From Mycobacterium sp. Root265 (GTDB lineage: Bacteria > Actinomycetota > Actinomycetes > Mycobacteriales > Mycobacteriaceae), in contig NZ_LMJA01000012.1 of NCBI RefSeq assembly GCF_001428895.1, positions 125,313-189,312 of the forward strand: DNA of 64,000 nucleotides, written 5' to 3'. The position numbers and the translations under genes are program-made. The first letter of the stretch is position 1, and each line of letters starts with the position of its first letter. This document shows, one piece after another, positions 1-64,000 of the stretch. A model generated the notes under the pieces. It made no database searches, was not told the origin of the DNA, and saw nothing but the letters and a program-made list of their open reading frames with translations.

Positions 1-265
1 CGTTGACCAGCGTGACGCCCGCGAGCGTGCCGGTCTGCGCGGTGACCGATACCCGGCCCACCGGCTCCACCTCGGCCCGCGGCGCCGGGTTGATCGTGAT
101 CCGGGGCGGCTCGATCGGTGAGGGCTTCGGCAGGTCCTGCGACGTGGCGGTCAACGTCTGGCAGCCCTGGGTGCAGCCCGGTAGCACCGTCACGACGACC
201 CCGCCCGCCACGGCCAGCACAGCAAAGACGATCGCCAGGCAGGCACGACGAACAGCGGTCAACAC
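1..265 (-). CDS. L,D-transpeptidase lipoprotein, N-terminal part (runs off left edge)
   Basis: Only the first ~88 codons lie in the window. The product starts with a hydrophobic signal segment ending in LPGC, a plausible lipobox, then a Pro-rich linker. The following stretch VSVTAQTGTLAGVTLVN matches the start of the first Ig-like domain of mycobacterial Ldt enzymes (LdtMt2 type). These enzymes make 3-3 peptidoglycan cross-links outside the membrane. The catalytic YkuD domain would lie beyond the edge. A GGAG at 268-271 precedes either GTG at 265 or TTG at 262; the GTG is very close to it, so the TTG is a real alternative. It diverges from the paoABC operon. Family call is by recognition of the domain start only. 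Confidence 0.7.
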   Translation of the reverse strand, partial: MLTAVRRACLAIVFAVLAVAGGVVVTVLPGCTQGCQTLTATSQDLPKPSPIEPPRITINPAPRAEVEPVGRVSVTAQTGTLAGVTLVN

Positions 266-430
266 AACTCCAATATGGTTCGGCGAGGGCCAGTTTGATC
301 GGGAATCCGATCGATGGCCCAATGGTAGCCCGCCGGCTGCGGCCCTTGGTAACGGCACGCACTCTCATCGGAATCGATTCGAAGAACGGGGTCCGCGTTT
401 CGGCGCTGACCACCGGGGTAACCCCAGACC

Positions 431-946
431 ATGGAGTCAGCCCACTTCACCCAGGTCACCGTGCGCGTCGACGGCACCGACCGCACGGTGCGCATCGACA
501 ACCGCACCACCCTGCTGGATCTGCTGCGTGAGCACCTCGGCGTGACCGCCCCCAAGAAGGGGTGCGACCACGGCCAGTGCGGCTCGTGCACCGTCCTGAT
601 CGACGGCCGCCGCGCCACCACCTGCCTCGGGCTGGCGGTGGCCCATGATGGCGCGGAGATCGTCACCGCCGCCGGCCTCGGCGAAGACGATGCGCTGCAC
701 CCCGTCGCCCAGGCCTTCCTGGACCACGACGGGTTCCAGTGCGGGTACTGCACGCCGGGACAGATCTGCTCGGCAGTCGGCATGCTCGACGAGGTCAAGT
801 CCGGCGCGCCCAGCCACGTCACCGAGGATCTGGAGGCCACCCCCGAACTCACCGACGAGGAGATCCGGGAACGCATGAGCGGCAACCTGTGTCGTTGTGC
901 CGCCTACCCGAACATCGTCGACGCCATCCAGACGGCGGCACGATGA
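431..946 (+). CDS. paoA: Aldehyde oxidoreductase [2Fe-2S] subunit, PaoA/YagT type
   Basis: 171-aa small subunit of a xanthine-oxidase-family molybdenum hydroxylase that passes electrons from the molybdenum subunit to FAD. Residues 45, 50, 53 and 65 are the plant-ferredoxin cysteines (GCDHGQCGSC plus a later C). The C-terminal all-helical domain has the second cluster set, CGYC at about 104-107 and CRC at 154-156. The stop overlaps the next start in ATGA, so the two are translationally coupled. The order small, FAD, large subunit and the next subunit's extra iron-sulfur insertion match E. coli PaoABC. No Tat motif is evident at the N-terminus, so this copy may be cytoplasmic. Substrate is unknown; aromatic aldehydes are the usual PaoABC substrates. 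Confidence 0.88.
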   Translation: MESAHFTQVTVRVDGTDRTVRIDNRTTLLDLLREHLGVTAPKKGCDHGQCGSCTVLIDGRRATTCLGLAVAHDGAEIVTAAGLGEDDALHPVAQAFLDHDGFQCGYCTPGQICSAVGMLDEVKSGAPSHVTEDLEATPELTDEEIRERMSGNLCRCAAYPNIVDAIQTAAR

Positions 947-1905
947 TCCCCTTCGACTACCACCGCGCCACCAGCGTCGAGGACGCCGTCACCACCCTGG
1001 CCGAACATCCCGACGCCATGTTCCTGGCCGGCGGCACCAACCTGGTCGACCACATGAAACTCGGTGTGGCACAACCCTCCCTGCTCGTCGACGTCGGCCA
1101 CCTCTTCCCGCTGCAGGACATCGAGGTGCTGCCCGACGGATCACTGCGCATCGGCGCCGATGTCCGAAACGCCGATCTCGCTGCGCACCCGGTGGTCCGC
1201 GGCAGCTACCCGGTGCTGGCCCGCGCCCTGCTTTCCGGCGCGTCCGGTCAACTGCGCAACCTGGCGACCACCGGCGGGAACCTGTTGCAGCGCACACGGT
1301 GTGTGTACTTCCAGGACGTCACCACCCCGTGCAACAAGCGCGAGCCCGGCACCGGTTGCTCCGCCATCGGCGGCTACGTGCGCTACCACGCCATCCTCGG
1401 CGCCTCCGAGCACTGTGTCGCGGCGCACCCCTCGGACATGGCGGTGGCGATGACCGCCCTGGACGCCCAGGTCGTCTACGTCGATGCCGACGGGGACCAC
1501 CGCCTGCCGATCGACGAGTTCTACCGGCTGCCCGGCGACGCACCCGACCGCGACACCAACCTGCCGGCCGGCGCGCTGATCACCTCGGTCGAGATTCCCG
1601 CCCCGCCCGCCGGTGCGCACTCCAGCTACCGCAAGGTCCGCGACCGCGCCTCCTACGCGTTCGCGCTCACCTCGGTGGCCGCCGAACTGGTCATCGACGA
1701 CGGCACCATCCGCGCGGCCCGGGTCGCGCTCGGCGGGGCCGAACAGGCGCTCATCGGGTCATCGGCCGACGCGGAGACGTTCGAACGGGCCGCCGAGGCC
1801 GAACTGGAGCAGGCAGAACCCTTGGACGGCAACGAGTTCAAGGTGGAGCTGACCAAGCGGGCGATCGTGGCCACCCTGACCTCCGTCACGGAAGGACATC
1901 AGTGA
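943..1905 (+). CDS. paoB: Aldehyde oxidoreductase FAD-binding subunit, PaoB/YagS type
   Basis: 320-aa FAD subunit (CO dehydrogenase medium-subunit fold). It shows the FAD-binding FLAGGTNLVDHMK and the TTGGNLLQRTRC motif. After that comes an insertion with extra cysteines (RCVYF, PCNK, GTGC, EHC), the mark of the PaoB subgroup that carries a [4Fe-4S] cluster. The start is the ATG at 943 overlapping the paoA stop; the open frame runs further upstream but that part lies inside paoA. Length agrees with PaoB (about 318 aa). The stop overlaps the paoC start, so all three subunits are made from one message. Confidence 0.88.
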   Translation: MIPFDYHRATSVEDAVTTLAEHPDAMFLAGGTNLVDHMKLGVAQPSLLVDVGHLFPLQDIEVLPDGSLRIGADVRNADLAAHPVVRGSYPVLARALLSGASGQLRNLATTGGNLLQRTRCVYFQDVTTPCNKREPGTGCSAIGGYVRYHAILGASEHCVAAHPSDMAVAMTALDAQVVYVDADGDHRLPIDEFYRLPGDAPDRDTNLPAGALITSVEIPAPPAGAHSSYRKVRDRASYAFALTSVAAELVIDDGTIRAARVALGGAEQALIGSSADAETFERAAEAELEQAEPLDGNEFKVELTKRAIVATLTSVTEGHQ

Positions 1906-3986
1906 TGACGACGCTGGAACACCGCGTGATGGGCAGCACCGTCACCCGCCTGGACGGCCCGGCCAAGGTCACCGGCACCGCGCCCTACGCGTTCGAATTC
2001 GGCGTCGAGAACCCGGTCTATCTGCATCCGGTGCAGGCCACCATCGCCAACGGGCGCATCACCGCGATGGACACCTCCGCGGCCGAGGCCGTCGACGGTG
2101 TGACCGCGGTGCTCACCGTGTTCGACGCCCCGAAGCTCGCCGACGCCTCCAACGGAGACCTCGCGGTCCTGCAGGACTCTGCTGTGCACTACCGCGGCCA
2201 GCTGATCGGCGGGGTGATCGCCGACAGCGCCGAAACTTCCCGGCACGCCGCATCTCTGGTGCGCGTCGACTACGACGAAGACGTCGTCGACGCCGAACTG
2301 ACCGCCGATCACCCGAAGCTCTACACCCCCGAGCAGGTCAACCCGGACTACCCGGCCGAGACCGCGCAGGGCGATGTAGAGGCCGCGCTGCGCGAGGCGG
2401 CCGTCGTCATCGACAACACCTACACCACCCCGCATGAGCACAACAACCCGATGGAACCGCACGCCTGTATCGCGTTGTGGGACAACGACGAGCTGACCTT
2501 GTGGGATTCCACCCAGGGTGTGCACGCCGCGCTGAAGGAGATCGCCACGGCGTTCGGCCTGGAACCCGAGAAGGTGCGGGTGATCGCCAAGAACGTCGGC
2601 GGCGGGTTCGGCTCCAAGGGCGCCCCCCATTCGCACAATGTGCTGGCCGTGATGGCGGCGCAACGACTTCCGGGCCGGCACGTGAAACTCGCGCTGACCC
2701 GCCAGCAGATGTTCGACGTCGTCGGCTACCGCACCCCGACCATCCAGCATCTGCGTCTGGGCGCGCTGCCCGACGGCAGCCTGACCGCCATCAGCCATGA
2801 CGCGATCGAGCAGACCGCGACGGTCAAGGAGTACGCCGAGCAGACCGCGACCCCGACGCGGATGATGTACGCCGCGCCGAACCGCAAGACCTCGCACAAG
2901 CTCGCGCCGCTGGATGTGCCGGTGCCGTTCTGGATGCGCGCTCCCGGCGAGTGCCCCGGCATGTTCGCCCTCGAGGTCGCGATGGACGAGCTTGCCGTGG
3001 CCTGCGATATCGACCCCATCGAGTTGCGGATCCGCAACGAGCCGCCCGTCGATCCGGAGACCGGCAACCCGTGGTCCAACCGCAGGCTCATCGAGTGCCT
3101 GCAGACCGGGGCCGAGCAGTTCGGCTGGGCCGACCGCGACCCCAAGCCCGGGAACCGTTGCGAGGGCGAGTGGTTGATCGGCTCCGGCGTCGCGTCCGCG
3201 GTGTATCCGGCGATGCTGATGCCCGGCAACGCCGCCCGCATCGAGCACCCCGCTCCGGGCCGGTACGTCGTGCAGATCGGCGCGGTCGACATCGGTACCG
3301 GCGCCTGGACGGCGCTGACGCAGATCGCCGCCGACGCGCTGGGCGTGGAGCTGTCCGCGATCGAACTGCAGATCGGTGACACCGCCCTGCCGAGCGCCTC
3401 GGTGGCGGGTGGCTCGTCGGGCATCACATCCTGGGGCCGGGCCATCGTCGCGGCGGCCCGCGCGTTCCGGCATGACCACGGCGATCATCCCGAGGTCGGC
3501 GTGCACACCACCGCCGACGCCACCGATGAGAACGAAGAGGCCGAGAAGTACGGGATGTACTCGTTTGGTGCGCATTTCGTGGAGGTGCGGGTCAGCCGGT
3601 TCACCGGCGAGGTACACGTGTCCCGGATGCTGGGGGTGTTCTCGGTGGGCCGGGTGATCAACCCGGCGACGCTGCGGTCACAGCTGATCGGCGGCATGAC
3701 CATGGGGCTGTCCATGGCGCTGCATGAGGACAGTGTGCGTGATCCGCGCTTCGGGCACATCGTCACCCGCGACTTCGCGAGCTACCACATCAGTTCGCAC
3801 GCCGACGTTCCGGCGATCGAGGCCATCGCGCTGGATGATGTCGATGAGCACGCCAATCCGATGGGGTCGCGCGGCGCCGGAGAGATCGGCATCGTCGGCT
3901 CCGCCGCGGCAGTGGCCAACGCGGTCTTCCACGCCACCGGGGTGCGGGTGCGCGATCTGCCCATCACCTGCGACGCCTTGATCTAG
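1905..3986 (+). CDS. paoC: Aldehyde oxidoreductase molybdenum-binding subunit, PaoC/YagR type
   Basis: 693-aa catalytic subunit carrying the molybdenum cofactor. Visible features are the N-terminal GxxVxRLDGPAKVTG segment, the glycine-rich NVGGGFGSKG motif, and near the C-terminus GSRGAGEIGIVG, whose Glu is the catalytic base that activates water at molybdenum. The start is ATG 1905 in a TGATG overlap with paoB, preceded by GAAGGA about 10 nt upstream. Length is slightly below E. coli PaoC (732 aa). The cofactor is probably the cytosine dinucleotide form as in PaoC, but no accessory chaperone gene (paoD/xdhC type) lies in this window. Confidence 0.87.
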   Translation: MTTLEHRVMGSTVTRLDGPAKVTGTAPYAFEFGVENPVYLHPVQATIANGRITAMDTSAAEAVDGVTAVLTVFDAPKLADASNGDLAVLQDSAVHYRGQLIGGVIADSAETSRHAASLVRVDYDEDVVDAELTADHPKLYTPEQVNPDYPAETAQGDVEAALREAAVVIDNTYTTPHEHNNPMEPHACIALWDNDELTLWDSTQGVHAALKEIATAFGLEPEKVRVIAKNVGGGFGSKGAPHSHNVLAVMAAQRLPGRHVKLALTRQQMFDVVGYRTPTIQHLRLGALPDGSLTAISHDAIEQTATVKEYAEQTATPTRMMYAAPNRKTSHKLAPLDVPVPFWMRAPGECPGMFALEVAMDELAVACDIDPIELRIRNEPPVDPETGNPWSNRRLIECLQTGAEQFGWADRDPKPGNRCEGEWLIGSGVASAVYPAMLMPGNAARIEHPAPGRYVVQIGAVDIGTGAWTALTQIAADALGVELSAIELQIGDTALPSASVAGGSSGITSWGRAIVAAARAFRHDHGDHPEVGVHTTADATDENEEAEKYGMYSFGAHFVEVRVSRFTGEVHVSRMLGVFSVGRVINPATLRSQLIGGMTMGLSMALHEDSVRDPRFGHIVTRDFASYHISSHADVPAIEAIALDDVDEHANPMGSRGAGEIGIVGSAAAVANAVFHATGVRVRDLPITCDALI

Positions 3987-3995
3987 GGAGCAGCC

Positions 3996-4400
3996 ATGTT
4001 GGTCGACGGGATCAATCACGTCGCGGTCATCACCAAGGACATCGACCGTCTCAAAGCGTTCTACGCCAGCGTGTTCGACGCCGACATCGGGCCGACCAAC
4101 CCGCACGGCGAGAACGGCGACGAGACGATGACCAACATCCAGATCGGCCCGCACACCGCGTTGAATGTGTTCACCATCGCGGGCAATGCCGAGCCGGACC
4201 GTCAGACCCCGATGTGGGGACGCGGCCGGCTGGACCATTTCGGTCTGCAGGCCGCGTCCCGCGAGGCGTTCGACGCCATCGTGGACCGATTGGTCGAACA
4301 CGACGCCAGCGACGGCACCGTGAACGACTTCGGCTCCATGCTCAGCGTGTTCTTCCGGTCCCCGGATGGGCTGGAGGGCGAGGTCCTCGTCGCGAAGTAG
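3996..4400 (+). CDS. VOC/glyoxalase family protein
   Basis: 134-aa single-chain vicinal-oxygen-chelate protein. It opens with INHVAVITKDIDRLKAFY, the typical first beta-alpha unit with the metal-binding His. The second module contains LDHFGLQAASREAFDAI and ends with DGLEGEVLV. The gene follows paoC after 9 nt with GGAG upstream of the ATG, so it probably belongs to the same operon. It could be a dioxygenase, lyase or glyoxalase-like detoxifying enzyme; the substrate cannot be read from the sequence. It ends 2 nt from the convergent mscS stop. Confidence 0.75.
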   Translation: MLVDGINHVAVITKDIDRLKAFYASVFDADIGPTNPHGENGDETMTNIQIGPHTALNVFTIAGNAEPDRQTPMWGRGRLDHFGLQAASREAFDAIVDRLVEHDASDGTVNDFGSMLSVFFRSPDGLEGEVLVAK

Positions 4401-4402
4401 GG

Positions 4403-5368
4403 CTACTCGCTCTCGGCGCCCACCGCGACGGGCGCCCGCAGCTGCGGGTAGGGCAGGTCGATGCCGTTCTCGTCGTAGGCCCGCAGGATCTCGCGACGCA
4501 ACCGGCGCTGCACCGACCACTGCGCGTTCGGCTTGGTCTTCAGGGTGAGCCGCAGCGTCACCTGGTCCGAGGACATCGTCTGCACGCCGAGCATCTCCGG
4601 CTCGCCGATCACTTTGGCGGCGATGGCCTCGTCTTTGATGGCTTCCCGGGCGGCTTCCAGCGCTACTTTTTCGGCTTCGTGCATGTCCGCGTTCAGCGCG
4701 ACGGGCACCTCGATGCGGGCGACGGCGTAGTCCTGGCTCATGTTGCCGACGCGGGCGATCTCGCCGTTGCGGACGTACCAGAGCGTGCCGTCGATATCGC
4801 GCACGGTGGTGATGCGCAGGCCGACGGATTCCACCTCACCGGTGGCCTCGCCCAGGTCGACGGTGTCGCCGACCCCGTACTGGTCTTCCAGCAGCATGAA
4901 CACACCGGTCACGAAGTCACGCACCAGGTTCTGCGCACCGAAACCGATGGCCAGGCCGACCACACCGGCCGAGGCGATGAACGGCGCGATGTTCACCCCG
5001 AACACGTTGAGGATGGTCAGCACTACCCACACCAACAGCACGATCGAGACGGTCGATTTCAGCACCGAGCCGATGGTCTGCGCGCGCTGCTGGCGCCGCG
5101 CGGCCACCTTGGCGGCATTCGCCGAACCGGAGCGCTCCCGCAGATTGCGCAGCAGCGGTGGCTTCTTCGATGAGGATTCACCGGCATCGGGCTGGGCTTC
5201 GGCGACGATCTTCGGGTTGCGGCCGGTGGTGGCGCGGTCGATGGCGCGGTGGATCAGGTAGCGGGCGATCAGGGCGATGATCAGGTACGCGGTGACTCTG
5301 ATGGGCACTTCCACCAGCCAGTGTTTATTGGTGTCGGTCCATTCGAAAGCAACGTTGTACACATCCAT
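4403..5368 (-). CDS. Small-conductance mechanosensitive channel (MscS family)
   Basis: 321-aa inner-membrane channel that opens under membrane tension. About three membrane segments are visible (roughly residues 20-40, 103-125, 130-150). The pore-lining third helix is Gly/Ala rich (SAGVVGLAIGFGAQNLVRDF), the MscS signature. The beta domain follows (GDTVDLGEATGEVESVGLRITTVR, with YVRNGEI) and then an alpha/beta C-terminal domain. A charged linker of about 60 residues (40-100) between the first two helices is longer than in E. coli MscS. It is transcribed alone, convergent with the pao operon. Confidence 0.87.
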   Translation of the reverse strand: MDVYNVAFEWTDTNKHWLVEVPIRVTAYLIIALIARYLIHRAIDRATTGRNPKIVAEAQPDAGESSSKKPPLLRNLRERSGSANAAKVAARRQQRAQTIGSVLKSTVSIVLLVWVVLTILNVFGVNIAPFIASAGVVGLAIGFGAQNLVRDFVTGVFMLLEDQYGVGDTVDLGEATGEVESVGLRITTVRDIDGTLWYVRNGEIARVGNMSQDYAVARIEVPVALNADMHEAEKVALEAAREAIKDEAIAAKVIGEPEMLGVQTMSSDQVTLRLTLKTKPNAQWSVQRRLRREILRAYDENGIDLPYPQLRAPVAVGAESE

Positions 5369-5675
5369 GTCTTGGCCCGTACCCGAATAAACGGGGGGTC
5401 AATCCGGGCCTTCAGCCCATCGGTGCGGTGCCGTCGGCGGACGCGGGGGCGTTCTCACTGCTCACACCAGCCACGCACGCCGCATGAGAAAAGGCCTTCG
5501 CCTTGCGTACCGCGTAGTGGCAATGATCTACTTCACAACTAGAACACGTTCTAGTTACATCATGAACGTGCGCGAAAAGTACCGGTGCGCTGGGGGTTTT
5601 CGGGGGTTGCACCTCTGGCGCTGCGTCACGGACATCCATGCTGCGGCAGCCCTTCCGAATGGTGAAAGGGCATTG
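5369..5675. other. Divergent intergenic region with KstR-like operator
   Basis: Region of 307 bases between mscS (minus) and the Rieske oxygenase gene (plus). No credible coding sequence is seen. It holds the palindrome described separately at 5537-5556 and an AAAGGG ribosome-binding site just before ATG 5676. The ~120 bases between palindrome and start codon leave a long leader with no structure I could recognise. Confidence 0.6.
5537..5556. promoter_or_regulatory. KstR-type operator palindrome
   Basis: AACTAGAACACGTTCTAGTT is a perfect inverted repeat with 9-base arms and an AC centre. Its core TAGAACACGTTCTA (5540-5553) fits the KstR consensus TnnAACnnGTTnnA. KstR is the TetR repressor of mycobacterial cholesterol and sterol side-chain catabolism. 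The site is about 120 bases upstream of the Rieske oxygenase start and would also control the overlapping acyltransferase gene. Confidence 0.8.
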
Positions 5676-6671
5676 ATGACCTCAGCAACGGAGTCGACCA
5701 GTTTGAGCCGGGCCGGGGACGCGTTCCCGCCCTTTCCGTACAGCTGGTACGCGGTGGCGTTCGCCCATGAGCTCACCCCCGGCACGGTGCTGACCCGCCG
5801 TTTCCTGGACGGCGAGATCATCATCTTCCGCACCGACTCGGGCGCCCTCGCGGCGGCCGAACCGTACTGCCCGCACCTGGGCGCCCATATCGGCAAGCGC
5901 GGCTGGGTCGCCGGCGAAACCGTGGTCTGCCCGTTCCACGAGTTCAGGTTCGCGCCGTCGGGTGCCTGCATCTCCACCCCGACCGGTGAACCGCCGCGGG
6001 GCGCACGGCTGAAGACCCTGCCGGTGCGCAATCACCTGGGCATGATCATGGTGTATCACGGCCCGCCCGGAGCGGAACCGGCGTTCGACCTGGATCTGCC
6101 CGAGTCCGATCCGGGCTGGCATCCGATCGTCACCAAGAAGCTGCAGTTCAAGACCCACCCGCAGGAAGTCAACGAAAATGGGCTGGACCACGCGCATTTC
6201 GCGACGATCCACAAGTTCCGCGACTTCGTGGTACCCAAGCCGATGGAGATCGACGGGCCCCGTATCTACACCGAATACGGCGGCACCAAACCCGTCCCGC
6301 TGATCGGCGGGATCAGCTTCCACTTCGAATCGGTGCTGGTGGGCCTCGGCTTCTCCCTGGTCGAGATCGCCATTCAGGGCGGTTTGAACGTGCGCCAGAT
6401 GGTACTGCCCACCCCGGTTGCCGAACGCCACGTCGACATCTACATCGGCATCAGCGCCAAGAGACGTTTCCGCAACACGGTGCTGCGTGCGCTGGCGTCC
6501 CCGATCGAGAAGCTGATCGGCTGGATCGTGCTGCAGGTCGTCGCCTACGAGGTGCAGCGCGACCAACTCATCTGGGATGACAAGGTTTATCTCGAACACC
6601 CGAAGCTGACACCCGGTGACGGGCCGATCGGCAAGTATCGGCACTGGGTGCGACAGTTCTACGCCGCATGA
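5676..6671 (+). CDS. Rieske non-heme iron oxygenase, predicted KstR regulon
   Basis: 331-aa oxygenase component. The Rieske centre ligands are C65 and H67 (CPH) with C85 and H88 (CPFH). The mononuclear iron site is D172-x2-H175-x4-H180 in NGLDHAHFATIH. The C-terminal half is hydrophobic in parts, suggesting a lipophilic substrate. The arrangement resembles KshA and sterol 7-desaturase-like Rieske enzymes, but it is shorter than KshA (about 380 aa), so I do not assign kshA. ATG 5676 has AAAGGG just upstream; the open frame extends further back without a better start. The operator at 5537-5556 predicts induction by sterols. No dedicated reductase is adjacent; the PDR-type reductase at 60.5 kb is one unlinked candidate. 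Confidence 0.82.
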   Translation: MTSATESTSLSRAGDAFPPFPYSWYAVAFAHELTPGTVLTRRFLDGEIIIFRTDSGALAAAEPYCPHLGAHIGKRGWVAGETVVCPFHEFRFAPSGACISTPTGEPPRGARLKTLPVRNHLGMIMVYHGPPGAEPAFDLDLPESDPGWHPIVTKKLQFKTHPQEVNENGLDHAHFATIHKFRDFVVPKPMEIDGPRIYTEYGGTKPVPLIGGISFHFESVLVGLGFSLVEIAIQGGLNVRQMVLPTPVAERHVDIYIGISAKRRFRNTVLRALASPIEKLIGWIVLQVVAYEVQRDQLIWDDKVYLEHPKLTPGDGPIGKYRHWVRQFYAA

Positions 6672-8071
6672 GCGGCCTCGCGACGGACCGCGCCGAACGG
6701 GTCAGCGGAATGGATGCCTGGCAGCTGTACCAGGAGACCGCGCTGCAGGTCGGCAATGGCATGTCCCTGGTCCTGGTGGACCGCAGTTCGGTGCCGGGCA
6801 ATCTGCGCGAGCACGTGGTGTCATTGCTGGCCGGCCGGATTCATCTGATGCCGGCCTACCGCAAGGTGCTGTTCGATCCGTGGTTCAACCCGGACCGGCC
6901 GATGCTGGTCACCCGCCCCGAGGTCGATGTATCCGCACATGTCACCGCGCTGCCGATGCCCGCACCCGGCGGCGCGGTGGGTGCGGCCAGGGCGCTGGCG
7001 CAGGTCCGGGCGACGCACCTGGATCGCCGGGAACCGTTGTGGCACATCTACGTGATCGAGGACGGCGACAGCGATCACGCCTATCTGATCTCGGTGATCC
7101 ACCATCTGCTCGTCGACGGCGATTCGGCGATGGAGGTCGTCGGCTGCCTGATGACGCCCGGCGACCTGTCCGGCAAGCCCGCGAAGACCGTCGCGCTGTC
7201 CTCGTCGTTCCCGGCGCACCCGTCGGCGATCGTGCGGGATGCCCTGCAGCGCAAGGGCCGACGGCTGCGGCGGATGCCGAAGCTGCTGGCCACTTCGGCG
7301 CGGGTGACACGCAGCAAGTGGGCGGCCCGGCAGCTGGAGGTCAAGGCGCCCAGAACCTCGCTGAACTGCTCACTGTCGGGAACATCGACGGCCGCCGCGG
7401 CGGCGCTGCCGATGGACGACCTGCAGGCCGTGGCCAAGACGCATGCGGTGACCGTCAACCACATCCTGCTCGCCTGCGTGGGTGCGGCGCTGAGTGAAGT
7501 ACTGACCCGCCGCGGGGAACGCCCGACGGCTCCCCTGGTCGCGGCGGTCCCCTACGCCATGCGCGCCGCGGACCAGTCGGATTACATCACCGACGGGGTC
7601 GGCACCACCACCGTGCTGCGGGTCAACCTCAACACCACCATCGGCGACCCGGTGCAGCGCCTGCTGGCCATCGCCGAGCATGCCCGCGCGGTGAAGGCGG
7701 TGCAGGAACAGCGCGGGGTCAACCTGTTCCGGCAGTGGAACGAGTACGCGCCCGGGCGCGCGGTCAACCTGTTGTTCCGCGCCATCGAGCGGTTCGGCCT
7801 GGCCGAGCGGATCTCGTGGCCGTGCAACGTGATCGTGTCCAATGCCAGCGGTATCGCCGTGGACAATCCGGTGTTCATGAATCTGCCCGCGTTGCAGTTC
7901 TTCCCGGCCGGCCCGCTCTATCACGGGATGGGTCCCAGTGTGATCGCGATGTCCTGGGATGACAATCTGTGCCTGTCGGTGACGGCGGATTCCCGCCATG
8001 TCGCCGATGCGGCCGCCATCACCGCCGGGATCGAGGCCGAGCTGGCGCGGCTGGTGGCGTCGACGCGCTAA
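6668..8071 (+). CDS. Wax ester synthase / diacylglycerol acyltransferase (WS/DGAT) family
   Basis: 467-aa acyl-CoA-dependent acyltransferase of the group that makes triacylglycerol or wax esters. The active-site motif HHxxxDG is intact (HHLLVDG, about residues 145-151). The C-terminal domain contains NVIVSNASG, corresponding to the conserved NVPGP-like region, and ends with LSVTADSRHVADA. The start overlaps the Rieske stop (ATGA), so the two are coupled and share the KstR-type control. The pairing suggests esterification or storage linked to sterol or lipid oxidation, which is inference. The stop overlaps the convergent macro-domain gene by 4 bases. Confidence 0.85.
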   Translation: MSGLATDRAERVSGMDAWQLYQETALQVGNGMSLVLVDRSSVPGNLREHVVSLLAGRIHLMPAYRKVLFDPWFNPDRPMLVTRPEVDVSAHVTALPMPAPGGAVGAARALAQVRATHLDRREPLWHIYVIEDGDSDHAYLISVIHHLLVDGDSAMEVVGCLMTPGDLSGKPAKTVALSSSFPAHPSAIVRDALQRKGRRLRRMPKLLATSARVTRSKWAARQLEVKAPRTSLNCSLSGTSTAAAAALPMDDLQAVAKTHAVTVNHILLACVGAALSEVLTRRGERPTAPLVAAVPYAMRAADQSDYITDGVGTTTVLRVNLNTTIGDPVQRLLAIAEHARAVKAVQEQRGVNLFRQWNEYAPGRAVNLLFRAIERFGLAERISWPCNVIVSNASGIAVDNPVFMNLPALQFFPAGPLYHGMGPSVIAMSWDDNLCLSVTADSRHVADAAAITAGIEAELARLVASTR

Positions 8072-8568
8072 CCGTCGAGCCGCGCACGCACCGCCTCGTA
8101 GGTCGCGGCGTCGAAAGCCACCAGCCTGACCTCTTCGACACGGGTATCCGCGGCAGCGATGGTGTCGATGGCCGCGGCGATGGCGTCGTCCTTGGGCCAG
8201 CCGTAGATTCCGGCGCTGATCAGTGGGAAAGCGATTGTGGTGGCTCCGAGTTCGTCGGCGACCTGCAGGGACCGGCTATAGCAGGATTCCAGTAGCTTTC
8301 GGTCGCGTTGACCTGCGGAGTAGTTGGGTCCGACGGTGTGGATGACCCAGCGGGCGGGCAGGTTGCCCGCGGTGGTCCAGCCGGCGTCCCCGGTGGCCAG
8401 ACCGTCGGGGAAGCGTCTGATGCAGTCCTGCAGGACGTCGGGGCCACCGGCGCGGTGGATGGCACCGTCGACGCCTCCGCCGCCGCGCATGGCGTTGTTG
8501 GCGGCGTTGACGATGGCGTCCACGTTCTGCCGGGTGATGTCGCCGTGTACGGCGGTGATGTTCGGCAT
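8068..8568 (-). CDS. Macro-domain O-acetyl-ADP-ribose deacetylase-like protein
   Basis: 166-aa single macro domain (YmdB/MacroD type). It shows VHGDITRQNVDAIVNAANNAMRGGGG near the N-terminus, with the Asn/Asp residues that bind ADP-ribose. The second loop is FPLISAGIYGWP, covering the phosphates. Such enzymes hydrolyse O-acetyl-ADP-ribose or remove ADP-ribose from acidic residues in the cytosol. It lies 19 bases downstream of the HerA-like ATPase and is probably the last gene of that operon. This is one of three ADP-ribose-related genes within 15 kb, with the ARH fusion and the Nudix-like regulator near 21 kb. Confidence 0.87.
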   Translation of the reverse strand: MPNITAVHGDITRQNVDAIVNAANNAMRGGGGVDGAIHRAGGPDVLQDCIRRFPDGLATGDAGWTTAGNLPARWVIHTVGPNYSAGQRDRKLLESCYSRSLQVADELGATTIAFPLISAGIYGWPKDDAIAAAIDTIAAADTRVEEVRLVAFDAATYEAVRARLDG

Positions 8569-8587
8569 GGTGTCAGTATGCGCTTCG

Positions 8588-11500
8588 CTACGCGACGGGC
8601 TGCGGTGTCTCCGCCTGCGCCAACGCCAGCACTTCCTCGGCCGACGGTGGGCTGGGCGCGTGATAGGACAGGCACCACGGCGCGACGACGCGGTGGAATG
8701 CCTCCCCCTCGGTGGCGACGTAGAAGTTCCCGGCCCGCAGGCGGCTGATGTCGGGCACCAATCCGCCCTTGGCCCTGGCCATTTCCTCGGCGGTGCCGAT
8801 CTGCACCGGCGAGTTCAGCAGCCCGTAGAACTGGGTGGTCGCGTTGCCCGGGATCTGGTTGTGCAGGCCCTTCGGGGACTGGGTGGCGAACACCAGGCCC
8901 AGGCCGTACTTGCGGGCCTGCGAGGCCAACGCCAGCGTGCTGCGGGTGCTGGCCGTGGTGCCGCGCGACGGCGCGAGGGTCTGCGCCTCGTCCATCACCA
9001 GCAGCCCGCCCAGCGGCCGGTCCCCCGCCGGGTTGCGTTTGATCCAGGCAAACAACGCCATCTGCAGCTGGTTGACGAAGCCCTGGCGTTGCTCGTCGGA
9101 TTGCAGGCCGATCATGCTGATCACCGACACCCGGGCGCGTTTGCCGTCGGAGGGGGTGAGCAGCACGCCGGGGTCGACGGGCTGTCCGGCGCCGCCGAAC
9201 ATGGGGTCGTTGACCATCGCGGCGCGCAGGTCCTGGGCCATATCGGCGGCGATACGACGGCCGTCGGCCAGGTTGCTGACATCGTCGGGCAGGTCGGCGA
9301 GCATGTCGATGAACCCGTCCAGCGTCGGCGCGGGTTGACGGCCGTACTGCTGCAACGCTTCCCGCAGCACCGCGCGGGACCGGTTGGCCTTCTGCGTCTG
9401 CCCGGCGATCAGCGCGCGGGGTTCCAGGGCGGCGCAGGCCGATTCGACGGCGTCGTTGTACTCGTCGCGGTCATCGACGACGCTCGGGAAGTCGGGCAGC
9501 GGCTGGAATGCCAGCGGGCGGCCGTTGGAGCGGCGCGGGGTCCAGATGACGACCTCGGTGTTGTGCAGATAATCCTGGGCGCGGGCATCGTCGGAGCGCC
9601 GCCACCCACTGGGCAGCTCCGGCCAGGCACTGCCGAGGCGGGACAGGTCGTTGTTGGGGTCGAGCACGATCGAGGACACCCCGCGCAGCGCGCATTCCTC
9701 GACCAGGCGGCGGATCAGCACTGTCTTGCCCGATCCTGAGCCGGCGAAGATGGCAATGTGCTTGCGCAGCAACGCCAGATCGACCGCGACGGTCTCGTCG
9801 GTGTGCAGGTCGATGCCGAGCGGGATCTGGGTGTCGGACACCTGGGTTTCCGGCAACGGCTCCGCTTCGGGCTCCGGCACCGGCTGCTCAGTGACCGCGG
9901 CGGCGGGCGCCTCGAATTCCAGCGCCTCCTGCAGCAGCACGATGCCGTGGGCGGGCCGGCGTTCGCGCAGCCAGTCCGTCAAGCCGTGCACGTCCTCGGC
10001 GATCAGGTCGCGCAGCGCGGCCATGGTGCGGATGTCGTTGTCCGACAACGCCAGGGTGCGCCCACCGGCGGCCTTGACCTCGTCGATCAGGTTCTGCGTC
10101 TTGGGTCCGCTCGGCCAGGGATGGTTGCGCAGCAGGAACAGTCCGCGCCGGTCCGATCCGGAGCCCAGACCCGTTGCGGCGTAGGTCTTCTTGATGCGGT
10201 TCTGGGCGGCGACGGCGTTGGTGGCGCCGACCGCGCGGAACGCCCAGTGCCGTTCGTCGTCGGTGGCCGAGTCGATGGTCTGGCGTAGCCGGGCGTGCAG
10301 CACCACGTGCGAGCCGGGCGGCGGGTCGCATTTGTAGGACTGGTCATCGCCGTGTTCGACGATCCACGCCGTCAGCGCGGCGTTGAGCAGCGCGGGTACC
10401 GCGGTGTCCTCGCCGTCCGGGTCCAGGGCGGCGGCGGTGACCGCGCGGCTGCGGTATTCGGCGAAGCGGCGGTCGATATCGTGGTCGACCGGTACTTCGT
10501 TGTCGGGCTTCGGATCCGACGGTTTGGGGACCGCCCCGAAGCGGGAGATCTCGATGACCTCGCGGCGCAGCAGGCAGTCGCGGACGTGTTTGTCGGCGCG
10601 GATCAGCAGCTGGCGCGGCGTGTGCCCGGCGGCCCCGTCGAAGGCCGCGGGCAGGATCGGCCAGCTCGGATACGGCGGCGTGAACCCGACCGAGGCGTAG
10701 CTGGCGGCGAACCGGCGTTCCAGGATGGCGCGGCCGATATCGGCGCTGGGCAGCGGCGCCAGCGGTGCGGTGACCCGGAACCGGTCGGACACACTCGCGG
10801 TGGCGCGGTCGCGGATGCGTTCCCACGCCGAGGGCAGGCAGGCCACCACCGCGACGGTGCGCCGCATGGACTGGCGCAGCGACATCAGCCCGTGGGCGAC
10901 CTGCTCGAGCACGCCGTCGGCGTCGGGTCCGGCCTCGTCGGTGCGCGTCGAGGTCTGCGCGAGCAGGGTGTCGATCTGGTCCAGCGCCAGCACCGCGGGT
11001 CCGGCGAGTGCGGTCAGCCGGGCGATATCGCGCACGCACTGCTGCGCGGACGGGCTGGTGCCGCGCAGCCGCCAGGCCTGACGGTCTTCGGCGCCGACTT
11101 CCTCGCTGGCCTGCAGGTAGGCGTCACCGATATCGCGGGCGCCAAGATCGTTGGCGGCCAACAACACCAGGGCGCGCAGGGTCTGGTGGCAGTCGCGAAC
11201 GTCGGGGCGCGCCTTGGCCAGGGTGTTGACGAAGTCGTCGAGCACCTCGGGTTCAAGGTCTTCGTCGCCGATGATGGCGCGGCGGTCGGCGCGGGAGACG
11301 TGCGCGATGGAGGACAGCTCCCACAGCAGGTCCTTGAGCTGGGTCTCGCGGTTCTCGCCGGGGCGGCCGAGGCTTTCCAGGACGCCGCTGCGCACCGATT
11401 CCCAGAAGCTGGCGGCGTCGAGCAGTTCGACGACGAAGAAGAACCCGCCGCTTTCCTGGACGCGTTCGCGGATCTGGCCGAGCAGGTGGGTCTTGCCCGA

Positions 11501-11701
11501 GCCGGCCTGCCCGCGGATCGCGACGCCCAGCGGGGCTGTGTCGGGGTCGCGCAGCGCGTCGCCGAACGCGTCCATGACGTCCTCGATGGCGCGCTCGTTG
11601 AGGCCGTCCACGTGGGTGGCCTGCGGGCGCCACAGATCGTCACTGGTGGGCGCCCAGGTGAGGCGAAGCGCGGCGAGCGCGTCGCGATGTGCATCCTGCA
11701 T
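8588..11701 (-). CDS. Dual P-loop ATPase: AAA-type N-half plus HerA/FtsK-like C-half
   Basis: 1037-aa cytosolic protein with two complete nucleotide-binding units. The first Walker A is GQAGSGKTH (about 64-72) in an AAA-like domain, with LALDQIDTLL as its Walker B. After a helical/winged region and a Pro/Glu-rich linker comes a second Walker A, GSGSGKTVLIRRL (about 650). Its Walker B is LLVMDEAQTLAPSRG (about 904), followed by the FATQSPKG sensor segment. The second half is typical of DUF87/HerA-FtsK DNA-translocating ATPases. It starts at ATG 11701 sharing one base with the upstream stop (TAATG). The operon also has a winged-helix gene, a DUF7159-like gene and a macro-domain gene. Function is not established; DNA translocation or loading is the likely activity. 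Confidence 0.8.
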   Translation of the reverse strand: MQDAHRDALAALRLTWAPTSDDLWRPQATHVDGLNERAIEDVMDAFGDALRDPDTAPLGVAIRGQAGSGKTHLLGQIRERVQESGGFFFVVELLDAASFWESVRSGVLESLGRPGENRETQLKDLLWELSSIAHVSRADRRAIIGDEDLEPEVLDDFVNTLAKARPDVRDCHQTLRALVLLAANDLGARDIGDAYLQASEEVGAEDRQAWRLRGTSPSAQQCVRDIARLTALAGPAVLALDQIDTLLAQTSTRTDEAGPDADGVLEQVAHGLMSLRQSMRRTVAVVACLPSAWERIRDRATASVSDRFRVTAPLAPLPSADIGRAILERRFAASYASVGFTPPYPSWPILPAAFDGAAGHTPRQLLIRADKHVRDCLLRREVIEISRFGAVPKPSDPKPDNEVPVDHDIDRRFAEYRSRAVTAAALDPDGEDTAVPALLNAALTAWIVEHGDDQSYKCDPPPGSHVVLHARLRQTIDSATDDERHWAFRAVGATNAVAAQNRIKKTYAATGLGSGSDRRGLFLLRNHPWPSGPKTQNLIDEVKAAGGRTLALSDNDIRTMAALRDLIAEDVHGLTDWLRERRPAHGIVLLQEALEFEAPAAAVTEQPVPEPEAEPLPETQVSDTQIPLGIDLHTDETVAVDLALLRKHIAIFAGSGSGKTVLIRRLVEECALRGVSSIVLDPNNDLSRLGSAWPELPSGWRRSDDARAQDYLHNTEVVIWTPRRSNGRPLAFQPLPDFPSVVDDRDEYNDAVESACAALEPRALIAGQTQKANRSRAVLREALQQYGRQPAPTLDGFIDMLADLPDDVSNLADGRRIAADMAQDLRAAMVNDPMFGGAGQPVDPGVLLTPSDGKRARVSVISMIGLQSDEQRQGFVNQLQMALFAWIKRNPAGDRPLGGLLVMDEAQTLAPSRGTTASTRSTLALASQARKYGLGLVFATQSPKGLHNQIPGNATTQFYGLLNSPVQIGTAEEMARAKGGLVPDISRLRAGNFYVATEGEAFHRVVAPWCLSYHAPSPPSAEEVLALAQAETPQPVA

Positions 11702-12318
11702 TAGCTCTCGATGCTAATCAGATGCTTGGCCTGATTGCCGACTTCCAGCGCGGCGGCGCGGTCTGCCGGGGTGAGGACCTTCTGGTTTTCCTCGGGAATG
11801 AGGCTGATGGCGCCGGTGCGGTACAGCTCGCCGAGCGCGTCGTCGATGTCGGTGCGGGGCAGGTCATCGAGGTGTCCGCGCAGTGTCGTCAGCGCGACCC
11901 AGGCGCCGGGGCGGGCGGTGAGCGCGGTGTAGGCGTCGCGTATCCGGTCGGCGGGGCGGCTCGGCGTGTCGGGCCAGAAGACGTCGGCCAGGCTCAGGTC
12001 CGCGCGCTGCAGGTAGCGCTGGAAGCCGTTGAGGACGGTGGCCAGGGTCTTGGCGGGCCCGGTGGCGCCTGCGGGCGGGCCGGCGCTCAGGATGTCGCGG
12101 CACACCCGCCAGCCGCGGTCGGTGAGCTCGTGCACGAAACGGCCACCGGTGCGGTCGGATTCGATCAGTCCGAGGCTATTGAGCTTGTCGCGACCGGTTT
12201 TCTCCAGCCGGGGGCCGAGCGCGATCAGTTCGGGGTTGGGCACCGGGCGGGATTCGGCCATCAGGACCAGCAGCACAGCGCGCTCGGTGCCGGTCAGGTC
12301 TGCCGGGGTGACACTCAC
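11701..12318 (-). CDS. Winged-helix protein, partner of the HerA-like ATPase
   Basis: 205 aa, no enzyme motif. The N-terminal ~75 residues (TGTERAVLLVLMAESRPVPN, then LEKTGRDKLNSLGLIE) look like a winged-helix fold. The C-terminal half has a second helical repeat (TTLRGHLDDLPRTDIDDAL followed by GELYRTGAISLIPEENQ) that also resembles a winged helix. Start is GTG 12318. The one-base stop/start overlap with the ATPase implies stoichiometric co-translation, so a structural adaptor or DNA-binding subunit is more likely than a free regulator. This is inference from layout. Confidence 0.6.
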   Translation of the reverse strand: MSVTPADLTGTERAVLLVLMAESRPVPNPELIALGPRLEKTGRDKLNSLGLIESDRTGGRFVHELTDRGWRVCRDILSAGPPAGATGPAKTLATVLNGFQRYLQRADLSLADVFWPDTPSRPADRIRDAYTALTARPGAWVALTTLRGHLDDLPRTDIDDALGELYRTGAISLIPEENQKVLTPADRAAALEVGNQAKHLISIES

Positions 12319-12367
12319 GGCTTACAACGTAGCGGGATGTGCGTGGCGCGTCAGAGCGAGCGGGTGG

Positions 12368-13384
12368 TCAGTTGAAGCGGCCGATGATCGGGATGCGGTC
12401 CAGGATGCGGTCACGCAGCCGCGGCTCCTGCACCGCGGGCACCGACGGTTGCAGCGGGGCGGGGGCGGCGGCCGGGGGCGGCAGCGGTGCGGGCGCCGCG
12501 GCCGGCGGTGGTGGTGGCGCCGGGGCGGCTGGGGCGATGTTGAGGGTCCTAGCCATCTCCCGGGACGCGCGCGGCGGTGCCTGGATGAGCGGCGCGGGCG
12601 GCGGGGTGGCTTCCACAGCGGCCACCGGGCGTGGCGGCGGTTCGGGTGCCTCCGGGGCGGTCAGCGCGACCGACAGCGAGACGACGAAGACGACGGCCGC
12701 GGAGCCCGCCGCGACGGCGAGCGCGCCGACCCGGGTGATGCGTTTCTTGGTCTCGGGGGCTTCGGGCGTGTTGGCAGCGAGCGCGGAGGCCAGGGCGGCG
12801 CCGCGGGTGAGCGCGAAGTCGGCTTCCGTGGCGGTGATGACCGGGCGGTCGGTTTCCTCGGCGACGGCGGCGACGAGGTCGTCGGGGTCCTGCGAGCCCA
12901 GGATGTAGACGGCGTCGGGGCTGGGGCGGGCGGCGCGCACGATGGCGCGGACCCGGTCGTTGAGGGTGGCGGCGTCTTCGTGGTCGATGTGCTCGACGTG
13001 GATCTCGAATCCGTCGACGGTGGCGACGACGGCCCCGTCGGGTTCCACGACACAGACGACCAGGAAGTCCTGTCCGGCGATGTCGGCGATACCGCGGGCC
13101 AGGGCTGCGGTGGCCTCGACATCGCGGACGGCGACGACGGGTGCACCGCCGGCGTAGGCGTCGAGGGCCTCGCGGACCTTGACGGCCTCGGATTCGGCGT
13201 CGTGTGACCAGGTGATGCCCACGGCGCGCAGGTCGGCGTCGGCCGGAAGCTCGGCCAGAAAGTCTTCGATGTGGTCGGCGTCCACGACGGCGCGGTCGAT
13301 CGGCTGGCCCTCGCCGGTGGCGCCGTCGACCAGCTCGCCGTGGATGTCCTTTGAAGTCACCGAAAGGCCCAGTACGAGGCTCAT
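12368..13384 (-). CDS. DUF7159-like membrane protein with Hsp70-like N-domain and proline-rich tail
   Basis: 338 aa. The N-terminal ~200 residues begin MSLVLGLSVTSKDIHGELVD and have alternating beta/alpha character with an actin/Hsp70-like look (GLS..., VVCVVEPDGAVVATVDG, AVYILGSQDPDDL). A single membrane helix lies at about 219-242, followed by a Pro/Ala-rich tail (runs of PAPPPPPAA) ending IPIIGRFN. This layout is common in mycobacterial DUF7159 family proteins. The tail would be extracytoplasmic if the N-domain is cytosolic. It is the first gene of the operon, 50 bases before the winged-helix gene. Role unknown. Confidence 0.65.
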   Translation of the reverse strand: MSLVLGLSVTSKDIHGELVDGATGEGQPIDRAVVDADHIEDFLAELPADADLRAVGITWSHDAESEAVKVREALDAYAGGAPVVAVRDVEATAALARGIADIAGQDFLVVCVVEPDGAVVATVDGFEIHVEHIDHEDAATLNDRVRAIVRAARPSPDAVYILGSQDPDDLVAAVAEETDRPVITATEADFALTRGAALASALAANTPEAPETKKRITRVGALAVAAGSAAVVFVVSLSVALTAPEAPEPPPRPVAAVEATPPPAPLIQAPPRASREMARTLNIAPAAPAPPPPPAAAPAPLPPPAAAPAPLQPSVPAVQEPRLRDRILDRIPIIGRFN

Positions 13385-13706
13385 TGGGGTCCCCCTGATC
13401 CGTCGTCCATTGGGGTTGAGGTTACCCGGGTGCGTCGCGAAGTATCCCGGTGAGTTGTTGCGGGGTCACACTGGTCACCCGCGTTGCCGCGAAAAAGACG
13501 GGTCCGCCGGTGCCCACCTATGAGCGACAAATGAGCGACAACTTGATGCTGGGAGCGATCGGGTTGACACACTTTTCGTCCGGAATCGATCACGACACCA
13601 GCTCCGATCGGATGTACAGCAGTTTGAGTGGTGATTGTTCGCACGACCGTCTAACCGGCTTTCGCGAGGAAAACCTCCATGCCTGAAGGCGATGAAACGC
13701 TCTCGG
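13385..13706. other. Intergenic region with dispersed repeat
   Basis: 322 bases between two minus-strand genes. Short open frames on both strands have no protein-like character and I do not call them. It contains the 26-base repeat at 13517-13542 that recurs in inverse orientation at 48210-48235. No clear promoter could be picked for the downstream DUF7159-like operon, which starts at 13384. Confidence 0.5.
13517..13542 (+). repeat. 26-base dispersed repeat, copy 1
   Basis: Begins CCTATGAGCGACAA and is itself a near-tandem of ATGAGCGACAA. The reverse complement of 48210-48235 matches it at 24 of 26 positions. Both copies are intergenic. Confidence 0.6.
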
Positions 13707-14138
13707 TCATGCACCCGGTTCGAACTTCAGCGGTAACGCCTGCTCATCGGCGCCCTGCTCGTGAAGCGCTTCAGACCAGCGCCGATATTCGGCCTCATGG
13801 GTTGCGCCAATCCGCTTGCCTTCGTCCGTGATTCGAAGCCACAGCGTCCACGGCCAGCCCGCGCGGTCGGCAAATGTGTCGATGTAGTCTGCGGATAAGC
13901 GCTCGATAGACTCAGCCAAGTCAGACGTCCACGGCTCGAAATGTGCGCCGTGATAACGCAGGTCACCCGGTTCGGCCAAGCCATCGCGGATCAGCGCAGC
14001 CACAAGCGCCAACGTCTTGCGTTGGACCTCTGCGAGCGGATCCGACACATTCTCGAAGGCGACATGGCGGTGCGCGTCCCAAAGCTTCACCCAGTCGTAC
14101 TGGCCTTCGACAAGGAGCTTCTCGCGCGCAGAAAGCAT
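13707..14138 (-). CDS. Hypothetical protein
   Basis: 143 aa from ATG 14138 (MLSAREKLL), chosen because GAGGG lies 5 bases upstream; an in-frame start further back at 14186 adds 16 residues without a better ribosome site. The protein is acidic and Trp-rich, with WVKLWDAHRHVAFEN, HGAHFEPWTSDLAESIERL and WPWTLWLRITDEGKRIG. The last resembles the wing end of a winged-helix domain, but no DNA-binding motif is certain. Family not recognised. It stands alone between the RNase H gene and the DUF7159 operon. Confidence 0.55.
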   Translation of the reverse strand: MLSAREKLLVEGQYDWVKLWDAHRHVAFENVSDPLAEVQRKTLALVAALIRDGLAEPGDLRYHGAHFEPWTSDLAESIERLSADYIDTFADRAGWPWTLWLRITDEGKRIGATHEAEYRRWSEALHEQGADEQALPLKFEPGA

Positions 14139-14239
14139 CCCGACCCTCGCCTTTCTCGACGTCGAGAGCATAGCGAACAGGCTCAACCCCAGACACGATT
14201 GAGATCACTCGTCGCAGCAAACTTCTGCGAGTTCCGGCG

Positions 14240-15161
14240 TTATGCAGACACCACCGAACTGCGCCGGAATTCTGCGGCGAACCCGTCGGCGATCCCGGCC
14301 GCCCGGCGACGGTATTCGTCAAAGTGCAAGTCCTGGTCGCCGCGCTGATGCCGTGACGCCAGACGCGCCAAGGCATCGGCACCCTCGTTCAGCGGTTCGC
14401 CAGAGTGGCCGGGTGCCCAGCGCACGTCGATCCGTTCCCGATCGACATGGATCTGGCGTCGGGCGGCCTGCAGCGGACCATCCGCCGGGTACTCGACCGG
14501 CACGGTGGTATCGCCGCCCTTCCAGCGGTCCACCATGGCGACGGCGTCCTGGCTGTCGGACACGATCGACAGCCTTCGGCGTGTCAGTTCACACACGGCG
14601 TCACCGATCGCAAGAAGCTCGGAAACCAGGACCGGTTGCCTACCCACCGTGGTGAGCGATGAGCGGTATCCCGCCATGCCGTAATGCCCGGTGCAGGACA
14701 ACCACGCGAAGCCGGCGTGCTTACCGCGCACCGAGCCGTCGGTGGCGACCGTCATCGGTTCCCGATCCACCGGAAGCGACACCACCGGCGCGGACGGGCT
14801 GTGTCGCAGTCGTTCCACCGCGGCGTCCACCAACGGCTGTTCCGAGGTGTCGGGACGTTCGATCCACCAATGGATCTGGTGGGGCTGCCGCCACAGCGGG
14901 CTGCTCCCTTTGAGGTTCACCAGAAACCGCATCCGCAGGTGCTTCCCGTGCTCGGCGCGGATGCGGGCGATGGCCTCCAGCAGCGCGGCCTCCTTGGTGG
15001 GCACGGCGATGAACCCAGACCAGGTCTTCAACTCCCCGATCGCGGCGTAGCGGTAGCCGAAGTCCACTGCGGCGACGGCGATTGCGATCGTCTCGGGGGG
15101 GGCGCGGGCGGGCGAAGGCGAGGTCGACCGGTTTGGGTCGAGCTCGCGGCAGCGGCGCCAT
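14240..15161 (-). pseudogene. RNase H-fold protein with probable one-base frameshift in an 8-G run
   Basis: From ATG 15161, directly after the DUF2510 stop, the reading starts MAPLPRARPKPVDLAFARPR. It then leaves frame at the G run 15095-15102. With one base fewer it continues ETIAIAVAAVDFGYRYAAIG and runs to 14240 (about 306 aa). The C-terminal ~140 residues are RNase HI-like: TVATDGSVRGKHAGFAWL (first Asp), ELLAIGDAV (Glu), SIVSDSQDAVAMV (Asp) and APGHSGEPLNEGADALAR (His, final Asp), so the DEDD site is intact. The N-terminal ~130 residues are an unfamiliar alpha/beta domain. If the frameshift is real, translation could restart internally, for example at GTG 15067. An assembly error in the homopolymer is just as likely. 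Confidence 0.65.
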
Positions 15162-15731
15162 CTACCCGCAATCCGGTGGCAGGTACTGACCATGCACTCC
15201 GCGCGGATCACCCTGTTGGTAGAGCTTGTCCTCATGCTCGGCGCGCTGCGCGAGCATGTCGCGCTGGAACTGCTCGTGGCGCACCTGTTCCTCACGCTGC
15301 TGCGCGCCTTTCAGCGCCCAGAATCCGACACCGGCCAGCACGCCGATCACCGCGAAAACGGCGAGCAGCCAGGGGTGTTGGGCGATCAGACCCATCAGGA
15401 AGAACCCGCCGAACACCGCCAGCGCGATCAGCGGACGCCAGTTCGCGGTGCGCACGGTCGCCCCGGTGCCGGCGACCGCCACCGATGACGATCCTCCCCC
15501 GCCGAAGATGGCGGCCAGGGCCCAGATCGGCAGCCACAGTCCGCAGGTGAACACGGTCAGCACCAGATGCAGACCGTGGCTGGTACCGCCGTTCGATACC
15601 GCGACCGCCACGGCCTGTGCCGGCGGCGCCGGGACAGCAGGCGGGGTGGGCGTGAAGTGCTGGGTCCAGCGGTGGCCGTCGTGATAGCGCTGACCGGCCG
15701 GATCCGGGTACCAACCGGGGTGTGTGCTCAT
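15162..15731 (-). CDS. DUF2510 membrane protein
   Basis: 189 aa. The N-terminus HPGWYPDPAGQRYHDGHRWT is the DUF2510 motif common on actinobacterial membrane proteins. A Pro/Ala linker follows, then three hydrophobic segments (about residues 55-75, 97-115 and 118-138). The tail is Gln/Glu/Arg-rich, probably cytosolic and helical (QREEQVRHEQFQRD). The stop codon abuts the RNase H start, so the two genes are likely co-transcribed. Role unknown. Confidence 0.75.
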   Translation of the reverse strand: MSTHPGWYPDPAGQRYHDGHRWTQHFTPTPPAVPAPPAQAVAVAVSNGGTSHGLHLVLTVFTCGLWLPIWALAAIFGGGGSSSVAVAGTGATVRTANWRPLIALAVFGGFFLMGLIAQHPWLLAVFAVIGVLAGVGFWALKGAQQREEQVRHEQFQRDMLAQRAEHEDKLYQQGDPRGVHGQYLPPDCG

Positions 15732-15820
15732 GGTGTCCTCCGTCGATTCGCTTCGTGCTCAAGCGAGCCGGACAGAATGACAGAGCCCACCGACAAGTTC
15801 GGCTGGGAGCCGCAGGACCG

Positions 15821-16447
15821 TCAGGAGCGACGTCTGGGTCCGTCGAGGTAGTAGCCGATCAGGTACGCGATCGGCGGAAGCAGGAAGACCGGGATGGAGC
15901 TGACGACGATCAGCGCAAGCTGCACCCACCGTCGGCGGGCGATCGGGAAGCCGTCATACGAGTCGATGAACCCGGTACCGGCTAGCAATACGACCGGCAA
16001 TGCCGCAACGCCGAGCGTCGCGCCAGACATCCCCAGCACGAGTGCGCTCACTCCAGCACATACGCTGGCAACCGCCATTAGCCACCACTGCGCGTCGGCG
16101 GTTACCTGGCCGCGGTACGAGTCCGGCGGCGGGATCACCGGAGGCGCGGGACTGCCATCGGGGAGCGGATCAGGTTGAGTTCGAGCGATCCAGAACGAGT
16201 AAATTCGCCCGCCGATTTTGAGATATGAAGTACGGAAGTAGGCAAAACAAGCGGCTGCCGCGAGACAGACGGCCAGCACCACCCCGACCATACGCCAGCC
16301 AGGTTCGATGAATGCGCATGCCATCAACGCTGCTCCGAAAAGCCAACTCGCCCAATATACTCGGCGCTGCCAACGGACATTTGGAATGAAGCCGAGCGTG
16401 CAGAGACCTGCCAGCGCAATCGCGCCTCCGGCACCCAACCAATACAC
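15821..16447 (-). CDS. Multi-pass membrane protein of T7SS cassette 1 (possible immunity protein)
   Basis: 208 aa with about four to five membrane segments. I start it at GTG 16447 (VYWLGAGG) because GGAGGA sits 9 bases upstream. It has the motif TSYLKIGGRIYSFW after the first helices and ends AYLIGYYLDGPRRRS. The product of 45050-45685 shares both landmarks (TSYLRIRGRTFAF and AYFIGYKLG) and the same spacing, so the two are paralogues. Each lies directly downstream of an EspA-like gene with a glycine-zipper C-terminus. That position fits a membrane immunity protein or an export partner; this is inference. Confidence 0.65.
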   Translation of the reverse strand: MYWLGAGGAIALAGLCTLGFIPNVRWQRRVYWASWLFGAALMACAFIEPGWRMVGVVLAVCLAAAACFAYFRTSYLKIGGRIYSFWIARTQPDPLPDGSPAPPVIPPPDSYRGQVTADAQWWLMAVASVCAGVSALVLGMSGATLGVAALPVVLLAGTGFIDSYDGFPIARRRWVQLALIVVSSIPVFLLPPIAYLIGYYLDGPRRRS

Positions 16448-16466
16448 GGGCGGCACTCCTCCGAGA

Positions 16467-17966
16467 TCAGCGATCAAAAGTCGAACCGATCTGTGCACCA
16501 CCGGCTTTAAAGACTTCCCCGAAGATCAGTCCTCCCGTTATTGCTCCAACAAACGCGCCGCCTGGACCCAACGCCAAGCCACCGAGGAATCCGACCCCAG
16601 CGCCGCCACCTGCCCCACCGGCCAGACTGCCGGCTAGGCCACCAAAAGTCTTACCCGGGGCAGCGCCGTTGAGAACGTCGTCGAGTGCAAAAATGGATTC
16701 GCCCGCTATTCCTGCGGCGCCGAGTACTCGTCCGAGGCCCGAAATGGCCTTCAGATCCGCTGTCGAATAACGCTCCCATGGCAGCGAGTGCTTGCCGTCC
16801 GATAGGGCACCGTCCAGTTGCTTGATCTCACTCAAAGGTCCCGCGGTCGCGGCGATATCCCTCAGGGTTGCACCCTGGGCCATAGCTTGAGCAACGTCCG
16901 TAGCGGCACCGCGTGACAATCCTTGATTTTCAAGCCCTTTGACCATCGCATCCATTGCAACAACCCGCGCCTGCGCTTCCTGCTGATCCATCCAGGCGGT
17001 GGCCTCATCTGGAGTCATCGGCGGCATTGTGGGCGTGCCTTGCTCGAGTTGTCGCTGCCATTCCTGTCGCACCAGTGCACGCCGCTGCGGATCGGCGCCG
17101 AGAACAGGGTCGGGAGGTAGGCTCCCCGCGGGCACTCGCGATGTCTGGAAATCGTCCAGTCGCTCACCCGCGAGATTCACCGCCGACGGATCGGACGCCG
17201 GGTTCTGAATGGTGTCGTAGTCACGAAGACGGGCGGCGGCAGCCGCTCGCGCGGGCGTCATCGGACCACCGCCGTTAACCAGAGCAAGATCCGCAGCCCG
17301 TTGTTGGAAGTTGTAGTCGGCCGCTTCCCCTTGCGCAGCGTCGGTACCGCTGACGCCATCGCCGTCGGCCGCATCTACAGCGTCGGGCAAATATCCCGCA
17401 GCACGCATGCTGTCCATTGCGCTCGCCAATTCGGCGGCATACGTGGCACGCGAGTTCCCAATGCTCGAGAGCGCATCACGGACTTCCTGGACAGCCATGT
17501 TCCTCAACGGCGCGATGTTGTTCTCGTCCACGACGACGCCATCCTGCTCGACGGCGGCGGCAATCGCATCGTCGATCCGCTGGAGGCTCGCTTCGAGTTC
17601 TTGGATTGTTGAGTGTGACGACTGCTGGGTCTCGGCCAGCGCGGCCGATATGTTGCCAAGGTCGACCGCTACCCGCGCAAGCTCTTCTTTGTCCAGGTTC
17701 AGCGACGCCGTAGCTCGAGTCACTTCTTCTGAATCGTTGATCGGGTGGCCACCACCGTCCTGGCGGTCCCACGCTGCCTCAAATCGCCGCTTCGCTTCGT
17801 TGAACTCTTGGCTCGTGTCGCCCATGCAGACACCGGCGTCGTGGAAGGCGGTCGCGAGCTCGTTGATCTGGCCGGGCGACCCACTCTGGACGGTATCGTC
17901 AAGCTTCCACGGATCACCACCGGCACGCTCAATCAGGTGTCGAACGTTGAGGTAAGAAAGTTCCAC
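16467..17966 (-). CDS. EspA-like T7SS substrate with glycine-zipper C-terminus, cassette 1
   Basis: 499 aa, GTG start 3 bases after the upstream EspC-like stop. The N-terminal ~200 residues are helical and WXG-like (FEAAWDRQDGGGHPINDSEE, then long coiled-coil-like helices). A middle region with repeated acidic helices follows. The C-terminal ~60 residues are almost all Gly/Ala/hydrophobic with GxxxG spacing (GGLAGSLAGGAGGGAG, then GFLGGLALGPGGAFVG). Such glycine zippers form membrane helices and pores in known LXG toxins of Firmicutes. The protein aligns end to end with the product of 45688-47211 (shared AWDRQDGG.HPINDS, MTPDEATAW-like and GAA...A.AMAQGA segments). Export by an ESX system is predicted from the EspC-like partner; no ESX core genes are in the window. 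Confidence 0.65.
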   Translation of the reverse strand: MELSYLNVRHLIERAGGDPWKLDDTVQSGSPGQINELATAFHDAGVCMGDTSQEFNEAKRRFEAAWDRQDGGGHPINDSEEVTRATASLNLDKEELARVAVDLGNISAALAETQQSSHSTIQELEASLQRIDDAIAAAVEQDGVVVDENNIAPLRNMAVQEVRDALSSIGNSRATYAAELASAMDSMRAAGYLPDAVDAADGDGVSGTDAAQGEAADYNFQQRAADLALVNGGGPMTPARAAAAARLRDYDTIQNPASDPSAVNLAGERLDDFQTSRVPAGSLPPDPVLGADPQRRALVRQEWQRQLEQGTPTMPPMTPDEATAWMDQQEAQARVVAMDAMVKGLENQGLSRGAATDVAQAMAQGATLRDIAATAGPLSEIKQLDGALSDGKHSLPWERYSTADLKAISGLGRVLGAAGIAGESIFALDDVLNGAAPGKTFGGLAGSLAGGAGGGAGVGFLGGLALGPGGAFVGAITGGLIFGEVFKAGGAQIGSTFDR

Positions 17967-17969
17967 GAG

Positions 17970-18284
17970 CTAACTGCTCGCTTCGACGGCAGCCCCATCT
18001 ATCAAGGTGGCGCTATCGCTGTCTTCATCAGTGAACATGCTGGCAGCGGCCACTGACTTACTGGCTAGCTGCGCAAAAGTCGTTTGGTACGCACTCATGT
18101 TGTTCGCGTAGACAGTCTGGGCCTGTGACAGTCGACGATGGAACGTCGCGGCCTCGTCAAAGTCGCCGAAGATGTTCGCTGGTAGTTGAGTAGCGGTGAG
18201 ACTTGCCGCGCCCCTTCGGGCAATCGCGCCAGCGCTGTCGGAGAAGTCAGCACCCATCCGAAGCAGATCCGCATCGACAATCAT
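17970..18284 (-). CDS. EspC-like T7SS target protein, cassette 1
   Basis: 104 aa, ESX-1 secretion-associated family (EspC-like, DUF2580 type). It begins MIVDADLLRMGADFSDSAGA, almost identical to the start of the 47219-47530 product. A helical hairpin follows, with a hydrophilic tail. EspC-type proteins are secreted together with an EspA partner by ESX systems. The partner gene starts 3 bases downstream. I see no clear YxxxD/E secretion signal in the tail of this copy. Confidence 0.75.
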   Translation of the reverse strand: MIVDADLLRMGADFSDSAGAIARRGAASLTATQLPANIFGDFDEAATFHRRLSQAQTVYANNMSAYQTTFAQLASKSVAAASMFTDEDSDSATLIDGAAVEASS

Positions 18285-18345
18285 TTGGCCCCCTCAGTCC
18301 GTGGCAAATACTACTAGCGGCGGACTACGGCACCACGCACCAATT

Positions 18346-19083
18346 TCATGACTTCTTTACCCGGCTCAACATCGCCTCGACCAGACGAATCGCACTTTCT
18401 GCTGCCCGACCGCGATCCGCCGGGTCGTCGTACACCAGCTCGACCTCCACCATGCAATCCTGCGACACTCCGAGCGCGCGCCCGACCACCACCGGGGAGC
18501 CCTCGTCGCTCGTGACCGTAATGACAGCGGAAGCAATTCTGTCTACGAGACGGACATCTGAGATTGCGTCCCGCATGTCCACTCCACCGAATGCCGTCAC
18601 CACTGTCCTGCCGGCACACGCTCGCCATTGGTCAGCAAATCGTTTGAAGGTTTCCTCGGCATTGCGGGGTGAGTCGAACGCGGCTGCGCCGTACGTGGCA
18701 GCCGACTCCGAGGCGAAAGTGACGGCAACCAAGGGAGCCGAACCGTATGCGTCGGTTTCCAGAGGCGACACGACACCGATGCAGTCGCGCTCCGCGACTT
18801 CCCGGCTCTCGATAAATGTGTTCCGCAGCCTTTTACCGTTGCGGACCTTCGGCGGTCCGTCGACTGTCACCCGGTAGCCCAGCGCCTCAGAAAGCTCGGA
18901 GTCGGTCGGCAGCACCGCCGTCAACCACGCAAAAGGCTCCTGCACCTGAGTCTGCGTTGATTCAGCCGATGACGTTCTGGTGTTAGGCGTTGACGTTCCG
19001 TCGACTGGAGTCGAGCAGCCGACCAGAAGAACGACGCCAGCCGCAGCCGCAGTCGCGCGACGCAGTGCATCTCCCGTAATCAT
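18346..19083 (-). CDS. Sensor-domain lipoprotein (PknH extracellular-domain-like)
   Basis: 245 aa from ATG 19083. The signal peptide ends in the lipobox LVGC with the mature Cys near residue 23. A Ser/Thr-rich linker leads to a ~190-residue domain beginning AWLTAVLPTDSELSEALGY, with cysteines in ERDCIG, RACAG and QDCMV. This matches the PknH_C-like sensor domain found on many mycobacterial lipoproteins. It is anchored outside the membrane. It is the first gene of the cassette, 61 bases upstream of the EspC-like gene, as another lipoprotein is in cassette 2. Confidence 0.72.
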   Translation of the reverse strand: MITGDALRRATAAAAGVVLLVGCSTPVDGTSTPNTRTSSAESTQTQVQEPFAWLTAVLPTDSELSEALGYRVTVDGPPKVRNGKRLRNTFIESREVAERDCIGVVSPLETDAYGSAPLVAVTFASESAATYGAAAFDSPRNAEETFKRFADQWRACAGRTVVTAFGGVDMRDAISDVRLVDRIASAVITVTSDEGSPVVVGRALGVSQDCMVEVELVYDDPADRGRAAESAIRLVEAMLSRVKKS

Positions 19084-19400
19084 CAAAGAGATGACCTGTC
19101 CATCATCAACCCCACCCCGTCTTTACCCGACCCCAACCGCTGCCAAGGCTAACCGAGGTTCAGCGGCGGCAGTCTCATGGTGTCGGCAGGAAGTACCCAT
19201 CGTCGGACTATTTCGTCAGCCGTTGCGCACTGTTGCAACTAAGGTGATTACTCGCGGCCTGACCTCTGCGTGCGCGTGCGAAGCAGAACTACATGGTCAG
19301 AGCCAGCAGCACACCATCGACGCTGTACCGGCCCACCGCCCGCGATGTACTCGCCAATGACTCTGATCGCCCGCAGCGGAACATGATGGCTCACAGGGGC
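19084..19400. other. Intergenic region, nothing recognised
   Basis: About 317 bases between the lipoprotein gene and the HEPN gene, both on the minus strand. Open frames here are short and not protein-like. No RNA gene, repeat or strong promoter was seen. Confidence 0.4.
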
Positions 19401-19790
19401 CTAACCGAGGCTGCCCGCAATCCGCCGTGCCGCTTCGACGAGCGCTTCTGCCGATCGCCGCGCCCTCTTCCGTTCGGTCGCCGTGGCCGACTCGTGCGTG
19501 TAAGCCACTTTGGACTTCACGCCGAGCAGCGTGCTGAGATGCCGCTCCAGGGTGTCGTCAGCCTGCCGCAGCAACGCCACCGCTTCGTGGTGATTCTCGC
19601 CGATTGCGTACCTGCCCAACCGCGAGCAGCAGATCGCGTCTGAAGCAGCTATCCCGGCAAGGACATACAGGTTGACCGCCGCGTCCGACATGTCCTGTTC
19701 GACGATGTCTGCAGCGTCGAGGAATTCACCCGCCTTGCGGAGTCGTCCGGCACCGAATCCGTCTGGGCAATCACGGCTTCGTCCGACCAC
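19401..19790 (-). CDS. HEPN-like toxin of HEPN/MNT module
   Basis: 129-aa all-helical protein. It contains AGEFLDAADIVEQ, NLYVLAGIAASDAICCSRLG and NHHEAVALLRQ, the typical helices of a HEPN domain. Basic residues with nearby His (GRYAIGENHHEA) could be the RNase motif (R-x4-6-H), but the match is imperfect. The GTG start lies directly after the MNT stop, in the order MNT then HEPN. HEPN proteins in such pairs are RNases or are held inactive by AMPylation from MNT. Toxicity here is inferred. Confidence 0.65.
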   Translation of the reverse strand: MVGRSRDCPDGFGAGRLRKAGEFLDAADIVEQDMSDAAVNLYVLAGIAASDAICCSRLGRYAIGENHHEAVALLRQADDTLERHLSTLLGVKSKVAYTHESATATERKRARRSAEALVEAARRIAGSLG

Positions 19791-19792
19791 GT

Positions 19793-20422
19793 TCAGTTTC
19801 CTGCCTTCTCCGCCAGCCTCAGTTGTCGAAGCAGCCAGGCTCGTTCACCGGCGACCGTCAACCCATGATCGACCACGTCGCGGAACACCGACTCCCGCGC
19901 AAGACCGGGAAGGTCCGATCTTTGAAACTCGACAACTCGCGCATCGTTTCCAGTCCACTTCGTCACCGTGGCGGACAGATCAGCCACCTGCTGAGACCAC
20001 AACATGTCATCCGCCTCATCGTCGCCGACAAGCAGAAGGTCGATGTCGCTGTCAGCACTCATCGTTCCGCGCGCCACTGAGCCGAAAACTGCCGCGTACA
20101 AGGGGGGCTGCGCCCAGGCCGACAGAAGTTCCTCTAAAGACGTCAGGAAGGTCGATCGGATTCGCGCCAACTGCAAGATTGGCCCAGCAGCCAGGTGGTC
20201 GACGTTGAAACGGTAGGCGAATGTCCGGCCCACTCGGTCAGCCGTCACGATCCCTTGATTCACCAGTCGCGCAAGCACTTTCCGAATGCCCTCTTCCGAG
20301 AAATCACCAAGAATCCGGTGGATCTGCCCCGTCGTGAACGCGGCATTGTGCGTAGCGAGCACTGTCAGGACATCTCCGTCCAGTGCGGATGTCACGGTGG
20401 CGAGGGGGCTGCCCAGGTCCAT
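19793..20422 (-). CDS. MNT nucleotidyltransferase antitoxin with N-terminal winged helix
   Basis: 209 aa from ATG 20422 (AAGGGG 5 bases upstream). Residues ~15-75 form a winged helix (VLTVLATHNAAFTTGQIHRI, then EEGIRKVLARLVNQGIV). Residues ~105-135 carry the minimal nucleotidyltransferase motif GSVARGTMSADSDIDLL, with the GS and the two catalytic Asp residues. The family AMPylates the partner HEPN toxin. The fused winged helix implies direct autoregulation, and two matching palindromes lie in its promoter. Confidence 0.78.
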   Translation of the reverse strand: MDLGSPLATVTSALDGDVLTVLATHNAAFTTGQIHRILGDFSEEGIRKVLARLVNQGIVTADRVGRTFAYRFNVDHLAAGPILQLARIRSTFLTSLEELLSAWAQPPLYAAVFGSVARGTMSADSDIDLLLVGDDEADDMLWSQQVADLSATVTKWTGNDARVVEFQRSDLPGLARESVFRDVVDHGLTVAGERAWLLRQLRLAEKAGN

Positions 20423-20437
20423 CACAACCCCTTTCGC

Positions 20438-20472
20438 CCAACTATCGTTGGCTCATCCCAACTATAGTTGGG
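20438..20472. promoter_or_regulatory. Paired operator palindromes of the HEPN/MNT operon
   Basis: CCCAACTATAGTTGGG (20457-20472) is a perfect 16-base palindrome. CCAACTATCGTTGG (20438-20451) repeats it with one centre change, 19 bases away (start to start). Both lie directly upstream of the MNT start at 20422. The winged-helix domain of that protein is the natural candidate to bind them. Confidence 0.75.
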
Positions 20473-20513
20473 TTATTGCATCGCCGCCACCCCTGGACGT
20501 CGGACGGCAGAAG

Positions 20514-21167
20514 TTAGCTTCGTCGCCGAAACAGCTCCGCCGGCCGTCCGCGACCGACCGCGACCCGATCACCGGTGGCATCCAACTGCGACTCCATGGC
20601 GCGCCGGAAGGTGTCGCGCTGCAGTTCCCGTCCCTCGACCGCCTCGTGTACCAGGCGCAGATCCCGCAGCGTGAACACTTCCCCGAGCAGGTGATCGGGA
20701 TCCGGCGCCGACGCGTAACTCTCACGCGCGTCCTCGACGGCCAGGTCGATGATTTCGGCGTGGTCGTAGACCAGTCGGCCGGGCGCATCCACCGGCACCA
20801 GCCGGGTCGCGTCGGTAAGGCGCGTCGACAACCTGCCGGCAGGAACCACCGCGACGTGCGCGACCGACAACACCCAGCCTCGGTCGTCGCGGCCGAGCGC
20901 GTCGAAAACGTGGAGTTGGCGGGGCGCCAGCCCGTGAATGCCCGTCTTGTCGGCCAGCGAGCGCTTCACCGCGTCGGCGAGCGTCTCCCCCTCGTGTAGA
21001 AACGTGCCCGGTAGCGCCCAGCCTCTGCCCTTCGCGCGACGGACCTGCAGCACGGCCAGGCCCAGGTCGGGATCGGGTGTGAGGACCGCGGTGTCTACGG
21101 CAACGGAAGGTCGCGGATAGTCCGCAAGGGCCCGCCCGCTGCTGTTCAGAGCATTTTCGTTGGCCAT
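20514..21167 (-). CDS. Nudix-domain transcription regulator (NrtR-like) with degenerate Nudix box
   Basis: 217 aa. Residues ~20-150 are a Nudix fold (VAVDTAVLTPDPDLGLAVLQ). The Nudix box is degraded to GTFLHEGETLADAVKRSLAD, losing the REUxEE core. The last ~65 residues (LLGEVFTLRDLRLVHEAVEG, then RDTFRRAMESQ) form the winged helix of NrtR regulators. In NrtR a non-catalytic Nudix domain senses ADP-ribose and controls NAD genes. It diverges from the ADP-ribosylglycohydrolase operon with a palindrome between, so it most likely represses that operon and itself. Confidence 0.75.
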   Translation of the reverse strand: MANENALNSSGRALADYPRPSVAVDTAVLTPDPDLGLAVLQVRRAKGRGWALPGTFLHEGETLADAVKRSLADKTGIHGLAPRQLHVFDALGRDDRGWVLSVAHVAVVPAGRLSTRLTDATRLVPVDAPGRLVYDHAEIIDLAVEDARESYASAPDPDHLLGEVFTLRDLRLVHEAVEGRELQRDTFRRAMESQLDATGDRVAVGRGRPAELFRRRS

Positions 21168-21206
21168 GTCAGTGCCTCAGCGTACAGTTAACCCTCAATT
21201 ATCGCA

Positions 21207-21220
21207 GATTTGCGCAAATC
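21207..21220. promoter_or_regulatory. Palindrome in divergent promoter, probable operator of the Nudix-like regulator
   Basis: GATTTGCGCAAATC is a perfect 14-base palindrome between the regulator (start 21167) and ARH gene (start 21233). It overlaps the promoter-leader of the ARH operon, ending just before the AAGGGGG ribosome site. A related sequence occurs at 23964-23999 (common TTAT[C/T]GC[A/G]GATT core). Confidence 0.6.
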
Positions 21221-21232
21221 AAGGGGGCTGCT

Positions 21233-22636
21233 ATGACATCACGCAATGATCGAGCCGAAGGTGTCCTGTTGGGCACCGCCGCCGGCGATGCCTTGGGTGC
21301 GCCGTATGAGTTCCAGCCGCCGCGCGGACCCCAACTGCCCGTGGAGATGGCAGGCGGCGGGCCGTGGGAGCCGGGCGAATGGACCGATGACACCGCGATG
21401 GCCATCGCGATCGCGGAGGTCGCGGCCACCGGTGTCGATCTGCGCGACGAGGCGGCGCAGGACGCCATCGTCGCGCGCTGGTACGACTGGTCGCGGACCG
21501 CCAAAGATGTTGGGATCCAGACCCGGTCCGTACTCAACCGGTGCGGAGGCGCCTCGGCTGCGAGGGCACGAGAAGCCGCCCACACGGTACATGCCCAGAC
21601 GGGGCGTTCCGGTGGCAATGGCTCGTTGATGCGCACCGCCCCGGTCGCGCTGGCCTACCTCGACGACGAGGACGCCATGGTCGAGGCGGCGCGGGCGATC
21701 AGCGGGCTGACGCATTTCGATCCGGAGGCCGCCGACGCGACGGTGTTGTGGTGCTGCGCCATCCGGCATGCGGTGCTCACGGCCGAGCTGGAAGTCCGGA
21801 TCGGGTTGCCGCACATCGTTGCCGAACGTCGTGAGGCCTGGCGCGACCGGATCGAGCAGGCCGAGCGGTCAGTGCCGTCAGACTTCCCGAAGAACGGCTG
21901 GGTGGTGCAGGCGCTACAGGCGGCGTGGTCGGCGATTGTCACCACTCGAAGGGACGGCGGACCCGAACATCTCGCGCGGACGCTCGATGCGGCTGTGCGT
22001 TGTGGTTTCGACACCGACACCGTCGCGGCGATTGCCGGCGGCCTGATCGGCGCGGCGTACGGCGCGTCGGCGGTCCCTTTGCAGTGGCGGCATCTGCTGC
22101 ACGGCTGGCCAGGCATGACCGCGCGAGGCCTCGTCCGACTGGCCGCGACCATCCAAACGGCCGGCAGGACGCCGGCGCAGCCGGACTACACCGGGTATCG
22201 CACCGGCGCGTTGGCGGTGCATCCGCATGACCCGGGTGTGCTGATCGGCGCCGTCGGCGCGTTGCGGGAGCTGCCGGCCGGGGTGGATGCGGTGGTATCG
22301 CTGTGCCGGATCGCCGACCGGGACGTGCCGGTGGGCATGCCGCATGTGGAGGTGCGATTGATCGACAGCACCGAGCCGGATGACAACCCGCACCTGGACT
22401 TCGTCCTACTCGACACGGTGCGCACCATCGAAGCCCTTCGCGCCCAGGGCCGCACCGTGCTGGTGCACTGCGTGGAGGCACTCAGCCGCACACCGACGGT
22501 CGCCGCGCTGTACGGCATGCGACGTGGCGCTGACGGTGCGCTGACAGATGTGTTGGCGGTATTGCCGAACGCGAATCCGAACCCGGTGTTCCGGGAGGCA
22601 GTGTGGCGGTTGAGCCCGGCGGTGCTACCCCGATGA
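21233..22636 (+). CDS. ADP-ribosylglycohydrolase fused to dual-specificity phosphatase domain
   Basis: 467 aa. The N-terminal ~310 residues are an ARH/DraG hydrolase: GVLLGTAAGDALGAPYE, the metal-binding WTDDTAMA, GRSGGNGSLMRTAP, and the C-terminal GFDTDTVAAIAGGLIGA with its Asp-Thr-Asp metal ligands. Residues ~340-450 are a cysteine phosphatase with the P-loop HCVEALSRTPT (HCx5R, Cys near 412). ARH removes ADP-ribose from proteins or nucleic acids; the phosphatase substrate could be ADP-ribose phosphate or a phosphoprotein. AAGGGGG lies 5 bases before ATG 21233. It overlaps the next start in ATGA. Confidence 0.83.
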   Translation: MTSRNDRAEGVLLGTAAGDALGAPYEFQPPRGPQLPVEMAGGGPWEPGEWTDDTAMAIAIAEVAATGVDLRDEAAQDAIVARWYDWSRTAKDVGIQTRSVLNRCGGASAARAREAAHTVHAQTGRSGGNGSLMRTAPVALAYLDDEDAMVEAARAISGLTHFDPEAADATVLWCCAIRHAVLTAELEVRIGLPHIVAERREAWRDRIEQAERSVPSDFPKNGWVVQALQAAWSAIVTTRRDGGPEHLARTLDAAVRCGFDTDTVAAIAGGLIGAAYGASAVPLQWRHLLHGWPGMTARGLVRLAATIQTAGRTPAQPDYTGYRTGALAVHPHDPGVLIGAVGALRELPAGVDAVVSLCRIADRDVPVGMPHVEVRLIDSTEPDDNPHLDFVLLDTVRTIEALRAQGRTVLVHCVEALSRTPTVAALYGMRRGADGALTDVLAVLPNANPNPVFREAVWRLSPAVLPR

Positions 22637-23259
22637 GCACGATCCTCCCGTATTGGGAGTTCACGGCACGCCAGGATGATCCGGTCACCTGCCCTCAGTG
22701 CGGGTGGGTCGGGCCGCCCAGCAGAGGCATGGAGCAGCACCGCGACCTGCTCGATGTCACCTGCCCGCAGTGCGGCACGATGCTTCTCATCATCCCGTTC
22801 CCGACCGCCGCCGACACACGCCAGGCCGCGGCGGCCGGAAATGCGAAGGCAATCGCAGAGATTCCCCGCATCGATGCGCAGGAGCAGCGGTGGCGCGAGG
22901 ACTCGGCCACCGAGTTGCGCACGCCTGGCCAATTGCCGGAGATCGACGGTGACGAGCTCGTCATCGATTGGGACACCGACCATTCCGACACTGACCGGCC
23001 CGTCACCGTACTGCGCCACGGTGACCGCGAGTTGTGGCGGGAGGCGTGCTACTGGGAGGGGTATGGACGCTTCAACCAGGTTGCGAAGCTCTTGCGTCAG
23101 CGCTACGGCCGTCGGGTCGTCGAACTGCGGCCGACTTCCCGGAGCGAGATGCATCTCTACGGTGACCGGTGGGCCGTGGGCGGCTACCTCGACAAGGTCA
23201 ATGCGGCGCTGCGGGGCGGGATCAATTCCGATGATCCGCAATGGCCTTCGTGGTGGTAA
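22633..23259 (+). CDS. Zinc-ribbon-like hypothetical protein
   Basis: 208 aa, coupled to the ARH-phosphatase gene by ATGA overlap. Two CPQC pairs near the N-terminus (VTCPQCGWVG and VTCPQCGTML, about 25 residues apart) form a probable zinc ribbon. The C-terminal part has HGDRELWREACYWEGYGRFN and LRQRYGRRVVELRP, an alpha/beta region I do not recognise. It probably works with the ADP-ribose enzymes upstream; nothing more can be said. Confidence 0.65.
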   Translation: MSTILPYWEFTARQDDPVTCPQCGWVGPPSRGMEQHRDLLDVTCPQCGTMLLIIPFPTAADTRQAAAAGNAKAIAEIPRIDAQEQRWREDSATELRTPGQLPEIDGDELVIDWDTDHSDTDRPVTVLRHGDRELWREACYWEGYGRFNQVAKLLRQRYGRRVVELRPTSRSEMHLYGDRWAVGGYLDKVNAALRGGINSDDPQWPSWW

Positions 23260-23336
23260 CCCGACGGCCTGTACACCGGCCCCAACGCCGGGGGTTCCGT
23301 CCAGAAAAACGCGCAGCTGCCGGGTCGTCGTCAGCT

Positions 23337-23946
23337 CAGTTCCTGGTGGTCACCGAGTTCCGCACCAACGCGGTCGGCGCGCGGCTGATCGACCGACTTG
23401 AGCGGGCCGGCTACGACACCTCGCATCCCGCAGTCGGGCCGAAGGTGAACACCGTGCTGATCGCCGCGCGCATCGGCATCGAGCGATCCTGGGCGTTCAG
23501 CGAATCGCTCGACCCGCGACATCTGTGGTGCGCCGAGATCGACGGCGCCTACGTATGCGGGGTGTACATGCCGCAGAACACCGCGAAGCTCCCCTTCTGG
23601 GAGACGCTGATCCGGGACGCCACCACGAATGTCATCGACCTGTTGATCGGCGACTTCAACACCGGCACCAATGATCTCGACAAGGATCCGCGGGGAGCCA
23701 AGTTCATCGGACCGGAGATGCCCGGACGGCTGATCGCCTCGGTACACCGATATGTGGCGATCGCTGCATCCCGATGTCCGCGAGTACTCCTGGTTCAGCC
23801 GGCCCGGGGACAACGGCTTCCGGCTCGACTGTGTCTACGCAGGGCCGGATCTCGCGCAGCGTATCCGGTTCTGCGCGTTCGACCACGCCCCGTGCTTGGC
23901 GGGCGAGACCGACCACTCGGGCCTCGTGCCAGTAGTGAGCGACTGA
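23337..23946 (+). pseudogene. Broken endonuclease/exonuclease/phosphatase (EEP) gene
   Basis: Homology begins in mid-domain at FLVVTEFRTNAVGARL (the conserved Glu strand) and continues through GVYMPQNTAK and LLIGDFNTGTND (catalytic Asp and Asn). Near 23735-23750 the frame shifts. In another frame the natural end follows: TDMWRSLHPDVREYSWFS, FRLDCVYAGPDLAQR and GETDHSGLVPVVSD with the catalytic Asp-His pair. The first strand with the WNIQ-type Asn is missing, replaced by unrelated sequence after the preceding gene. So it carries an N-terminal truncation and a frameshift. It was probably the last member of the ARH operon. Confidence 0.75.
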
Positions 23947-23963
23947 AAAATGACCAGAATCAG

Positions 23964-23999
23964 AATCCGCAGTTATTGCGGATTCCGCATATTATGCGG
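23964..23999. promoter_or_regulatory. Overlapping palindromes upstream of the VWA operon
   Basis: AATCCGCA (23964-23971) and TGCGGATT (23977-23984) are exact inverted arms. CCGCAT (23985-23990) and ATGCGG (23994-23999) form a second pair directly adjoining. The segment resembles the ARH promoter palindrome, so the same Nudix-like regulator may bind both. TATTAT at 23990-23995 could be the -10 box, which would put the operator on the promoter and give a very short or absent leader. Confidence 0.55.
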
Positions 24000-24010
24000 T
24001 ATGGTGGCAC

Positions 24011-24391
24011 ATGCCCAGCCGGTACGAACGCATCCGCGCAGACCTCACGCACGCCGAGACCGCTCCATCCGCAAACGAAGCGCTACAACACCTTCGGTCG
24101 GTCCTGACGCAGGTCGGCCAACTGCTCGACGAGCAGTTGGCCCGTGCCGTCGTCGACGACGAGATGTCGATCGCGGCGGCCGGGAAAAGTGCAGGCCTCA
24201 CCGAGAATGCGGTCGGCCCACGCCTCGCCAGCACGCCGAGGCTGAGCCCGTACGTCAGCAGTGGCGACCGGATCACCGCCGAAGACGTCAAACGCGCCCG
24301 TAACGACAAGCACGCCAAGACTCCACTGCCACCCGCTCCCCCAGCCGAGCCGATGCGGTTCAAGCCGCGCCGGAACAGCAAGCCTCGCTAG
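24011..24391 (+). CDS. Hypothetical protein, basic, HTH-like core
   Basis: 126 aa. N-terminal helices (RYERIRADLTHAETAPSANE) precede a region VVDDEMSIAAAGKSAGLTEN that reads like a helix-turn-helix. The tail is basic and Pro-rich. No recognised family. It lies 12 bases after the palindromes at 23964-23999 and 23 bases before the VWA gene, so the two form an operon. No good ribosome site precedes the ATG, which agrees with leaderless or near-leaderless translation. Confidence 0.55.
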   Translation: MPSRYERIRADLTHAETAPSANEALQHLRSVLTQVGQLLDEQLARAVVDDEMSIAAAGKSAGLTENAVGPRLASTPRLSPYVSSGDRITAEDVKRARNDKHAKTPLPPAPPAEPMRFKPRRNSKPR

Positions 24392-24414
24392 CCAACAACC
24401 GAAAGGTATCCACC

Positions 24415-24987
24415 ATGCCGAATCAGAATCTCACCCTTATCGCCTTCCTCCTGGACCGCTCCGGATCGATGCAATCGATCAAGTCCGACGTGGTCGGCGG
24501 TTTCGACGCATTCCTTAACGATCAGCGCGCGGGCGATGGCGAATGCCGCGTCACGCTGGCGCAGTTCGACAACGAGTACGAGGTCGTTTATCACGCCGTT
24601 CCCGTCGATGAAGTGACTGCGCTGGAACTGAATCCGCGCCACAGCACCGCGCTGCTGGATTCCATGGGCAAGCTGATCACTGACACCGCGGCGGAGATCG
24701 CCGCACTCGGCGAGGACGACAAGCCAGGTTCGGTGGTCGTCGCGATCATGACCGACGGCATGGAGTACGCCAGCCACGAATGGAGCCGGCCCGCGATCAA
24801 GTCGCTTGTCGAGCAGCAGACCAACCAATTCGGATGGGAGTTCCTCTACATGGGCGCCGATCAGGATGCCGTAGAGGTCGGTAAAGGCCTCGGAGTCAAG
24901 GCTGGCAAGCAGTGTCGTGGCACAAACAGACCTACAACGGCCGAAAGACTCCACGTGAGGCGTCGCTCAAAGAATGGGCTTAGGTGA
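24415..24987 (+). CDS. VWA-domain protein with probably out-of-frame C-terminus
   Basis: 190 aa. The MIDAS motif DRSGSMQS is at residues ~14-21. Further metal-site residues are T in NPRHSTALLDSMG and D in VAIMTDGMEYASHEW, so the fold is intact to about residue 160 (FLYMGADQDAVEVG). After VKAGKQ the reading becomes basic and unlike the family. The alternative frame there reads SWHKQTYNGRKTPREASLKE and stops at a nearby site, suggesting a frameshift or a recombination join near 24910. AAAGG lies upstream of the ATG. VWA proteins act as metal-dependent adaptors. Confidence 0.65.
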   Translation: MPNQNLTLIAFLLDRSGSMQSIKSDVVGGFDAFLNDQRAGDGECRVTLAQFDNEYEVVYHAVPVDEVTALELNPRHSTALLDSMGKLITDTAAEIAALGEDDKPGSVVVAIMTDGMEYASHEWSRPAIKSLVEQQTNQFGWEFLYMGADQDAVEVGKGLGVKAGKQCRGTNRPTTAERLHVRRRSKNGLR

Positions 24988-25067
24988 CAAGCGACAAACA
25001 TCGCAAAGCCGCACGCTTACAAACGTCTGCGCGACCACGCCGAGTCTACGTGACCAAGGGGGTTGGC

Positions 25068-25445
25068 ATGTCTGCAGACCAGATCAGACGACTGCACTCA
25101 TTCTATCGTCGGCTGGGGAACGAGAATGTCGTGGTCGAATTCGATCCCAATCTTCCGCCACAGGCGGGGGTCAGCCCGTTCGGCGCTTTCGCTTACCGGA
25201 AGCGCAGTTCCACCGATGGTGGTCTCATGATCCGAGTCAATGAGTTCACCTCATTGACGGAGCCAGGTCGCCAGTTATGGAAATTGCCAGAGCAATTCTG
25301 GGGTAAGCACTGGGGCGGCGAGTACCTCGATTACAACGAGTGGGTACTCACCGTCGCCAAACTCCAGGTTGCCGGGAGCACCCAGAACGAGCGCCCAGCC
25401 GCACGACGATATTCCCCGACGCGTGCGGTCGCTGGCACTCTTTGA
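25068..25445 (+). CDS. Hypothetical protein at island edge
   Basis: 125 aa from ATG 25068, chosen for AAGGGGG 5 bases upstream. Aromatic-rich body: IRRLHSFYRRLGNENVVVEF, FAYRKRSSTDGGLMIRVNEF, EQFWGKHWGGEYLDYNEWVL. The last ~20 residues are low quality, overlap a minus-strand frame, and may lie beyond a lost stop or frameshift. No family recognised. Confidence 0.5.
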   Translation: MSADQIRRLHSFYRRLGNENVVVEFDPNLPPQAGVSPFGAFAYRKRSSTDGGLMIRVNEFTSLTEPGRQLWKLPEQFWGKHWGGEYLDYNEWVLTVAKLQVAGSTQNERPAARRYSPTRAVAGTL

Positions 25446-25587
25446 GCGCTGCCGCCACGCGAGCGCCAAGAATCTTCGCTATCGGGTAGTTATCGAGCCG
25501 CGCCAAGGTCGGGCAACGCTTTGGACGAAGAATGCGTTTCAGATCGTCCGCAGACACATCAGGAACTTCGACGGCAAGTCTTCGCAA
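25348..25587 (-). CDS. Possible short hypothetical protein or gene remnant
   Basis: 79 aa from TTG 25587, with GGAGG 7 bases upstream. The central part (VSADDLKRILRPKRCPTLAR, then LDNYPIAKILGARVAAALKE) has natural-looking composition, but the tail does not. It overlaps the 3' end of the plus-strand gene by ~98 bases. It may be a real small gene or the remains of one at the island junction. Confidence 0.3.
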   Translation of the reverse strand: MRRLAVEVPDVSADDLKRILRPKRCPTLARLDNYPIAKILGARVAAALKECQRPHASGNIVVRLGARSGCSRQPGVWRR

Positions 25588-25793
25588 GGAACAACCTCCG
25601 CGAAGGAATCAAAGTCCAGACCTTTAGTCGGCAGATCGTTGCGCGTGCTGACGGACGAGTCAGGCCCGGCTAAACATCCCAGGTAGAGCGCATCGTCGAA
25701 TACGGCTGCACTCATGCAGTTCCGGTCGCCTTGGGCAAGTGCAGAGCAGACCCGCCGTTGTTGCAGAAGTCACAGCCGGCTAAGAATCTACAG

Positions 25794-26720
25794 ATGTCCG
25801 CTAGCCACATACCGACTCCCGGCGACACTTGCTATCCAGATTCGCGCAAGATAGGGCCCCAAATTCCGCACTTGATTGTCGGCCCAAATGAGGACGTTGA
25901 GCTTGTAGAAGTTTATGAATGGTTGCGACAGCAGCAGGCAGCCGACAAACTCATGCACGCCGTCGATGCTTCGATTAGGTATGTATTGGACGGCGCACGC
26001 ACTTGGCGTTTCGATCTGACCAGCCCCAAGGTCGACTCCGATGAACGCTCTTCGGTCGGCACAAAACTTCAATATCACGTGATCGAGCAGCTCAAATTGA
26101 AGAAGGAGCCCCCGCTTGACACGACAATTTCTGGCATCCCCGTTGAAATCAAGGGAACCGTTAGAAAGACTTGGATGATTCCTAGAGAAGGACAATGTGA
26201 AATCACTCTAATGGTAGAGATAGACGCGATCGGGCACCGCTTCAGGGCCTTCTTGATGAGAACTCATCGCGCGTGGCTCACTAAGGGTAATCGCGACCAG
26301 AAAAGGACGCCAAGAGCCGACGCCGTCCGCGAATATGCGCTGAAAGTCGCGCCGTGGACTGAATTACCGCCGGAACCCCTGCGGTTGCTAGGCCAGGAGC
26401 AACTCAGCGTCGTATTTGGCCCGCAAGGACAGGTTCGACGGCTAACGGCCTTGTTCGGCTATCTCCCGGAGATCGTGATCCCGCGCACAACGATTGAGAC
26501 AGTCGGAGCAACCAGACAGGACGTGATGAGACGTGCGCGTCAAGCGAAACAATGGGTGCTCGCCGAACATCAGCTGGTTGTGCTCGTCGGGACGTGGCGC
26601 GAACAGAGATCTGCCGCAATGAAATTGGGATACGACATCTCAAACGAAGGGTGGGTTGCTATTCCAGAGAACAAGCTTGCAGCAATTGGGTATAACGCCG
26701 GGGACTTCCAGGATTCCTAA
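25794..26720 (+). CDS. NaeI-family type II restriction endonuclease
   Basis: 308 aa from ATG 25794 (NaeI itself is 317 aa). The catalytic region reads SSVGTKLQYHVIEQL and then ISGIPVEIKGTVRKTWMIP, giving the E...D/E-x-K arrangement. The DNA-contact C-terminal part includes VREYALKVAPWTELPPEPLR and YLPEIVIPRTTIETVGATRQ. NaeI recognises GCCGGC, needs two sites and is topoisomerase-like; specificity here is inferred from family only. Base composition is clearly lower in GC than flanking housekeeping genes, so transfer is likely. It is convergent with the DUF3883 operon and unlinked in transcription from its probable methyltransferase. Confidence 0.8.
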   Translation: MSASHIPTPGDTCYPDSRKIGPQIPHLIVGPNEDVELVEVYEWLRQQQAADKLMHAVDASIRYVLDGARTWRFDLTSPKVDSDERSSVGTKLQYHVIEQLKLKKEPPLDTTISGIPVEIKGTVRKTWMIPREGQCEITLMVEIDAIGHRFRAFLMRTHRAWLTKGNRDQKRTPRADAVREYALKVAPWTELPPEPLRLLGQEQLSVVFGPQGQVRRLTALFGYLPEIVIPRTTIETVGATRQDVMRRARQAKQWVLAEHQLVVLVGTWREQRSAAMKLGYDISNEGWVAIPENKLAAIGYNAGDFQDS

Positions 26721-26854
26721 GGGGACGGCAGCTGCGACCTGAGCACTTATGACTCGGGAAGGATCACTTTTCATATCCCGTCCGGGCTGAACCCACGGTC
26801 GAGGTGTGGCACCCAGAGGGTGGAGCGGCGTTTTCTGCCAGCTACATCGTGTGT

Positions 26855-27724
26855 TCACCAGCTGGCACCCGGTTTAACCTCCAGGACAGTGGACCAGGAA
26901 GGGAAAGAACCTGAAAACCACACGCCCAGCGCCGGTATCCCGTCAACGATCACTCGGTCCGGGAACTCCAGTTTGCAAGATGCCCAACTTCCGTACGGCC
27001 CCCCGTCGCGTGGCACGTTGGCTTGAATCCAGTCCCCAGGCACAGAGCCCACGTCCGTGATCTCAAGATTCGAATCTAGTCGCACGGCGACAAGTGTCCA
27101 GCGGTCATCGCGCAGCATCACGTTGAACTCGTTACGTGACAAATAGGCGGTGAACCGGCCGCGGCGATTGGTGCTTTTTACCTCTAGATGGGCAGACATA
27201 CGCCCAAAGGACGCTGCGATGTCGTACCCAAACCCGTCAGACCATGATGCAACATGTTCGACTACACAGTCTGCGTTCTTGCGAAGAAGGGCGACGAGGG
27301 CTTCCTCTCCTGCTTTGCCCACTCTCTCTCGCGCGGCGGTATCCACCTTGCCCCAGCTGGAAACCAACTGCCCGTATACCGCATTAGGGTCCAACCCCAG
27401 CGTGAGCCCGGCCGACACGACGTCGTCAGGTAACTCGTCCGGCGACTGGACAAGCTCATCGGCGTCCTGGACCCAAGGCGGGGCTGCTTTCTCAAAGATC
27501 GCGCTCAATACCTGACTCGCAGGCGGGACCGTCGATCCCATTGTCTCCAGAAGGCCGAGTTCCCGAATCCAGTTGAAGGCACTCGCATACTGCGTAGGAG
27601 TCAGGTCGCTATAACGCGAGTGATTGGTCAACAACGACTGAGCACGCGGAATGCCGCCGCTGGACGGAAGTAGCTCCAACCAACGCTTGGCGGCTAGCAG
27701 GATTGGTTCAGGCGGAAGGCGCAC
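26855..27724 (-). CDS. DUF3883 PD-(D/E)XK nuclease-like protein
   Basis: 289 aa. The N-terminal half is helical. The C-terminal half contains GKAGEEALVALLRKNADCVV, GFGYDIAASFGR and HLEVKSTNRRG, the E...D...ExK pattern of the DUF3883 restriction-nuclease-like domain. The GTG start overlaps the helicase stop by 17 bases, so it is the third gene of the ParB-like/helicase/DUF3883 operon. The operon structure suggests a nuclease subunit acting with the helicase on invading DNA. Confidence 0.75.
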   Translation of the reverse strand: MRLPPEPILLAAKRWLELLPSSGGIPRAQSLLTNHSRYSDLTPTQYASAFNWIRELGLLETMGSTVPPASQVLSAIFEKAAPPWVQDADELVQSPDELPDDVVSAGLTLGLDPNAVYGQLVSSWGKVDTAARERVGKAGEEALVALLRKNADCVVEHVASWSDGFGYDIAASFGRMSAHLEVKSTNRRGRFTAYLSRNEFNVMLRDDRWTLVAVRLDSNLEITDVGSVPGDWIQANVPRDGGPYGSWASCKLEFPDRVIVDGIPALGVWFSGSFPSWSTVLEVKPGASW

Positions 27725-29537
27725 GTAGGTGCCCCATCAGTGCCTCAAGGTCGCCGCGGTCGAGACCACCGCCGACTGCAGGTTCCTCCTCGAGATCAGC
27801 GAGCTGCTGCACTGCTGGGTCGTCGAGAATCGTGCCCATGAACGTGAGCTTGTCTGCGAGTCGCACGGCAACCACTTCGTCGATCGTGTTCTCCGACACA
27901 AGCACTGTGATATTTGTCGTGACGTCCTTAGCCAGCCCTAGACGGTGAATGCGGTCCAGACTCTGCAAGAAGCGCCCCGCGGCAAAGTCTCGGTCTACAT
28001 ACACAGCATCGTGGCACTCATGGTGCAGACTGATTCCCTCTCCGAGGGTGGCGGGGTTGGATAGCAGAACCATGCAGGCCGGATCTGTACGGAACCGCCG
28101 GATTTCGCCTTCACGATCAGGGGTGCCGCCGTGTACGACTGCTGGACCGAACTGGGCTAGCACCCGCTCCAGTGTCTTGAGACTTCTGACGAATGTCGAC
28201 CACACAAGGGTTTTCCGTCCGCGAGCTGCATTCTCCCGAACAATAGCGAGCACTTCCTGATACTTAGGGGACATCTCATAAGCCGGCAAATCCTGCATCA
28301 GTCGATAGAGCGAAGACCGTTCTGGGACAGGAAGAGGCGGGACTTGGTAGGACAGCGGCTCGTAGCGGGTGGTCCCGACTGCGAGAAGCGCTGGGCTGGT
28401 CGCAGCCATCAACATATACATCAAAATCTTGCCTAGGGCCTGGAAGTCACCTTCGAACCCGGTAGCCCTGGCGGAGAATTGCCCAACGAGAGCCGCGTAA
28501 ATCTCAGCGTGAAGTGGTGGGAGCGGGATCCGCCGCAGCGAAGTTTCGACCGGCGGTAGGTCTAGTTCGCCCTTGGTCGTGCGGGCGAAAAGAGGTCTGA
28601 GAGATTGACTCGCCGCGGCGAGGTCACCGCCGCCAACGGCCCGGAGAACACTTCGTCGACCGGTCCCTGGCCACACGAATCCGAAGAGATTTTCTAAGTC
28701 CTTCACGCCGTTCGGCGCGGGAGTGCCGGTCAAAATTAGGCGACGTCGGCTTCGGGGGCCCAATGCGAGGCATGCTGAACCGTAAGCACCGTCGGCCCCA
28801 AGCTTCATCCGATGGGCCTCATCGAGAATTATCATCGACGGCCTCTCTGCAAGCCAGCGGCCGAGCAAGTTGACCATGTTGGGGAGTCGCTCATAGTTGA
28901 CGACGAGCGCGTCGGAGGTGCCCGCCGGGGCCCCGTCGACAATCTCCATGGAAAGAGGCGGGCTCAGGCACTCTGTATTTTCGAACTGCCACGAACCGTA
29001 ACTGGACTTGGGCCCAACGATGAGCAATCGCTCCAGTCCTTCGCGCCTCCGAAGTGCCTGGAATACTGCTAAACCAACGCGGGTCTTGCCAGCACCGGGT
29101 ACGGAAAAGTTCGCACCGTGCCGCAACAACAGCAACTTCGCGATGTCACGGCGCTGGAACGAAGTGAGATCCGCGTTCCACTCTGGGCCCAGGATCTCAA
29201 GAACCGAATCAGCATTTGCCTCAACCGAGATGTCCGGTGTACGAAGGCGATCGGACACAGTCTGAGCGTCCTGAAGCGAATCCACCACAAGCGCTTGCAG
29301 CTGCGCGTCCCAGGTAACCTCTCCGGGTGCCGTGTGCGGCCACCGGTTCAGCGTCTCAAGGTTGGTCAGGAGGTCGTCGATCTCGATCTCAATACTGCCA
29401 GGCGACCGTTGAATGCTTGTCTGGAAGTTGGCTGCGAATCGGCGAAGATCGTCCTCCAATCCAGGGCGCGAAGCTAACCGCACGCGCGTCACCTCGGCTG
29501 CAAAGCCGAGCGTGAGGCTAGGTTCGAAGGCGACCAC
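27708..29537 (-). CDS. SNF2-type superfamily 2 helicase/translocase
   Basis: 609 aa. Motif I is FSVPGAGKTRVGLAVF, motif II is MIILDEAHRMK, motif III is LILTGTPAPNG. In the second RecA lobe are TLVWSTFVRSLKTLERVL, GEGISLHHE and motif VI FLQSLDRIHRLG. The N-terminal ~150 residues have no recognised domain. GTG start overlaps the ParB-like stop by one base (TAGTG). SNF2 translocases in defence islands usually move along DNA to drive a nuclease partner, here the DUF3883 protein. Confidence 0.85.
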   Translation of the reverse strand: MVAFEPSLTLGFAAEVTRVRLASRPGLEDDLRRFAANFQTSIQRSPGSIEIEIDDLLTNLETLNRWPHTAPGEVTWDAQLQALVVDSLQDAQTVSDRLRTPDISVEANADSVLEILGPEWNADLTSFQRRDIAKLLLLRHGANFSVPGAGKTRVGLAVFQALRRREGLERLLIVGPKSSYGSWQFENTECLSPPLSMEIVDGAPAGTSDALVVNYERLPNMVNLLGRWLAERPSMIILDEAHRMKLGADGAYGSACLALGPRSRRRLILTGTPAPNGVKDLENLFGFVWPGTGRRSVLRAVGGGDLAAASQSLRPLFARTTKGELDLPPVETSLRRIPLPPLHAEIYAALVGQFSARATGFEGDFQALGKILMYMLMAATSPALLAVGTTRYEPLSYQVPPLPVPERSSLYRLMQDLPAYEMSPKYQEVLAIVRENAARGRKTLVWSTFVRSLKTLERVLAQFGPAVVHGGTPDREGEIRRFRTDPACMVLLSNPATLGEGISLHHECHDAVYVDRDFAAGRFLQSLDRIHRLGLAKDVTTNITVLVSENTIDEVVAVRLADKLTFMGTILDDPAVQQLADLEEEPAVGGGLDRGDLEALMGHLRAPSA

Positions 29538-30943
29538 TACTTATCCCGGATGGCATCAAGGAGCCAGGCGACACCTTCCCCTGGGGTCGGGTATGTGCGC
29601 CCGGCCTGCCGACCGAGATTAACGAGGCTGTCGCGCAGCACAATGAGAGCGTCGTCGAACGCCTCGTCGTCGAGTGCACGTTTAGACCTCGCTTCCGCAA
29701 ACTCATTCGCGCACTGCGTGACGTAATCAGCTGCATCGGTTAGACGCTCGGGGACCGCCGTCTGCCGTTTCACTAGTTCCGCATTCTGACCAGCGAGCTT
29801 GACCGCAACGTCGAAGGTTTCGCGTGCCTTCTTCATGAGGGTCGACGCCACTTCGACCTCTGCGGGTGTCGCACTGTCGCCGTTCGAACACACCGCCTTT
29901 GCCTTGAGCAGCTGGTTCGTCAGAGCCTCAGCAGCTGCGGTCTCGCTGCTTTGGCTCGGCAAGGACACGTTCGGAATACCGGGGACCGATACCGGGCCGG
30001 GAACCTGCACACCCGACTTTAAGTCGCTGGGAAGCCGGCTTTCTAGATACCGTACGTAGAAGTCGGACTCGGCGAGACGCAAGGAAGTCTTCGGGTAGTC
30101 AAGCAGGACCATAGCAAGCCGCGAATGGAGTAGACGCTTGGCGGCTTCGGGATCCGTTACCGACAGCCTGGCATAGTCGCGGTGAAGCTCGCGCAGCTTT
30201 TCCTGGTGCTGCTCGAAATCGATGAGACGCAGGGCGGTTCCATCGTTGGCTTTGCTTCTGTCGATAGCGTTCAGAATCAAGCTGTAGACCCAGCGGTCAC
30301 GTTGCAGGGTCGCCGGCTTGATGTTGAAGTCTCTTGCGACGTCTGTTTCGGTGCGTCCGCGCCCCAGTTCTTCGTCGATTGCAATCAGACGGTTGATGTA
30401 AGAATAGTCGCGCCGTCGATCCTTGCGGAGCTGAAGGGACAGCTCGACGTTGTTGATGTCCTGCCGTGACGTGTCATCTGGCAGTACTCCGAGTCTGATG
30501 TTCTGGATGCCGAGGTCAATCAAAGCCGCTGCACGAGTGTTTCCATCGACAAGAATCCCGTGCGGACTCACGATTCCTGGCTCACGCTGTCCGGCGTCGT
30601 CGAGCTCATCCATGAGCGCGGTGTAGTCAGGATCGGTCTGGTCCGGGTTAGCCGGCCGCTGACGAAGGAGGTCGTGGAGATATCCCTGTGCGGTCTGCCC
30701 CCAGGGGTCTTCCTCGATAGCTTTGTTCCGCGCCGGGTCGAGTGTTCTTTGTGCGCGAATCCGATGCGTATCCGGGTTGAAATAGAGCATGTCAACAGGC
30801 ATTGAGATCACGTAGAGATGGCGAGGTTCGCCGCGCCAGTCGATCGTGACCTTTGCGCCATCCTCAGACATCGCCTGCTTGAGACGTTGAGTAATGATGT
30901 TGTTGATCTCTTCGCCCCTGGGAGGAATGCCGAAGCCGGGCAT
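29537..30943 (-). CDS. ParB/sulfiredoxin-fold protein of defence island
   Basis: 468 aa. Residues ~55-165 form a ParB-like nuclease domain: a YFNPDTHRIRAQR strand-loop and the GILVDGNTRAAALIDLG motif, equivalent to the GEHR/GNTR box that binds CTP or ATP in ParB relatives. A middle helical region (TETDVARDFNIKPATLQRD) looks like a helix-turn-helix. The C-terminal ~150 residues are helical. DndB and other defence proteins share such domains. It heads the minus operon; 120 bases separate it from the divergent HNH-like gene, and this gap must hold promoters for both. Confidence 0.72.
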   Translation of the reverse strand: MPGFGIPPRGEEINNIITQRLKQAMSEDGAKVTIDWRGEPRHLYVISMPVDMLYFNPDTHRIRAQRTLDPARNKAIEEDPWGQTAQGYLHDLLRQRPANPDQTDPDYTALMDELDDAGQREPGIVSPHGILVDGNTRAAALIDLGIQNIRLGVLPDDTSRQDINNVELSLQLRKDRRRDYSYINRLIAIDEELGRGRTETDVARDFNIKPATLQRDRWVYSLILNAIDRSKANDGTALRLIDFEQHQEKLRELHRDYARLSVTDPEAAKRLLHSRLAMVLLDYPKTSLRLAESDFYVRYLESRLPSDLKSGVQVPGPVSVPGIPNVSLPSQSSETAAAEALTNQLLKAKAVCSNGDSATPAEVEVASTLMKKARETFDVAVKLAGQNAELVKRQTAVPERLTDAADYVTQCANEFAEARSKRALDDEAFDDALIVLRDSLVNLGRQAGRTYPTPGEGVAWLLDAIRDK

Positions 30944-31062
30944 TGGGTGCTCCTTAAACCTGCGAATTTGGGTTGGGACCAGCTCGCGTGCATCATTGCA
31001 CCTCGGACCGACACGTCACGCGACGTGGACGGTGCGTGTCCTGGCAAACGGGAGGAGCAGCC

Positions 31063-31758
31063 ATGGAACAGCCGAGGTGGGACGATCCTGGGTACTCGGC
31101 GGGAACCATGGTTCGCGGCGCACTCTGGCTCTTGCAAGTGGTTGGCGAGGGAAACACTTTTACAAAGAACCAGCTTCGCGACGCGTTTCCCGGTGTTTCC
31201 CAAATTGACCGCCGAATCCGCGACCTGCGTGACTATGGGTGGGTCGTGTACTCGAACACCGAGGACGCATCGCTCCTCACCGAGGACCAACGGTTCGTCA
31301 AGGCCGGCGTCGCCGTTTGGGATCCGACCGCACGCCGCAATGCCGCGCCACAGAAAGCAGTCTCTAGTAAAGAACGCCAGGCGGTTCTAGCTCGCGACGG
31401 GTACATGTGCACCCTATGCGGAATCGCCGGCGGCGAGACGTATCCCGACGACAGCGTTATGAGCGGTGTCCTTGCAGTCTCGCGACGGACGGTAATCCGC
31501 GTGGACGGAAGTGAATCGCAGGCACTGGTGACCGAGTGCAAGCGCTGCCGAGCAGGGCTAGCAGATGATCCTGTCAGCGCACAGGCCGCGGTCGACGCTG
31601 CCGCGGGGCTCAACCCCGCTGAGCACCGCCGCCTGTTGCGATGGGTAGAGCGGGGCCGCCGAGGTGCGACTGAGCTCGATCGTGCATGGGCGGCGTACAT
31701 TCGAGTGCCGTCCGACATGCGTAGCGATATCGCTGAGCGGCTGCGTTCTACTGAATAA
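31063..31758 (+). CDS. HNH-like zinc protein with winged-helix N-domain
   Basis: 231 aa, ATG 31063 with strong GGAGGAG upstream. Residues ~15-70 look like a winged helix (GNTFTKNQLRDAFPGVSQID). Then ERQAVLARDGYMCTLCG and VTECKRCRAGLADD supply the two CxxC pairs of an HNH fold, but the usual His/Asn residues between them are not evident (TYPDDSVMSGVLAVSRRT). It may be a zinc-structured, catalytically dead or divergent HNH protein. It is divergent from the ParB-like gene and part of the island. Confidence 0.6.
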   Translation: MEQPRWDDPGYSAGTMVRGALWLLQVVGEGNTFTKNQLRDAFPGVSQIDRRIRDLRDYGWVVYSNTEDASLLTEDQRFVKAGVAVWDPTARRNAAPQKAVSSKERQAVLARDGYMCTLCGIAGGETYPDDSVMSGVLAVSRRTVIRVDGSESQALVTECKRCRAGLADDPVSAQAAVDAAAGLNPAEHRRLLRWVERGRRGATELDRAWAAYIRVPSDMRSDIAERLRSTE

Positions 31759-31865
31759 AGAGACGTGACGGCGGGTCAACGGTCGGCTCGGTCATTATCG
31801 TTGCGACGCACCGCTTCTTCGGCACCGAACGGCTCCACAGCTACTCAAATCGAACCGGCACGGTG

Positions 31866-32342
31866 CTACTTTGTTTTCCGTGCGGCGCGCACCGTCGTGG
31901 CTATGGCATCTGCCGTCTCGACAGGCGACGCGTGTTCCCAGACGCGCACGACCTTCCACCCCGCTTCGGCAAGCCGCGTATCGGTATCGGCGTCCCGATT
32001 GCGGTTACGCGCAATCTTTGATGACCAGTAATCGGGATTCGCTTTGGTTTCCGGGCGACCGTGATCAGGACAGCCGTGCCAAAAACAACCGTCGATGAAC
32101 ACTGCGACCTTCGCCGGCCCGAACACGATGTCGGCCCGGCGCCGCAGCCCGGTCAGCGGCGCTCGGTCGACGCGGTAGCGGAGACCCATCGCATGCAAGA
32201 TTCGGCGCACTGCCATCTCGGGAGCCGTATCACGCGTACGTTGCAGCTGCATCCGACTACGGACTCCTGGTGTCGACGCGTACGACGATCCTGCGGACTC
32301 CGAACGCCTAGTGCGCTGGCTTCGGGTCGGTCTCCCAGTCAC
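31866..32342 (-). CDS. vsr: Very short patch repair endonuclease (Vsr)
   Basis: About 158 aa from GTG 32342. It shows RRADIVFGPAKVAVFIDGCF, then WHGCPDHG, KIARNRNRDADT and AGWKVVRVWEH, the Vsr signature with catalytic Asp, His and zinc-site Cys. The start is uncertain: ATG 32387 is also in frame and neither has a good ribosome site. Vsr nicks T:G mismatches arising from deaminated 5-methylcytosine. It follows the C5-methyltransferase gene by ~90 bases, as is usual. Confidence 0.85.
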   Translation of the reverse strand: MTGRPTRSQRTRRSESAGSSYASTPGVRSRMQLQRTRDTAPEMAVRRILHAMGLRYRVDRAPLTGLRRRADIVFGPAKVAVFIDGCFWHGCPDHGRPETKANPDYWSSKIARNRNRDADTDTRLAEAGWKVVRVWEHASPVETADAIATTVRAARKTK

Positions 32343-32431
32343 GGATCCATCATGCAACCCGTGAAAGATCTGGTCGAATTCCAGCATTCGCACCGGGCAC
32401 GGCACTTGTCCGTCGATGCGGTTCCTTGTGC

Positions 32432-33745
32432 TCAGCTGATTTTCGAACGCAGCTTTTCCGTAGCGAATGCGGCGTGACGAGCGTGACCCTCCTGGCCGCG
32501 GAACGCACGCCACTCGCCCAGACGGTAGGTGACATTTTCACCACGTTGACGGATGTCGATCTCGAAGTCGCGGCGGAGGAAATTGAGACGACGCTCGATC
32601 TCAGCATCCTCTAGTCCGCCGCCAAGTGCCCTGCGCAGCCCAGCAAGCGAGAGGAAGCCGCCGTGGTCCCGCAGTACACGATAGACCTCGTCGCGATATT
32701 GAGTGCCCACTCCGTAGTCGTCGGCCGCACGGGATTCCTTGCGGAGGGCGGAGGCGATCGCTAGCCCAACAGCACGGGCGACCGGCGGAGGGAATGCATT
32801 GCCGATTTGTCGGTAGATCGCCGTCTTGCGTTTCCTGCTGTCGCCGAAATCCCACTCGTAACCGGGGCCTGACCAGCCCTGAATGCGCGCGACCATCGGA
32901 TTGGTCAGCTTCGGGATGAAGCCGTAGGGTACCTCCGGGCCAGGGGCAGCGTCAGCGATCCCGAGTCCATCGACGCCCATCGAACGCCACTGCCGCTTGG
33001 CTCGTGTAGGGCCAAGGTCTGGACCGCCGTGTTTTTTCGAGCCGCCGACAATGGTGGGCGCGACGCGGTCCGCGGACTTTGCCCAGTCATTGGCCCCGGC
33101 CCATCCGTTCGCGGACATGAGGTCGTACAGTGCCGTGCCCACTGTCTGGATCGCAGGGGTTGGTTCGGGCCATGTGAAGTAGGGCGCAAACTCCTCTCGT
33201 AACGCTACAAGGATGAAGCGGGGCCGTAGCTGCGGTACACCGAAGTCCTTAGCCTCGAGCAGACGCCAGTCCGCGCGGTACCCAAACTCAGCGAACCTGT
33301 CAAGCACGGCCTGTCTGTATCCAGCGAACCGCGGCATCGACAGCCCCCGGACGTTCTCCAGCAGCACCGCGTCTGGCTGCATGCGGCCGGCCGCTTCCAC
33401 CGCCCATGCAAACAGGTCGCGCTCGTCCGACGACCCGAGCTGCTTGCCGGCTAGAGAGAATGGGGGGCACGGGACACCCCCCGCAAGCAGAGAGGCGCCT
33501 TGGTGCTCCTCCGGCCGCCAAACCGACTCGTCGGCAACATCACCGATCGCGATCACCGGTTCCGGGTGTCCTGCGTCGACTGCGATACGAACCAGGTTGC
33601 GCTGCAGAGTGGCCGCCGCGTCCCTGTCGAGTTCGACGGCAAGACTGTGCCGGAAACCTGCCAGGTGCAATCCGAGACTTTGCCCGCCCGCCCCGGCGCA
33701 AATCTCTACAGCTGTCAGCTCACGGTGGCGCGTCTTCCCGTCCAT
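32432..33745 (-). CDS. DNA (cytosine-5-)methyltransferase with C-terminal extra domain
   Basis: 437 aa. Motif I is AVEICAGAGGQSLGLHLAGF, motif IV is GGVPCPPFSLAGKQLGSSDE with catalytic Cys93, motif VI is LLENVRGL, motif VIII is GVPQLRPRFILVAL, and motif X is IYRQIGNAFPPPVARAVG. The last ~85 residues (DEVYRVLRDHGGFLSLAGLR, then NFLRRDFEIDIRQRGENVTY) form a winged-helix-like extension. It probably protects the host from the NaeI-type enzyme (GCCGGC in that family); GCCGGC sites do occur in this window. ATG 33745 lacks a strong ribosome site. Confidence 0.88.
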   Translation of the reverse strand: MDGKTRHRELTAVEICAGAGGQSLGLHLAGFRHSLAVELDRDAAATLQRNLVRIAVDAGHPEPVIAIGDVADESVWRPEEHQGASLLAGGVPCPPFSLAGKQLGSSDERDLFAWAVEAAGRMQPDAVLLENVRGLSMPRFAGYRQAVLDRFAEFGYRADWRLLEAKDFGVPQLRPRFILVALREEFAPYFTWPEPTPAIQTVGTALYDLMSANGWAGANDWAKSADRVAPTIVGGSKKHGGPDLGPTRAKRQWRSMGVDGLGIADAAPGPEVPYGFIPKLTNPMVARIQGWSGPGYEWDFGDSRKRKTAIYRQIGNAFPPPVARAVGLAIASALRKESRAADDYGVGTQYRDEVYRVLRDHGGFLSLAGLRRALGGGLEDAEIERRLNFLRRDFEIDIRQRGENVTYRLGEWRAFRGQEGHARHAAFATEKLRSKIS

Positions 33746-34139
33746 AATGGGCTCATTCTGTCAGGCAATACCGACACGTTAGGGACGCGCGCCGACGCCT
33801 ACGCGGGTTCCCGACTTCACAATTCCCCATTCCGCCCTTGCGTGGTCGGGTCCAAGTTGTGATCTCCAGCGACATCGTTCACTGACGAGGGCCAAACGTA
33901 GCGTTGCCGTGTCACGTGAATGCACGTAATCGAGCCAAGAGCTGCGTTGCAACCACTTCGCAGACAGGAAGCGCCCCGATTCGGGCAGCTCCGACTGCTG
34001 CTCCCCGGAGGCCGACCCGATCCGCCGACGGCAAGCATTGTGCCACCTTGCACCTGGTCTCTACTCGCCCCAACCGTCGCACCTGATCCCCGACTGCCGA
34101 TATAAACTCCAGAGCCTCGCATCGACCAGGGCGTGTCTG
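33746..34139. other. Region without recognisable gene beyond the restriction island
   Basis: About 390 bases. Open frames on both strands are Arg/Ser/Pro-rich and not protein-like. No RNA gene, attachment site or transposon end could be shown. It separates the methyltransferase gene from decayed genes. Confidence 0.4.
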
Positions 34140-34520
34140 ACAGATGTCTCGGGTGTTGTGCCTGAGGCTTGAGGTATGTCGCGGACCCCGCCATGCGTCC
34201 GTGAAGTCCTGTGCCTCGTCGACAACGGTCGCGTCGAAGCGGTGCCCTGTCCGAGTTGTGCTGCCAACTCAGCCATCTGCGCAGGCAGGTCATGTTCCCA
34301 GAGTTGCACAGTGTCTTCGGTGCGCAGTGACTGATCAGGCCCCGTCGGCGCGCCCCACACCTTGCCGAGATCGTGGAACTCCCCTACTTAGGGGGACGCT
34401 GACGGCGCGGCCACGTTCCGGTGATGCGTTCCAGGTAGGACGCTAGGCCGTGGGAGTAGCAGACCAGCGCGACCCGTTGACCGTCGCGGGCCAGCCGACG
34501 GGCCCACATTACTCTTCAGC
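34140..34520 (-). pseudogene. Fragment of UvrD/NERD-like helicase
   Basis: Reading the minus strand from about 34515, pieces of one protein appear in sequence. First MWARRLARDGQRVALVCYSH with GLASYLERITGTWPRRQRP, interrupted by a stop. Next, FHDLGKVWGAPTGPDQ and LWEHDLPAQMAELAAQLGQG. After a frameshift comes ATVVDEAQDFTDAWRG, the helicase motif II (the bases for DEAQDF are at 34203-34220). Both ends, including the Walker A and the C-terminal lobe, are missing. It is a degraded remnant, probably of an older defence or repair helicase. Confidence 0.65.
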
Positions 34521-34657
34521 ACTGCAGAACGTCGCACGTGGCACCGACGTCGACGTGGCCTTGGTGCTGTTCGACGTACGTGACCATGCAGCCGTACAGG
34601 GCCTGCGAGCGGAAGCCGACCACAGCGAGTTCGCCTCGAAGAACCCCTGCGTCGCCG

Positions 34658-35618
34658 ATGAGCTTGGCACGCGTGCCGCCAATCGGGAGCTGTCGCTGTT
34701 TCCTCGGCTCGGGAGTCAGTGTGCCGCTCGGGCTCCCGGACTGGAAGGGACTGCTGACCAAGCTCAATGGCAGCCCCATGCCGGGCTACTCCCCGCTGGC
34801 GCCCCCGAGATCGCCCAGAACATCGCCGACAAGATCGGCGCCGATCGACTGCACGCCGAAAGTCGCCGAACTAACCGCGATCTCCGACGTGTCCCCGGCG
34901 CACCTCCTTCTGGCCGGCCTCGGTGTCCGACAGAACGTCACCACCAACTACGACCTGGCCTACGAGTCGGCACTGTCCGGCACGCGGGGCACCGATGGCT
35001 ACCAAACCCTGGCACGCGAGCTCGCTGTCCAACCCAAGACCTGGCTGCTGAAAATCCACGGTGACGCCCGACGTCCCGACAGCATCGTCCTGACCACCAG
35101 CGACTACGCACGTCTTGAGTCCGAGCATCGCGCGATGCTCGCGGTGATCGAAACTCTGCTGCTGACAAGCCATCTGTTGTTCGTCGGCTACAGCTTGGAG
35201 GATGACGACTTCACCGAGGCCGCCGACCGCGTTCGTCGAATACGCGCTCTCGCTGATGAACCCTCGGAGGACCACTTCGCGACCGTGTTGGCGTTGCATC
35301 CGGACTCGGTGAAACCCCAGGTCGGGCTGACGACCATTCCGATGCTGGAATCAACCGACACTCTGGCCGCGGCTCGACGCCTGGAGATCTTCCTCGACCG
35401 CGTCTCCTGGGCCGCCGCGCGCGGACCAACGCTCTGACGCGCACCTGCTTGATCCGCACTACGACGACATCTTCGTCGACGACCCGGTGGCCACCCGACT
35501 GCGCGAACTGTTGGCTCCCCTGGTCAGTCTCGATCCTCGCGATCCCGCCCGAAAGAGCAGCGCATGGAAGCGGGTGGAATCGCTACTGAAGGATCTCGGC
35601 GCCGAACCACATCTATGA
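34658..35618 (+). pseudogene. Frameshifted SIR2-domain gene
   Basis: The N-terminal Rossmann motif is FLGSGVSVPLGLPDWKGLL (~34710-34770). The next piece reads best in a different frame as APEIAQNIADKIGADRLHAE (~34800-34860), then the first frame resumes with VAELTAISDVSPAHLLLAGL. NVTTNYDLAYE, LLKIHGDARRPDS and HLLFVGYSLEDDDF follow. At about 35425 it shifts again into DDIFVDDPVATRLRELLAPL, ending AEPHL at 35618. At least three single-base changes break it. SIR2 domains of this kind deplete NAD in anti-phage systems. It is likely inactive. Confidence 0.7.
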
Positions 35619-35626
35619 CCGTTCGC

Positions 35627-36760
35627 CTACCCGGCGGTGTCCCAGTACTCCTGTAGCCCGTTACGAACCCGCTCCTCCACACTCCTCTGCACCTCGTCGA
35701 TCATCGTCAGCGTTTGTGCCGTCAGTTCAGCTCCTATTCCGCTGCGTTCGTGCGCAAATGGAACAAAGGCACGCAGCAGGGCAGGCAGACGCAGCAACGT
35801 CTCCATCGGTTCGTACCTGCCGTCAGGCAAGTCTCCGACCGCGTAGATGATCCGGAATGCGCTCCAGCGCAGCGGGTCCCCGGTACCCATTGCGATCAGT
35901 TCCCCCAGCACCTCACCGAACTCGTCAAGGTCGAAGCGCTCCCCATCGGGGGAGGCAAAGAACGACTCCATCACTTCCGCCGCGCCCTGATCGGCGTTAC
36001 TGCCCTGGTATTGCCGCCCACCTTCGGGAAGGCGAGCAGCCAGCCACTTGACCACGGCCGAGTACCCCGGACGCCTGTCCCTGACCTTGCGGGCAATGCA
36101 CTTGCCGAACGCCTGCTCGATCCGGGCGCGGGCATCGGCGGTGGTCATCTCCATCGGGTGGCCCACCCATTCCCAAGACTCCAATAAGGCGAGCACGGCG
36201 TTCAGCGGCTTGTCCCAGATCCCGACATCCTTGACCGTCGAGTACTCCAGGTGATCGATCAGCACACCGCAGGTGATCTCCCGGCCGTCGGCCAACCGCA
36301 CATCGAAGAGGACGTCATCCAGATCACCGAACGTATCCGTCACCCGGACCGCTCGGCCGACCGTCAGGTCCGGCAAATCGTCGATCCAGCGCGGCACCGG
36401 ATCAGGACGCGTCGCGACCACCTCTCGGCACCGCTGCTGCACGTTCTCATCGCCGACCGCCATCTCGGCCACCAACCTGAGCACGGCGGTGTACTCCGGT
36501 CCTGACACAGCCGCGGCGTCATCGATGAGTGAATTGGGATCGGGGCGCTGCTGGTTGAGCTTCGCCCTGTACGAAAACTTATGCGGCAGCAACACTTCGA
36601 TCATCCGCCCCACGAGGAGAAGCATGTCCAGCGGATGCTCCGCCGACAGTGCTCTGCCCACATACTCGCTCCTGCTCGATTCCATGACTGGGCGCACAGC
36701 CCTCCGTCGCGCATCTCGGCGGGCCTGCTTGGCCTGGCGCCGCTTCCGTCCGTCGTTCAT
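35627..36760 (-). CDS. Hypothetical protein
   Basis: 377 aa, intact. The N-terminus is very basic (MNDGRKRRQAKQARRDARRR), followed by helical regions (LSAEHPLDMLLLVGRMIEVL, then GPEYTAVLRLVAEMAVG). A beta-rich middle reads VGRAVRVTDTFGDLDDVLFD and GREITCGVLIDHLEYSTVKD. The C-terminus is helical (ERVRNGLQEYWDTAG). No catalytic motif or membrane segment is visible and I do not recognise the family. It is convergent with the SIR2 remnant, 8 bases away. Confidence 0.65.
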   Translation of the reverse strand: MNDGRKRRQAKQARRDARRRAVRPVMESSRSEYVGRALSAEHPLDMLLLVGRMIEVLLPHKFSYRAKLNQQRPDPNSLIDDAAAVSGPEYTAVLRLVAEMAVGDENVQQRCREVVATRPDPVPRWIDDLPDLTVGRAVRVTDTFGDLDDVLFDVRLADGREITCGVLIDHLEYSTVKDVGIWDKPLNAVLALLESWEWVGHPMEMTTADARARIEQAFGKCIARKVRDRRPGYSAVVKWLAARLPEGGRQYQGSNADQGAAEVMESFFASPDGERFDLDEFGEVLGELIAMGTGDPLRWSAFRIIYAVGDLPDGRYEPMETLLRLPALLRAFVPFAHERSGIGAELTAQTLTMIDEVQRSVEERVRNGLQEYWDTAG

Positions 36761-36790
36761 GAGGCGGAAGCTACGCCCGGCTCCCGACAG

Positions 36791-37773
36791 CTACGGCGTC
36801 GTCACGGCCACTTGCACGTAGTTATCCACAGCAATCCGCGTCTCCCCTGACCACCGGTACGCCGTCAGCGCCCCACCCTTGACCGCACTGAAGTCCACGC
36901 ACGCGGCGTAGTCGGTCCAGTCGTGCAGGTGCTGCGGTTCGCCCTGTCGCCAGTAGTGCCCGTAGAACACCGGGATCTGTTCGTCGTAGACGTAGTCCTG
37001 CGACACTTCGATATCCGGTAGCGGCGGGTAGGGATCGCCGTTCTGGGTCGTGAAGGTGCTGCCGATCTCGGCGAGGTCGGCCAACGTCGTCGCCGTCCCG
37101 TTCCACCACCGCAGCCGGGCGGCACCGCGGGAGTGCCCGTCCTTGTCGAGGTAGGGCGGCTGCTCGTGCTTGACGAGGCTGATCTCGGGCCCCTTGAGCA
37201 GCGTCTCCACCGCCTCGTACACCGGGTCGCCCTTCGTCGACGCCCTTACCAGCTGCTCATCGGTGCTGATCCGATCATCGCCGAGCACCGCCATCGACGC
37301 CTCATGCCAGCAGGCATGCACCACCCGGATCCCACCCAGGTCCAGCTACAGCGGTTGCGTGCGGAACCACGCCAGGTAGTCGGCGCGCACCTGCCCCGTC
37401 ACCTGTTTCAGGAAGTCCGCATGCTGCTTCTCATTCTTCGCCGCCACCGGATTATCGGGATCGTCATGCGGCCGTAGATACTTACCCGACCCAACTGGCC
37501 ACTCGGTGGCATAGGCCAGCGCGTTGAACTCGTGGTTGCCCAACACCATTCGCGCGCTTCCGGTGTCGACCATCGCCTTGACCGTCTGCAACACCCGCAG
37601 CTGAGCGGGTCCGCGGTCGACGAGGTCGCCGACGAAAACCGCCGTGGGTCAGGGTGCCGGTAGGCGCCGTCGCGGACGGCGTACCCCATCTGGGTCAGCA
37701 GGGCCTCAAGGGCGTCGGCGCATCCGTGGATATCGCCGATTACGTCGTAGCCGGGCTCGTTGAGCGTCGTCAT
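36791..37773 (-). pseudogene. Calcineurin-like metallophosphoesterase, frameshifted and with nonsense codon
   Basis: From ATG 37773 (MTTLNEPGYDVIGDIHGCAD) the GDIHG metal motif is intact. The frame shifts near 37640-37650 before AVFVGDLVDRGPAQLR. The next frame carries ARMVLGNHEFNALAY (GNHE) and RADYLAWFRTQPL. Then comes an in-frame TAG (complement of 37346-37348), after which the same frame continues LDLGGIRVVHACWHEASMAV to the natural end at 36791. The family resembles PrpE-type symmetrical dinucleotide tetraphosphatases or serine/threonine phosphatases. Two lesions make it inactive unless they are assembly errors. Confidence 0.78.
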
Positions 37774-38066
37774 GGGTGCTCCTTCCGGCCGCCTCCGAGG
37801 AGGCAGCGCTTGCGTGGTGTGTCTCGACAATCGCCTCGCGCCGGTGCGGCCGGCGGGCATGTCCGAAATCTGACCTCAGAATATCGCGTAGTACCGACAG
37901 GCCGTCCCATCCAGCGTGGGTGTGATGTCAGGAGCGGGTCGGACGTTGGGTACACACGCCGTCCCCAACTTTCGGTCAGCTCGACGCATGAACCGCCGCT
38001 CAAACCCCTGCAGTCACTAGCGTCACACGTGGGCCGGGCAACCCCGTCCGAGCACCGCCTACAAGC
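37774..38066. other. Intergenic region, nothing recognised
   Basis: 293 bases between the broken phosphoesterase and the DsbA-like gene. No coding sequence, repeat or clear regulatory site seen. Confidence 0.4.
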
Positions 38067-38735
38067 TCAGCCCGGCAGCTGTGCCAACCAGTCGGCATCG
38101 GTGTCGACCGGCCGGCCGTTGATCACCACCAGCGGAACTCCCGGCTCGGCGAACTGATGCAACAGCGCCAGGTTGTTCTCTGCGATGGCCTGCGGGTCAT
38201 GACCGATAGGTAAGCCGAATCGGATGAGGTCCTGGGCGGCCTGTGTTGCGCCGACGCTGCCGGCCAGCGCGGCCAGTTGATCGTCACTGAGGTCGGTGGC
38301 GCCACCTTCTGTGGGCTGGTGTTCGGCGGAGAAGATCTGCTGCACGAAGCGCCAGGTGACGTCGCTGGACTGCGACTGACCGGCCACAACGAATGAGGCA
38401 TAGATCGCCCGGACGTCGTAAGTGCCCGTCGCCGAGTACTTTTCGAGGAAGTTCACGAATCGCAAATTGACCTGCAGGCTGCCCGCCCCGACACGCTTGC
38501 CGATCTCGTCACCCTGACTACGGATGAACTCCCCGCTGAACGGACATAGCGGATCCAGGTAGAGATCGATCTGGGCGGGCGCAGTCGGGTCGCCGATGGA
38601 GATCGCATCCCCGGCCGGAGACGCCACGGCCGCGTGCGCCGACCCAGTGACTGGACCACCCATAAGCAGCGCCACGATGACACCAAGCACCGCGGCGAGG
38701 ATCCGCACGCCGCGATGCACCACCACCCTGTTCAT
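38067..38735 (-). CDS. Secreted DsbA-like thioredoxin-fold protein
   Basis: 222 aa from ATG 38735. The signal peptide is ILAAVLGVIVALLMGGPV with cleavage near AHA-AV (about residues 35-36). The thioredoxin fold begins IDLYLDPLCPFSGEF; the active site is CPFS (C64...S67), a single-cysteine variant of CxxC. It ends with GVPLVVINGRPVDTDADWL, containing the cis-Pro. Single-Cys forms cannot form the usual internal disulfide, so an isomerase, reductase or non-redox role is possible. A longer in-frame start upstream adds a poor N-terminus. Confidence 0.75.
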   Translation of the reverse strand: MNRVVVHRGVRILAAVLGVIVALLMGGPVTGSAHAAVASPAGDAISIGDPTAPAQIDLYLDPLCPFSGEFIRSQGDEIGKRVGAGSLQVNLRFVNFLEKYSATGTYDVRAIYASFVVAGQSQSSDVTWRFVQQIFSAEHQPTEGGATDLSDDQLAALAGSVGATQAAQDLIRFGLPIGHDPQAIAENNLALLHQFAEPGVPLVVINGRPVDTDADWLAQLPG

Positions 38736-38826
38736 GCATCCATCATTGCGCGCCGTGGCGTAGTTGTGCGCAACATGCTCAGATTGCCGCACCGGGAGGG
38801 TCGGGCGCCGGAACTATCGTCTCCAC

Positions 38827-38994
38827 ATGGCCGAGCCGACGCATCCCGTCGCCCAACTGCTCGCCGAGCACGGTCCGTCGTCCGACGACATCCGGGCCCA
38901 TCTGCAGCACATCGGCGTGCCGGAAGAATCGCCACTCGAAGACGAAATGCTCTATCCGGCAGTAGAGATCTCGCCGGCAGTGACTGGCGGTTGA
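38827..38994 (+). CDS. Small acidic hypothetical protein
   Basis: 55 aa (MAEPTHPVAQLLAEHGPSSD...), ATG 38827. Composition is protein-like, with an amphipathic helix and an acidic stretch EESPLEDEML. It diverges from the DsbA-like gene. No family recognised; could be spurious. Confidence 0.4.
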   Translation: MAEPTHPVAQLLAEHGPSSDDIRAHLQHIGVPEESPLEDEMLYPAVEISPAVTGG

Positions 38995-39134
38995 GGGGTG
39001 GCACTCGCACGAGTACCGGCTGATGGCTCCACGATTCGAATCCGACGCGGATGTCTCGCTGTAGGAGAGTCGGAGGCCTTGCCGCCCGGGCTGGGCGCGT
39101 CACGGGCAGCGTTCGGGCGGCTGATCGGTCCGGC

Positions 39135-39623
39135 CTACACGCTGGGTGCGAAGTAGAACGGCTCCCAGTAGCCCATCTCGGCGATCGCCACGACCCCGAG
39201 TTCGCGGGTGTGCGGCGACTGGCCGGGGCACCACTCCTCAACCGTGGCGTCGAAGCGGTAGGTCGAGGTGGCCGAAGACAGCCCCGGAACCTGTTGTCCC
39301 CGTTGCTCCCCACGATCGTGCACCGCTGCCAGTTCGTACCTGCAACCCGTCGCCGGCATGGCCGCGTCGATGGAGTCACGCTGCTCGGGCGACAGCCCGC
39401 CTCTCAAGCGAAGAACCGGAACCTGTTCTGCATCTTGCGTGTTGAGACCAGCGACGAGGCGATCCGCCCACCTTTGTTGTTCGTCGGGGCCGTAGTCACC
39501 CAAAGACAAACCGTCATTGTTCGACGGCAGCGTCAACAGCCACAGAGTCACGGCCACCGCGACGATGAGTATCGCCAGAGCAATCCATGAAACGCGGCGG
39601 TGCGCGCTGTACCACTCCATCAT
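39135..39623 (-). CDS. Membrane-anchored secreted hypothetical protein
   Basis: 162 aa (or 161 from the second ATG). One N-terminal membrane helix (WIALAILIVAVAVTLWLL), then an extracytoplasmic domain with two cysteines (ATGCRYELAAV and EEWCPGQSPH) that could pair. The aromatic end reads MGYWEPFYFAPSV. Family not recognised; this architecture is common among small mycobacterial envelope proteins. It is transcribed in the same direction as the desaturase gene 85 bases upstream. Confidence 0.6.
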   Translation of the reverse strand: MMEWYSAHRRVSWIALAILIVAVAVTLWLLTLPSNNDGLSLGDYGPDEQQRWADRLVAGLNTQDAEQVPVLRLRGGLSPEQRDSIDAAMPATGCRYELAAVHDRGEQRGQQVPGLSSATSTYRFDATVEEWCPGQSPHTRELGVVAIAEMGYWEPFYFAPSV

Positions 39624-39707
39624 GGATTCACTCCCCCGGATACCTCACATGCACGACCTCGACTGGGGCTCGCACATCACTGTATTCCGCTGAATCGGTG
39701 ACGAAGA

Positions 39708-40793
39708 CTAGCCTCGGCGCTCGGGTAGAAGCCCGTCAGGAATCCCCAACCCGTGGACGATCCGTTGCGTCCGGAACAGCTGCCGCGGAAGCGAAGCCGA
39801 GTTGTACGGCAGGTCGTACTTCTCGCACAGCTGCTGCACGCGGACACTGACTTCGCGGAGCCGATTGCTCGGAAGATCCGGGAACAGATGGTGCTCGATC
39901 TGGTAGCACAGGTGCCCGCCCGAGAGCGCCACCAACGGACTCACCTCGAAGTTGGCCGTCCCCAGCATCTGCCGCAGATACCACTCACCCTTGGTCTCGT
40001 CCTTGACCACCGCCGGGTCGAACGTCTCGGCACCGTCGGGGATGTGCCCGCAGATGATGTTCACGTACACCCACAGGTTCCGGAGCGTATTCGCAGCCAA
40101 GTTGGCCGTAAGGGTCCGTCGCCACCGACGCATACTCAGCGCGGGCACGAACACATAGTCCTTGGCCAACTGACGGGCGGCCTTGCCGAAGAACTTCCGC
40201 CTCTCCTCCGCCAACACCGCCGGCTCACCCCGCAACTTCTCCGAGTGCAGCCCGTGCAGGGCGATGCCCCATTCGAACATCGCCGCCAACACCAGGTTTC
40301 GCAGCGGGGTTGCCACGTACCACCAGCGCCACGGCTGGTCCTCCGTCACCCGCAGCAGCCGGTAGCCGATGTCCTCATCCATGCCCAGCACATTGCTGTA
40401 AACGTGATGCCGGTAGTTGTGCGAATACCGCCACTGCGCGGAATGCCCGACCATGTCCCACTCCCAGGTATTGGAGTGGATCTCGGGGTCGTTCATCCAG
40501 TCCCACTGGCCGTGGGAGATGTTGTGGCCGAGTTCCATGTTCTCGAGGGACTTCGCATAGGCCAGCGCAAGGGTCCCGACCAGCCAGCCCTTCTTCGACT
40601 TGCTGCCGGCGATCACCAGCCGCGACGCCACATCGAGCGCCCGCTGGACATGAATGACCCGCCGGATGTAGGCCGCGTCCTTCGCGCCGAGCGAGTCCTC
40701 GACGTCCTGGCGGATCGCGTCGAGTTCGTAGGCGATCTCTTCGACGTCCGCGCTACTGAGATGCAGGTAGCTGGGAACATCGGCGATCGCCAT
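39708..40793 (-). CDS. Membrane fatty acyl desaturase, DesA3-like
   Basis: 361 aa from ATG 40793 with GAGG about 9 bases upstream. Three His boxes of the diiron site are present: GHNISHGQWDW, SHNYRHHVYSN and YQIEHHLFPDLPSNR. The last QIEHH form is that of front-end/linoleoyl-CoA type and mycobacterial DesA3 (stearoyl-CoA delta-9) desaturases. Hydrophobic segments lie between the boxes. The redox partner of DesA3 in M. tuberculosis is a PDR-like oxidoreductase; none is adjacent here, but such a reductase lies at 60.5 kb. Confidence 0.83.
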   Translation of the reverse strand: MAIADVPSYLHLSSADVEEIAYELDAIRQDVEDSLGAKDAAYIRRVIHVQRALDVASRLVIAGSKSKKGWLVGTLALAYAKSLENMELGHNISHGQWDWMNDPEIHSNTWEWDMVGHSAQWRYSHNYRHHVYSNVLGMDEDIGYRLLRVTEDQPWRWWYVATPLRNLVLAAMFEWGIALHGLHSEKLRGEPAVLAEERRKFFGKAARQLAKDYVFVPALSMRRWRRTLTANLAANTLRNLWVYVNIICGHIPDGAETFDPAVVKDETKGEWYLRQMLGTANFEVSPLVALSGGHLCYQIEHHLFPDLPSNRLREVSVRVQQLCEKYDLPYNSASLPRQLFRTQRIVHGLGIPDGLLPERRG

Positions 40794-40994
40794 CAAGGTG
40801 TCCTCGGGTGGGTGCGGGATGAAGAGCGGCGCATTCCACCGCGAGCGTCAGACCGAGCCTAGAGCCTCTGGCTTAACGGCGAGTAATCGTGGCCCGCCGT
40901 CCTGGCGAAATGGCGGTGCGCACGGCTGCGCCATCGCGGCGCAAGGACCCAACAACCAGCACGAACACCCGCCCCGGACACGCTGAGAACGCGC

Positions 40995-42191
40995 TCAGGA
41001 TCCCGCCGGGTGCCCGCCATGATCCGGGGCCGCATCCACCAGGTCATGCGCCATCCCGTACCGCTTACGCTGCTGCGCCATCACCAGTGGGTAGCCGGCC
41101 AGCGCCCGCCGGGTCCGCCACTGCGACACCCCGGGCACCGCGCCGAGCACCCGGTTCACTCTCCCGACCACCGGGCCGATCACGGCGGGCAGATGCTTCA
41201 GCACCGTGTCCGGCACCCCCAACTTCGACGCCGCCTCATCACCGAGAAACGCGCGCGTCAGCCCGTTGACCACGGCGACACCCACGTCGTGCCCACCCAC
41301 CGGCAACAGATCCGCGATCTCGACGGCCAGATAGTCATGGGTCAGCGCACGCACGAAGTCCCGGTCACCGTCATCCGGGTTGCTCCCGGTGAGCGCGTAC
41401 AGCTCCTCGATCCGCACATGATCGGCCTCACACGTCGGATTGAGCTCAGGGCCAACCCCATTCAGGAATCCGACGTAGCGCCAGAAGTGGAAGATGTCCT
41501 CCGACTCGGCGGCGGTGTACCGCACGCCGAGCTGGCGCATCGCGGTCAGCGCGATGTTCCCGAACTCGACGATGGTGAACGCCATGAAGCTCTGCGGGAT
41601 CGGCGCACCCCAGGCCTGCGCGTCCCAGGAACCGCTGCCCCACAGCGATTTCCGCACGAACGCGTGGATCAGTCGTACCCGCAGCGTCGTGGCGAAGCCG
41701 GCGCCGGAACGGCGCAACCCGCCCGGCGTCAGGATCGTCTCCATCCACGACCCGACCTCCAGCGAACGCACCGCAGCCTGGCTGGTGTAGCGGTTGGTGA
41801 TCACCAGCGGCATGCCCGCGACCTGGTTCATCGCGCCCTTGGTCAATGACGCTGCACCGAGCACGATCCCGTAGGACGCCATGTGCCGCACCAGGTGCCC
41901 GGCGGCGCGATCCAACGCCGCATGGTCCAGCCACGCCGGCTCCGCGTCGACCTCGGCGAACAGTTCCCGCAATGCCGCTGGCGCGTCCGGCACCGCGTCG
42001 ATGCCTTCCGCCAGCGCGGTTCGGAACATAGCCATGCCCGCGCCCTTGGGCAGCACGCCGAACGCCGCCACGACCGCGTCGGCCAACGGGTCGGCGACGT
42101 AGACGCCGTCCACCCAGTCCTGGCCGACCTTCCCGTAGCGCTGCACGGCGATATCGGCCTGCGGAACGGCGGTTTCACTGGCAATACTCAT
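40995..42191 (-). CDS. MpaB/DUF2236-type heme oxygenase-like protein
   Basis: 398 aa from ATG 42191. All-helical protein with the ER/MpaB/rubber oxygenase (Lcp) features: LVRHMASYGIVLGAASLTKG, TPGGLRRSGAGFATTLRVRL, FMAFTIVEFGNIALTAMRQL and IFHFWRYVGFLNGVGPE. Conserved Arg and His residues ligate a b-type heme in Lcp, while many bacterial members are uncharacterised. It is divergent from a TetR gene, 57 bases apart, its probable regulator. Confidence 0.78.
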   Translation of the reverse strand: MSIASETAVPQADIAVQRYGKVGQDWVDGVYVADPLADAVVAAFGVLPKGAGMAMFRTALAEGIDAVPDAPAALRELFAEVDAEPAWLDHAALDRAAGHLVRHMASYGIVLGAASLTKGAMNQVAGMPLVITNRYTSQAAVRSLEVGSWMETILTPGGLRRSGAGFATTLRVRLIHAFVRKSLWGSGSWDAQAWGAPIPQSFMAFTIVEFGNIALTAMRQLGVRYTAAESEDIFHFWRYVGFLNGVGPELNPTCEADHVRIEELYALTGSNPDDGDRDFVRALTHDYLAVEIADLLPVGGHDVGVAVVNGLTRAFLGDEAASKLGVPDTVLKHLPAVIGPVVGRVNRVLGAVPGVSQWRTRRALAGYPLVMAQQRKRYGMAHDLVDAAPDHGGHPAGS

Positions 42192-42248
42192 GCCTCCATG
42201 CAAACATGAGAATTCCTCACTTACCACTCACCTTTGAACGAGACGCCA

Positions 42249-42875
42249 ATGGCCACCAAAGCCCGGTCCCGCCCTCAACAGCAGCGGGCCCGCGAGATGC
42301 GACGCCGATTGCTCGATGCCGCGCTGCAGCTGATCACCAAACGCGGCATCCAGGCGCTCACCACGCAGGCCATCGCCGACACCGCGCATGTCAGCATCGG
42401 CACTGTGTACCGGTATTTTCCGGACCGCGCCGGCATCCTCGCCGAGCTCGTCGACGAGGCCACCCGCGACATCTCCTTCGAACTGGTCCGCGGGGTCAGC
42501 GCGGCCATGGACCGGGATGTCCCCGACGCCGCCCACATCGTGGTCGACACCCTCACCACCGCCTACGAGAAGCACGCCCCGATCCTGCACGCGGCGCTGA
42601 ACTCCTCATCTTTCGACATCCCCGCCTACCTCAACCACACCGCGATGGACGAGATCGAACGAAGCCTGCTGCCGCTGGGTAGCGCCATCCCCGGCCGCGC
42701 CCGACCCGACCTCGACGCCGACCAGCTGCAGGATTTGGTGTTCGTCACGATGGGTGTGACGTCGAGTGCCTGCCTGCGCATCGCGCTGCAGCGCCCACCC
42801 GGCTCGGACCGCGACGGCATGGTCGCGCTGACCGCCAGGATGCTGGCGGCGGCGCTGACGCCGGATCCGAGTTGA
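42249..42875 (+). CDS. TetR-family regulator, probable controller of the MpaB-type gene
   Basis: 208 aa from ATG 42249. The N-terminal helix-turn-helix reads LLDAALQLITKRGIQALTTQ and then ISIGTVYRYFPDRAGILAEL-like sequence. The C-terminal ligand-binding domain is helical with DEIERSLLPLG and DADQLQDLVFVTMG. The 57-base gap to the divergent oxygenase gene implies a shared operator, but I did not find a convincing palindrome there. Confidence 0.82.
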   Translation: MATKARSRPQQQRAREMRRRLLDAALQLITKRGIQALTTQAIADTAHVSIGTVYRYFPDRAGILAELVDEATRDISFELVRGVSAAMDRDVPDAAHIVVDTLTTAYEKHAPILHAALNSSSFDIPAYLNHTAMDEIERSLLPLGSAIPGRARPDLDADQLQDLVFVTMGVTSSACLRIALQRPPGSDRDGMVALTARMLAAALTPDPS

Positions 42876-42970
42876 CCCTGATCCGTTCCGTCGAATACAA
42901 GCCACCACCCGAACCGTCACCGAACTACTGATGCAGAAACCCTTGCACAGGTTGCACTTCCGGCGTAGTA

Positions 42971-42986
42971 TCGAACACAGGTTCGA
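42971..42986. promoter_or_regulatory. LexA (SOS) box
   Basis: TCGAACACAGGTTCGA is TCGAAC-N4-GTTCGA, a perfect fit to the mycobacterial/actinobacterial SOS box. It lies 145 bases upstream of the DUF222/HNH gene start, whose family members are often DNA-damage induced in mycobacteria. Confidence 0.85.
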
Positions 42987-43130
42987 ATGCGACGTAGCTC
43001 CCATCTTCACCCGGTGAGCTTCAGACCGCGACTACGGTCGCCGCCAGGTTCGACTGCCCCTTCGGGGGCCAGTCGGACTGTATTGACTGATCGTGCGCTG
43101 TGCGTACCTTCTGTGAAAGCCGGTATCCCT

Positions 43131-44438
43131 ATGGACGCCACCCATTTCAGCACCTTTATCGATGCGCTTATCGACGATCTCACCCCGACATCCGTCCCAG
43201 AGGACGACGCCGACCGGATGCTGTGTCACCTGTTGGAGTCTCCGCGCCCCATCGTGGATGAACCAGCGTTGCTCGCGGTACTGGCTGCTGCAGTCACGGC
43301 GCGCAACGTGTTTGACCATGTGATCGCCCAGGCCGTCGCGGCCGCGGAACGGGCAGGTATCCCGAGCCGCAAGCACCTGCGCTCCGGCGCCGACCTACTC
43401 AGCCAACTGGGGATGTCACCGGGCGCCACGTGGCGTGCAGTCCGGGTCGGACGTGCGGCGCACACCCTGCCGGCGCTGACCCAGCAGCAGCGCCTCGGTT
43501 CGGTCGGGATCGAATTCGCCGACGCCATCGGCAAGGGAGTCACTCACATCACCGAACGGGTCACCTTGTCCGACAACGACCGCGCGAAGATCGTGACGAA
43601 GTTGATGATCGAGACCACGCCGTCGGATGTCGCCAAGAAGGCTCGCACAATCGCCATCGACAAGACTGCCGCGGCACCCTTGGCCGAGGATGTCGTACCG
43701 GTCGCGGAGAACACCGACCTCAACGACATGACCCTCGTGGTCAATGACGAAGGACGGGTGAACGTGGCCCTGGATCTCGATGCGCTCACCGGCGAGGAGC
43801 TCGTCGCAGCGCTCGATCCGTTGTGCCGGCCCGTACCGCTGCCGGACGGCTCACTCGACCCGAGGCCGGTTGGTCGACGTCGCGCCGATGCCTTCGGACA
43901 AATCATGCGGACCTACCTATCGAACTCGCAGCGCCCGATGTCGGGGGGTGTGCTCCCGCACGTCACCATGATCCGGCCCGCCGAACACGGAGTGGACACC
44001 CTCGGGTTCGGCGGCCCGGTCAGCGCCGCGACCGCTGAGCTGATCGCCTGTGACAGCACTTTGACTTCGGTGATCGTCGATCACTCGGGTGTACCACTGG
44101 ATGTGGGTCGCAGCGAGCGGCTCTTCCCGCCCCATATCCGTAAAGGGCTGGCGGTCCGTGACGGTGGCTGCGCCCACCCCGGTTGTGGGCGGCCGGTGTC
44201 CTGGTGCGACGCCCACCACATCACCCCTTGGGAGCATGGCGGCACTACCAGCCTCGACAACGGGGTTTTGCTCTGCCGACTGCACCACACCGCCATCCAC
44301 CACGGCGGCTGGCAGGTCTACCTCGGTGCCGACCGCCATCCCTGGTTCATACCACCGCATGACCCGACCGGACCCGAACCGGCGCACCTGCGCTCACACG
44401 CCCGCCGCACTATGACCGACCTGCCCACCGCTGCCTGA
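43131..44438 (+). CDS. DUF222/HNH endonuclease domain protein (13E12 family)
   Basis: 435 aa from ATG 43131. The N-terminal ~300 residues are the helical DUF222 domain. The C-terminal HNH reads CAHPGCGRPVSWCDAHHITP, WEHGGTTSLDNGVLLC and RLHHTAIHHGGW, with zinc cysteines and catalytic His intact. These are the mycobacterial 13E12-repeat proteins, multi-copy and often LexA-regulated; the box at 42971 agrees. Role is unknown, possibly mobile or repair-linked. An open frame reaches back to 42987 but lacks a start with ribosome site. Confidence 0.85.
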   Translation: MDATHFSTFIDALIDDLTPTSVPEDDADRMLCHLLESPRPIVDEPALLAVLAAAVTARNVFDHVIAQAVAAAERAGIPSRKHLRSGADLLSQLGMSPGATWRAVRVGRAAHTLPALTQQQRLGSVGIEFADAIGKGVTHITERVTLSDNDRAKIVTKLMIETTPSDVAKKARTIAIDKTAAAPLAEDVVPVAENTDLNDMTLVVNDEGRVNVALDLDALTGEELVAALDPLCRPVPLPDGSLDPRPVGRRRADAFGQIMRTYLSNSQRPMSGGVLPHVTMIRPAEHGVDTLGFGGPVSAATAELIACDSTLTSVIVDHSGVPLDVGRSERLFPPHIRKGLAVRDGGCAHPGCGRPVSWCDAHHITPWEHGGTTSLDNGVLLCRLHHTAIHHGGWQVYLGADRHPWFIPPHDPTGPEPAHLRSHARRTMTDLPTAA

Positions 44439-44579
44439 CTTACTTCTTTACGCACCTTGATAACTCCACAGAGAACGTACACGCGGCGGGAACCGGCGAA
44501 GAAGACGCCGCCGGACCCGCCACGATGAATCCTGCCGTGACCCGTGCGACAGCCATTAGCCGCCCGTCCTGCCCGTCGG

Positions 44580-44897
44580 CTAGGGGCATTCCTCGGAATC
44601 GATCCGGACCACACCGAAGTCGATCGTGGTGCTCACGGTGAATGTGCCACCCGGCGCCGGCGTGGAGCTGCATACCTGCCAGTTTCGGTCACTGAGTTGC
44701 GCACGGTCCTGACCGGTGAGGTCCGTGGAGGTGCTCAACCACACCTGGCCGCCGCTCACCGACTGGATCGCATCTTGCGCACCCTGCAGGTCCATCCCGA
44801 TCAGATTCGGCATGGTCCACGACGGCTCCGCCGACGCGGGCGGGCTCATCGCGATCGCAACACCGACCACTCCCGCCGCTATGACAACACTTTTCAT
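44580..44897 (-). CDS. Secreted PASTA-like small protein
   Basis: 105 aa from ATG 44897, with GGGAGAATGAG just upstream. A signal peptide (VVIAAGVVGVAIAMSPPASA) is followed by one PASTA-like repeat (MPNLIGMDLQGAQDAIQSVS) and a beta-rich end with two Cys (QVCSSTPAPGG, SEECP). Free PASTA proteins may bind peptidoglycan fragments. Transcribed away from the T7SS cassette 2 end by ~150 bases. Confidence 0.7.
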   Translation of the reverse strand: MKSVVIAAGVVGVAIAMSPPASAEPSWTMPNLIGMDLQGAQDAIQSVSGGQVWLSTSTDLTGQDRAQLSDRNWQVCSSTPAPGGTFTVSTTIDFGVVRIDSEECP

Positions 44898-44954
44898 CTC
44901 ATTCTCCCTGGCTCGAAGTAGCCGCACATAGTCGCACCCACCACCGACAAGCCG

Positions 44955-44978
44955 TTCACTCTGTGCTCGGGGCGCGAC
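44955..44978 (+). repeat. 24-base direct repeat flanking T7SS cassette 2, left copy
   Basis: Starts TTCACTCTG. The copy at 48136-48159 matches at 20 of 24 positions in the same orientation. The two copies bracket the cassette 45050-48065. They are imperfect, so an insertion-site duplication is not proven. Confidence 0.4.
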
Positions 44979-45049
44979 CTACTCAGCACAACTGCGCATC
45001 CGCGGTGAGAATCGTCGGAGGCGTGGCCAGGCCCACGGGGCAGCGGGCC

Positions 45050-45685
45050 TCATGCGCGACGCCGGTACTCCGGGGATAGCTTCGACCGAAGAGGCCAATG
45101 TGTACCTAGCTTGTACCCGATGAAGTACGCGAGGATAAACACACCCACCGTCACCACGCCTACAACCACAAGCTGCACAATCTGGCCCCGCGCCACTCCA
45201 TATCCCCAAGATGCGTCCTGATGACCGATCATCAGCGGCAGTAGAACAACTACCAGCGCAGATCCTGCCGCGTACCACCTACCTTCAGACGACGCGAGAT
45301 ACATCGCAACTATCAGCGCACACCCTCCCGTAACAACCGTGAACAACCACCACATCTTCGGCGCAGTGGCGAAGCCGGCGTATGCGTCTACCGCGTGATC
45401 AGACGAATCTTGTTCGGAGTCACTGAGATTGAAGGCGAACGTTCGCCCACGGATTCGCAGGTACGACGTCGTCATATACGCCCGCAGCACCATCACCCCT
45501 GCAATTGACGACGCGAACACAAGTCCGCCGCGCCAGTCTGGTGGGTAAATCGTGAAGAACGCCGCAAATACAGCCACGGCGGCACCTGCCCAATACAACC
45601 GCCGCTCCGCCGACGCGCTCTTGGTCGGCAACATGGGGAGGCCAAGACCTACAAGCATCATCGCCGCAAAGAACGGATTGATCAT
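45050..45685 (-). CDS. Multi-pass membrane protein of T7SS cassette 2 (possible immunity protein)
   Basis: 211 aa from ATG 45685, 2 bases after the EspA-like stop. About four to six membrane segments (MMLVGLGLPMLPT, WAGAAVAVFAAFFTIY, WWLFTVVTGGCALIVAMYLA, LVVVGVVTVGVFILAYFIG). TSYLRIRGRTFAF and AYFIGYKLG match the paralogue at 15821-16447. The cytosolic loop between is acidic (NLSDSEQDSSDHAVD). Its place and paralogy suggest an immunity or chaperone-like partner of the glycine-zipper protein upstream. Confidence 0.65.
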   Translation of the reverse strand: MINPFFAAMMLVGLGLPMLPTKSASAERRLYWAGAAVAVFAAFFTIYPPDWRGGLVFASSIAGVMVLRAYMTTSYLRIRGRTFAFNLSDSEQDSSDHAVDAYAGFATAPKMWWLFTVVTGGCALIVAMYLASSEGRWYAAGSALVVVLLPLMIGHQDASWGYGVARGQIVQLVVVGVVTVGVFILAYFIGYKLGTHWPLRSKLSPEYRRRA

Positions 45686-45687
45686 CG

Positions 45688-47211
45688 TCAGCTCGTCGCC
45701 ATCTTGTAGCCCTGCTGCCCGGCCCATTCTCCTGCGAAAGAGCCCGCAACTCCGCCTACGAGTGCACCCACGAAGACACCCACCGGGCCACCCGGCGTAC
45801 CGGCCCAAGCTCCGACTTCAGCCCCTAGCCACGTTCCCGCCATCCCGCCGCCGATTTTTGAACCCACCTCACCGATTGGAACGCCGTTGCTCACTTCATA
45901 TAACGCGACGGTTGCTTCAAGCACAGTTCCGACGTGCCCTAGCTTGCTGGACACATTCTTTAGTGACTCAAGGTCCTCAGGCGTGTACGCGACGCCAGGC
46001 TTCCAGTGGTCACCGGTCGGCACCACCTCGCCATATTGCTTGATTGCTTCGGACTCACCTGCGGCAGCCTTGCTTCCGCCTTGCGCGAGCGCCACGAGTT
46101 CTTGGGGAACAGCGCCCTGGGACATTGCTTCGGCGGTTGCAGCAGCGCCCTCCGGAGTCATGCCGGCACGCTGCAACTCATCCTGAAAACGCTCAAGCAC
46201 TAGGGCACGGCCGGCAGATTCGCTTCGATTGAGCCATTCGGTCGCCTCGTCAGGGGCCATCGTCGCAGTGCCTGCATAGCCCTGTTCCAGTTTCTGTTGC
46301 CACTCCAACCGCGTCTGCGCGCGAGACCGAGCGTCGCCGCCCATGACCGGATCCACTGGCAATGGTCCGCTGGCGTTGGCTGAATGGAAGTCATCGAGTC
46401 GCTGGTCGGCATATCGGATCTCGTCTACGCTCGCCGTCGCGTTGTTGATCGTTGCGAAGTCTCGAAGCCGGTCCGCAGCCGCCTGTTTCTCAGGAGTCCA
46501 AGGTCCAGGTCCGTTGACCAGTGCTTGATCGACCGACCGTTGGCCGGCGTCGTACTTGTCGGCTGTGGCTTGCGTCGCCGTCTCGAAGCCAGGGTTTCGC
46601 CCATCAGAGCCATCCGTCGCACCGGGCGCATACCCTTCGGCCGCCATCTCAGTACGCGATTGGTCAAGTTGTTCGCCATAGCCATCGCGAACCGCTTGAA
46701 GCTCCTTAACTGCTACGGCGGTGCGATCCACCGCCGCTTCTCTCAGCTCCGAAACATCCGCAGTGTCGCCGTTAGCGGCCGCGACTCTGAGTGCGTGATC
46801 GATCTGCCCATCAATGGCCTTCAAAGCGGCTTCAAGGTTGCTGATGGAGACAGCACCGCTCCGTTGGGCTTCGGCCAGGGAAGCGGCAATGTTCTGGAGA
46901 TCGACAGCCACTTTCGCCAGCTTGTCTCGGTTGTAATTCATCGACTCAGTGGCACGCTGAACCTCAGCCGAGTCATTGATGGGATGGTCACCCCCGTCTT
47001 GCCGATCCCACGCCGACTCAAAGCGGGCCTTTGCTGCGAGAAATTCTTCTGAAGTTTCCTGACTACAGCTGCTGGCTTGCCGGAACGCAGACGCGAGCTC
47101 GCTGATCTCCCCGGGAGCCCCAGCTTGAATAGTCCGGTCCAACTCCCACGGGTCACCGCCCGCCGAGCCGATGAGGTCCCCGACCTTGAGGTGTTGTAGT
47201 TGCAGCGTCAC
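45688..47211 (-). CDS. EspA-like T7SS substrate with glycine-zipper C-terminus, cassette 2
   Basis: 507 aa, GTG start 7 bases after the EspC-like stop. It shares with the 16467-17966 product SAGGDPWELD/RAGGDPWKLD, AWDRQDGG.HPINDS, the pattern of helices to ~200, and segments like MAPDEATEWLN and GAVPQE. The last ~75 residues are a glycine zipper (SKIGGGMAGTWLGAEVGAWA, then GVFVGALVGGVAGSFAG), diverged from cassette 1 in order and sequence. Diversified C-termini on a constant N-domain are typical of polymorphic toxins. Secretion through an ESX system encoded elsewhere is assumed. Confidence 0.65.
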   Translation of the reverse strand: MTLQLQHLKVGDLIGSAGGDPWELDRTIQAGAPGEISELASAFRQASSCSQETSEEFLAAKARFESAWDRQDGGDHPINDSAEVQRATESMNYNRDKLAKVAVDLQNIAASLAEAQRSGAVSISNLEAALKAIDGQIDHALRVAAANGDTADVSELREAAVDRTAVAVKELQAVRDGYGEQLDQSRTEMAAEGYAPGATDGSDGRNPGFETATQATADKYDAGQRSVDQALVNGPGPWTPEKQAAADRLRDFATINNATASVDEIRYADQRLDDFHSANASGPLPVDPVMGGDARSRAQTRLEWQQKLEQGYAGTATMAPDEATEWLNRSESAGRALVLERFQDELQRAGMTPEGAAATAEAMSQGAVPQELVALAQGGSKAAAGESEAIKQYGEVVPTGDHWKPGVAYTPEDLESLKNVSSKLGHVGTVLEATVALYEVSNGVPIGEVGSKIGGGMAGTWLGAEVGAWAGTPGGPVGVFVGALVGGVAGSFAGEWAGQQGYKMATS

Positions 47212-47218
47212 GCGACGG

Positions 47219-47530
47219 TCAAGGAAGCGAGTTGCCTACGGCCGTCACATCGCTGGAAGCTACTTCGTCTTGGGCGACGAAAGTAGCGGCCGCGACGGTG
47301 GCCTTCTCGGCGAGACTGCCGAGTTCGCTGTAGTGACATTCCATCAGTTCGATGTGCGACTGAACCGCAGTGCTTAGTGCGGCTTGAAAGCTATCGGCGG
47401 TGTCAAACTCTCCGAAGATTCCCGATCTGAGCTGTGTAGCGGCAAACTGCGAGGCTCCTCGCTGCACAATAGAGGCCGCGCTGTTCGAATAGTCCGCGCC
47501 CATCCGCAGCAAATCAGTATCGACGATCAT
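47219..47530 (-). CDS. EspC-like T7SS target protein, cassette 2
   Basis: 103 aa from ATG 47530, preceded by a G-rich ribosome site. MIVDTDLLRMGADYSNSAAS is nearly identical to cassette 1; the rest is diverged but of equal length (FGEFDTADSFQAAL and FGDFDEAATFHRRL). Helical hairpin, hydrophilic tail. First gene of the EspC-like/EspA-like/membrane set. Confidence 0.75.
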   Translation of the reverse strand: MIVDTDLLRMGADYSNSAASIVQRGASQFAATQLRSGIFGEFDTADSFQAALSTAVQSHIELMECHYSELGSLAEKATVAAATFVAQDEVASSDVTAVGNSLP

Positions 47531-47597
47531 GTGGCTCCCCCCGGCAGTCAATTTGGATTCTACCGGCGGCCAGACGTTGTCTAGTGCACCAGTTTGG

Positions 47598-48065
47598 CTA
47601 GGAAAGTTCGAAGCCGAACCGCTCTAGAGACGCTAGCGGCGCGGATTCGGGGCTTTCAACGGCGACGAACACCCACGTTCTTCCATGGTCGTCGGTGCGG
47701 GTGGCATAGCCATGCTCGACCCCGATAGTGCCCACGTCACTGGCTGCCGCCGCGGGATCTTCGTACACACCGACCAGAACGCCATCTCGCCCTGGCGGAG
47801 TAATGCACAGCGCCACCGGGTCTGCCCCAGGAAGCCAAGAGTTCGGCGACGCATCCCCGACAGACGGACTGCCGCAGGCCGCGGTCAACCACGCCACGCC
47901 GTCGCGTGTCTCAAAGGGAGACTCCGACTCGGTCTGTTGCGCGACTGCCGATGAAGTCGACGGCGGGACGACCGGTTCGTCGGTTGCACAACCTGCGAGC
48001 ACGAATGCGGTACTGAGAGCTAGCAGCGCTCCAGCAACATGGTGGCCCCGCCGTGTGACTGACAT
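47598..48065 (-). CDS. Lipoprotein of T7SS cassette 2
   Basis: 155 aa. Signal peptide ends in lipobox LAGC (Cys near residue 26), followed by a Ser/Gln-rich linker and a small domain with TAACGSPSV and ALCITPPGRDG cysteines, GVEHGYATRTDDHGRTWVFV and FGFELS. It is not similar to the cassette 1 lipoprotein, yet has the same position. It could be a surface receptor or exclusion protein acting with the cassette; inference only. Confidence 0.65.
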   Translation of the reverse strand: MSVTRRGHHVAGALLALSTAFVLAGCATDEPVVPPSTSSAVAQQTESESPFETRDGVAWLTAACGSPSVGDASPNSWLPGADPVALCITPPGRDGVLVGVYEDPAAAASDVGTIGVEHGYATRTDDHGRTWVFVAVESPESAPLASLERFGFELS

Positions 48066-48135
48066 GCCGTTCTTCCTACCGCATACGGCGTCGGGTCCCC
48101 GCGCCGAGGGCCAACCGCACTCTTACGGTCGGCGA

Positions 48136-48159
48136 TTCACTCTGCACTCAGGGCGCAAC
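48136..48159 (+). repeat. 24-base direct repeat flanking T7SS cassette 2, right copy
   Basis: Starts TTCACTCTG; 20 of 24 positions agree with 44955-44978, same orientation. Intergenic, between the lipoprotein start and the permease stop. Confidence 0.4.
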
Positions 48160-48209
48160 TCACTTGCACTTGTCCGCCACCACCGCAGAGCGAAGACGAC
48201 CCAAGAGTC

Positions 48210-48235
48210 GTTGTCGCTCGGTTGTCGCTCATAGG
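48210..48235 (-). repeat. 26-base dispersed repeat, copy 2
   Basis: Read on the minus strand it begins CCTATGAGCGACAA and matches 13517-13542 at 24 of 26 positions. It lies just beyond the 3' end of the permease gene. Confidence 0.6.
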
Positions 48236-48276
48236 CGGGCAACTCGAGCCCCCAAATTTCCGCGCGGCGACCGGAA

Positions 48277-49779
48277 TCAGCGCCGGCCCGAAGGGATCGC
48301 ATCGCTGTACGGCGCGGTGCTCCGACCAGCCACCGGGTGAACCACCATGTACACCAACCCGATTCCGATCACCACGACCGCCGACAGCGCCACGATCCAG
48401 TTGTCGTACCACGCCGCATCGGGAGTCCGCGGCCACGCCATGTTCACCATGGCGATCACGCCATACGCCAGCGCCGCGATGTTCACCGGCAGTCCCCACC
48501 GCCCCAGCGAGTACTTCCCGGACGGCACCCAGCCCTTTAGCCGGGCCCGCAACGCGGCCAGCACCACCATCTGGAAGGCGATGTAGATCCCCAGCGCCGC
48601 GAAACTGATGATCTTGGTGATGGCATCGGTGGAGAACCGCGACCCGATCACGATCACCGCCGGCACCACCGCCGCGATCACCAGTGCATAGGGCGGCACG
48701 TGGCGCGTCGCCGAAAACTTGCTCAACAGAGACGATCCCATGATCATCCCGTCGCGCCCGTACGAGTAAGCCAGCCGGCTCGCCGCAGCCTGCAGGCTCA
48801 TCGCGCACGACAGGAACGAGATCAGCACGACCACCAGAATCACCTTGGAGCCGAATGGGCCGAACGCCTCATTCAGCACGGTGCTCACCGGGTCGGTGTC
48901 CTCACCGGCGATCACCCCGGGGATGTCGGCCACCGCGAGGATCAGCGCCAGGCACACGAAAGTAGCTGCGGCACCGCCGATGTAGATGGTGCGGCGCATC
49001 GCCTTGGGGATCAGCCGGCCCGGATCGGGCACCTCCTCGGCGACGTCACCGCACGCCTCGAAGCCGTAGTACTGGTAGATGCCGATCAAGGCGGCCGCGG
49101 CGAACGCAAACATGTAGTTGCCGTCCCCACCCGTGCCGAAGCTGTCGAACAACACCCCGAGGTTGTGCTCGCGGTGAGCGATCAGCAGCCAACCGCCGAC
49201 CACCAGGGCACCGATGATCTCCGCAACGAATCCGATGATTGCCGCCTTGGCAAGGACCTTCGTGCCGAGGAAGTTGATCACCGTCGCAAACGCGATCAGC
49301 AACAGAGCAAACAGGATGATGTTGTCGGTGGTGGCTTCGATACCGAGGACAGCGGCGACGAACGGCCCGCCGCCATAGGTGACCGAGGCGATGGTGACCA
49401 GCAGCGCCACCAGATACACCCACCCGGTCATCCAGGCATATCGTCGCCCCCACAACCGCCGCGCCCACGGGTACACCCCGCCGGCGACCGGGAATTGGGC
49501 GACGATCTCGCTGAAGACCAACGCGACCAACAGCTGGCCGACACCGACGATCAGGAAGCTCCAGATCATCGGTGGCCCACCGGTAGCCAGCGCGAAAGCG
49601 AACAACGTGTAGACGCCGACGACCGGCGAGAGGTAGGTGAACCCGAGGCTGAAGTTGGCCCACGGGCTCATATCTCGCTTGAACTCCGACTTGAAGCCCA
49701 GCGCGTTGAGGTGCGCGGCATCGTCATCGGAGTGGGAAGCGTCCTCGGGGCGGGAGGTCGGTGGCGTGGCAGTGGTCAT
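48277..49779 (-). CDS. APC-superfamily amino acid/amine permease
   Basis: 500 aa from ATG 49779, twelve or more membrane segments. The hydrophilic N-terminus precedes MSPWANFSLGFTYLSPVVGV (helix 1 with the substrate-backbone loop), and PVAGGVYPWARRLWGRR follows helix 2, as in GABA/choline/amine permeases of the ACT family. ASRLAYSYGRDGMIMGSSLL is the typical helix 8-9 loop. It faces the GntR gene over 138 bases. With the downstream gamma-glutamylation genes it probably imports an amine or amino acid. Confidence 0.82.
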   Translation of the reverse strand: MTTATPPTSRPEDASHSDDDAAHLNALGFKSEFKRDMSPWANFSLGFTYLSPVVGVYTLFAFALATGGPPMIWSFLIVGVGQLLVALVFSEIVAQFPVAGGVYPWARRLWGRRYAWMTGWVYLVALLVTIASVTYGGGPFVAAVLGIEATTDNIILFALLLIAFATVINFLGTKVLAKAAIIGFVAEIIGALVVGGWLLIAHREHNLGVLFDSFGTGGDGNYMFAFAAAALIGIYQYYGFEACGDVAEEVPDPGRLIPKAMRRTIYIGGAAATFVCLALILAVADIPGVIAGEDTDPVSTVLNEAFGPFGSKVILVVVLISFLSCAMSLQAAASRLAYSYGRDGMIMGSSLLSKFSATRHVPPYALVIAAVVPAVIVIGSRFSTDAITKIISFAALGIYIAFQMVVLAALRARLKGWVPSGKYSLGRWGLPVNIAALAYGVIAMVNMAWPRTPDAAWYDNWIVALSAVVVIGIGLVYMVVHPVAGRSTAPYSDAIPSGRR

Positions 49780-49917
49780 GAGCCTGCTCTCCTTCGGGCA
49801 CGAAATCGCCAGTGAGCGAAAAACTACATTCCTATTGTTTAAGACGTCACCGAAACGGCAGAATTCGTCACTGATCCGGTACATTGCGACGTCAGGCCAT
49901 CGGGGAGGGAGGCAGGC

Positions 49918-50652
49918 GTGGTGTCCTCACTGTCTCCCCTCGTCGCCCCCGATGCACCCGTCGGTCGGGCCGACGAAATCGTCCTGCGCATCACCGAGGC
50001 CATCCACCTCGGCCTGCTCGACGACGGCGAACGCCTCCCCGTCGAAGTCGACCTGGCCGCCCAGTTCGGCGTCGCCCCGATGACCGTCCGCGAAGCCCTG
50101 GCCACCCTGCGCGAGCAGCAGCTGGTCGAGACCAAGCGCGGCCGCAGCGGCGGCTCCTTCGTCCGCCGCCCCGAAGGCCCGCCGGTCGAGCAGCTCAAGG
50201 AACGCCTGGCCGCGATGAGCGCCTCGGACCTGCGCGACCTGTTCGACGAGCACACCGCGATCGCCGGGCAGGCGGCGAAACTCGCCGCCGAACGCGCCGC
50301 CCCCTACGCGGTCCGACGACTGTTCGCGCTCACCGATCAGCTCGGCGCGGCCGCGACCCTGGGCGACCGAATCCGCGCCGACAGCCGCTTTCACATCCAG
50401 GTGGCCGTCGCCTCCCAATCCGCACGACTGGCGCGGCGCGAAGCGAACCTGCAGGCCGAGCTCGCCGGGCTGATCTGGCTGCCCGTCGGCCCGGACATCG
50501 ACGTCGCCGCTTACGTGGAAGCCCAGCACGCCATCGCCGCGGCGGTCGCCGCCGAGAACGCCGCCGAGGCGCGTCGGCTGGCCGAAGACCACGCCATGAG
50601 CCAGCTGGCCCGATTGACCACGGTGAATATGGATTTGGCCGTGCGATCATGA
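49918..50652 (+). CDS. GntR/FadR-family transcription regulator
   Basis: 244 aa. Start GTG 49918 (or the next GTG 49921), behind GGGAGGGAGG. Winged helix: RADEIVLRITEAIHLGLLDD, then LAAQFGVAPMTVREALATL and VETKRGRSGGSFV. The C-terminal FCD-type helical domain (SDLRDLFDEHTAIAGQAAKL, FHIQVAVASQSARLARRE) has the His/Asp metal-site positions. It is divergent from the permease and coupled by ATGA to the Cache protein, so it probably controls both arms of the locus. Confidence 0.82.
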   Translation: MVSSLSPLVAPDAPVGRADEIVLRITEAIHLGLLDDGERLPVEVDLAAQFGVAPMTVREALATLREQQLVETKRGRSGGSFVRRPEGPPVEQLKERLAAMSASDLRDLFDEHTAIAGQAAKLAAERAAPYAVRRLFALTDQLGAAATLGDRIRADSRFHIQVAVASQSARLARREANLQAELAGLIWLPVGPDIDVAAYVEAQHAIAAAVAAENAAEARRLAEDHAMSQLARLTTVNMDLAVRS

Positions 50653-51341
50653 CCGCACAGGAGCTGGCCGCCGAAGCCTCGAAAGCCGTCGAACCGTTCT
50701 ACGGACTGCTCGACGTGGTCGCCGAGGAAGTGCTGCGCAGCCGCCCGCCGCGGGCCGCGCTCACCGAGACGCACTTCTCCGGGCTGCAGCGCCTGCTCGC
50801 CGAACTCCTCACGCACGAGCACGGCCTGTGGGGCATGGGCTTCGTCGCCGCACCCTCGGTCGTCGAGGGCCGCGACCGCTATATGGCCTGGTGGCAGCGG
50901 CACAACGAACGCGTCGCCCGGCTACGGCTGAACTTCGACCCGAACAGCATCGACGTCTACGACTACCTGCAGATGGACTGGTATCAGCTGGCGCAGCGTG
51001 GTCAGCAGCGCGTCGCCTACGGCCCGTATGTCGACTACAGCGGCTCGGACATGTACACCATCACCGCGACCATCCCGGTGATCGCCGACGGCACCTTCCT
51101 GGGCGTGGCCGGCGCCGACCTGGTGGTCGGCGACGTCGAACGCCGGCTCATCGAGGTGTTGCGCCACACCGACGAGGACGCCGTCGTGGTCAACACCGAG
51201 CGCCGCGTCATCGCCGCGAACACCCCGCGCTGGCTGGTCGGCTCCCGGCTCGACACCGTGCCCACCGAAGACAACACGTTCCACGAGGTGGCCGAACTGC
51301 CCCTCGGCAACGGTTGGTCCGTTGCCATCGCAACGAGCTGA
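50649..51341 (+). CDS. Free Cache/PDC sensor-domain protein
   Basis: 230 aa, no signal peptide, no membrane helix and no output domain. It contains NSIDVYDYLQMDWYQLAQRG, AYGPYVDYSGSDMYTITATI and PVIADGTFLGVAGADLVVGD, the hallmarks of the membrane-distal dCache ligand pocket (DWY, Y.DY, AGADL). Such pockets bind amines or amino acids in receptors. As a cytosolic protein translationally coupled to a GntR regulator it may supply ligand sensing in trans. That role is inference. Confidence 0.68.
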   Translation: MTAQELAAEASKAVEPFYGLLDVVAEEVLRSRPPRAALTETHFSGLQRLLAELLTHEHGLWGMGFVAAPSVVEGRDRYMAWWQRHNERVARLRLNFDPNSIDVYDYLQMDWYQLAQRGQQRVAYGPYVDYSGSDMYTITATIPVIADGTFLGVAGADLVVGDVERRLIEVLRHTDEDAVVVNTERRVIAANTPRWLVGSRLDTVPTEDNTFHEVAELPLGNGWSVAIATS

Positions 51342-51373
51342 ACGAGCGGTTACCCAGACTTAACTCCCAGCCC

Positions 51374-51400
51374 TTGACATTAAGCCTCTATTTCTAGAGT
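51374..51400 (+). promoter_or_regulatory. Promoter and palindrome upstream of the P450 operon
   Basis: TTGACA (51374-51379) and TAGAGT (51395-51400) with a 15-base spacer form a plausible though short-spaced sigma-70-type promoter. CTCTA-TTTC-TAGAG (51386-51399) is an inverted repeat overlapping the -10 box and could be the operator of the adjacent GntR regulator. Confidence 0.45.
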
Positions 51401-51440
51401 CTTTAAAGGCATCCGGTCACGCACCCTGGAGGTAGCCCCG

Positions 51441-52643
51441 ATGTCGCCCGTCCCCCTCGATGAGGTCCCGCACTTCGACGTAAGCGACCCGGAATTCTCG
51501 CTGACGTCCGCCGAGGTGCACGACGCCCGCGAACGCAGCTGGTACGCCACCACCCCGTACGGCATCGCGGTGCTGCGCTACGCCGAGATGAACAAACTGC
51601 TCAAGAGCCGCCAGCTCCGCCAGGGCAGCATCGCCTGGCCCGCGCACAACGGCGTCACCGAAGGCCCGTTCGCCCAGTGGTGGGCCAGCTGGCTGCTCAA
51701 CAAGGAGGGCGAGGAGCACCGCCGCCTGCGCCGCCTGATGACCCCGGCCTTCACCCAGCAACTCATCGCCGGCCAGGTCCCCCGATTCCAGGCGCTGGCA
51801 GGCGAACTCGTCGACGCCTTCGCCGCACCCGACCGCTGCGAATTCATGAACGAATTCGCCGAGCCGTACTCGGCCCGGGTCACCGCCATCATGCTCGGCA
51901 CCCCCGAGGAGGACTGGCGCATCCTCGCCAAGGAGGCCACCACCATCGGCCTGGCCATGGCGGTCACCCTCAAGGACGACCTCGCCGAGATCGAGGCCGC
52001 CCTGGCCCGCCTGTATGACTACTGCGACGCCCAGATCGCCGACCGCCGAAAGACGCCGCGCGAGGACTTCGTCACCGCGTTCGTCAACGCCGCTGACCCC
52101 GAGGACGGCAGGCTGTCCGACGAGGAACTGCGCGACGGCCTGACCATGCTCATCTTCGCCGCCTTCGACACCACCCGAAATCAGCTCGGCCTGGCCATGC
52201 AGACCTTCCTGGCCAATCCCGACCAATGGCGGCTGCTCGCCGAGCGCCCCGACCTCGGCGGCAAGGCCGTCGAGGAGATCATGCGCCTGAACCCCACCAC
52301 CCGCTGGGTGACCCGCGAGGTGGTCGAGGACTTCGAATACGAGGGTGTGCAACTCAAGGCCGGCACCACCGTGCACCTCTACGCCGAGGCCGCCGGCACC
52401 GACCCGCGCGTCTACACGCCCGGCTTGGACATCACCGCAGAACGCAAGCCGCACTTCGGGTTCGGCGGCGGTCTGCACTACTGCCTGGGCCACTTCGTCG
52501 CCCGCGCCGATATGAGCGAGGCGCTGCCGCTGCTGGCCCGGCGCATGGTCGACCCGCACGAACTGCCCGGCGCCACCTGGCTTCCCGACTCCGGAAACAC
52601 CGGACCCATCACCCTCCCCATCGGCTTCACCCCAGCCCCCTGA
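51441..52643 (+). CDS. Cytochrome P450 of the amine/gamma-glutamylation locus
   Basis: 400 aa. The I-helix reads LIFAAFDTTRNQ (acid-alcohol pair replaced by D-T-T). ExxR is in EEIMRLNPTTRWV, and the heme loop is HFGFGGGLHYCLGHFVARAD with Cys near 347. No signal or anchor, so a soluble class I enzyme needing separate ferredoxin and reductase, which are not adjacent. It is followed by a glutamine-synthetase-like gene after 13 bases. Mycobacterial secondary-amine degradation operons also pair a P450 with such a ligase, so C-N bond hydroxylation is a reasonable guess. Confidence 0.85.
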   Translation: MSPVPLDEVPHFDVSDPEFSLTSAEVHDARERSWYATTPYGIAVLRYAEMNKLLKSRQLRQGSIAWPAHNGVTEGPFAQWWASWLLNKEGEEHRRLRRLMTPAFTQQLIAGQVPRFQALAGELVDAFAAPDRCEFMNEFAEPYSARVTAIMLGTPEEDWRILAKEATTIGLAMAVTLKDDLAEIEAALARLYDYCDAQIADRRKTPREDFVTAFVNAADPEDGRLSDEELRDGLTMLIFAAFDTTRNQLGLAMQTFLANPDQWRLLAERPDLGGKAVEEIMRLNPTTRWVTREVVEDFEYEGVQLKAGTTVHLYAEAAGTDPRVYTPGLDITAERKPHFGFGGGLHYCLGHFVARADMSEALPLLARRMVDPHELPGATWLPDSGNTGPITLPIGFTPAP

Positions 52644-52656
52644 CCCAGGAGATCCG

Positions 52657-54042
52657 ATGACCACCACCCCGCTCGACGCGCACCGGCAGGCCAACGCCAC
52701 CAGCGCACACCTGGCCCAAGCGCTGGAGACCATCGCCGACCGCGGGGTGGAGTTCGTCTACTTTCAGGCGATCACCATCACCGGCCGAGTCGTCGGAAAG
52801 GTGGCCCCCGCCCGGCATTTCGAGCGCCTCGCCGTCAAGGGGGTGCAGCAGCACCAGACCGCGATCGCCAATCTGCAGGGCACCCGGGAAGGCGTGCTCC
52901 TGGCCGGCGGGGTGAACGCCCCGGAGTACACCGCGATCCCCGACCTGGACACCTTCGCCGTGCTGCCCTGGGACACCAGCTTCGCCCGGGTGTTCTGCCG
53001 GCTCTACGAACCCGACCACCTGGCCGTCGACGCCGGCATTGAACTGGCCTGCGACTCCCGCGCCCTGCTGCAGCGGGCGCACACCGGCTTCACCGACCGC
53101 ACCGGCCTGGAACTGCGCACCGGCTGCGAACCCGAGATGACCTGGCAGGGTGAAGGACTGGAAGCCCAGTTCCGGCCCGGATCCAGCCCGGCCTATCACA
53201 TCGAGCATTTGGAACGGAACCGCCCGATCGTCAAGAAGGTCGTCGAATACGCCCAAGCACTCGGCCTGGACATGATCGAGGGCGACTACGAGGACGAGTT
53301 CCAGGTCGAGCTGAACTTCATGTACGACCACGCCAACCTGACCGCCGACCGGCTGACCACCTACCGGCAGATCTGCAAGCAGGTCGCCCGCGAACTCGGC
53401 ATCCAGGCCAGTTTCATGCCCAAACCCGCCACCGGCATGATGGGCAACGGCTGCCACCACAACTTCAGCCTGTGGCGCGACGGCGTCAACGTGCTCGTCG
53501 AACCCGGCGTCACCGAACTGCACCTCTCCGAGATCGGCAAGCACGCCCTCGGCGGGCTGCTGTCCCATTCGGCCGGGGCCATGCTGGTCAACGGCTCCAC
53601 GGTGAACTCCTACAAACGCTATTGGGACGCCGGGCAATTCGCGCCGTCGAAGATCAACTGGGGCCTGGACAACAAGACCTGCACGGTGCGGCTGTCGGCC
53701 AACGGGCGCCTGGAATACAAGCTGCCCGACGCCGCGGTCAATCCCTATCTATCCCATACGATCCTGCTCGCGGCGTGCGAGGACGGCATGAAGAACGCCA
53801 CCGATCCCGGTGCGCCGTGCCAGGGCTCGTCGTATGACACCCCGCAGGACGAGCGGTTCCCGGCACTGCCGCTGACCCTCGGTGACGCGATCACGGCCTT
53901 CCGCAAGGACACCGTCATCACCGAGACGTTCGGCCCGAAACTCTCCGCACTGCTCATCGACTTCCACACCGATGAGTGGGCCCGATTCTGTGGATATGTC
54001 ACCGACTGGGAGCGTGAAATGTATTGGAATGATGCCCCGTGA
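52657..54042 (+). CDS. Glutamine synthetase-like gamma-glutamyl-amine ligase
   Basis: 461 aa. GS catalytic core: GCEPEMTWQGEG and YEDEFQVELNF (metal Glu residues), NGCHHNFSLW (NGxxxH), NSYKRYWD, and RLEYKLPDAAVNPYL, where the canonical second Arg of R-x-E-x-R is Lys. The N-terminal beta-grasp part differs from housekeeping GlnA, with VEFVYFQAITITGRVVGKV. This subfamily ligates glutamate to amines (PuuA/GlnA4-like) using ATP. The two amidotransferase-fold genes after it would remove glutamate later. Confidence 0.8.
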   Translation: MTTTPLDAHRQANATSAHLAQALETIADRGVEFVYFQAITITGRVVGKVAPARHFERLAVKGVQQHQTAIANLQGTREGVLLAGGVNAPEYTAIPDLDTFAVLPWDTSFARVFCRLYEPDHLAVDAGIELACDSRALLQRAHTGFTDRTGLELRTGCEPEMTWQGEGLEAQFRPGSSPAYHIEHLERNRPIVKKVVEYAQALGLDMIEGDYEDEFQVELNFMYDHANLTADRLTTYRQICKQVARELGIQASFMPKPATGMMGNGCHHNFSLWRDGVNVLVEPGVTELHLSEIGKHALGGLLSHSAGAMLVNGSTVNSYKRYWDAGQFAPSKINWGLDNKTCTVRLSANGRLEYKLPDAAVNPYLSHTILLAACEDGMKNATDPGAPCQGSSYDTPQDERFPALPLTLGDAITAFRKDTVITETFGPKLSALLIDFHTDEWARFCGYVTDWEREMYWNDAP

Positions 54043-54734
54043 CCGCATTGAGGCTCGCCTGCCTGGACGCCGAGGCCCCACCGCTGTTCACGCTGTGGAC
54101 CCCGGAGACCGGCCGCACCGGCTATGAACCCGGTGTCGCCGAGGCGCTCGGCGCCGAACTCGGCCGCGAGGTCGAATGGGTGCGGGTGCCGTGGGTGGAC
54201 ATGATCCCCGCGGTGCAGCGCGGGGACGCCGACGCCGTGCTGTGCGGGCAGGGCATCACCGCCGAACGCCGGGCCCAGGTCGATTTCACCCGCCCGTACG
54301 CGATCTTCCATGAGGGCGTGCTGATCCGGCGCGGCGACGACATCCACTCCGCCGAGGACCTGGTGGGCCGCAAGGTCGCCGCCATCGAGAACAGCACCAA
54401 TATGGCGCTGGCCCAGACCTTCACCGGCGCCGAGCCGGTCGCCTTCGGTGCGGGAAGCGACGACGTGTACGCCGACATGCTGGCCGCACTGCTGGCCAAG
54501 GATGTCGACGCCGTGGTCGACGACGATGTGGTGTTCGTGCCGCTCGGCGCCACCCATCCGGACTACGAGCTCGCCTTCACCGTGCAGACCGCCAACCGGT
54601 GGGGCCTCGCGGTATCCAAGGACCGGCCCGACACGCTGGCCGAGATCGACGGCGCGCTGGGCCGGCTCATCGACTCCGGGCGTTTGCGCGAGGTGTGGAC
54701 CCAGCACCTGCCGACCCTGGACTACCCATTCTGA
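54039..54734 (+). CDS. Family 3 solute-binding-like protein without signal peptide
   Basis: 231 aa, GTG start overlapping the ligase stop. The periplasmic-binding fold is clear: GYEPGVAEALGAELGREVEW, DADAVLCGQGITAERRAQVD, FTRPYAIFHEGVLIRRGDD, RKVAAIENSTNMALA and a C-terminal RLREVWTQHL helix. No signal peptide or lipobox, and no ABC permease genes nearby, so it may act in the cytosol as a ligand sensor or enzyme. An export signal lost through wrong start choice is unlikely because the gene overlaps the previous one. Confidence 0.75.
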   Translation: MTALRLACLDAEAPPLFTLWTPETGRTGYEPGVAEALGAELGREVEWVRVPWVDMIPAVQRGDADAVLCGQGITAERRAQVDFTRPYAIFHEGVLIRRGDDIHSAEDLVGRKVAAIENSTNMALAQTFTGAEPVAFGAGSDDVYADMLAALLAKDVDAVVDDDVVFVPLGATHPDYELAFTVQTANRWGLAVSKDRPDTLAEIDGALGRLIDSGRLREVWTQHLPTLDYPF

Positions 54735-54736
54735 CC

Positions 54737-55441
54737 GTGCGACCGCTGATCGCGGTCACCGGTCGCCGGGCCGCGCAGGCACCGATCCTGCGTTTCTCGG
54801 CGACCCTGGCCGCCGAGGCGATCTGCGAGGCGGTGTGGGCGGCCGGCGGTGAACCGGTGATCCTGCACGGACCGGCCGCCGACCCACTCGCCGAAATGCC
54901 GCAGCGACTGGAGGCGTTCGACGGGGTGCTGCTGCCCGGCGGCGCCGACGTGGAACCACAACGCTACGGAGCGGAGCCCGCCCCGGAGACCACCGACACC
55001 GTCGCCTTCCAGGACGACTTCGAGCTGGGCGTCATCCGCGCGCTGCTCGACACCGGCATCCCGGTGCTCGCGATCTGCCGCGGACTGCAGGTGCTCAACG
55101 TCGCGCTCGGCGGCACCCTGCACCAGCATCTGCCCGAAGCCATGCACCACAACAGCATTCACGAAGTGCACGTCCAAAACAGATCCCGGCTGCACACCAT
55201 CGTCGGCGCCGAGAGCATCCAGGTCTCCTCCTACCACCACCAAGGGATCGACCGGCTCGGACGCGACCTCGCCGTCACCGCCACCTCGGCCGACGGCGTC
55301 ATCGAGGCCGTCGAGCACCGCCGCGCCGATATCCTCGCGGTGCAATGGCATCCCGAGGACCGGCACGCCGAATCCCCCACCGACGCGGCACTGTTCGCCG
55401 ACCTGGTCGACCGCGCCCGCAAACGAAAGGCCAATCGATGA
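54737..55441 (+). CDS. Class I glutamine amidotransferase-like gamma-glutamyl hydrolase (PuuD-like) 1
   Basis: 234 aa from GTG 54737. Triad of the PuuD family: nucleophile Cys in VLAICRGLQVLNVALGG, and His and Glu in ILAVQWHPEDRHAE. The oxyanion strand is FDGVLLPGGADVEPQRYG. These enzymes hydrolyse gamma-glutamyl-GABA or similar amides. It ends in ATGA overlap with the next hydrolase gene. Confidence 0.82.
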   Translation: MRPLIAVTGRRAAQAPILRFSATLAAEAICEAVWAAGGEPVILHGPAADPLAEMPQRLEAFDGVLLPGGADVEPQRYGAEPAPETTDTVAFQDDFELGVIRALLDTGIPVLAICRGLQVLNVALGGTLHQHLPEAMHHNSIHEVHVQNRSRLHTIVGAESIQVSSYHHQGIDRLGRDLAVTATSADGVIEAVEHRRADILAVQWHPEDRHAESPTDAALFADLVDRARKRKANR

Positions 55442-56247
55442 CCGCCCTGGTTCGCCTGCCGGACGTCCTGCCGGACCTGCCCGCACCGGACGTGCCGCGG
55501 GCCCACATCTGTGTGCTGGCCTCGCTGAACTACCCCGATATCAGCGACGCCGACGTCGCACTGGTCAAGCGGTTCACCAAGGTCGCGCTGACCACCCTGA
55601 TCGCGCTGGGCGCCGACTTCGAGTTCTTCGACACCAGCGAAGCGCTCGACAATCCCTCGTCGGCAGCGTATTTCGACGGGCTGCTGCTACTCGGCGGCGG
55701 TGACGTCGACAATTCCTGCTACGGGATGAGCACCCCGCACCCCACGACCTACGGGGTGGACGGCCGCGCCGACCGCGATGCGTTCGCCGCCATCGCCGCG
55801 GCCGAGGCCGCCGACCGCCCGATCTTCGGGATCTGCCGAGGCTCGCAGCTGCTCAACGTGTTCCGCGGCGGCACCCTCATCGGCGATATCGAGGACTACG
55901 CCCCGCACCACGGCGCCCCGGGTGAGCCGGAGTTCGTCGACGAACCCGTCGACATCATGCCCGGCACCCGGCTGGCGGCCATCCTGGGCACCGACCGGGT
56001 CAGCGCACGCAACGGGCATCACCAGGCGGTGGACAAACTCGGCGGCGGGCTGGTGGTCGCGGCCCGCGCGCTGGACGGCATCACCGAGGGCATCGAGGAT
56101 CCCAAGCGGTTCTTCCTGGGCGTGCAGTGGCATCCCGAGGACGATGACGGCCCGGCCGCCGACCGGCTGGCGCTGTTCGGCGCGTTCGTTGACGCTGCGG
56201 AGCAGGCGCGGAACCGCAGTGTCGCGGCGGTGTTACCGGCGAACTAG
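55438..56247 (+). CDS. Class I glutamine amidotransferase-like gamma-glutamyl hydrolase 2
   Basis: 269 aa. Same fold as its neighbour: FDGLLLLGGGDVDNSCYGMS, nucleophile in IFGICRGSQLLNVFRGGTLI, and FFLGVQWHPEDDDG. A longer N-terminal part and the EFVDEPVDIMPGTRL insertion differ, so it may use another glutamyl compound. Two tandem hydrolases suggest two intermediates in one pathway or an oligomeric pair. The stop directly abuts the convergent P450 stop (CTAGCTAG). Confidence 0.8.
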   Translation: MTALVRLPDVLPDLPAPDVPRAHICVLASLNYPDISDADVALVKRFTKVALTTLIALGADFEFFDTSEALDNPSSAAYFDGLLLLGGGDVDNSCYGMSTPHPTTYGVDGRADRDAFAAIAAAEAADRPIFGICRGSQLLNVFRGGTLIGDIEDYAPHHGAPGEPEFVDEPVDIMPGTRLAAILGTDRVSARNGHHQAVDKLGGGLVVAARALDGITEGIEDPKRFFLGVQWHPEDDDGPAADRLALFGAFVDAAEQARNRSVAAVLPAN

Positions 56248-57624
56248 CTAGACGCGTGCCCGTCGGCGCACCCGGGCCGGAATAGGCGCGGCGGCGACCA
56301 TCGTGAACGGGACAGCGAGCGGGAAATCTTCTGCGAGGGACTCGATTTCGACAGACCGGATGATGGTGGCCAACGCCAGAGTCGCTTCCAGCATGGCGAA
56401 GTGGTCACCGATGCACGTCCGCGGCCCTGCGCCGAACGGAATGTACTGCCAGCGGTCCATCGTGCTCATGTTCTCGGGGTTGAACCGCTCCGGGTCGAAC
56501 GTCTCCGGGTCGGTCCACAGATCGGGGTTTCGGTGCATACCGAAGACGCCAACCAGAACCATGCTGCCTTCGGCTATCCGGTAGCCGTCCACCGAGATAT
56601 CGCGCATCGCCGTGCGGCCCGCGACCGCGACCGGCGGGCACAGACGCAGCGCCTCCCGGATCACCTGCACCGTGTAGCTCAGCGCCGTCACGTCATCCGG
56701 ACCGAGCGGGCGGTCTCCCAGTGTCGCGACTTCATCCGCCACGCGTTGCTGAATCTCCGGGTGCCGCCCCAGCTCCCAGAGCGTGTACGCGATGGTGGTC
56801 GCGGTGGTGTCGTGACCGGCCACCATGAATGCGATGAGATCGCTGGCGATATCGAAGTCGGACAGGTACTGGCCGGTGTCGGGATCTGTCGCCTGAATCA
56901 GCGCCTGCACCAGCGGCGCGTCGCGGTCCGGATGGGCACGGCAGGCCGCGACGACCTCGTCGGCCAGTTCCCGCATGCTTGCCACGGCCGCTCGTGCGCG
57001 CCGGCGTGCCGGGGTGGGCAGCCAGCGCGGCGCCCGCACCGGGCGCATACCGCGGTCGGCCACATAGCCCAGTGCGGTGTTGAGGGGTTCGGCCAGACCC
57101 TCGGCCCGATCACCGAGATCCATACCCAGCACCGTCTTACCGAGCACCTGCATGGTGAGCCGGCGGGCTTCGGCGTCGAGATCCACGCCGGCGGCGTCGC
57201 CCCAGCCCGCCGCGATCGCTTCGGCCGTCTCGGCCATGTGATGACCGAGTCCCGAAACATGCTGGCGGGTGAACACCGGCTGCAGCGTTCGCTTGCGCGA
57301 GCGCCACGGCACGTTGGGGAGATCAGCCAGGTTGTCCCCCATCAGGTGCCGCATCTCCTCGTGCACGAGGGTGCGATCGCAGGAGTCGTTGTTGCGCGCG
57401 AGGACGTCGCGGGCACCCGTCGGGGACATGACGAACACGATCGAGGGACCCGTGCCGGCCGGGCCCAGCAGCACCCGGGTGAGCGCGCCCCCGGATTTCA
57501 GAAGTGTCACCTGCCCGTGGTGATAGTGCCGCGCGGCTGTCATCCGTTGCCGCAGGGGCAGCGGATTGGCCGGCACGAGCGGCAGACTGGCGACGTCCTG
57601 TGACTCGGTGACCGGCTCAGACAT
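56248..57624 (-). CDS. Cytochrome P450 (second)
   Basis: 458 aa, ATG 57624 with GGAG upstream. I-helix FMVAGHDTTATTIAY (AGxDTT), ExxR in VIREALRLCPPVAVAGRT, PERF region DPERFNPENMSTMDRWQYIP, heme loop FGAGPRTCIGDHFAM with Cys near 403. Sequence style is of the CYP110/CYP132-138-like group that acts on fatty acids or other lipids; substrate unknown. It has its own TetR neighbour divergent-side (57784-58428, same strand upstream), likely its regulator. Confidence 0.85.
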   Translation of the reverse strand: MSEPVTESQDVASLPLVPANPLPLRQRMTAARHYHHGQVTLLKSGGALTRVLLGPAGTGPSIVFVMSPTGARDVLARNNDSCDRTLVHEEMRHLMGDNLADLPNVPWRSRKRTLQPVFTRQHVSGLGHHMAETAEAIAAGWGDAAGVDLDAEARRLTMQVLGKTVLGMDLGDRAEGLAEPLNTALGYVADRGMRPVRAPRWLPTPARRRARAAVASMRELADEVVAACRAHPDRDAPLVQALIQATDPDTGQYLSDFDIASDLIAFMVAGHDTTATTIAYTLWELGRHPEIQQRVADEVATLGDRPLGPDDVTALSYTVQVIREALRLCPPVAVAGRTAMRDISVDGYRIAEGSMVLVGVFGMHRNPDLWTDPETFDPERFNPENMSTMDRWQYIPFGAGPRTCIGDHFAMLEATLALATIIRSVEIESLAEDFPLAVPFTMVAAAPIPARVRRRARV

Positions 57625-57783
57625 GGGAACTCCTGCGGGTGTGGAGTGGCTGTGGGCTGAACACTATCTGGCGCTGCGGCTCAACACGATCCGAGACGAT
57701 CCGCGGAGCCATCCCCCAAGAGCTCCGCGGATCGTCCTGCGAATCGGTCCGGCGCACCCCATGAGCGCCGGCCGATCGAACCC

Positions 57784-58428
57784 TCAGCCATCCGTAGCGG
57801 CGTCGATGTTGAACTGCCCCGTGCGGATGAGCGAGGTGACGGCGGCATCCCACCGTTGCAGCTGGGTCGGCGTGTAGAACGGTTCGGGAATGTGGCGTTC
57901 GATGTGTTGGCGGAGGATGATCGCACCGACGCGCAGGATCAGCGGGTTGATGGTGGCCCACAGCAGATCGAGATCCGACCGCACCAGGCCGTGCTCGGCG
58001 AATTTGTCGCCCTGGGCGGAGCTGATCCGCACGAGCCCGTCGAAGATGACGGCACCGATCTCCTCGCCCTGGCTCAGGGCGTGCGCGACATAGTCCATGA
58101 CGTCGGGGTATCGATGCACGAGCTGGGCGAACCGGCCGCGCAGTTCCACCAGATGATCGGCCGGCGGCTCGGGCATCGGCGTCGATTCCAGGATCTCACC
58201 GAAGACCCGCAGGACGTACTCGTCGACCGCTGCCGTCAAGCCGGCCTTGTTGCCGAAGTAGTGCTGCACGAGCCCGACGCTGACGCCGGCGGCGTCGGCA
58301 ACCGCCCTCAGCGGCGTGTTGGAAACGCCTTGTTGCGAAAAGGATTTGATGGCGGCATCCAGTATGCGCTCCCGACTGGACGGCTCGGCGGGCGTCGACT
58401 CCCGAAGGAACACAGTGCCAGTCACCAC
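57784..58428 (-). CDS. TetR-family regulator upstream of the second P450
   Basis: About 214 aa. HTH: RERILDAAIKSFSQQGVSNT, then ADAAGVSVGLVQHYFGNKAG. The C-terminal domain is helical. Start uncertain: GTG 58428 or 58425, or ATG 58458 which adds about ten residues; none has a strong ribosome site. A further upstream open frame is poor quality. It probably regulates itself and the P450 159 bases downstream. Confidence 0.75.
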   Translation of the reverse strand: MVTGTVFLRESTPAEPSSRERILDAAIKSFSQQGVSNTPLRAVADAAGVSVGLVQHYFGNKAGLTAAVDEYVLRVFGEILESTPMPEPPADHLVELRGRFAQLVHRYPDVMDYVAHALSQGEEIGAVIFDGLVRISSAQGDKFAEHGLVRSDLDLLWATINPLILRVGAIILRQHIERHIPEPFYTPTQLQRWDAAVTSLIRTGQFNIDAATDG

Positions 58429-58550
58429 GGCAACAATACGGCAGTCTTGGTTCAGCATACAAGTGTCCAGTATTGCCATATCGCCGTGGGGTAATGCAAT
58501 ATGCACATATGGGTCGCCTGTGAGTGGCCTGTGAGGCGGGGGACAGAAAC

Positions 58551-58793
58551 GTGAATTCGGCACTGCGACAGCAGATCCAAGCGGCATGCGACGCCGTGTA
58601 CCGCGACCCGGATGACGCGGGCGCCATCGAACGATTGCGCGGGCTGCTCGGCGCCCAGGCAGGGGTGTCGCAAGCAATTTGGCGCCGACTGGTGAAGCTG
58701 GCCTGCGACAAGTTGTACGACTCCCCGGAGGACCAGGACTCCCGCGACCTCCTATTGGTCCTACTGACCGTCCGCGGATCGGCCACACTGTAG
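58551..58793 (+). CDS. Small helical hypothetical protein
   Basis: 80 aa from GTG 58551 with AGGCGGGGGA about 6-8 bases upstream. Sequence is natural-looking and all helical (LRQQIQAACDAVYRDPDDAG, RRLVKLACDKLYDSPEDQD). No family recognised. It ends 3 bases before the MarR gene and is probably co-transcribed with it. Confidence 0.5.
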   Translation: MNSALRQQIQAACDAVYRDPDDAGAIERLRGLLGAQAGVSQAIWRRLVKLACDKLYDSPEDQDSRDLLLVLLTVRGSATL

Positions 58794-58795
58794 GG

Positions 58796-59302
58796 GTGAC
58801 GGCGAAAAAGCGGGACACATCACCCAAGCGGGGTTGGCTGACGCCGCAACAGCAGCGCGCCTGGGTCGCCTATATGCGGGTGCAGCTGCGGATGAACTAC
58901 GAGATGAACCGCCAGCTGCAGGCCGACTCGAAGCTGTCGCTGTCCGATTACGACGTGCTGGTGGCGCTGAGCGGCAACCGCGACCAGGCCATGCGCATCA
59001 GTGATCTGGCCGCCCAGATCGGCTGGGAGCGCAGCAGGCTGTCACATCAGTTGCGCCGCATGGAGGAACGCGGCCTCACCGAGCGCCGGCCCAGTACCGA
59101 GGACGGTCGCACCAGCAACGTGGTGCTCACCGAGCAGGGCCGCGCCGCCATCGCCGAGGCCGCCCCCGCGCATGTCGACCTGGTGCGCAGCCTGTTCTTC
59201 GATCCGCTGCCGGACAACCTGCTCGCCCCGCTCACCGCGGCGCTGGAGCATATCCACGTCAATCTCAACCTGAACAGCTCGCTACCGCCCGCACCGGGCT
59301 AG
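58796..59302 (+). CDS. MarR-family regulator
   Basis: 168 aa from GTG 58796. Helices and wing of MarR: LQADSKLSLSDYDVLVALSG, MRISDLAAQIGWERSRLSHQ, LRRMEERGLTERRPSTEDGR and SNVVLTEQGRAAIAEA. It reads into the NTF2-like and SDR genes. Matching palindromes lie before each of those genes, so this protein is their natural repressor. Confidence 0.85.
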   Translation: MTAKKRDTSPKRGWLTPQQQRAWVAYMRVQLRMNYEMNRQLQADSKLSLSDYDVLVALSGNRDQAMRISDLAAQIGWERSRLSHQLRRMEERGLTERRPSTEDGRTSNVVLTEQGRAAIAEAAPAHVDLVRSLFFDPLPDNLLAPLTAALEHIHVNLNLNSSLPPAPG

Positions 59303-59306
59303 CATT

Positions 59307-59322
59307 GGGTGAAATATCACTC
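59307..59322. promoter_or_regulatory. MarR-type operator, copy 1
   Basis: GGTGA-AATA-TCAC within GGGTGAAATATCACTC, an inverted repeat with a 4-base centre, 15 bases before the NTF2-like start. Same layout as the copy at 59693-59712. Confidence 0.6.
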
Positions 59323-59336
59323 AAAGGAGGCCGTTC

Positions 59337-59696
59337 ATGAGCGACGCAATCACCCGCCTGATGGAAGCCAACCTGCTCGCCGTCTTCGATGAACGCGACC
59401 CGCAACGCCGCGCCGCGGCGATCGCCGCCACCTACTCCCCCGATGTGCAGTGGTTCGATGACGAAGGCGTCGCCACCGGCCACGCGGCACTGGACGCCAA
59501 GGCCGCCGAACTGCAGGAAAAACTCCCCGGACTGCACTTCGTCGCCGCAGGTCCCGTCCGCCAGACCCGCGGGCTGGGCTTTCTCGCCTGGGAGGTGCGC
59601 ACCCCGGATGACACCGCGGTGGCCTCGGGGTTCGACGTCGCCGAGATCGCCGAGGACCGCATCATCAAGCTGTGGACCATCCTGACCCAGGAATAG
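59337..59696 (+). CDS. SnoaL/NTF2-like protein
   Basis: 119 aa, ATG 59337 preceded by AAAGGAGG. NTF2-like cone fold: helical start (ITRLMEANLLAVFDERDPQR), YSPDVQWFDDEGVATGHAAL, then beta strands to DRIIKLWTILTQE. Members bind or isomerise small hydrophobic compounds, and the Asp in WFDDEG is at the common active-site place. Co-regulated with the SDR downstream. Confidence 0.78.
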   Translation: MSDAITRLMEANLLAVFDERDPQRRAAAIAATYSPDVQWFDDEGVATGHAALDAKAAELQEKLPGLHFVAAGPVRQTRGLGFLAWEVRTPDDTAVASGFDVAEIAEDRIIKLWTILTQE

Positions 59697-59712
59697 GTGA
59701 CACATCACCTAT
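59693..59712. promoter_or_regulatory. MarR-type operator, copy 2
   Basis: ATAGGTGACACATCACCTAT is a perfect inverted repeat with 8-base arms and a CACA centre. It overlaps the NTF2-like stop and lies ~50 bases before the SDR start. The GGTGA-N4-TCAC core matches 59308-59320. Confidence 0.75.
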
Positions 59713-59760
59713 GTTGCACCGAGCGCACCGCATGAACCTTCCAAGAAACGGAGCTCGATC

Positions 59761-60507
59761 ATGGGACAACTCGAGGGCAAGACCGCACTGGTGACCGGAG
59801 GAACTTCCGGTATCGGTCTGGCCACCGCCCAACGCTTCGCCGCCGAAGGCGCCTACGTCTTCATCACCGGCCGCGACCGCGCCCGCCTCGACGAGGCCAC
59901 CGCGACGATCGGCGACAACGCCCGCGGCGTGCAGGGCGACATCAGCAATCCTGACGACCTCGACACCCTCGCCGCCGAAATCAGCGCGCACGGAAAGGGT
60001 CTGGACGTCATCTTCGCCAACGCCGGTGGCGGTGACTTCGCCGTACTGCCCGACGTCACCGTCCAGCACTACCGGGACACCTTCGACCGCAACGTGGCCG
60101 GCACCGTCTTCACCGTGCAGAAGGCGCTGCCCCTGCTCAACGAGGGGGCCTCCATCGTGCTGGCCGGCTCCACCGCGGCGTCAGAGGGTGTGCCCGCGTT
60201 CGGGATGTACGCCGCGTCCAAGGCCGCCATCCGATCGCTCGGACGCACCTGGGCCGCCGAACTCATCGACCGCAAGATCCGGGTCAACACCATCATCCCC
60301 GGCCCCATCGAAACCCCCGGGCTGGCCGGGCTGGCTCCCGCCGAGGAGCAACAGGCGCTGCTGGACGGCATGGCCGCCGGGGTACCGATGAAACGCCTCG
60401 GCCACGTCGACGAGATCGCCTCGGCCGTACTGTTTCTCGCCTCGGACCAGAGCAGCTACATGACCGGCGCGGAACTCGCCGCCGACGGCGGGCAGCTGCA
60501 GCTGTAG
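59761..60507 (+). CDS. Short-chain dehydrogenase/reductase
   Basis: 248 aa classical SDR. Cofactor motif TGGTSGIGLATAQRF, NAG in IFANAGGGDF, catalytic YAASK (GMYAASKAAIRSLGR), and the substrate-loop start IIPGPIETPGLAGL. The residues after strand 2 (FITGRDRARLDEA) suggest NADP(H). MarR control and the NTF2-like partner suggest handling of a xenobiotic or reactive carbonyl. Confidence 0.85.
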   Translation: MGQLEGKTALVTGGTSGIGLATAQRFAAEGAYVFITGRDRARLDEATATIGDNARGVQGDISNPDDLDTLAAEISAHGKGLDVIFANAGGGDFAVLPDVTVQHYRDTFDRNVAGTVFTVQKALPLLNEGASIVLAGSTAASEGVPAFGMYAASKAAIRSLGRTWAAELIDRKIRVNTIIPGPIETPGLAGLAPAEEQQALLDGMAAGVPMKRLGHVDEIASAVLFLASDQSSYMTGAELAADGGQLQL

Positions 60508-60511
60508 CCGT

Positions 60512-61630
60512 TCAGAGGTCGAGCACCAGCCGTCCACCGGCGGACCGCGACACGCACAGCAGCATCTGCCCGGCTTCGCGCTGCTCGTCGGTCAACAGGC
60601 GGTCGCGGTGCTCGATCTCGCCTGTCACCACCTGCTGGGCGCAACTGCCGCAGAATCCCTGTTGGCAGGAGTAGCTCACGTCCGGCCTGGCCGCGAGCAG
60701 CGCCGCCAGCGCACTCTGGTCGGCGGGCACCGCAATCACCTCGGCGCTGCGCTGCAGCTCGAGTTCGAACGGCTTGCCGTCGACCACCGGCACCGGTGAG
60801 AAGCGCTCGATGTGCAGCTCGGCGCGATCCGGGACGGCGCCGCGCACCACGTCCATCATCGGCGGCGGCCCGCAGGCGTACACCGCCGTCCAGGGCGTCA
60901 CGTCATCGAGAAGATCTGCGGGCGTGGGTAACCCGGACACATCATCGGTGAGCACCCGCACCCGGTCGCCGAACGCCTCCAGCTCGTCGAGGAACGGCAG
61001 AGTGTCGCGGCGCCGTCCGGTGTAGCGCAGCGACCAGTCCATCCCGAGGCGATCGGCAAGGCGCACCATCGGCAGGATCGGGGTGATTCCGATGCCGCCG
61101 GCAATGAAACGCAGCCGCTCGGACCGGGATCCGGACCCCGGCAGCGGCATCATGAAGGCGTTGCGCGGGCCGCTGATCTCGATGACCTGGCCCACGCTCA
61201 GGCCGTGCACCTCGATCGAGGCGCCGTCCTCACCGAGGATCTGACGCACCGCGATGCGGTACCGGTCCGGCTGGTCGGGGTCCCCGCACAGCGAGTACTG
61301 CCGGGTTCGCCCGGACGGCAGGTGCACGTCGATATGGGCGCCGGCGTGCCACTGCGGCAGATCCCCGCCGTCGGGCGCCATGAGCGTCAGCGCGACGACA
61401 TCGCGGTCGCGGGCGACGTGCCTACGCTCCTCGATCACCACGGCCCGGCGGTGGGTGCGGCGCGGGAGTTCCGGAGGCTCTTTGTCACCGCCGAGGCGGG
61501 TGACCACCGACAGGAAGTGCGGAACCGCCGTGCCGGCGATCCGGATCAGCAGGTCCGAGGACTTGCCGTACAGCCCCGGCGGCGGCTCACCGTCATAGGG
61601 CCGCAGCAGGCGCGTCAGCCGTTCACCCAT
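60512..61630 (-). CDS. PDR/VanB-type ferredoxin reductase with C-terminal [2Fe-2S] domain
   Basis: 372 aa. FAD/FMN domain: RQYSLCGDPDQPDRYRIAV (RxYSL). NAD domain: FIAGGIGITPILPMVRLADR and YACGPPPMMDVV. The C-terminal plant-type ferredoxin has CQQGFCGSCAQQVV and a distant LLCVSR cysteine. An N-terminal ~60-residue extension is unexplained. It transfers electrons from NAD(P)H to an oxygenase or desaturase. It overlaps the PF10118 gene by 8 bases; the possible clients in the window are the Rieske oxygenase, the DesA3-like desaturase and the PF10118 protein. Confidence 0.83.
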   Translation of the reverse strand: MGERLTRLLRPYDGEPPPGLYGKSSDLLIRIAGTAVPHFLSVVTRLGGDKEPPELPRRTHRRAVVIEERRHVARDRDVVALTLMAPDGGDLPQWHAGAHIDVHLPSGRTRQYSLCGDPDQPDRYRIAVRQILGEDGASIEVHGLSVGQVIEISGPRNAFMMPLPGSGSRSERLRFIAGGIGITPILPMVRLADRLGMDWSLRYTGRRRDTLPFLDELEAFGDRVRVLTDDVSGLPTPADLLDDVTPWTAVYACGPPPMMDVVRGAVPDRAELHIERFSPVPVVDGKPFELELQRSAEVIAVPADQSALAALLAARPDVSYSCQQGFCGSCAQQVVTGEIEHRDRLLTDEQREAGQMLLCVSRSAGGRLVLDL

Positions 61631-62531
61631 GGGTGGCGCGAGCCGCCGGCGAACTGGCGAGATAGGCGACCGCCTGGGCGGTGCTGCCCTCGTCGACCGG
61701 GTCGTAGTCGCGGCGCAGCAGCGTGAGCCCGGAGGAACCCAGGTAGCGGAACGTCGGCAGCGCGCCCGTCTTACCGGACTTGCGCAGCTGCCACAGCAGC
61801 CGCGGGTAGCGCATGTTCGGCAGCGCCGGGTCCTGGTGCACCAGGTACTTGGTGCCGCGCAGCATCATGGCGAAGAAGACCGCGCTGACCATCACTCCGC
61901 CGAGGGCCTGCGCGACGTAGTCCATGCCGAAGTACTTGGCGACGTTGAACGAGACGTGCCGGTGCTCGACCTCTTCGGCCCCGTGCCAGCGGTACAGGTC
62001 GGTCAGCGTCGGATCGGCGCCCAGTTCGTCCCAGCGGTTGTTGAGCGCCCAGTGGCCAAGCACACCGGTGTAGTGCTCGGCGGCGCACAGGGCGTGGCAG
62101 CCCGACTCCAGCGCCTTGCGCCGCTTGGCCGGTTCGGCCTGATCGACCCTCCGTTCGTACTGGCCGGCCACCCACTCCAACTGCCGGGTGAAGGGCTCCG
62201 GGTCGATGCCGTGCCGGCGCAGGTATTCCTGCAGCACGTTGTCGTGGGTGCGGGCGTGCACGTTCTCCTGGCCGATGAATCCGACGATTTCCTCCCGCAG
62301 ATGCTCGTCGCGGACGTATACCAGCGAGTCGGACAGCAATTTGCTGAACCAGCGCTCGGCGACCGGGAGGAACAGGTTGAGCGCGGTGACCGAATGCGAG
62401 GCGTACGGATCGCCGGGAATCCAGTGCAGCGGGGCGTCTGACCAGTCGAATTGCACGTTGCGCGGCCGCAGGGCGACTTCTTCGGGTGCGAATTTGTCGG
62501 GGGCAGCACTCATGGCCCGGTCTTCGGTCAT
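61623..62531 (-). CDS. PF10118-type metal-dependent hydrolase-like protein
   Basis: 302 aa from ATG 62531 (ATG 62513 is an alternative). It is helical with conserved acidic/His positions: FIGQENVHARTHDNVLQEYL, AAEHYTGVLGHWALNN and WHGAEEVEHRHVSFNVAKYF. The repeated E...H and EExxH pattern looks like a diiron/ferritin-like site, and the hydrophobic segment VMVSAVFFAMMLRG suggests membrane association. The overlap with a redox reductase gene fits an oxygenase better than a hydrolase; inference. Confidence 0.72.
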   Translation of the reverse strand: MTEDRAMSAAPDKFAPEEVALRPRNVQFDWSDAPLHWIPGDPYASHSVTALNLFLPVAERWFSKLLSDSLVYVRDEHLREEIVGFIGQENVHARTHDNVLQEYLRRHGIDPEPFTRQLEWVAGQYERRVDQAEPAKRRKALESGCHALCAAEHYTGVLGHWALNNRWDELGADPTLTDLYRWHGAEEVEHRHVSFNVAKYFGMDYVAQALGGVMVSAVFFAMMLRGTKYLVHQDPALPNMRYPRLLWQLRKSGKTGALPTFRYLGSSGLTLLRRDYDPVDEGSTAQAVAYLASSPAARATHG

Positions 62532-62671
62532 CCACCCATGATGCCCTGCGTCGGGGTTGCCCAAACAACCGTTGGCTAAGGACAGGTAGCCCACTACGCT
62601 ACTGCGCTCCCCCGCGGTCGGAGAGCCTCAGAGTGAGCCCGGTGACCGGGCCACGCGATCAGGGGGTCCCG

Positions 62672-63199
62672 ATGGAGCAGGCCGAACTCGACGTCCGACG
62701 AAGAGAGTTGCGCGCCAAGGCGATCGAATGGTTGCGACGCTATCTGCCGCTGGAGATCGCAGGCTGGATCGGCGAGCTCGGAGCGGCCGGCGTCGCCTAC
62801 GCCTCGACAGGCTCGCTGGCCATCGCGGCGATCGCTGCCACCATCGGTTCGTCTATTGGCTATTACCTGCCCGCCTACGCCAACGCGTTCCGCTGGACTT
62901 GGCCCACGGTCGAGGCCCGCACCGTGGTCGGCCGGGTGGTGTTGACGAACCTGCTGGCCGTGCGCAGCCTGACGATGGAGTTCGGGATCGCCGAGGTCAT
63001 CGACAGTGCCCTGGTCCGGCCCGGCCTCATCTTCGCCGCGCCGGTGCTGCTCGACCAGGTGCTGCTCGGCTGGATCGTCGGCGGCTTCCTCGCCGACGTC
63101 GTGTTCTACGTCTGCACCATCGTCAGCTACGAGAAGTTCAATCGCTGGCTGGCGCGGCGGCCCGAACCGGTCGCCATCCTGGAGCCGGTACTGCCATGA
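62672..63199 (+). CDS. Membrane protein coupled to PLP decarboxylase
   Basis: 175 aa from ATG 62672 with AGGGGG 5 bases upstream. Four membrane segments (LPLEIAGWIGELGAAGVAYA, IAAIAATIGSSIGYYLPAYA, FAAPVLLDQVLLGWIVGGFL, DVVFYVCTIVSYEKFN). No recognised family, though the pattern resembles GtrA-like small membrane proteins. The stop overlaps the decarboxylase start in ATGA, so the functions are probably linked, for example amine export. Confidence 0.6.
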   Translation: MEQAELDVRRRELRAKAIEWLRRYLPLEIAGWIGELGAAGVAYASTGSLAIAAIAATIGSSIGYYLPAYANAFRWTWPTVEARTVVGRVVLTNLLAVRSLTMEFGIAEVIDSALVRPGLIFAAPVLLDQVLLGWIVGGFLADVVFYVCTIVSYEKFNRWLARRPEPVAILEPVLP

Positions 63200-64000
63200 C
63201 GCTGCTGCTCGATCCGCCGGACGAATCCACCTTCACCCGGATCCACCGCTTCCTGGCCGACACCGGGCCGGCCACCCCGTGCCTGATCGTCGATCTCGAC
63301 GCGGTGCGCCGCCGCTACCACGACATCCGCGCCGCGGTGCCCGCCACCGTGCACTACGCGGTGAAGGCCAACCCCGCACCGGAGATCGTGGAACTGCTTG
63401 TCGCGCAGGGCTCGTCGTTCGACGTGGCGAGCACCGTCGAGATCGACCTGTGCCTGCGCAGTGGGGCGAACCCGGACGCGCTGTCCTACGGCAACACCAT
63501 CAAGAAGGCCCGCGATATCGCCTACGCGCACCGCGTCGGGGTGCGGACCTTCGTCTCCGACAGCGAACCCGACCTGCGCGCCATCGCCGACCACGCGCCC
63601 GGCGCGCAGGTCCTGGTCCGGATCGCCGCGCACGGCGAGGGTTCGGCGCTGCCGTTCGGGCCGAAGTTCGGGTGCCGGCCCCCGCAGGCAGTGGCACTGC
63701 TGCGGCTGGCCCGCCGGCTGGGGCTGGTCCCACTCGGGGTGGCGTTTCATCCCGGCTCCCAGCAGCTGGACACCGGGGCCTGGGACGAACCCATCGCCGC
63801 GGCAGCCGCTATCACCCGCGCCCTGCGCGCCGACGGGATCGAGCCGAGCACCCTGGACATCGGCGGCGGGCTGCCGGCCACCTACCGCGACACCACACCC
63901 GGCCTGGCCGACTACGGCGACGCCATCACCGCGTCGCTCAGCCGGCACTACGGGACCCGCGCGCCGCGGCTGATGATCGAGCCGGGCCGGGCCATGGTCG
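63196..64000 (+). CDS. Ornithine/diaminopimelate/arginine-type PLP decarboxylase (fold III), truncated by right edge
   Basis: First ~268 residues only. PCLIVDLDAVRRRYHDIRAA leads to HYAVKANPAPEIVELL with the PLP-binding Lys. Then FDVASTVEIDLCL, LSYGNTIKKARDIAYAH, VAFHPGSQQLD, LDIGGGLPATY and MIEPGRAMV (phosphate-binding Gly and Arg). The SQQ at HPGSQQ is closer to ornithine decarboxylases than to LysA (HVGSQ). The substrate is probably ornithine or lysine; the C-terminal substrate-specificity helix is outside the window. Confidence 0.85.
   Translation, partial: MTLLLDPPDESTFTRIHRFLADTGPATPCLIVDLDAVRRRYHDIRAAVPATVHYAVKANPAPEIVELLVAQGSSFDVASTVEIDLCLRSGANPDALSYGNTIKKARDIAYAHRVGVRTFVSDSEPDLRAIADHAPGAQVLVRIAAHGEGSALPFGPKFGCRPPQAVALLRLARRLGLVPLGVAFHPGSQQLDTGAWDEPIAAAAAITRALRADGIEPSTLDIGGGLPATYRDTTPGLADYGDAITASLSRHYGTRAPRLMIEPGRAMV

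Follow-up and report, generated by a model that had tools for sequence, protein, structure and literature searches.

Putative ESX-exported, colicin-like toxins and adjoining membrane immunity proteins in Mycobacterium

The stretch of DNA considered here (the window, 64,000 nucleotides from Mycobacterium sp. Root265) contains two paralogous cassettes, each of which quite probably encodes a colicin-like polymorphic toxin, exported by an ESX system and depolarising the membranes of competing bacteria, together with a membrane protein that protects against it; toxicity, export and protection are what I infer. The variation within the family falls into two pairs: a small DUF2563 protein varies with the N-terminal domain of the toxin, and the C-terminal glycine-zipper domain varies with the membrane protein. 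Antibacterial warfare by type VII secretion is well shown in Firmicutes, and the ESX systems of mycobacteria have mostly been studied for their interaction with hosts. A genus-wide chromosomal toxin-immunity family with membrane-pore chemistry would make mycobacterial competition directly testable.

The proposed mechanism runs as follows. The DUF2563 protein and the N-terminal domain would pair to form a helical export signal, to which DUF2563 would contribute a [YF]xxxD/E motif, and the pair would leave the cell by way of one of its ESX type VII systems (three EccC-type loci exceed the cut-off in the window's own genome). The last 120 or so residues of the toxin may constitute a pore-forming domain of the colicin Ia/pyocin S5 type, whose glycine-zipper hairpin would, on the strength of remote homology, enter the target's cytoplasmic membrane and depolarise it. 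Linkage and co-variation suggest that cognate immunity is provided by the multi-pass membrane protein whose gene lies just downstream, and which would reside in the same membrane and stop insertion or assembly.

The chances are about even that the phenomenon is broader and that the Mycobacteriales possess a large stock of colicin-like pore toxins, exported by ESX, that has gone unrecognised. In that case one zipper domain would be carried by at least three mycobacterial N-terminal export domains, as well as by WXG-like and 2000-aa proteins in other families, and its membrane immunity partner would evolve fast, with specificity set by the first three helices. ESX would then serve mycobacteria in general as a means of antagonising one another.

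Two cassettes and the families of their proteins

Cassette 1 lies on the minus strand at positions 15821-19086, and the compact gene order reported in a preliminary description of the window, made from the sequence alone, was recovered at the same place and on the same strand. A 246-aa lipoprotein (18346..19086; lipobox LVGC, judged by eye) with a PknH_C-like domain (PF14032, E 7.5e-21) is followed by a 104-aa helical protein (17970..18284), a 499-aa glycine-zipper protein (16467..17966, with a GTG start and its stop codon at 16467-16469) and a 208-aa multi-pass membrane protein (15821..16447). I will refer to the last two as the putative toxin and the putative immunity protein. The length of 208 aa assumes that translation starts at the GTG at 16447, for which there is a GGAGG ribosome site; the ORF as called mechanically has 226 aa. 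The protein is predicted with high confidence (mean pLDDT 92.5) to fold as a helical bundle, with six or seven long helices. No soluble immunity protein was recognised among the cassette genes.

The family names given in the preliminary description did not survive comparison with Pfam. The 104-aa protein, called EspC-like there, belongs to DUF2563 (PF10817, E 2e-15); the EspC family (PF10824) was rejected at E 0.086, with 13.7 bits as compared to a cut-off of 23.5. The 499-aa protein was called EspA-like, but its residues 1-188 match Hydro_N_hd (PF22905) at E 1.1e-60, with 205.3 bits against a curated cut-off of 27. This was the best family found: none named for EspA appears in Pfam up to E 1, NCBIfam gives nothing, and Pfam lists no LXG family up to E 1. 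PF23275, EspA-like in Pfam's own naming, is carried only by relatives with other C-termini. DUF2563, so far of unknown function, would gain a predicted role as export partner. The window's protein has FxxxD near its C-terminus, and in 55 of 57 relatives [YF]xxx[DE] stands at a single shared position.

Three parts can be distinguished in the toxin: the Hydro_N_hd domain (aa 1-195; 17382..17966), a putative ESX targeting domain; a middle domain (about aa 209-345; 16932..17342), seen in an alignment and in gene maps as a conserved module common to several N-terminal types; and the C-terminal glycine-zipper, colicin-like domain (about aa 380-499; 16470..16829). The membrane protein family has no consistent Pfam match. 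The best (E 4e-4) is found in 2 of 43 members, and the commonest, Rv2743c, in 7 of 43 (best E 0.0025).

Cassette 2 (45050-47530, also minus strand) repeats the last three genes, with a DUF2563 protein (47219..47530), a putative toxin of 507 aa matching PF22905 (45688..47211) and a putative membrane immunity protein (45050..45691) that are 40%, 42% and 37% identical, respectively, to their counterparts in cassette 1. If the membrane gene starts with TTG at 45691, it overlaps the stop codon of the toxin gene by four bases. The small lipoprotein beside this cassette (155 aa; 47598..48065, minus strand) is unlike that of cassette 1, the two being alignable only over an N-terminal stretch (22/59 identical). 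The lipoprotein is thus an inconstant neighbour and not the fixed component that it first appeared to be, a homologue lying within 3.5 kb of only 11 of 93 distinct zipper domains (15/126 counting places fetched twice).

The glycine zipper and pore-forming bacteriocins

The zipper itself, also noted in the preliminary description, stands out against shuffled sequence in both paralogues. The last 64 residues of the 499-aa protein include 23 glycines and 10 zipper motifs, as compared to the 4.3 expected when these residues are shuffled 5000 times (p 0.005), and the last 67 residues of its paralogue contain 12, as compared to 3.0 expected, a number reached by none of 5000 shuffles.

A profile of the zipper domain matches the pore-forming domain of pyocin S5 (E 3.2e-6 and 4.5e-7) and, weakly, that of colicin Ib (E 2.5e-4 and 1.2e-3), and these scores were reached by none of 200 column-shuffled profiles and none of 2000 window-shuffled targets. 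With these two bacteriocins, about 100-150 residues align in order, including the helix that precedes the hairpin, but the mycobacterial domain is very divergent and glycine-rich. Matches to colicin Ia (10.7 bits) and colicin E1 (6.1 bits) are weak, and colicin A is not matched at all (-1.4 bits; 129 of 200 shuffles did as well or better). Profile-profile comparison by hhalign gave a probability of only 34% (E 4e-4). In the reverse direction, a profile of five colicin sequences searched against 29,359 ORFs missed all 135 zipper ORFs, even at E values up to 10, and so I take the resemblance to pore-forming bacteriocin domains as moderate evidence. Of 42 Pfam families for 43 members, the 25 listed include no colicin family. 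The pore fold is unconfirmed by AlphaFold, since pLDDT is below 50 over most of the toxin's C-terminus.

Close parallels come from the Firmicutes. TspA of Staphylococcus aureus is a type VII substrate and a polymorphic toxin, with a depolarising C-terminus modelled on colicin Ia and an adjoining polytopic membrane immunity protein, TsaI, in a tandem array (PMC7456083). That pair belongs to a T7SSb, and TsaI to DUF443 with five predicted helices (PMC7456083), whereas the mycobacterial toxin is carried by Hydro_N_hd with DUF2563 and its partner comes from the family without a consistent Pfam match. In the LXG toxins EsxX (with ExiAB and ExiCD) and TelE (with TipE), a C-terminal glycine zipper is tied to membrane damage, but the N-domain is LXG and the systems include a soluble immunity protein, ExiAB or TipE (PMC12744356, PMC10434224). 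The membrane immunity proteins ExiCD are kept as orphans by non-producing strains (PMC12744356).

Linkage, co-variation and exchange of C-termini

In order to assess linkage, 60 stretches were picked by their N-domain. A membrane gene lies within 230 bp downstream of 18 of the 19 zipper ORFs, as compared to none of the 45 other N-domain ORFs (Fisher 5e-15, kinship among N-domains being ignored). Among these 45, at least L163 has a different glycine-rich sequence at its end, which the zipper profile does not recognise. In one species (L134/L227) a putative zipper toxin has no membrane gene nearby, and its genome (G144) is outside the 177 with a match to the membrane protein.

Across 44 units, the membrane protein co-varies with the zipper domain (r 0.80, a value reached in none of 2000 permutations) more closely than with the middle domain (0.67) or the N-domain (0.59). 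The partial correlation of zipper and membrane protein given the N-domain is 0.70; that of N-domain and membrane protein given the zipper is 0.29. DUF2563 behaves in the opposite manner (57 units), with r 0.88 to the N-domain (0.84 given the zipper) and -0.03 to the zipper given the N-domain. The class of the immunity protein (long or short match) is called correctly by the nearest zipper domain in 60, 58 and 54 of 65 cases as near relatives are progressively left out, as compared to 55, 39 and 28 by the nearest N-domain.

N-domains of this type are not tied to zippers. PF22905 is found in 160 of 298 genomes of the genus, with up to 9 matches per genome, and the C-termini of ten representatives lacking this zipper include TNT (E 5e-20), Abhydrolase_8, DUF4185 and TPR_23. 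Profile searches of mycobacterial genomes therefore show both things that the preliminary description had proposed to look for, C-termini that vary on a shared N-domain and a membrane gene that adjoins and follows the variable end, as in polymorphic toxins. Conversely, among distinct zipper ORFs with at least 120 aa upstream, 14 of 84 lack Hydro_N_hd; 8 of them form one further N-terminal group, another group accounts for 3 distinct places, and three cases remain. A membrane gene follows each of the 14 within 111 bp, and since 13 come from stretches selected by that gene, only its closeness is informative. The sequences thus show the C-domain and the putative immunity gene together on different carriers.

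The preliminary description's view of the cassette, as an exported effector that acts on membranes and is countered by a membrane protein encoded beside it, is supported by this variation, by the membrane gene's closer tracking of the zipper than of the N-domain and, with moderate weight, by the resemblance to pore domains. The hairpin might instead be a translocation device that brings an effector into the target membrane, toxicity residing elsewhere and the membrane protein serving as receptor or escort. A type VI effector does translocate by a glycine zipper (PMC10240207), and the middle domain is well conserved with no function assigned. I consider this unlikely, however, given that the window's proteins offer nothing beyond the zipper, that co-variation is strongest with the zipper itself, and that some short zipper frames, possibly remnants, are followed by a membrane gene (L077, L122, L075).

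Membrane genes without a toxin

Membrane genes occur also in tandem arrays and, in 12 of 60 stretches chosen for a membrane gene, without a recognised toxin. The latter had been named in advance as a finding that would refute a toxin-immunity pair, and it does occur; nonetheless, three of the 12, found where the window's gene sits in the chromosome or next to part of that flank, fit retained orphan immunity, differing from the window's membrane gene mainly in the 5' third, as such orphans would. At the syntenic site in L065 and L066 the toxin operon is missing, and the orphan proteins are 42% identical to the window's over residues 1-67 and 74-82% over residues 68-208. The first three helices are probably the part that recognises the toxin, and arrays and orphans may hold spare immunity genes. 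These half-changed proteins, and the half-length ones, amount to a natural experiment on immunity specificity.

The same genes bear on whether the cassettes encode an envelope component or channel that ESX exports for the cell's own use, to transport nutrients or proteins, the membrane protein being its assembly partner. Such a role has been proposed for channel-forming Esx or PPE proteins, and ESX-linked mycobacterial proteins with channel roles have been described (PMC7810871, PMC10117145), but a patchy distribution, polymorphic C-termini that include TNT, tandem and orphan membrane genes, and the differing 5' third of orphans at the same site make it very improbable.

An effector aimed at a eukaryotic host instead of bacteria seems to me similarly improbable. 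ESX substrates of pathogenic mycobacteria do act on hosts. The toxin-immunity (PT-Imm) cassettes of Mycobacterium abscessus prophages have been discussed as helping growth in vivo (PMC8092301). Yet a bacterial target most easily accounts for a dedicated membrane protein that varies together with the toxin domain, for the arrays, and for genomes keeping the gene without the toxin. A producer may need to protect itself whichever the target, which tempers this argument.

The prophage cassettes resemble those considered here in that their T7SS-linked polymorphic toxins are accompanied by adjoining immunity genes and by a small helical protein. They differ in being carried by prophages and in having WXG-100 N-domains, with TNT and Tox-REase-5 among their C-termini; the word glycine is absent from the main text of that paper (PMC8092301). 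The window's toxin found no tblastn match at E 1e-5 in 50,697 phage records. Two further toxin-less membrane genes of the 12 (L083, L105) adjoin other proteins that, by eye, resemble T7SS substrates.

Two cassettes with one gene order

Genome comparison makes a strong case that the cassette encodes an ESX-linked, colicin-like polymorphic toxin and a membrane immunity protein, assignments that are biochemically putative. The compact minus-strand cassette of four genes noted in the preliminary description is real: open reading frames at 15821-19086 (-) encode a lipoprotein (18346-19086), a small DUF2563 protein (17970-18284), the toxin (499 aa; 16467-17966) and a multi-pass membrane protein (208 aa; 15821-16447). 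The GTG start of the membrane gene lies about 20 bases past the toxin stop, with a GGAGG site ahead of it. A second cassette (45050-48065, minus strand) repeats this gene order. The two toxins are 42% identical, the membrane proteins 37% and the DUF2563 proteins 40%, and alignment of the lipoproteins is confined to a stretch near their N-termini.

The labels EspA-like and EspC-like, given earlier to the 499-aa and the small protein, have to be replaced. Pfam lists no EspA-named family for the former, placing Hydro_N_hd (PF22905; E 1.1e-60) at residues 1-188 instead, and the EspC model falls far under its Pfam cut-off for the latter, which is assigned to DUF2563 (E 2e-15). The outer part of the cassette 1 lipoprotein matches PknH_C (Pfam, E 7.5e-21), and in NCBIfam neither the toxin nor the small or the membrane protein has a match. 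In the genome of Mycobacterium sp. Root265, which has three EccC loci above the cut-off, PF22905 has no matches besides those in the two cassettes.

Exchange of C-termini and the partner of the zipper domain

PF22905 is present in 160 of 298 genomes of the genus. I examined two sets of 60 stretches, one picked by the best-scoring matches to the membrane gene and the other by matches to the N-domain. The suggestion that C-termini vary on a common N-terminal domain was borne out: no zipper domain was recognised in 48 of the 68 N-domain ORFs of the N-domain-picked set, and ten representatives without it carried Abhydrolase_8 (two), TNT, DUF4185, TPR_23 (two) or no further assigned domain after the N-domain (four). 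In the 64 ORFs of this set that were left once four pieces were dropped, the membrane gene lies directly downstream of 18 zipper ORFs and is missing after one (L134), and the 45 ORFs without a recognised zipper have none in the 600 bases downstream of them and none in the stretch up to 6 kb away. Among 46 named loci, all from Mycobacteriaceae, it comes after the matched gene's zipper domain in 45, the sole exception (L227) being on the same contig as L134. At that place in Mycolicibacterium stellerae (L134:7015-10315), the gene directly after the zipper toxin, with no membrane gene between them, is a second Hydro_N_hd gene and carries a TNT C-terminus. The counts from the N-domain-picked set are uncorrected for relatedness among ORFs, and one of the 45 (L163) has another glycine-rich end; more weight lies on the tests based on other carriers, co-variation and the immunity gene.

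The zipper domain also occurs on other carriers. Hydro_N_hd is absent from 14 of 84 distinct zipper ORFs having at least 120 aa upstream; these form groups of eight (with weak WXG100 or PPE resemblance) and three distinct places, plus three others. In all 14 the membrane gene starts 24-111 bases from the zipper ORF, and since 13 come from stretches picked by the membrane gene, the closeness alone is informative. Order-wide, a middle-plus-zipper profile matched 23 of 348 genomes, including 11 of other genera, where the match starts only at about profile position 126. At 18 such places (three in the own genus), the nearest downstream frames, taken stop to stop and judged by simple hydropathy, include one with at least two predicted membrane segments at 12, one with a single segment at two and none at four; nearly all belong to families other than that in the window. 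At L244:3639-9887 the carrier, a protein of 2083 aa from another family, has this kind of zipper domain at its end, and the frame after it (145 aa) has four predicted membrane segments. A second type of zipper C-terminus (L245, L248 and L256; on Hydro_N_hd in the first two) precedes a frame of 101-110 aa in which three segments are predicted and which the membrane profile recognises barely or not at all.

Pairwise distances were correlated over 44 units, all non-redundant and with a membrane match of full length. As had been anticipated, the membrane protein co-varies with the C-terminus (r 0.80 with the zipper, as against 0.67 with the middle domain and 0.59 with the N-domain); the N-domain and zipper, both on one chain, give 0.56. 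The partial correlation is 0.70 for zipper and membrane protein given the N-domain, and 0.29 for N-domain and membrane protein given the zipper. On average, two units differ by 0.71 in the membrane protein, 0.65 in the zipper and 0.53 in the N-domain. Over 57 units, DUF2563 tracks the N-domain (r 0.88; 0.84 given the zipper) and not the zipper given the N-domain (-0.03), and 55 of the 57 have [YF]xxx[DE] at one position of DUF2563. Since co-variation divides in this way, the operon is, by sequence comparison, an export-like pair (DUF2563 and N-domain) joined to a toxin-immunity-like pair (zipper and membrane protein).

A putative pore-forming domain

Profiles of the toxin family matched the pore-forming domains of pyocin S5 (E 3.2e-6 and 4.5e-7) and colicin Ib (E 2.5e-4 and 1.2e-3), and for both targets neither score was reached by any of 200 column-shuffled profiles or 2000 window-shuffled targets. 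Colicin Ia (10.7 bits; 1 of 2000 shuffles) and colicin E1 (6.1 bits) matched weakly, and colicin A did not match the toxin profile (-1.4 bits; 129 of 200 shuffles equally good). The reverse search, from a colicin profile to the zipper ORFs, found nothing, hhalign gave 34%, the Pfam families listed for 43 members include no colicin family, and AlphaFold confidence is low across the putative pore region. There is moderate support for homology of the zipper domain to colicin-type pore-forming domains. Glycine-zipper motifs in excess at the toxin C-terminus, and a hydropathy that peaks at 1.4 to 1.6 within the last 100 residues, are further reasons to propose a membrane-active hairpin.

The putative immunity gene and its surroundings

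Membrane genes also occur in tandem arrays, with at least two matches in 22 of the 79 stretches having any (the two cassettes of the window counted in), a count in which fragments of one gene may appear twice. Arrays of immunity-like genes, several of them accompanied by C-terminal toxin fragments in the manner of polyimmunity loci, are seen in L215, L206 (Mycobacterium pinniadriaticum), L116, L075 and L122. No recognised toxin is present in 12 of the 60 membrane-gene stretches; in two of these the gene adjoins, by eye, other proteins resembling T7SS substrates (a PPE-like protein in L083, a WXG-like pair in L105), possibly further carriers. L065 and L066 align with the flanks of the window's own site (DNA identity about 92-93%, 85% and 78%); they lack the toxin operon and retain a membrane gene. 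Residues 1-67 of that membrane protein are 42% identical to those of the window's, and the remainder 74-82%; the same split (42%, then 74-88%) is found in L064, beside part of the same flank. The adjacent membrane match is short in 25 of 92 units, and in 24 of the 25 no more than a few residues separate the match from the end of the frame, which makes them look like free-standing N-terminal halves. Such halves, and the divergence of residues 1-67 in the orphans, suggest that recognition is the task of the first three helices. The window is variable from about 13430 to 20524, a stretch bounded by sequence that can be aligned to L063, L065 and L066; in its behaviour the toxin site resembles a hotspot of exchange.

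Firmicutes have T7SS toxins of the glycine-zipper or depolarising kind that are paired with immunity: TspA-TsaI (PMC7456083), EsxX-ExiCD (PMC12744356) and TelE-TipE (PMC10434224). Immunity arrays and recombination have been described, with recombination in esaG and tipC and little in tsaI (PMC9484751), and in mycobacteria, polymorphic toxins of the T7SS have been reported from prophages of M. abscessus (PMC8092301). A 2012 survey of polymorphic toxins names one pore-forming domain, Tox-WTIP, limited to proteobacteria. DUF2563 is found in a domain table of slow growers (PMC10551460) and once in a review (PMC6567927). Among the matches listed in the open-licence literature for DUF2563, PF22905 and mycobacterial pore-forming or antibacterial ESX toxins with immunity, no paper is on this family, as judged by title and start of abstract.

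Beside cassette 1, at 19401-20425 (-), lie a protein with winged-helix and nucleotidyltransferase parts, which matches the MntA antitoxin weakly (NF047752, E 3.7e-7, under cut-off), and after it a 129-aa protein assigned to no family; the two may form a toxin-antitoxin pair. An ADP-ribosylglycohydrolase (21233-22636, plus strand; PF03747, E 1.3e-54) is fused to a phosphatase-like domain whose match to Tc-R-P, a phosphatase of polymorphic toxins, lies below threshold. Neighbouring genes at 31866-33745 (-) resemble, by eye, a cytosine-5 methyltransferase and a Vsr-type mismatch endonuclease.
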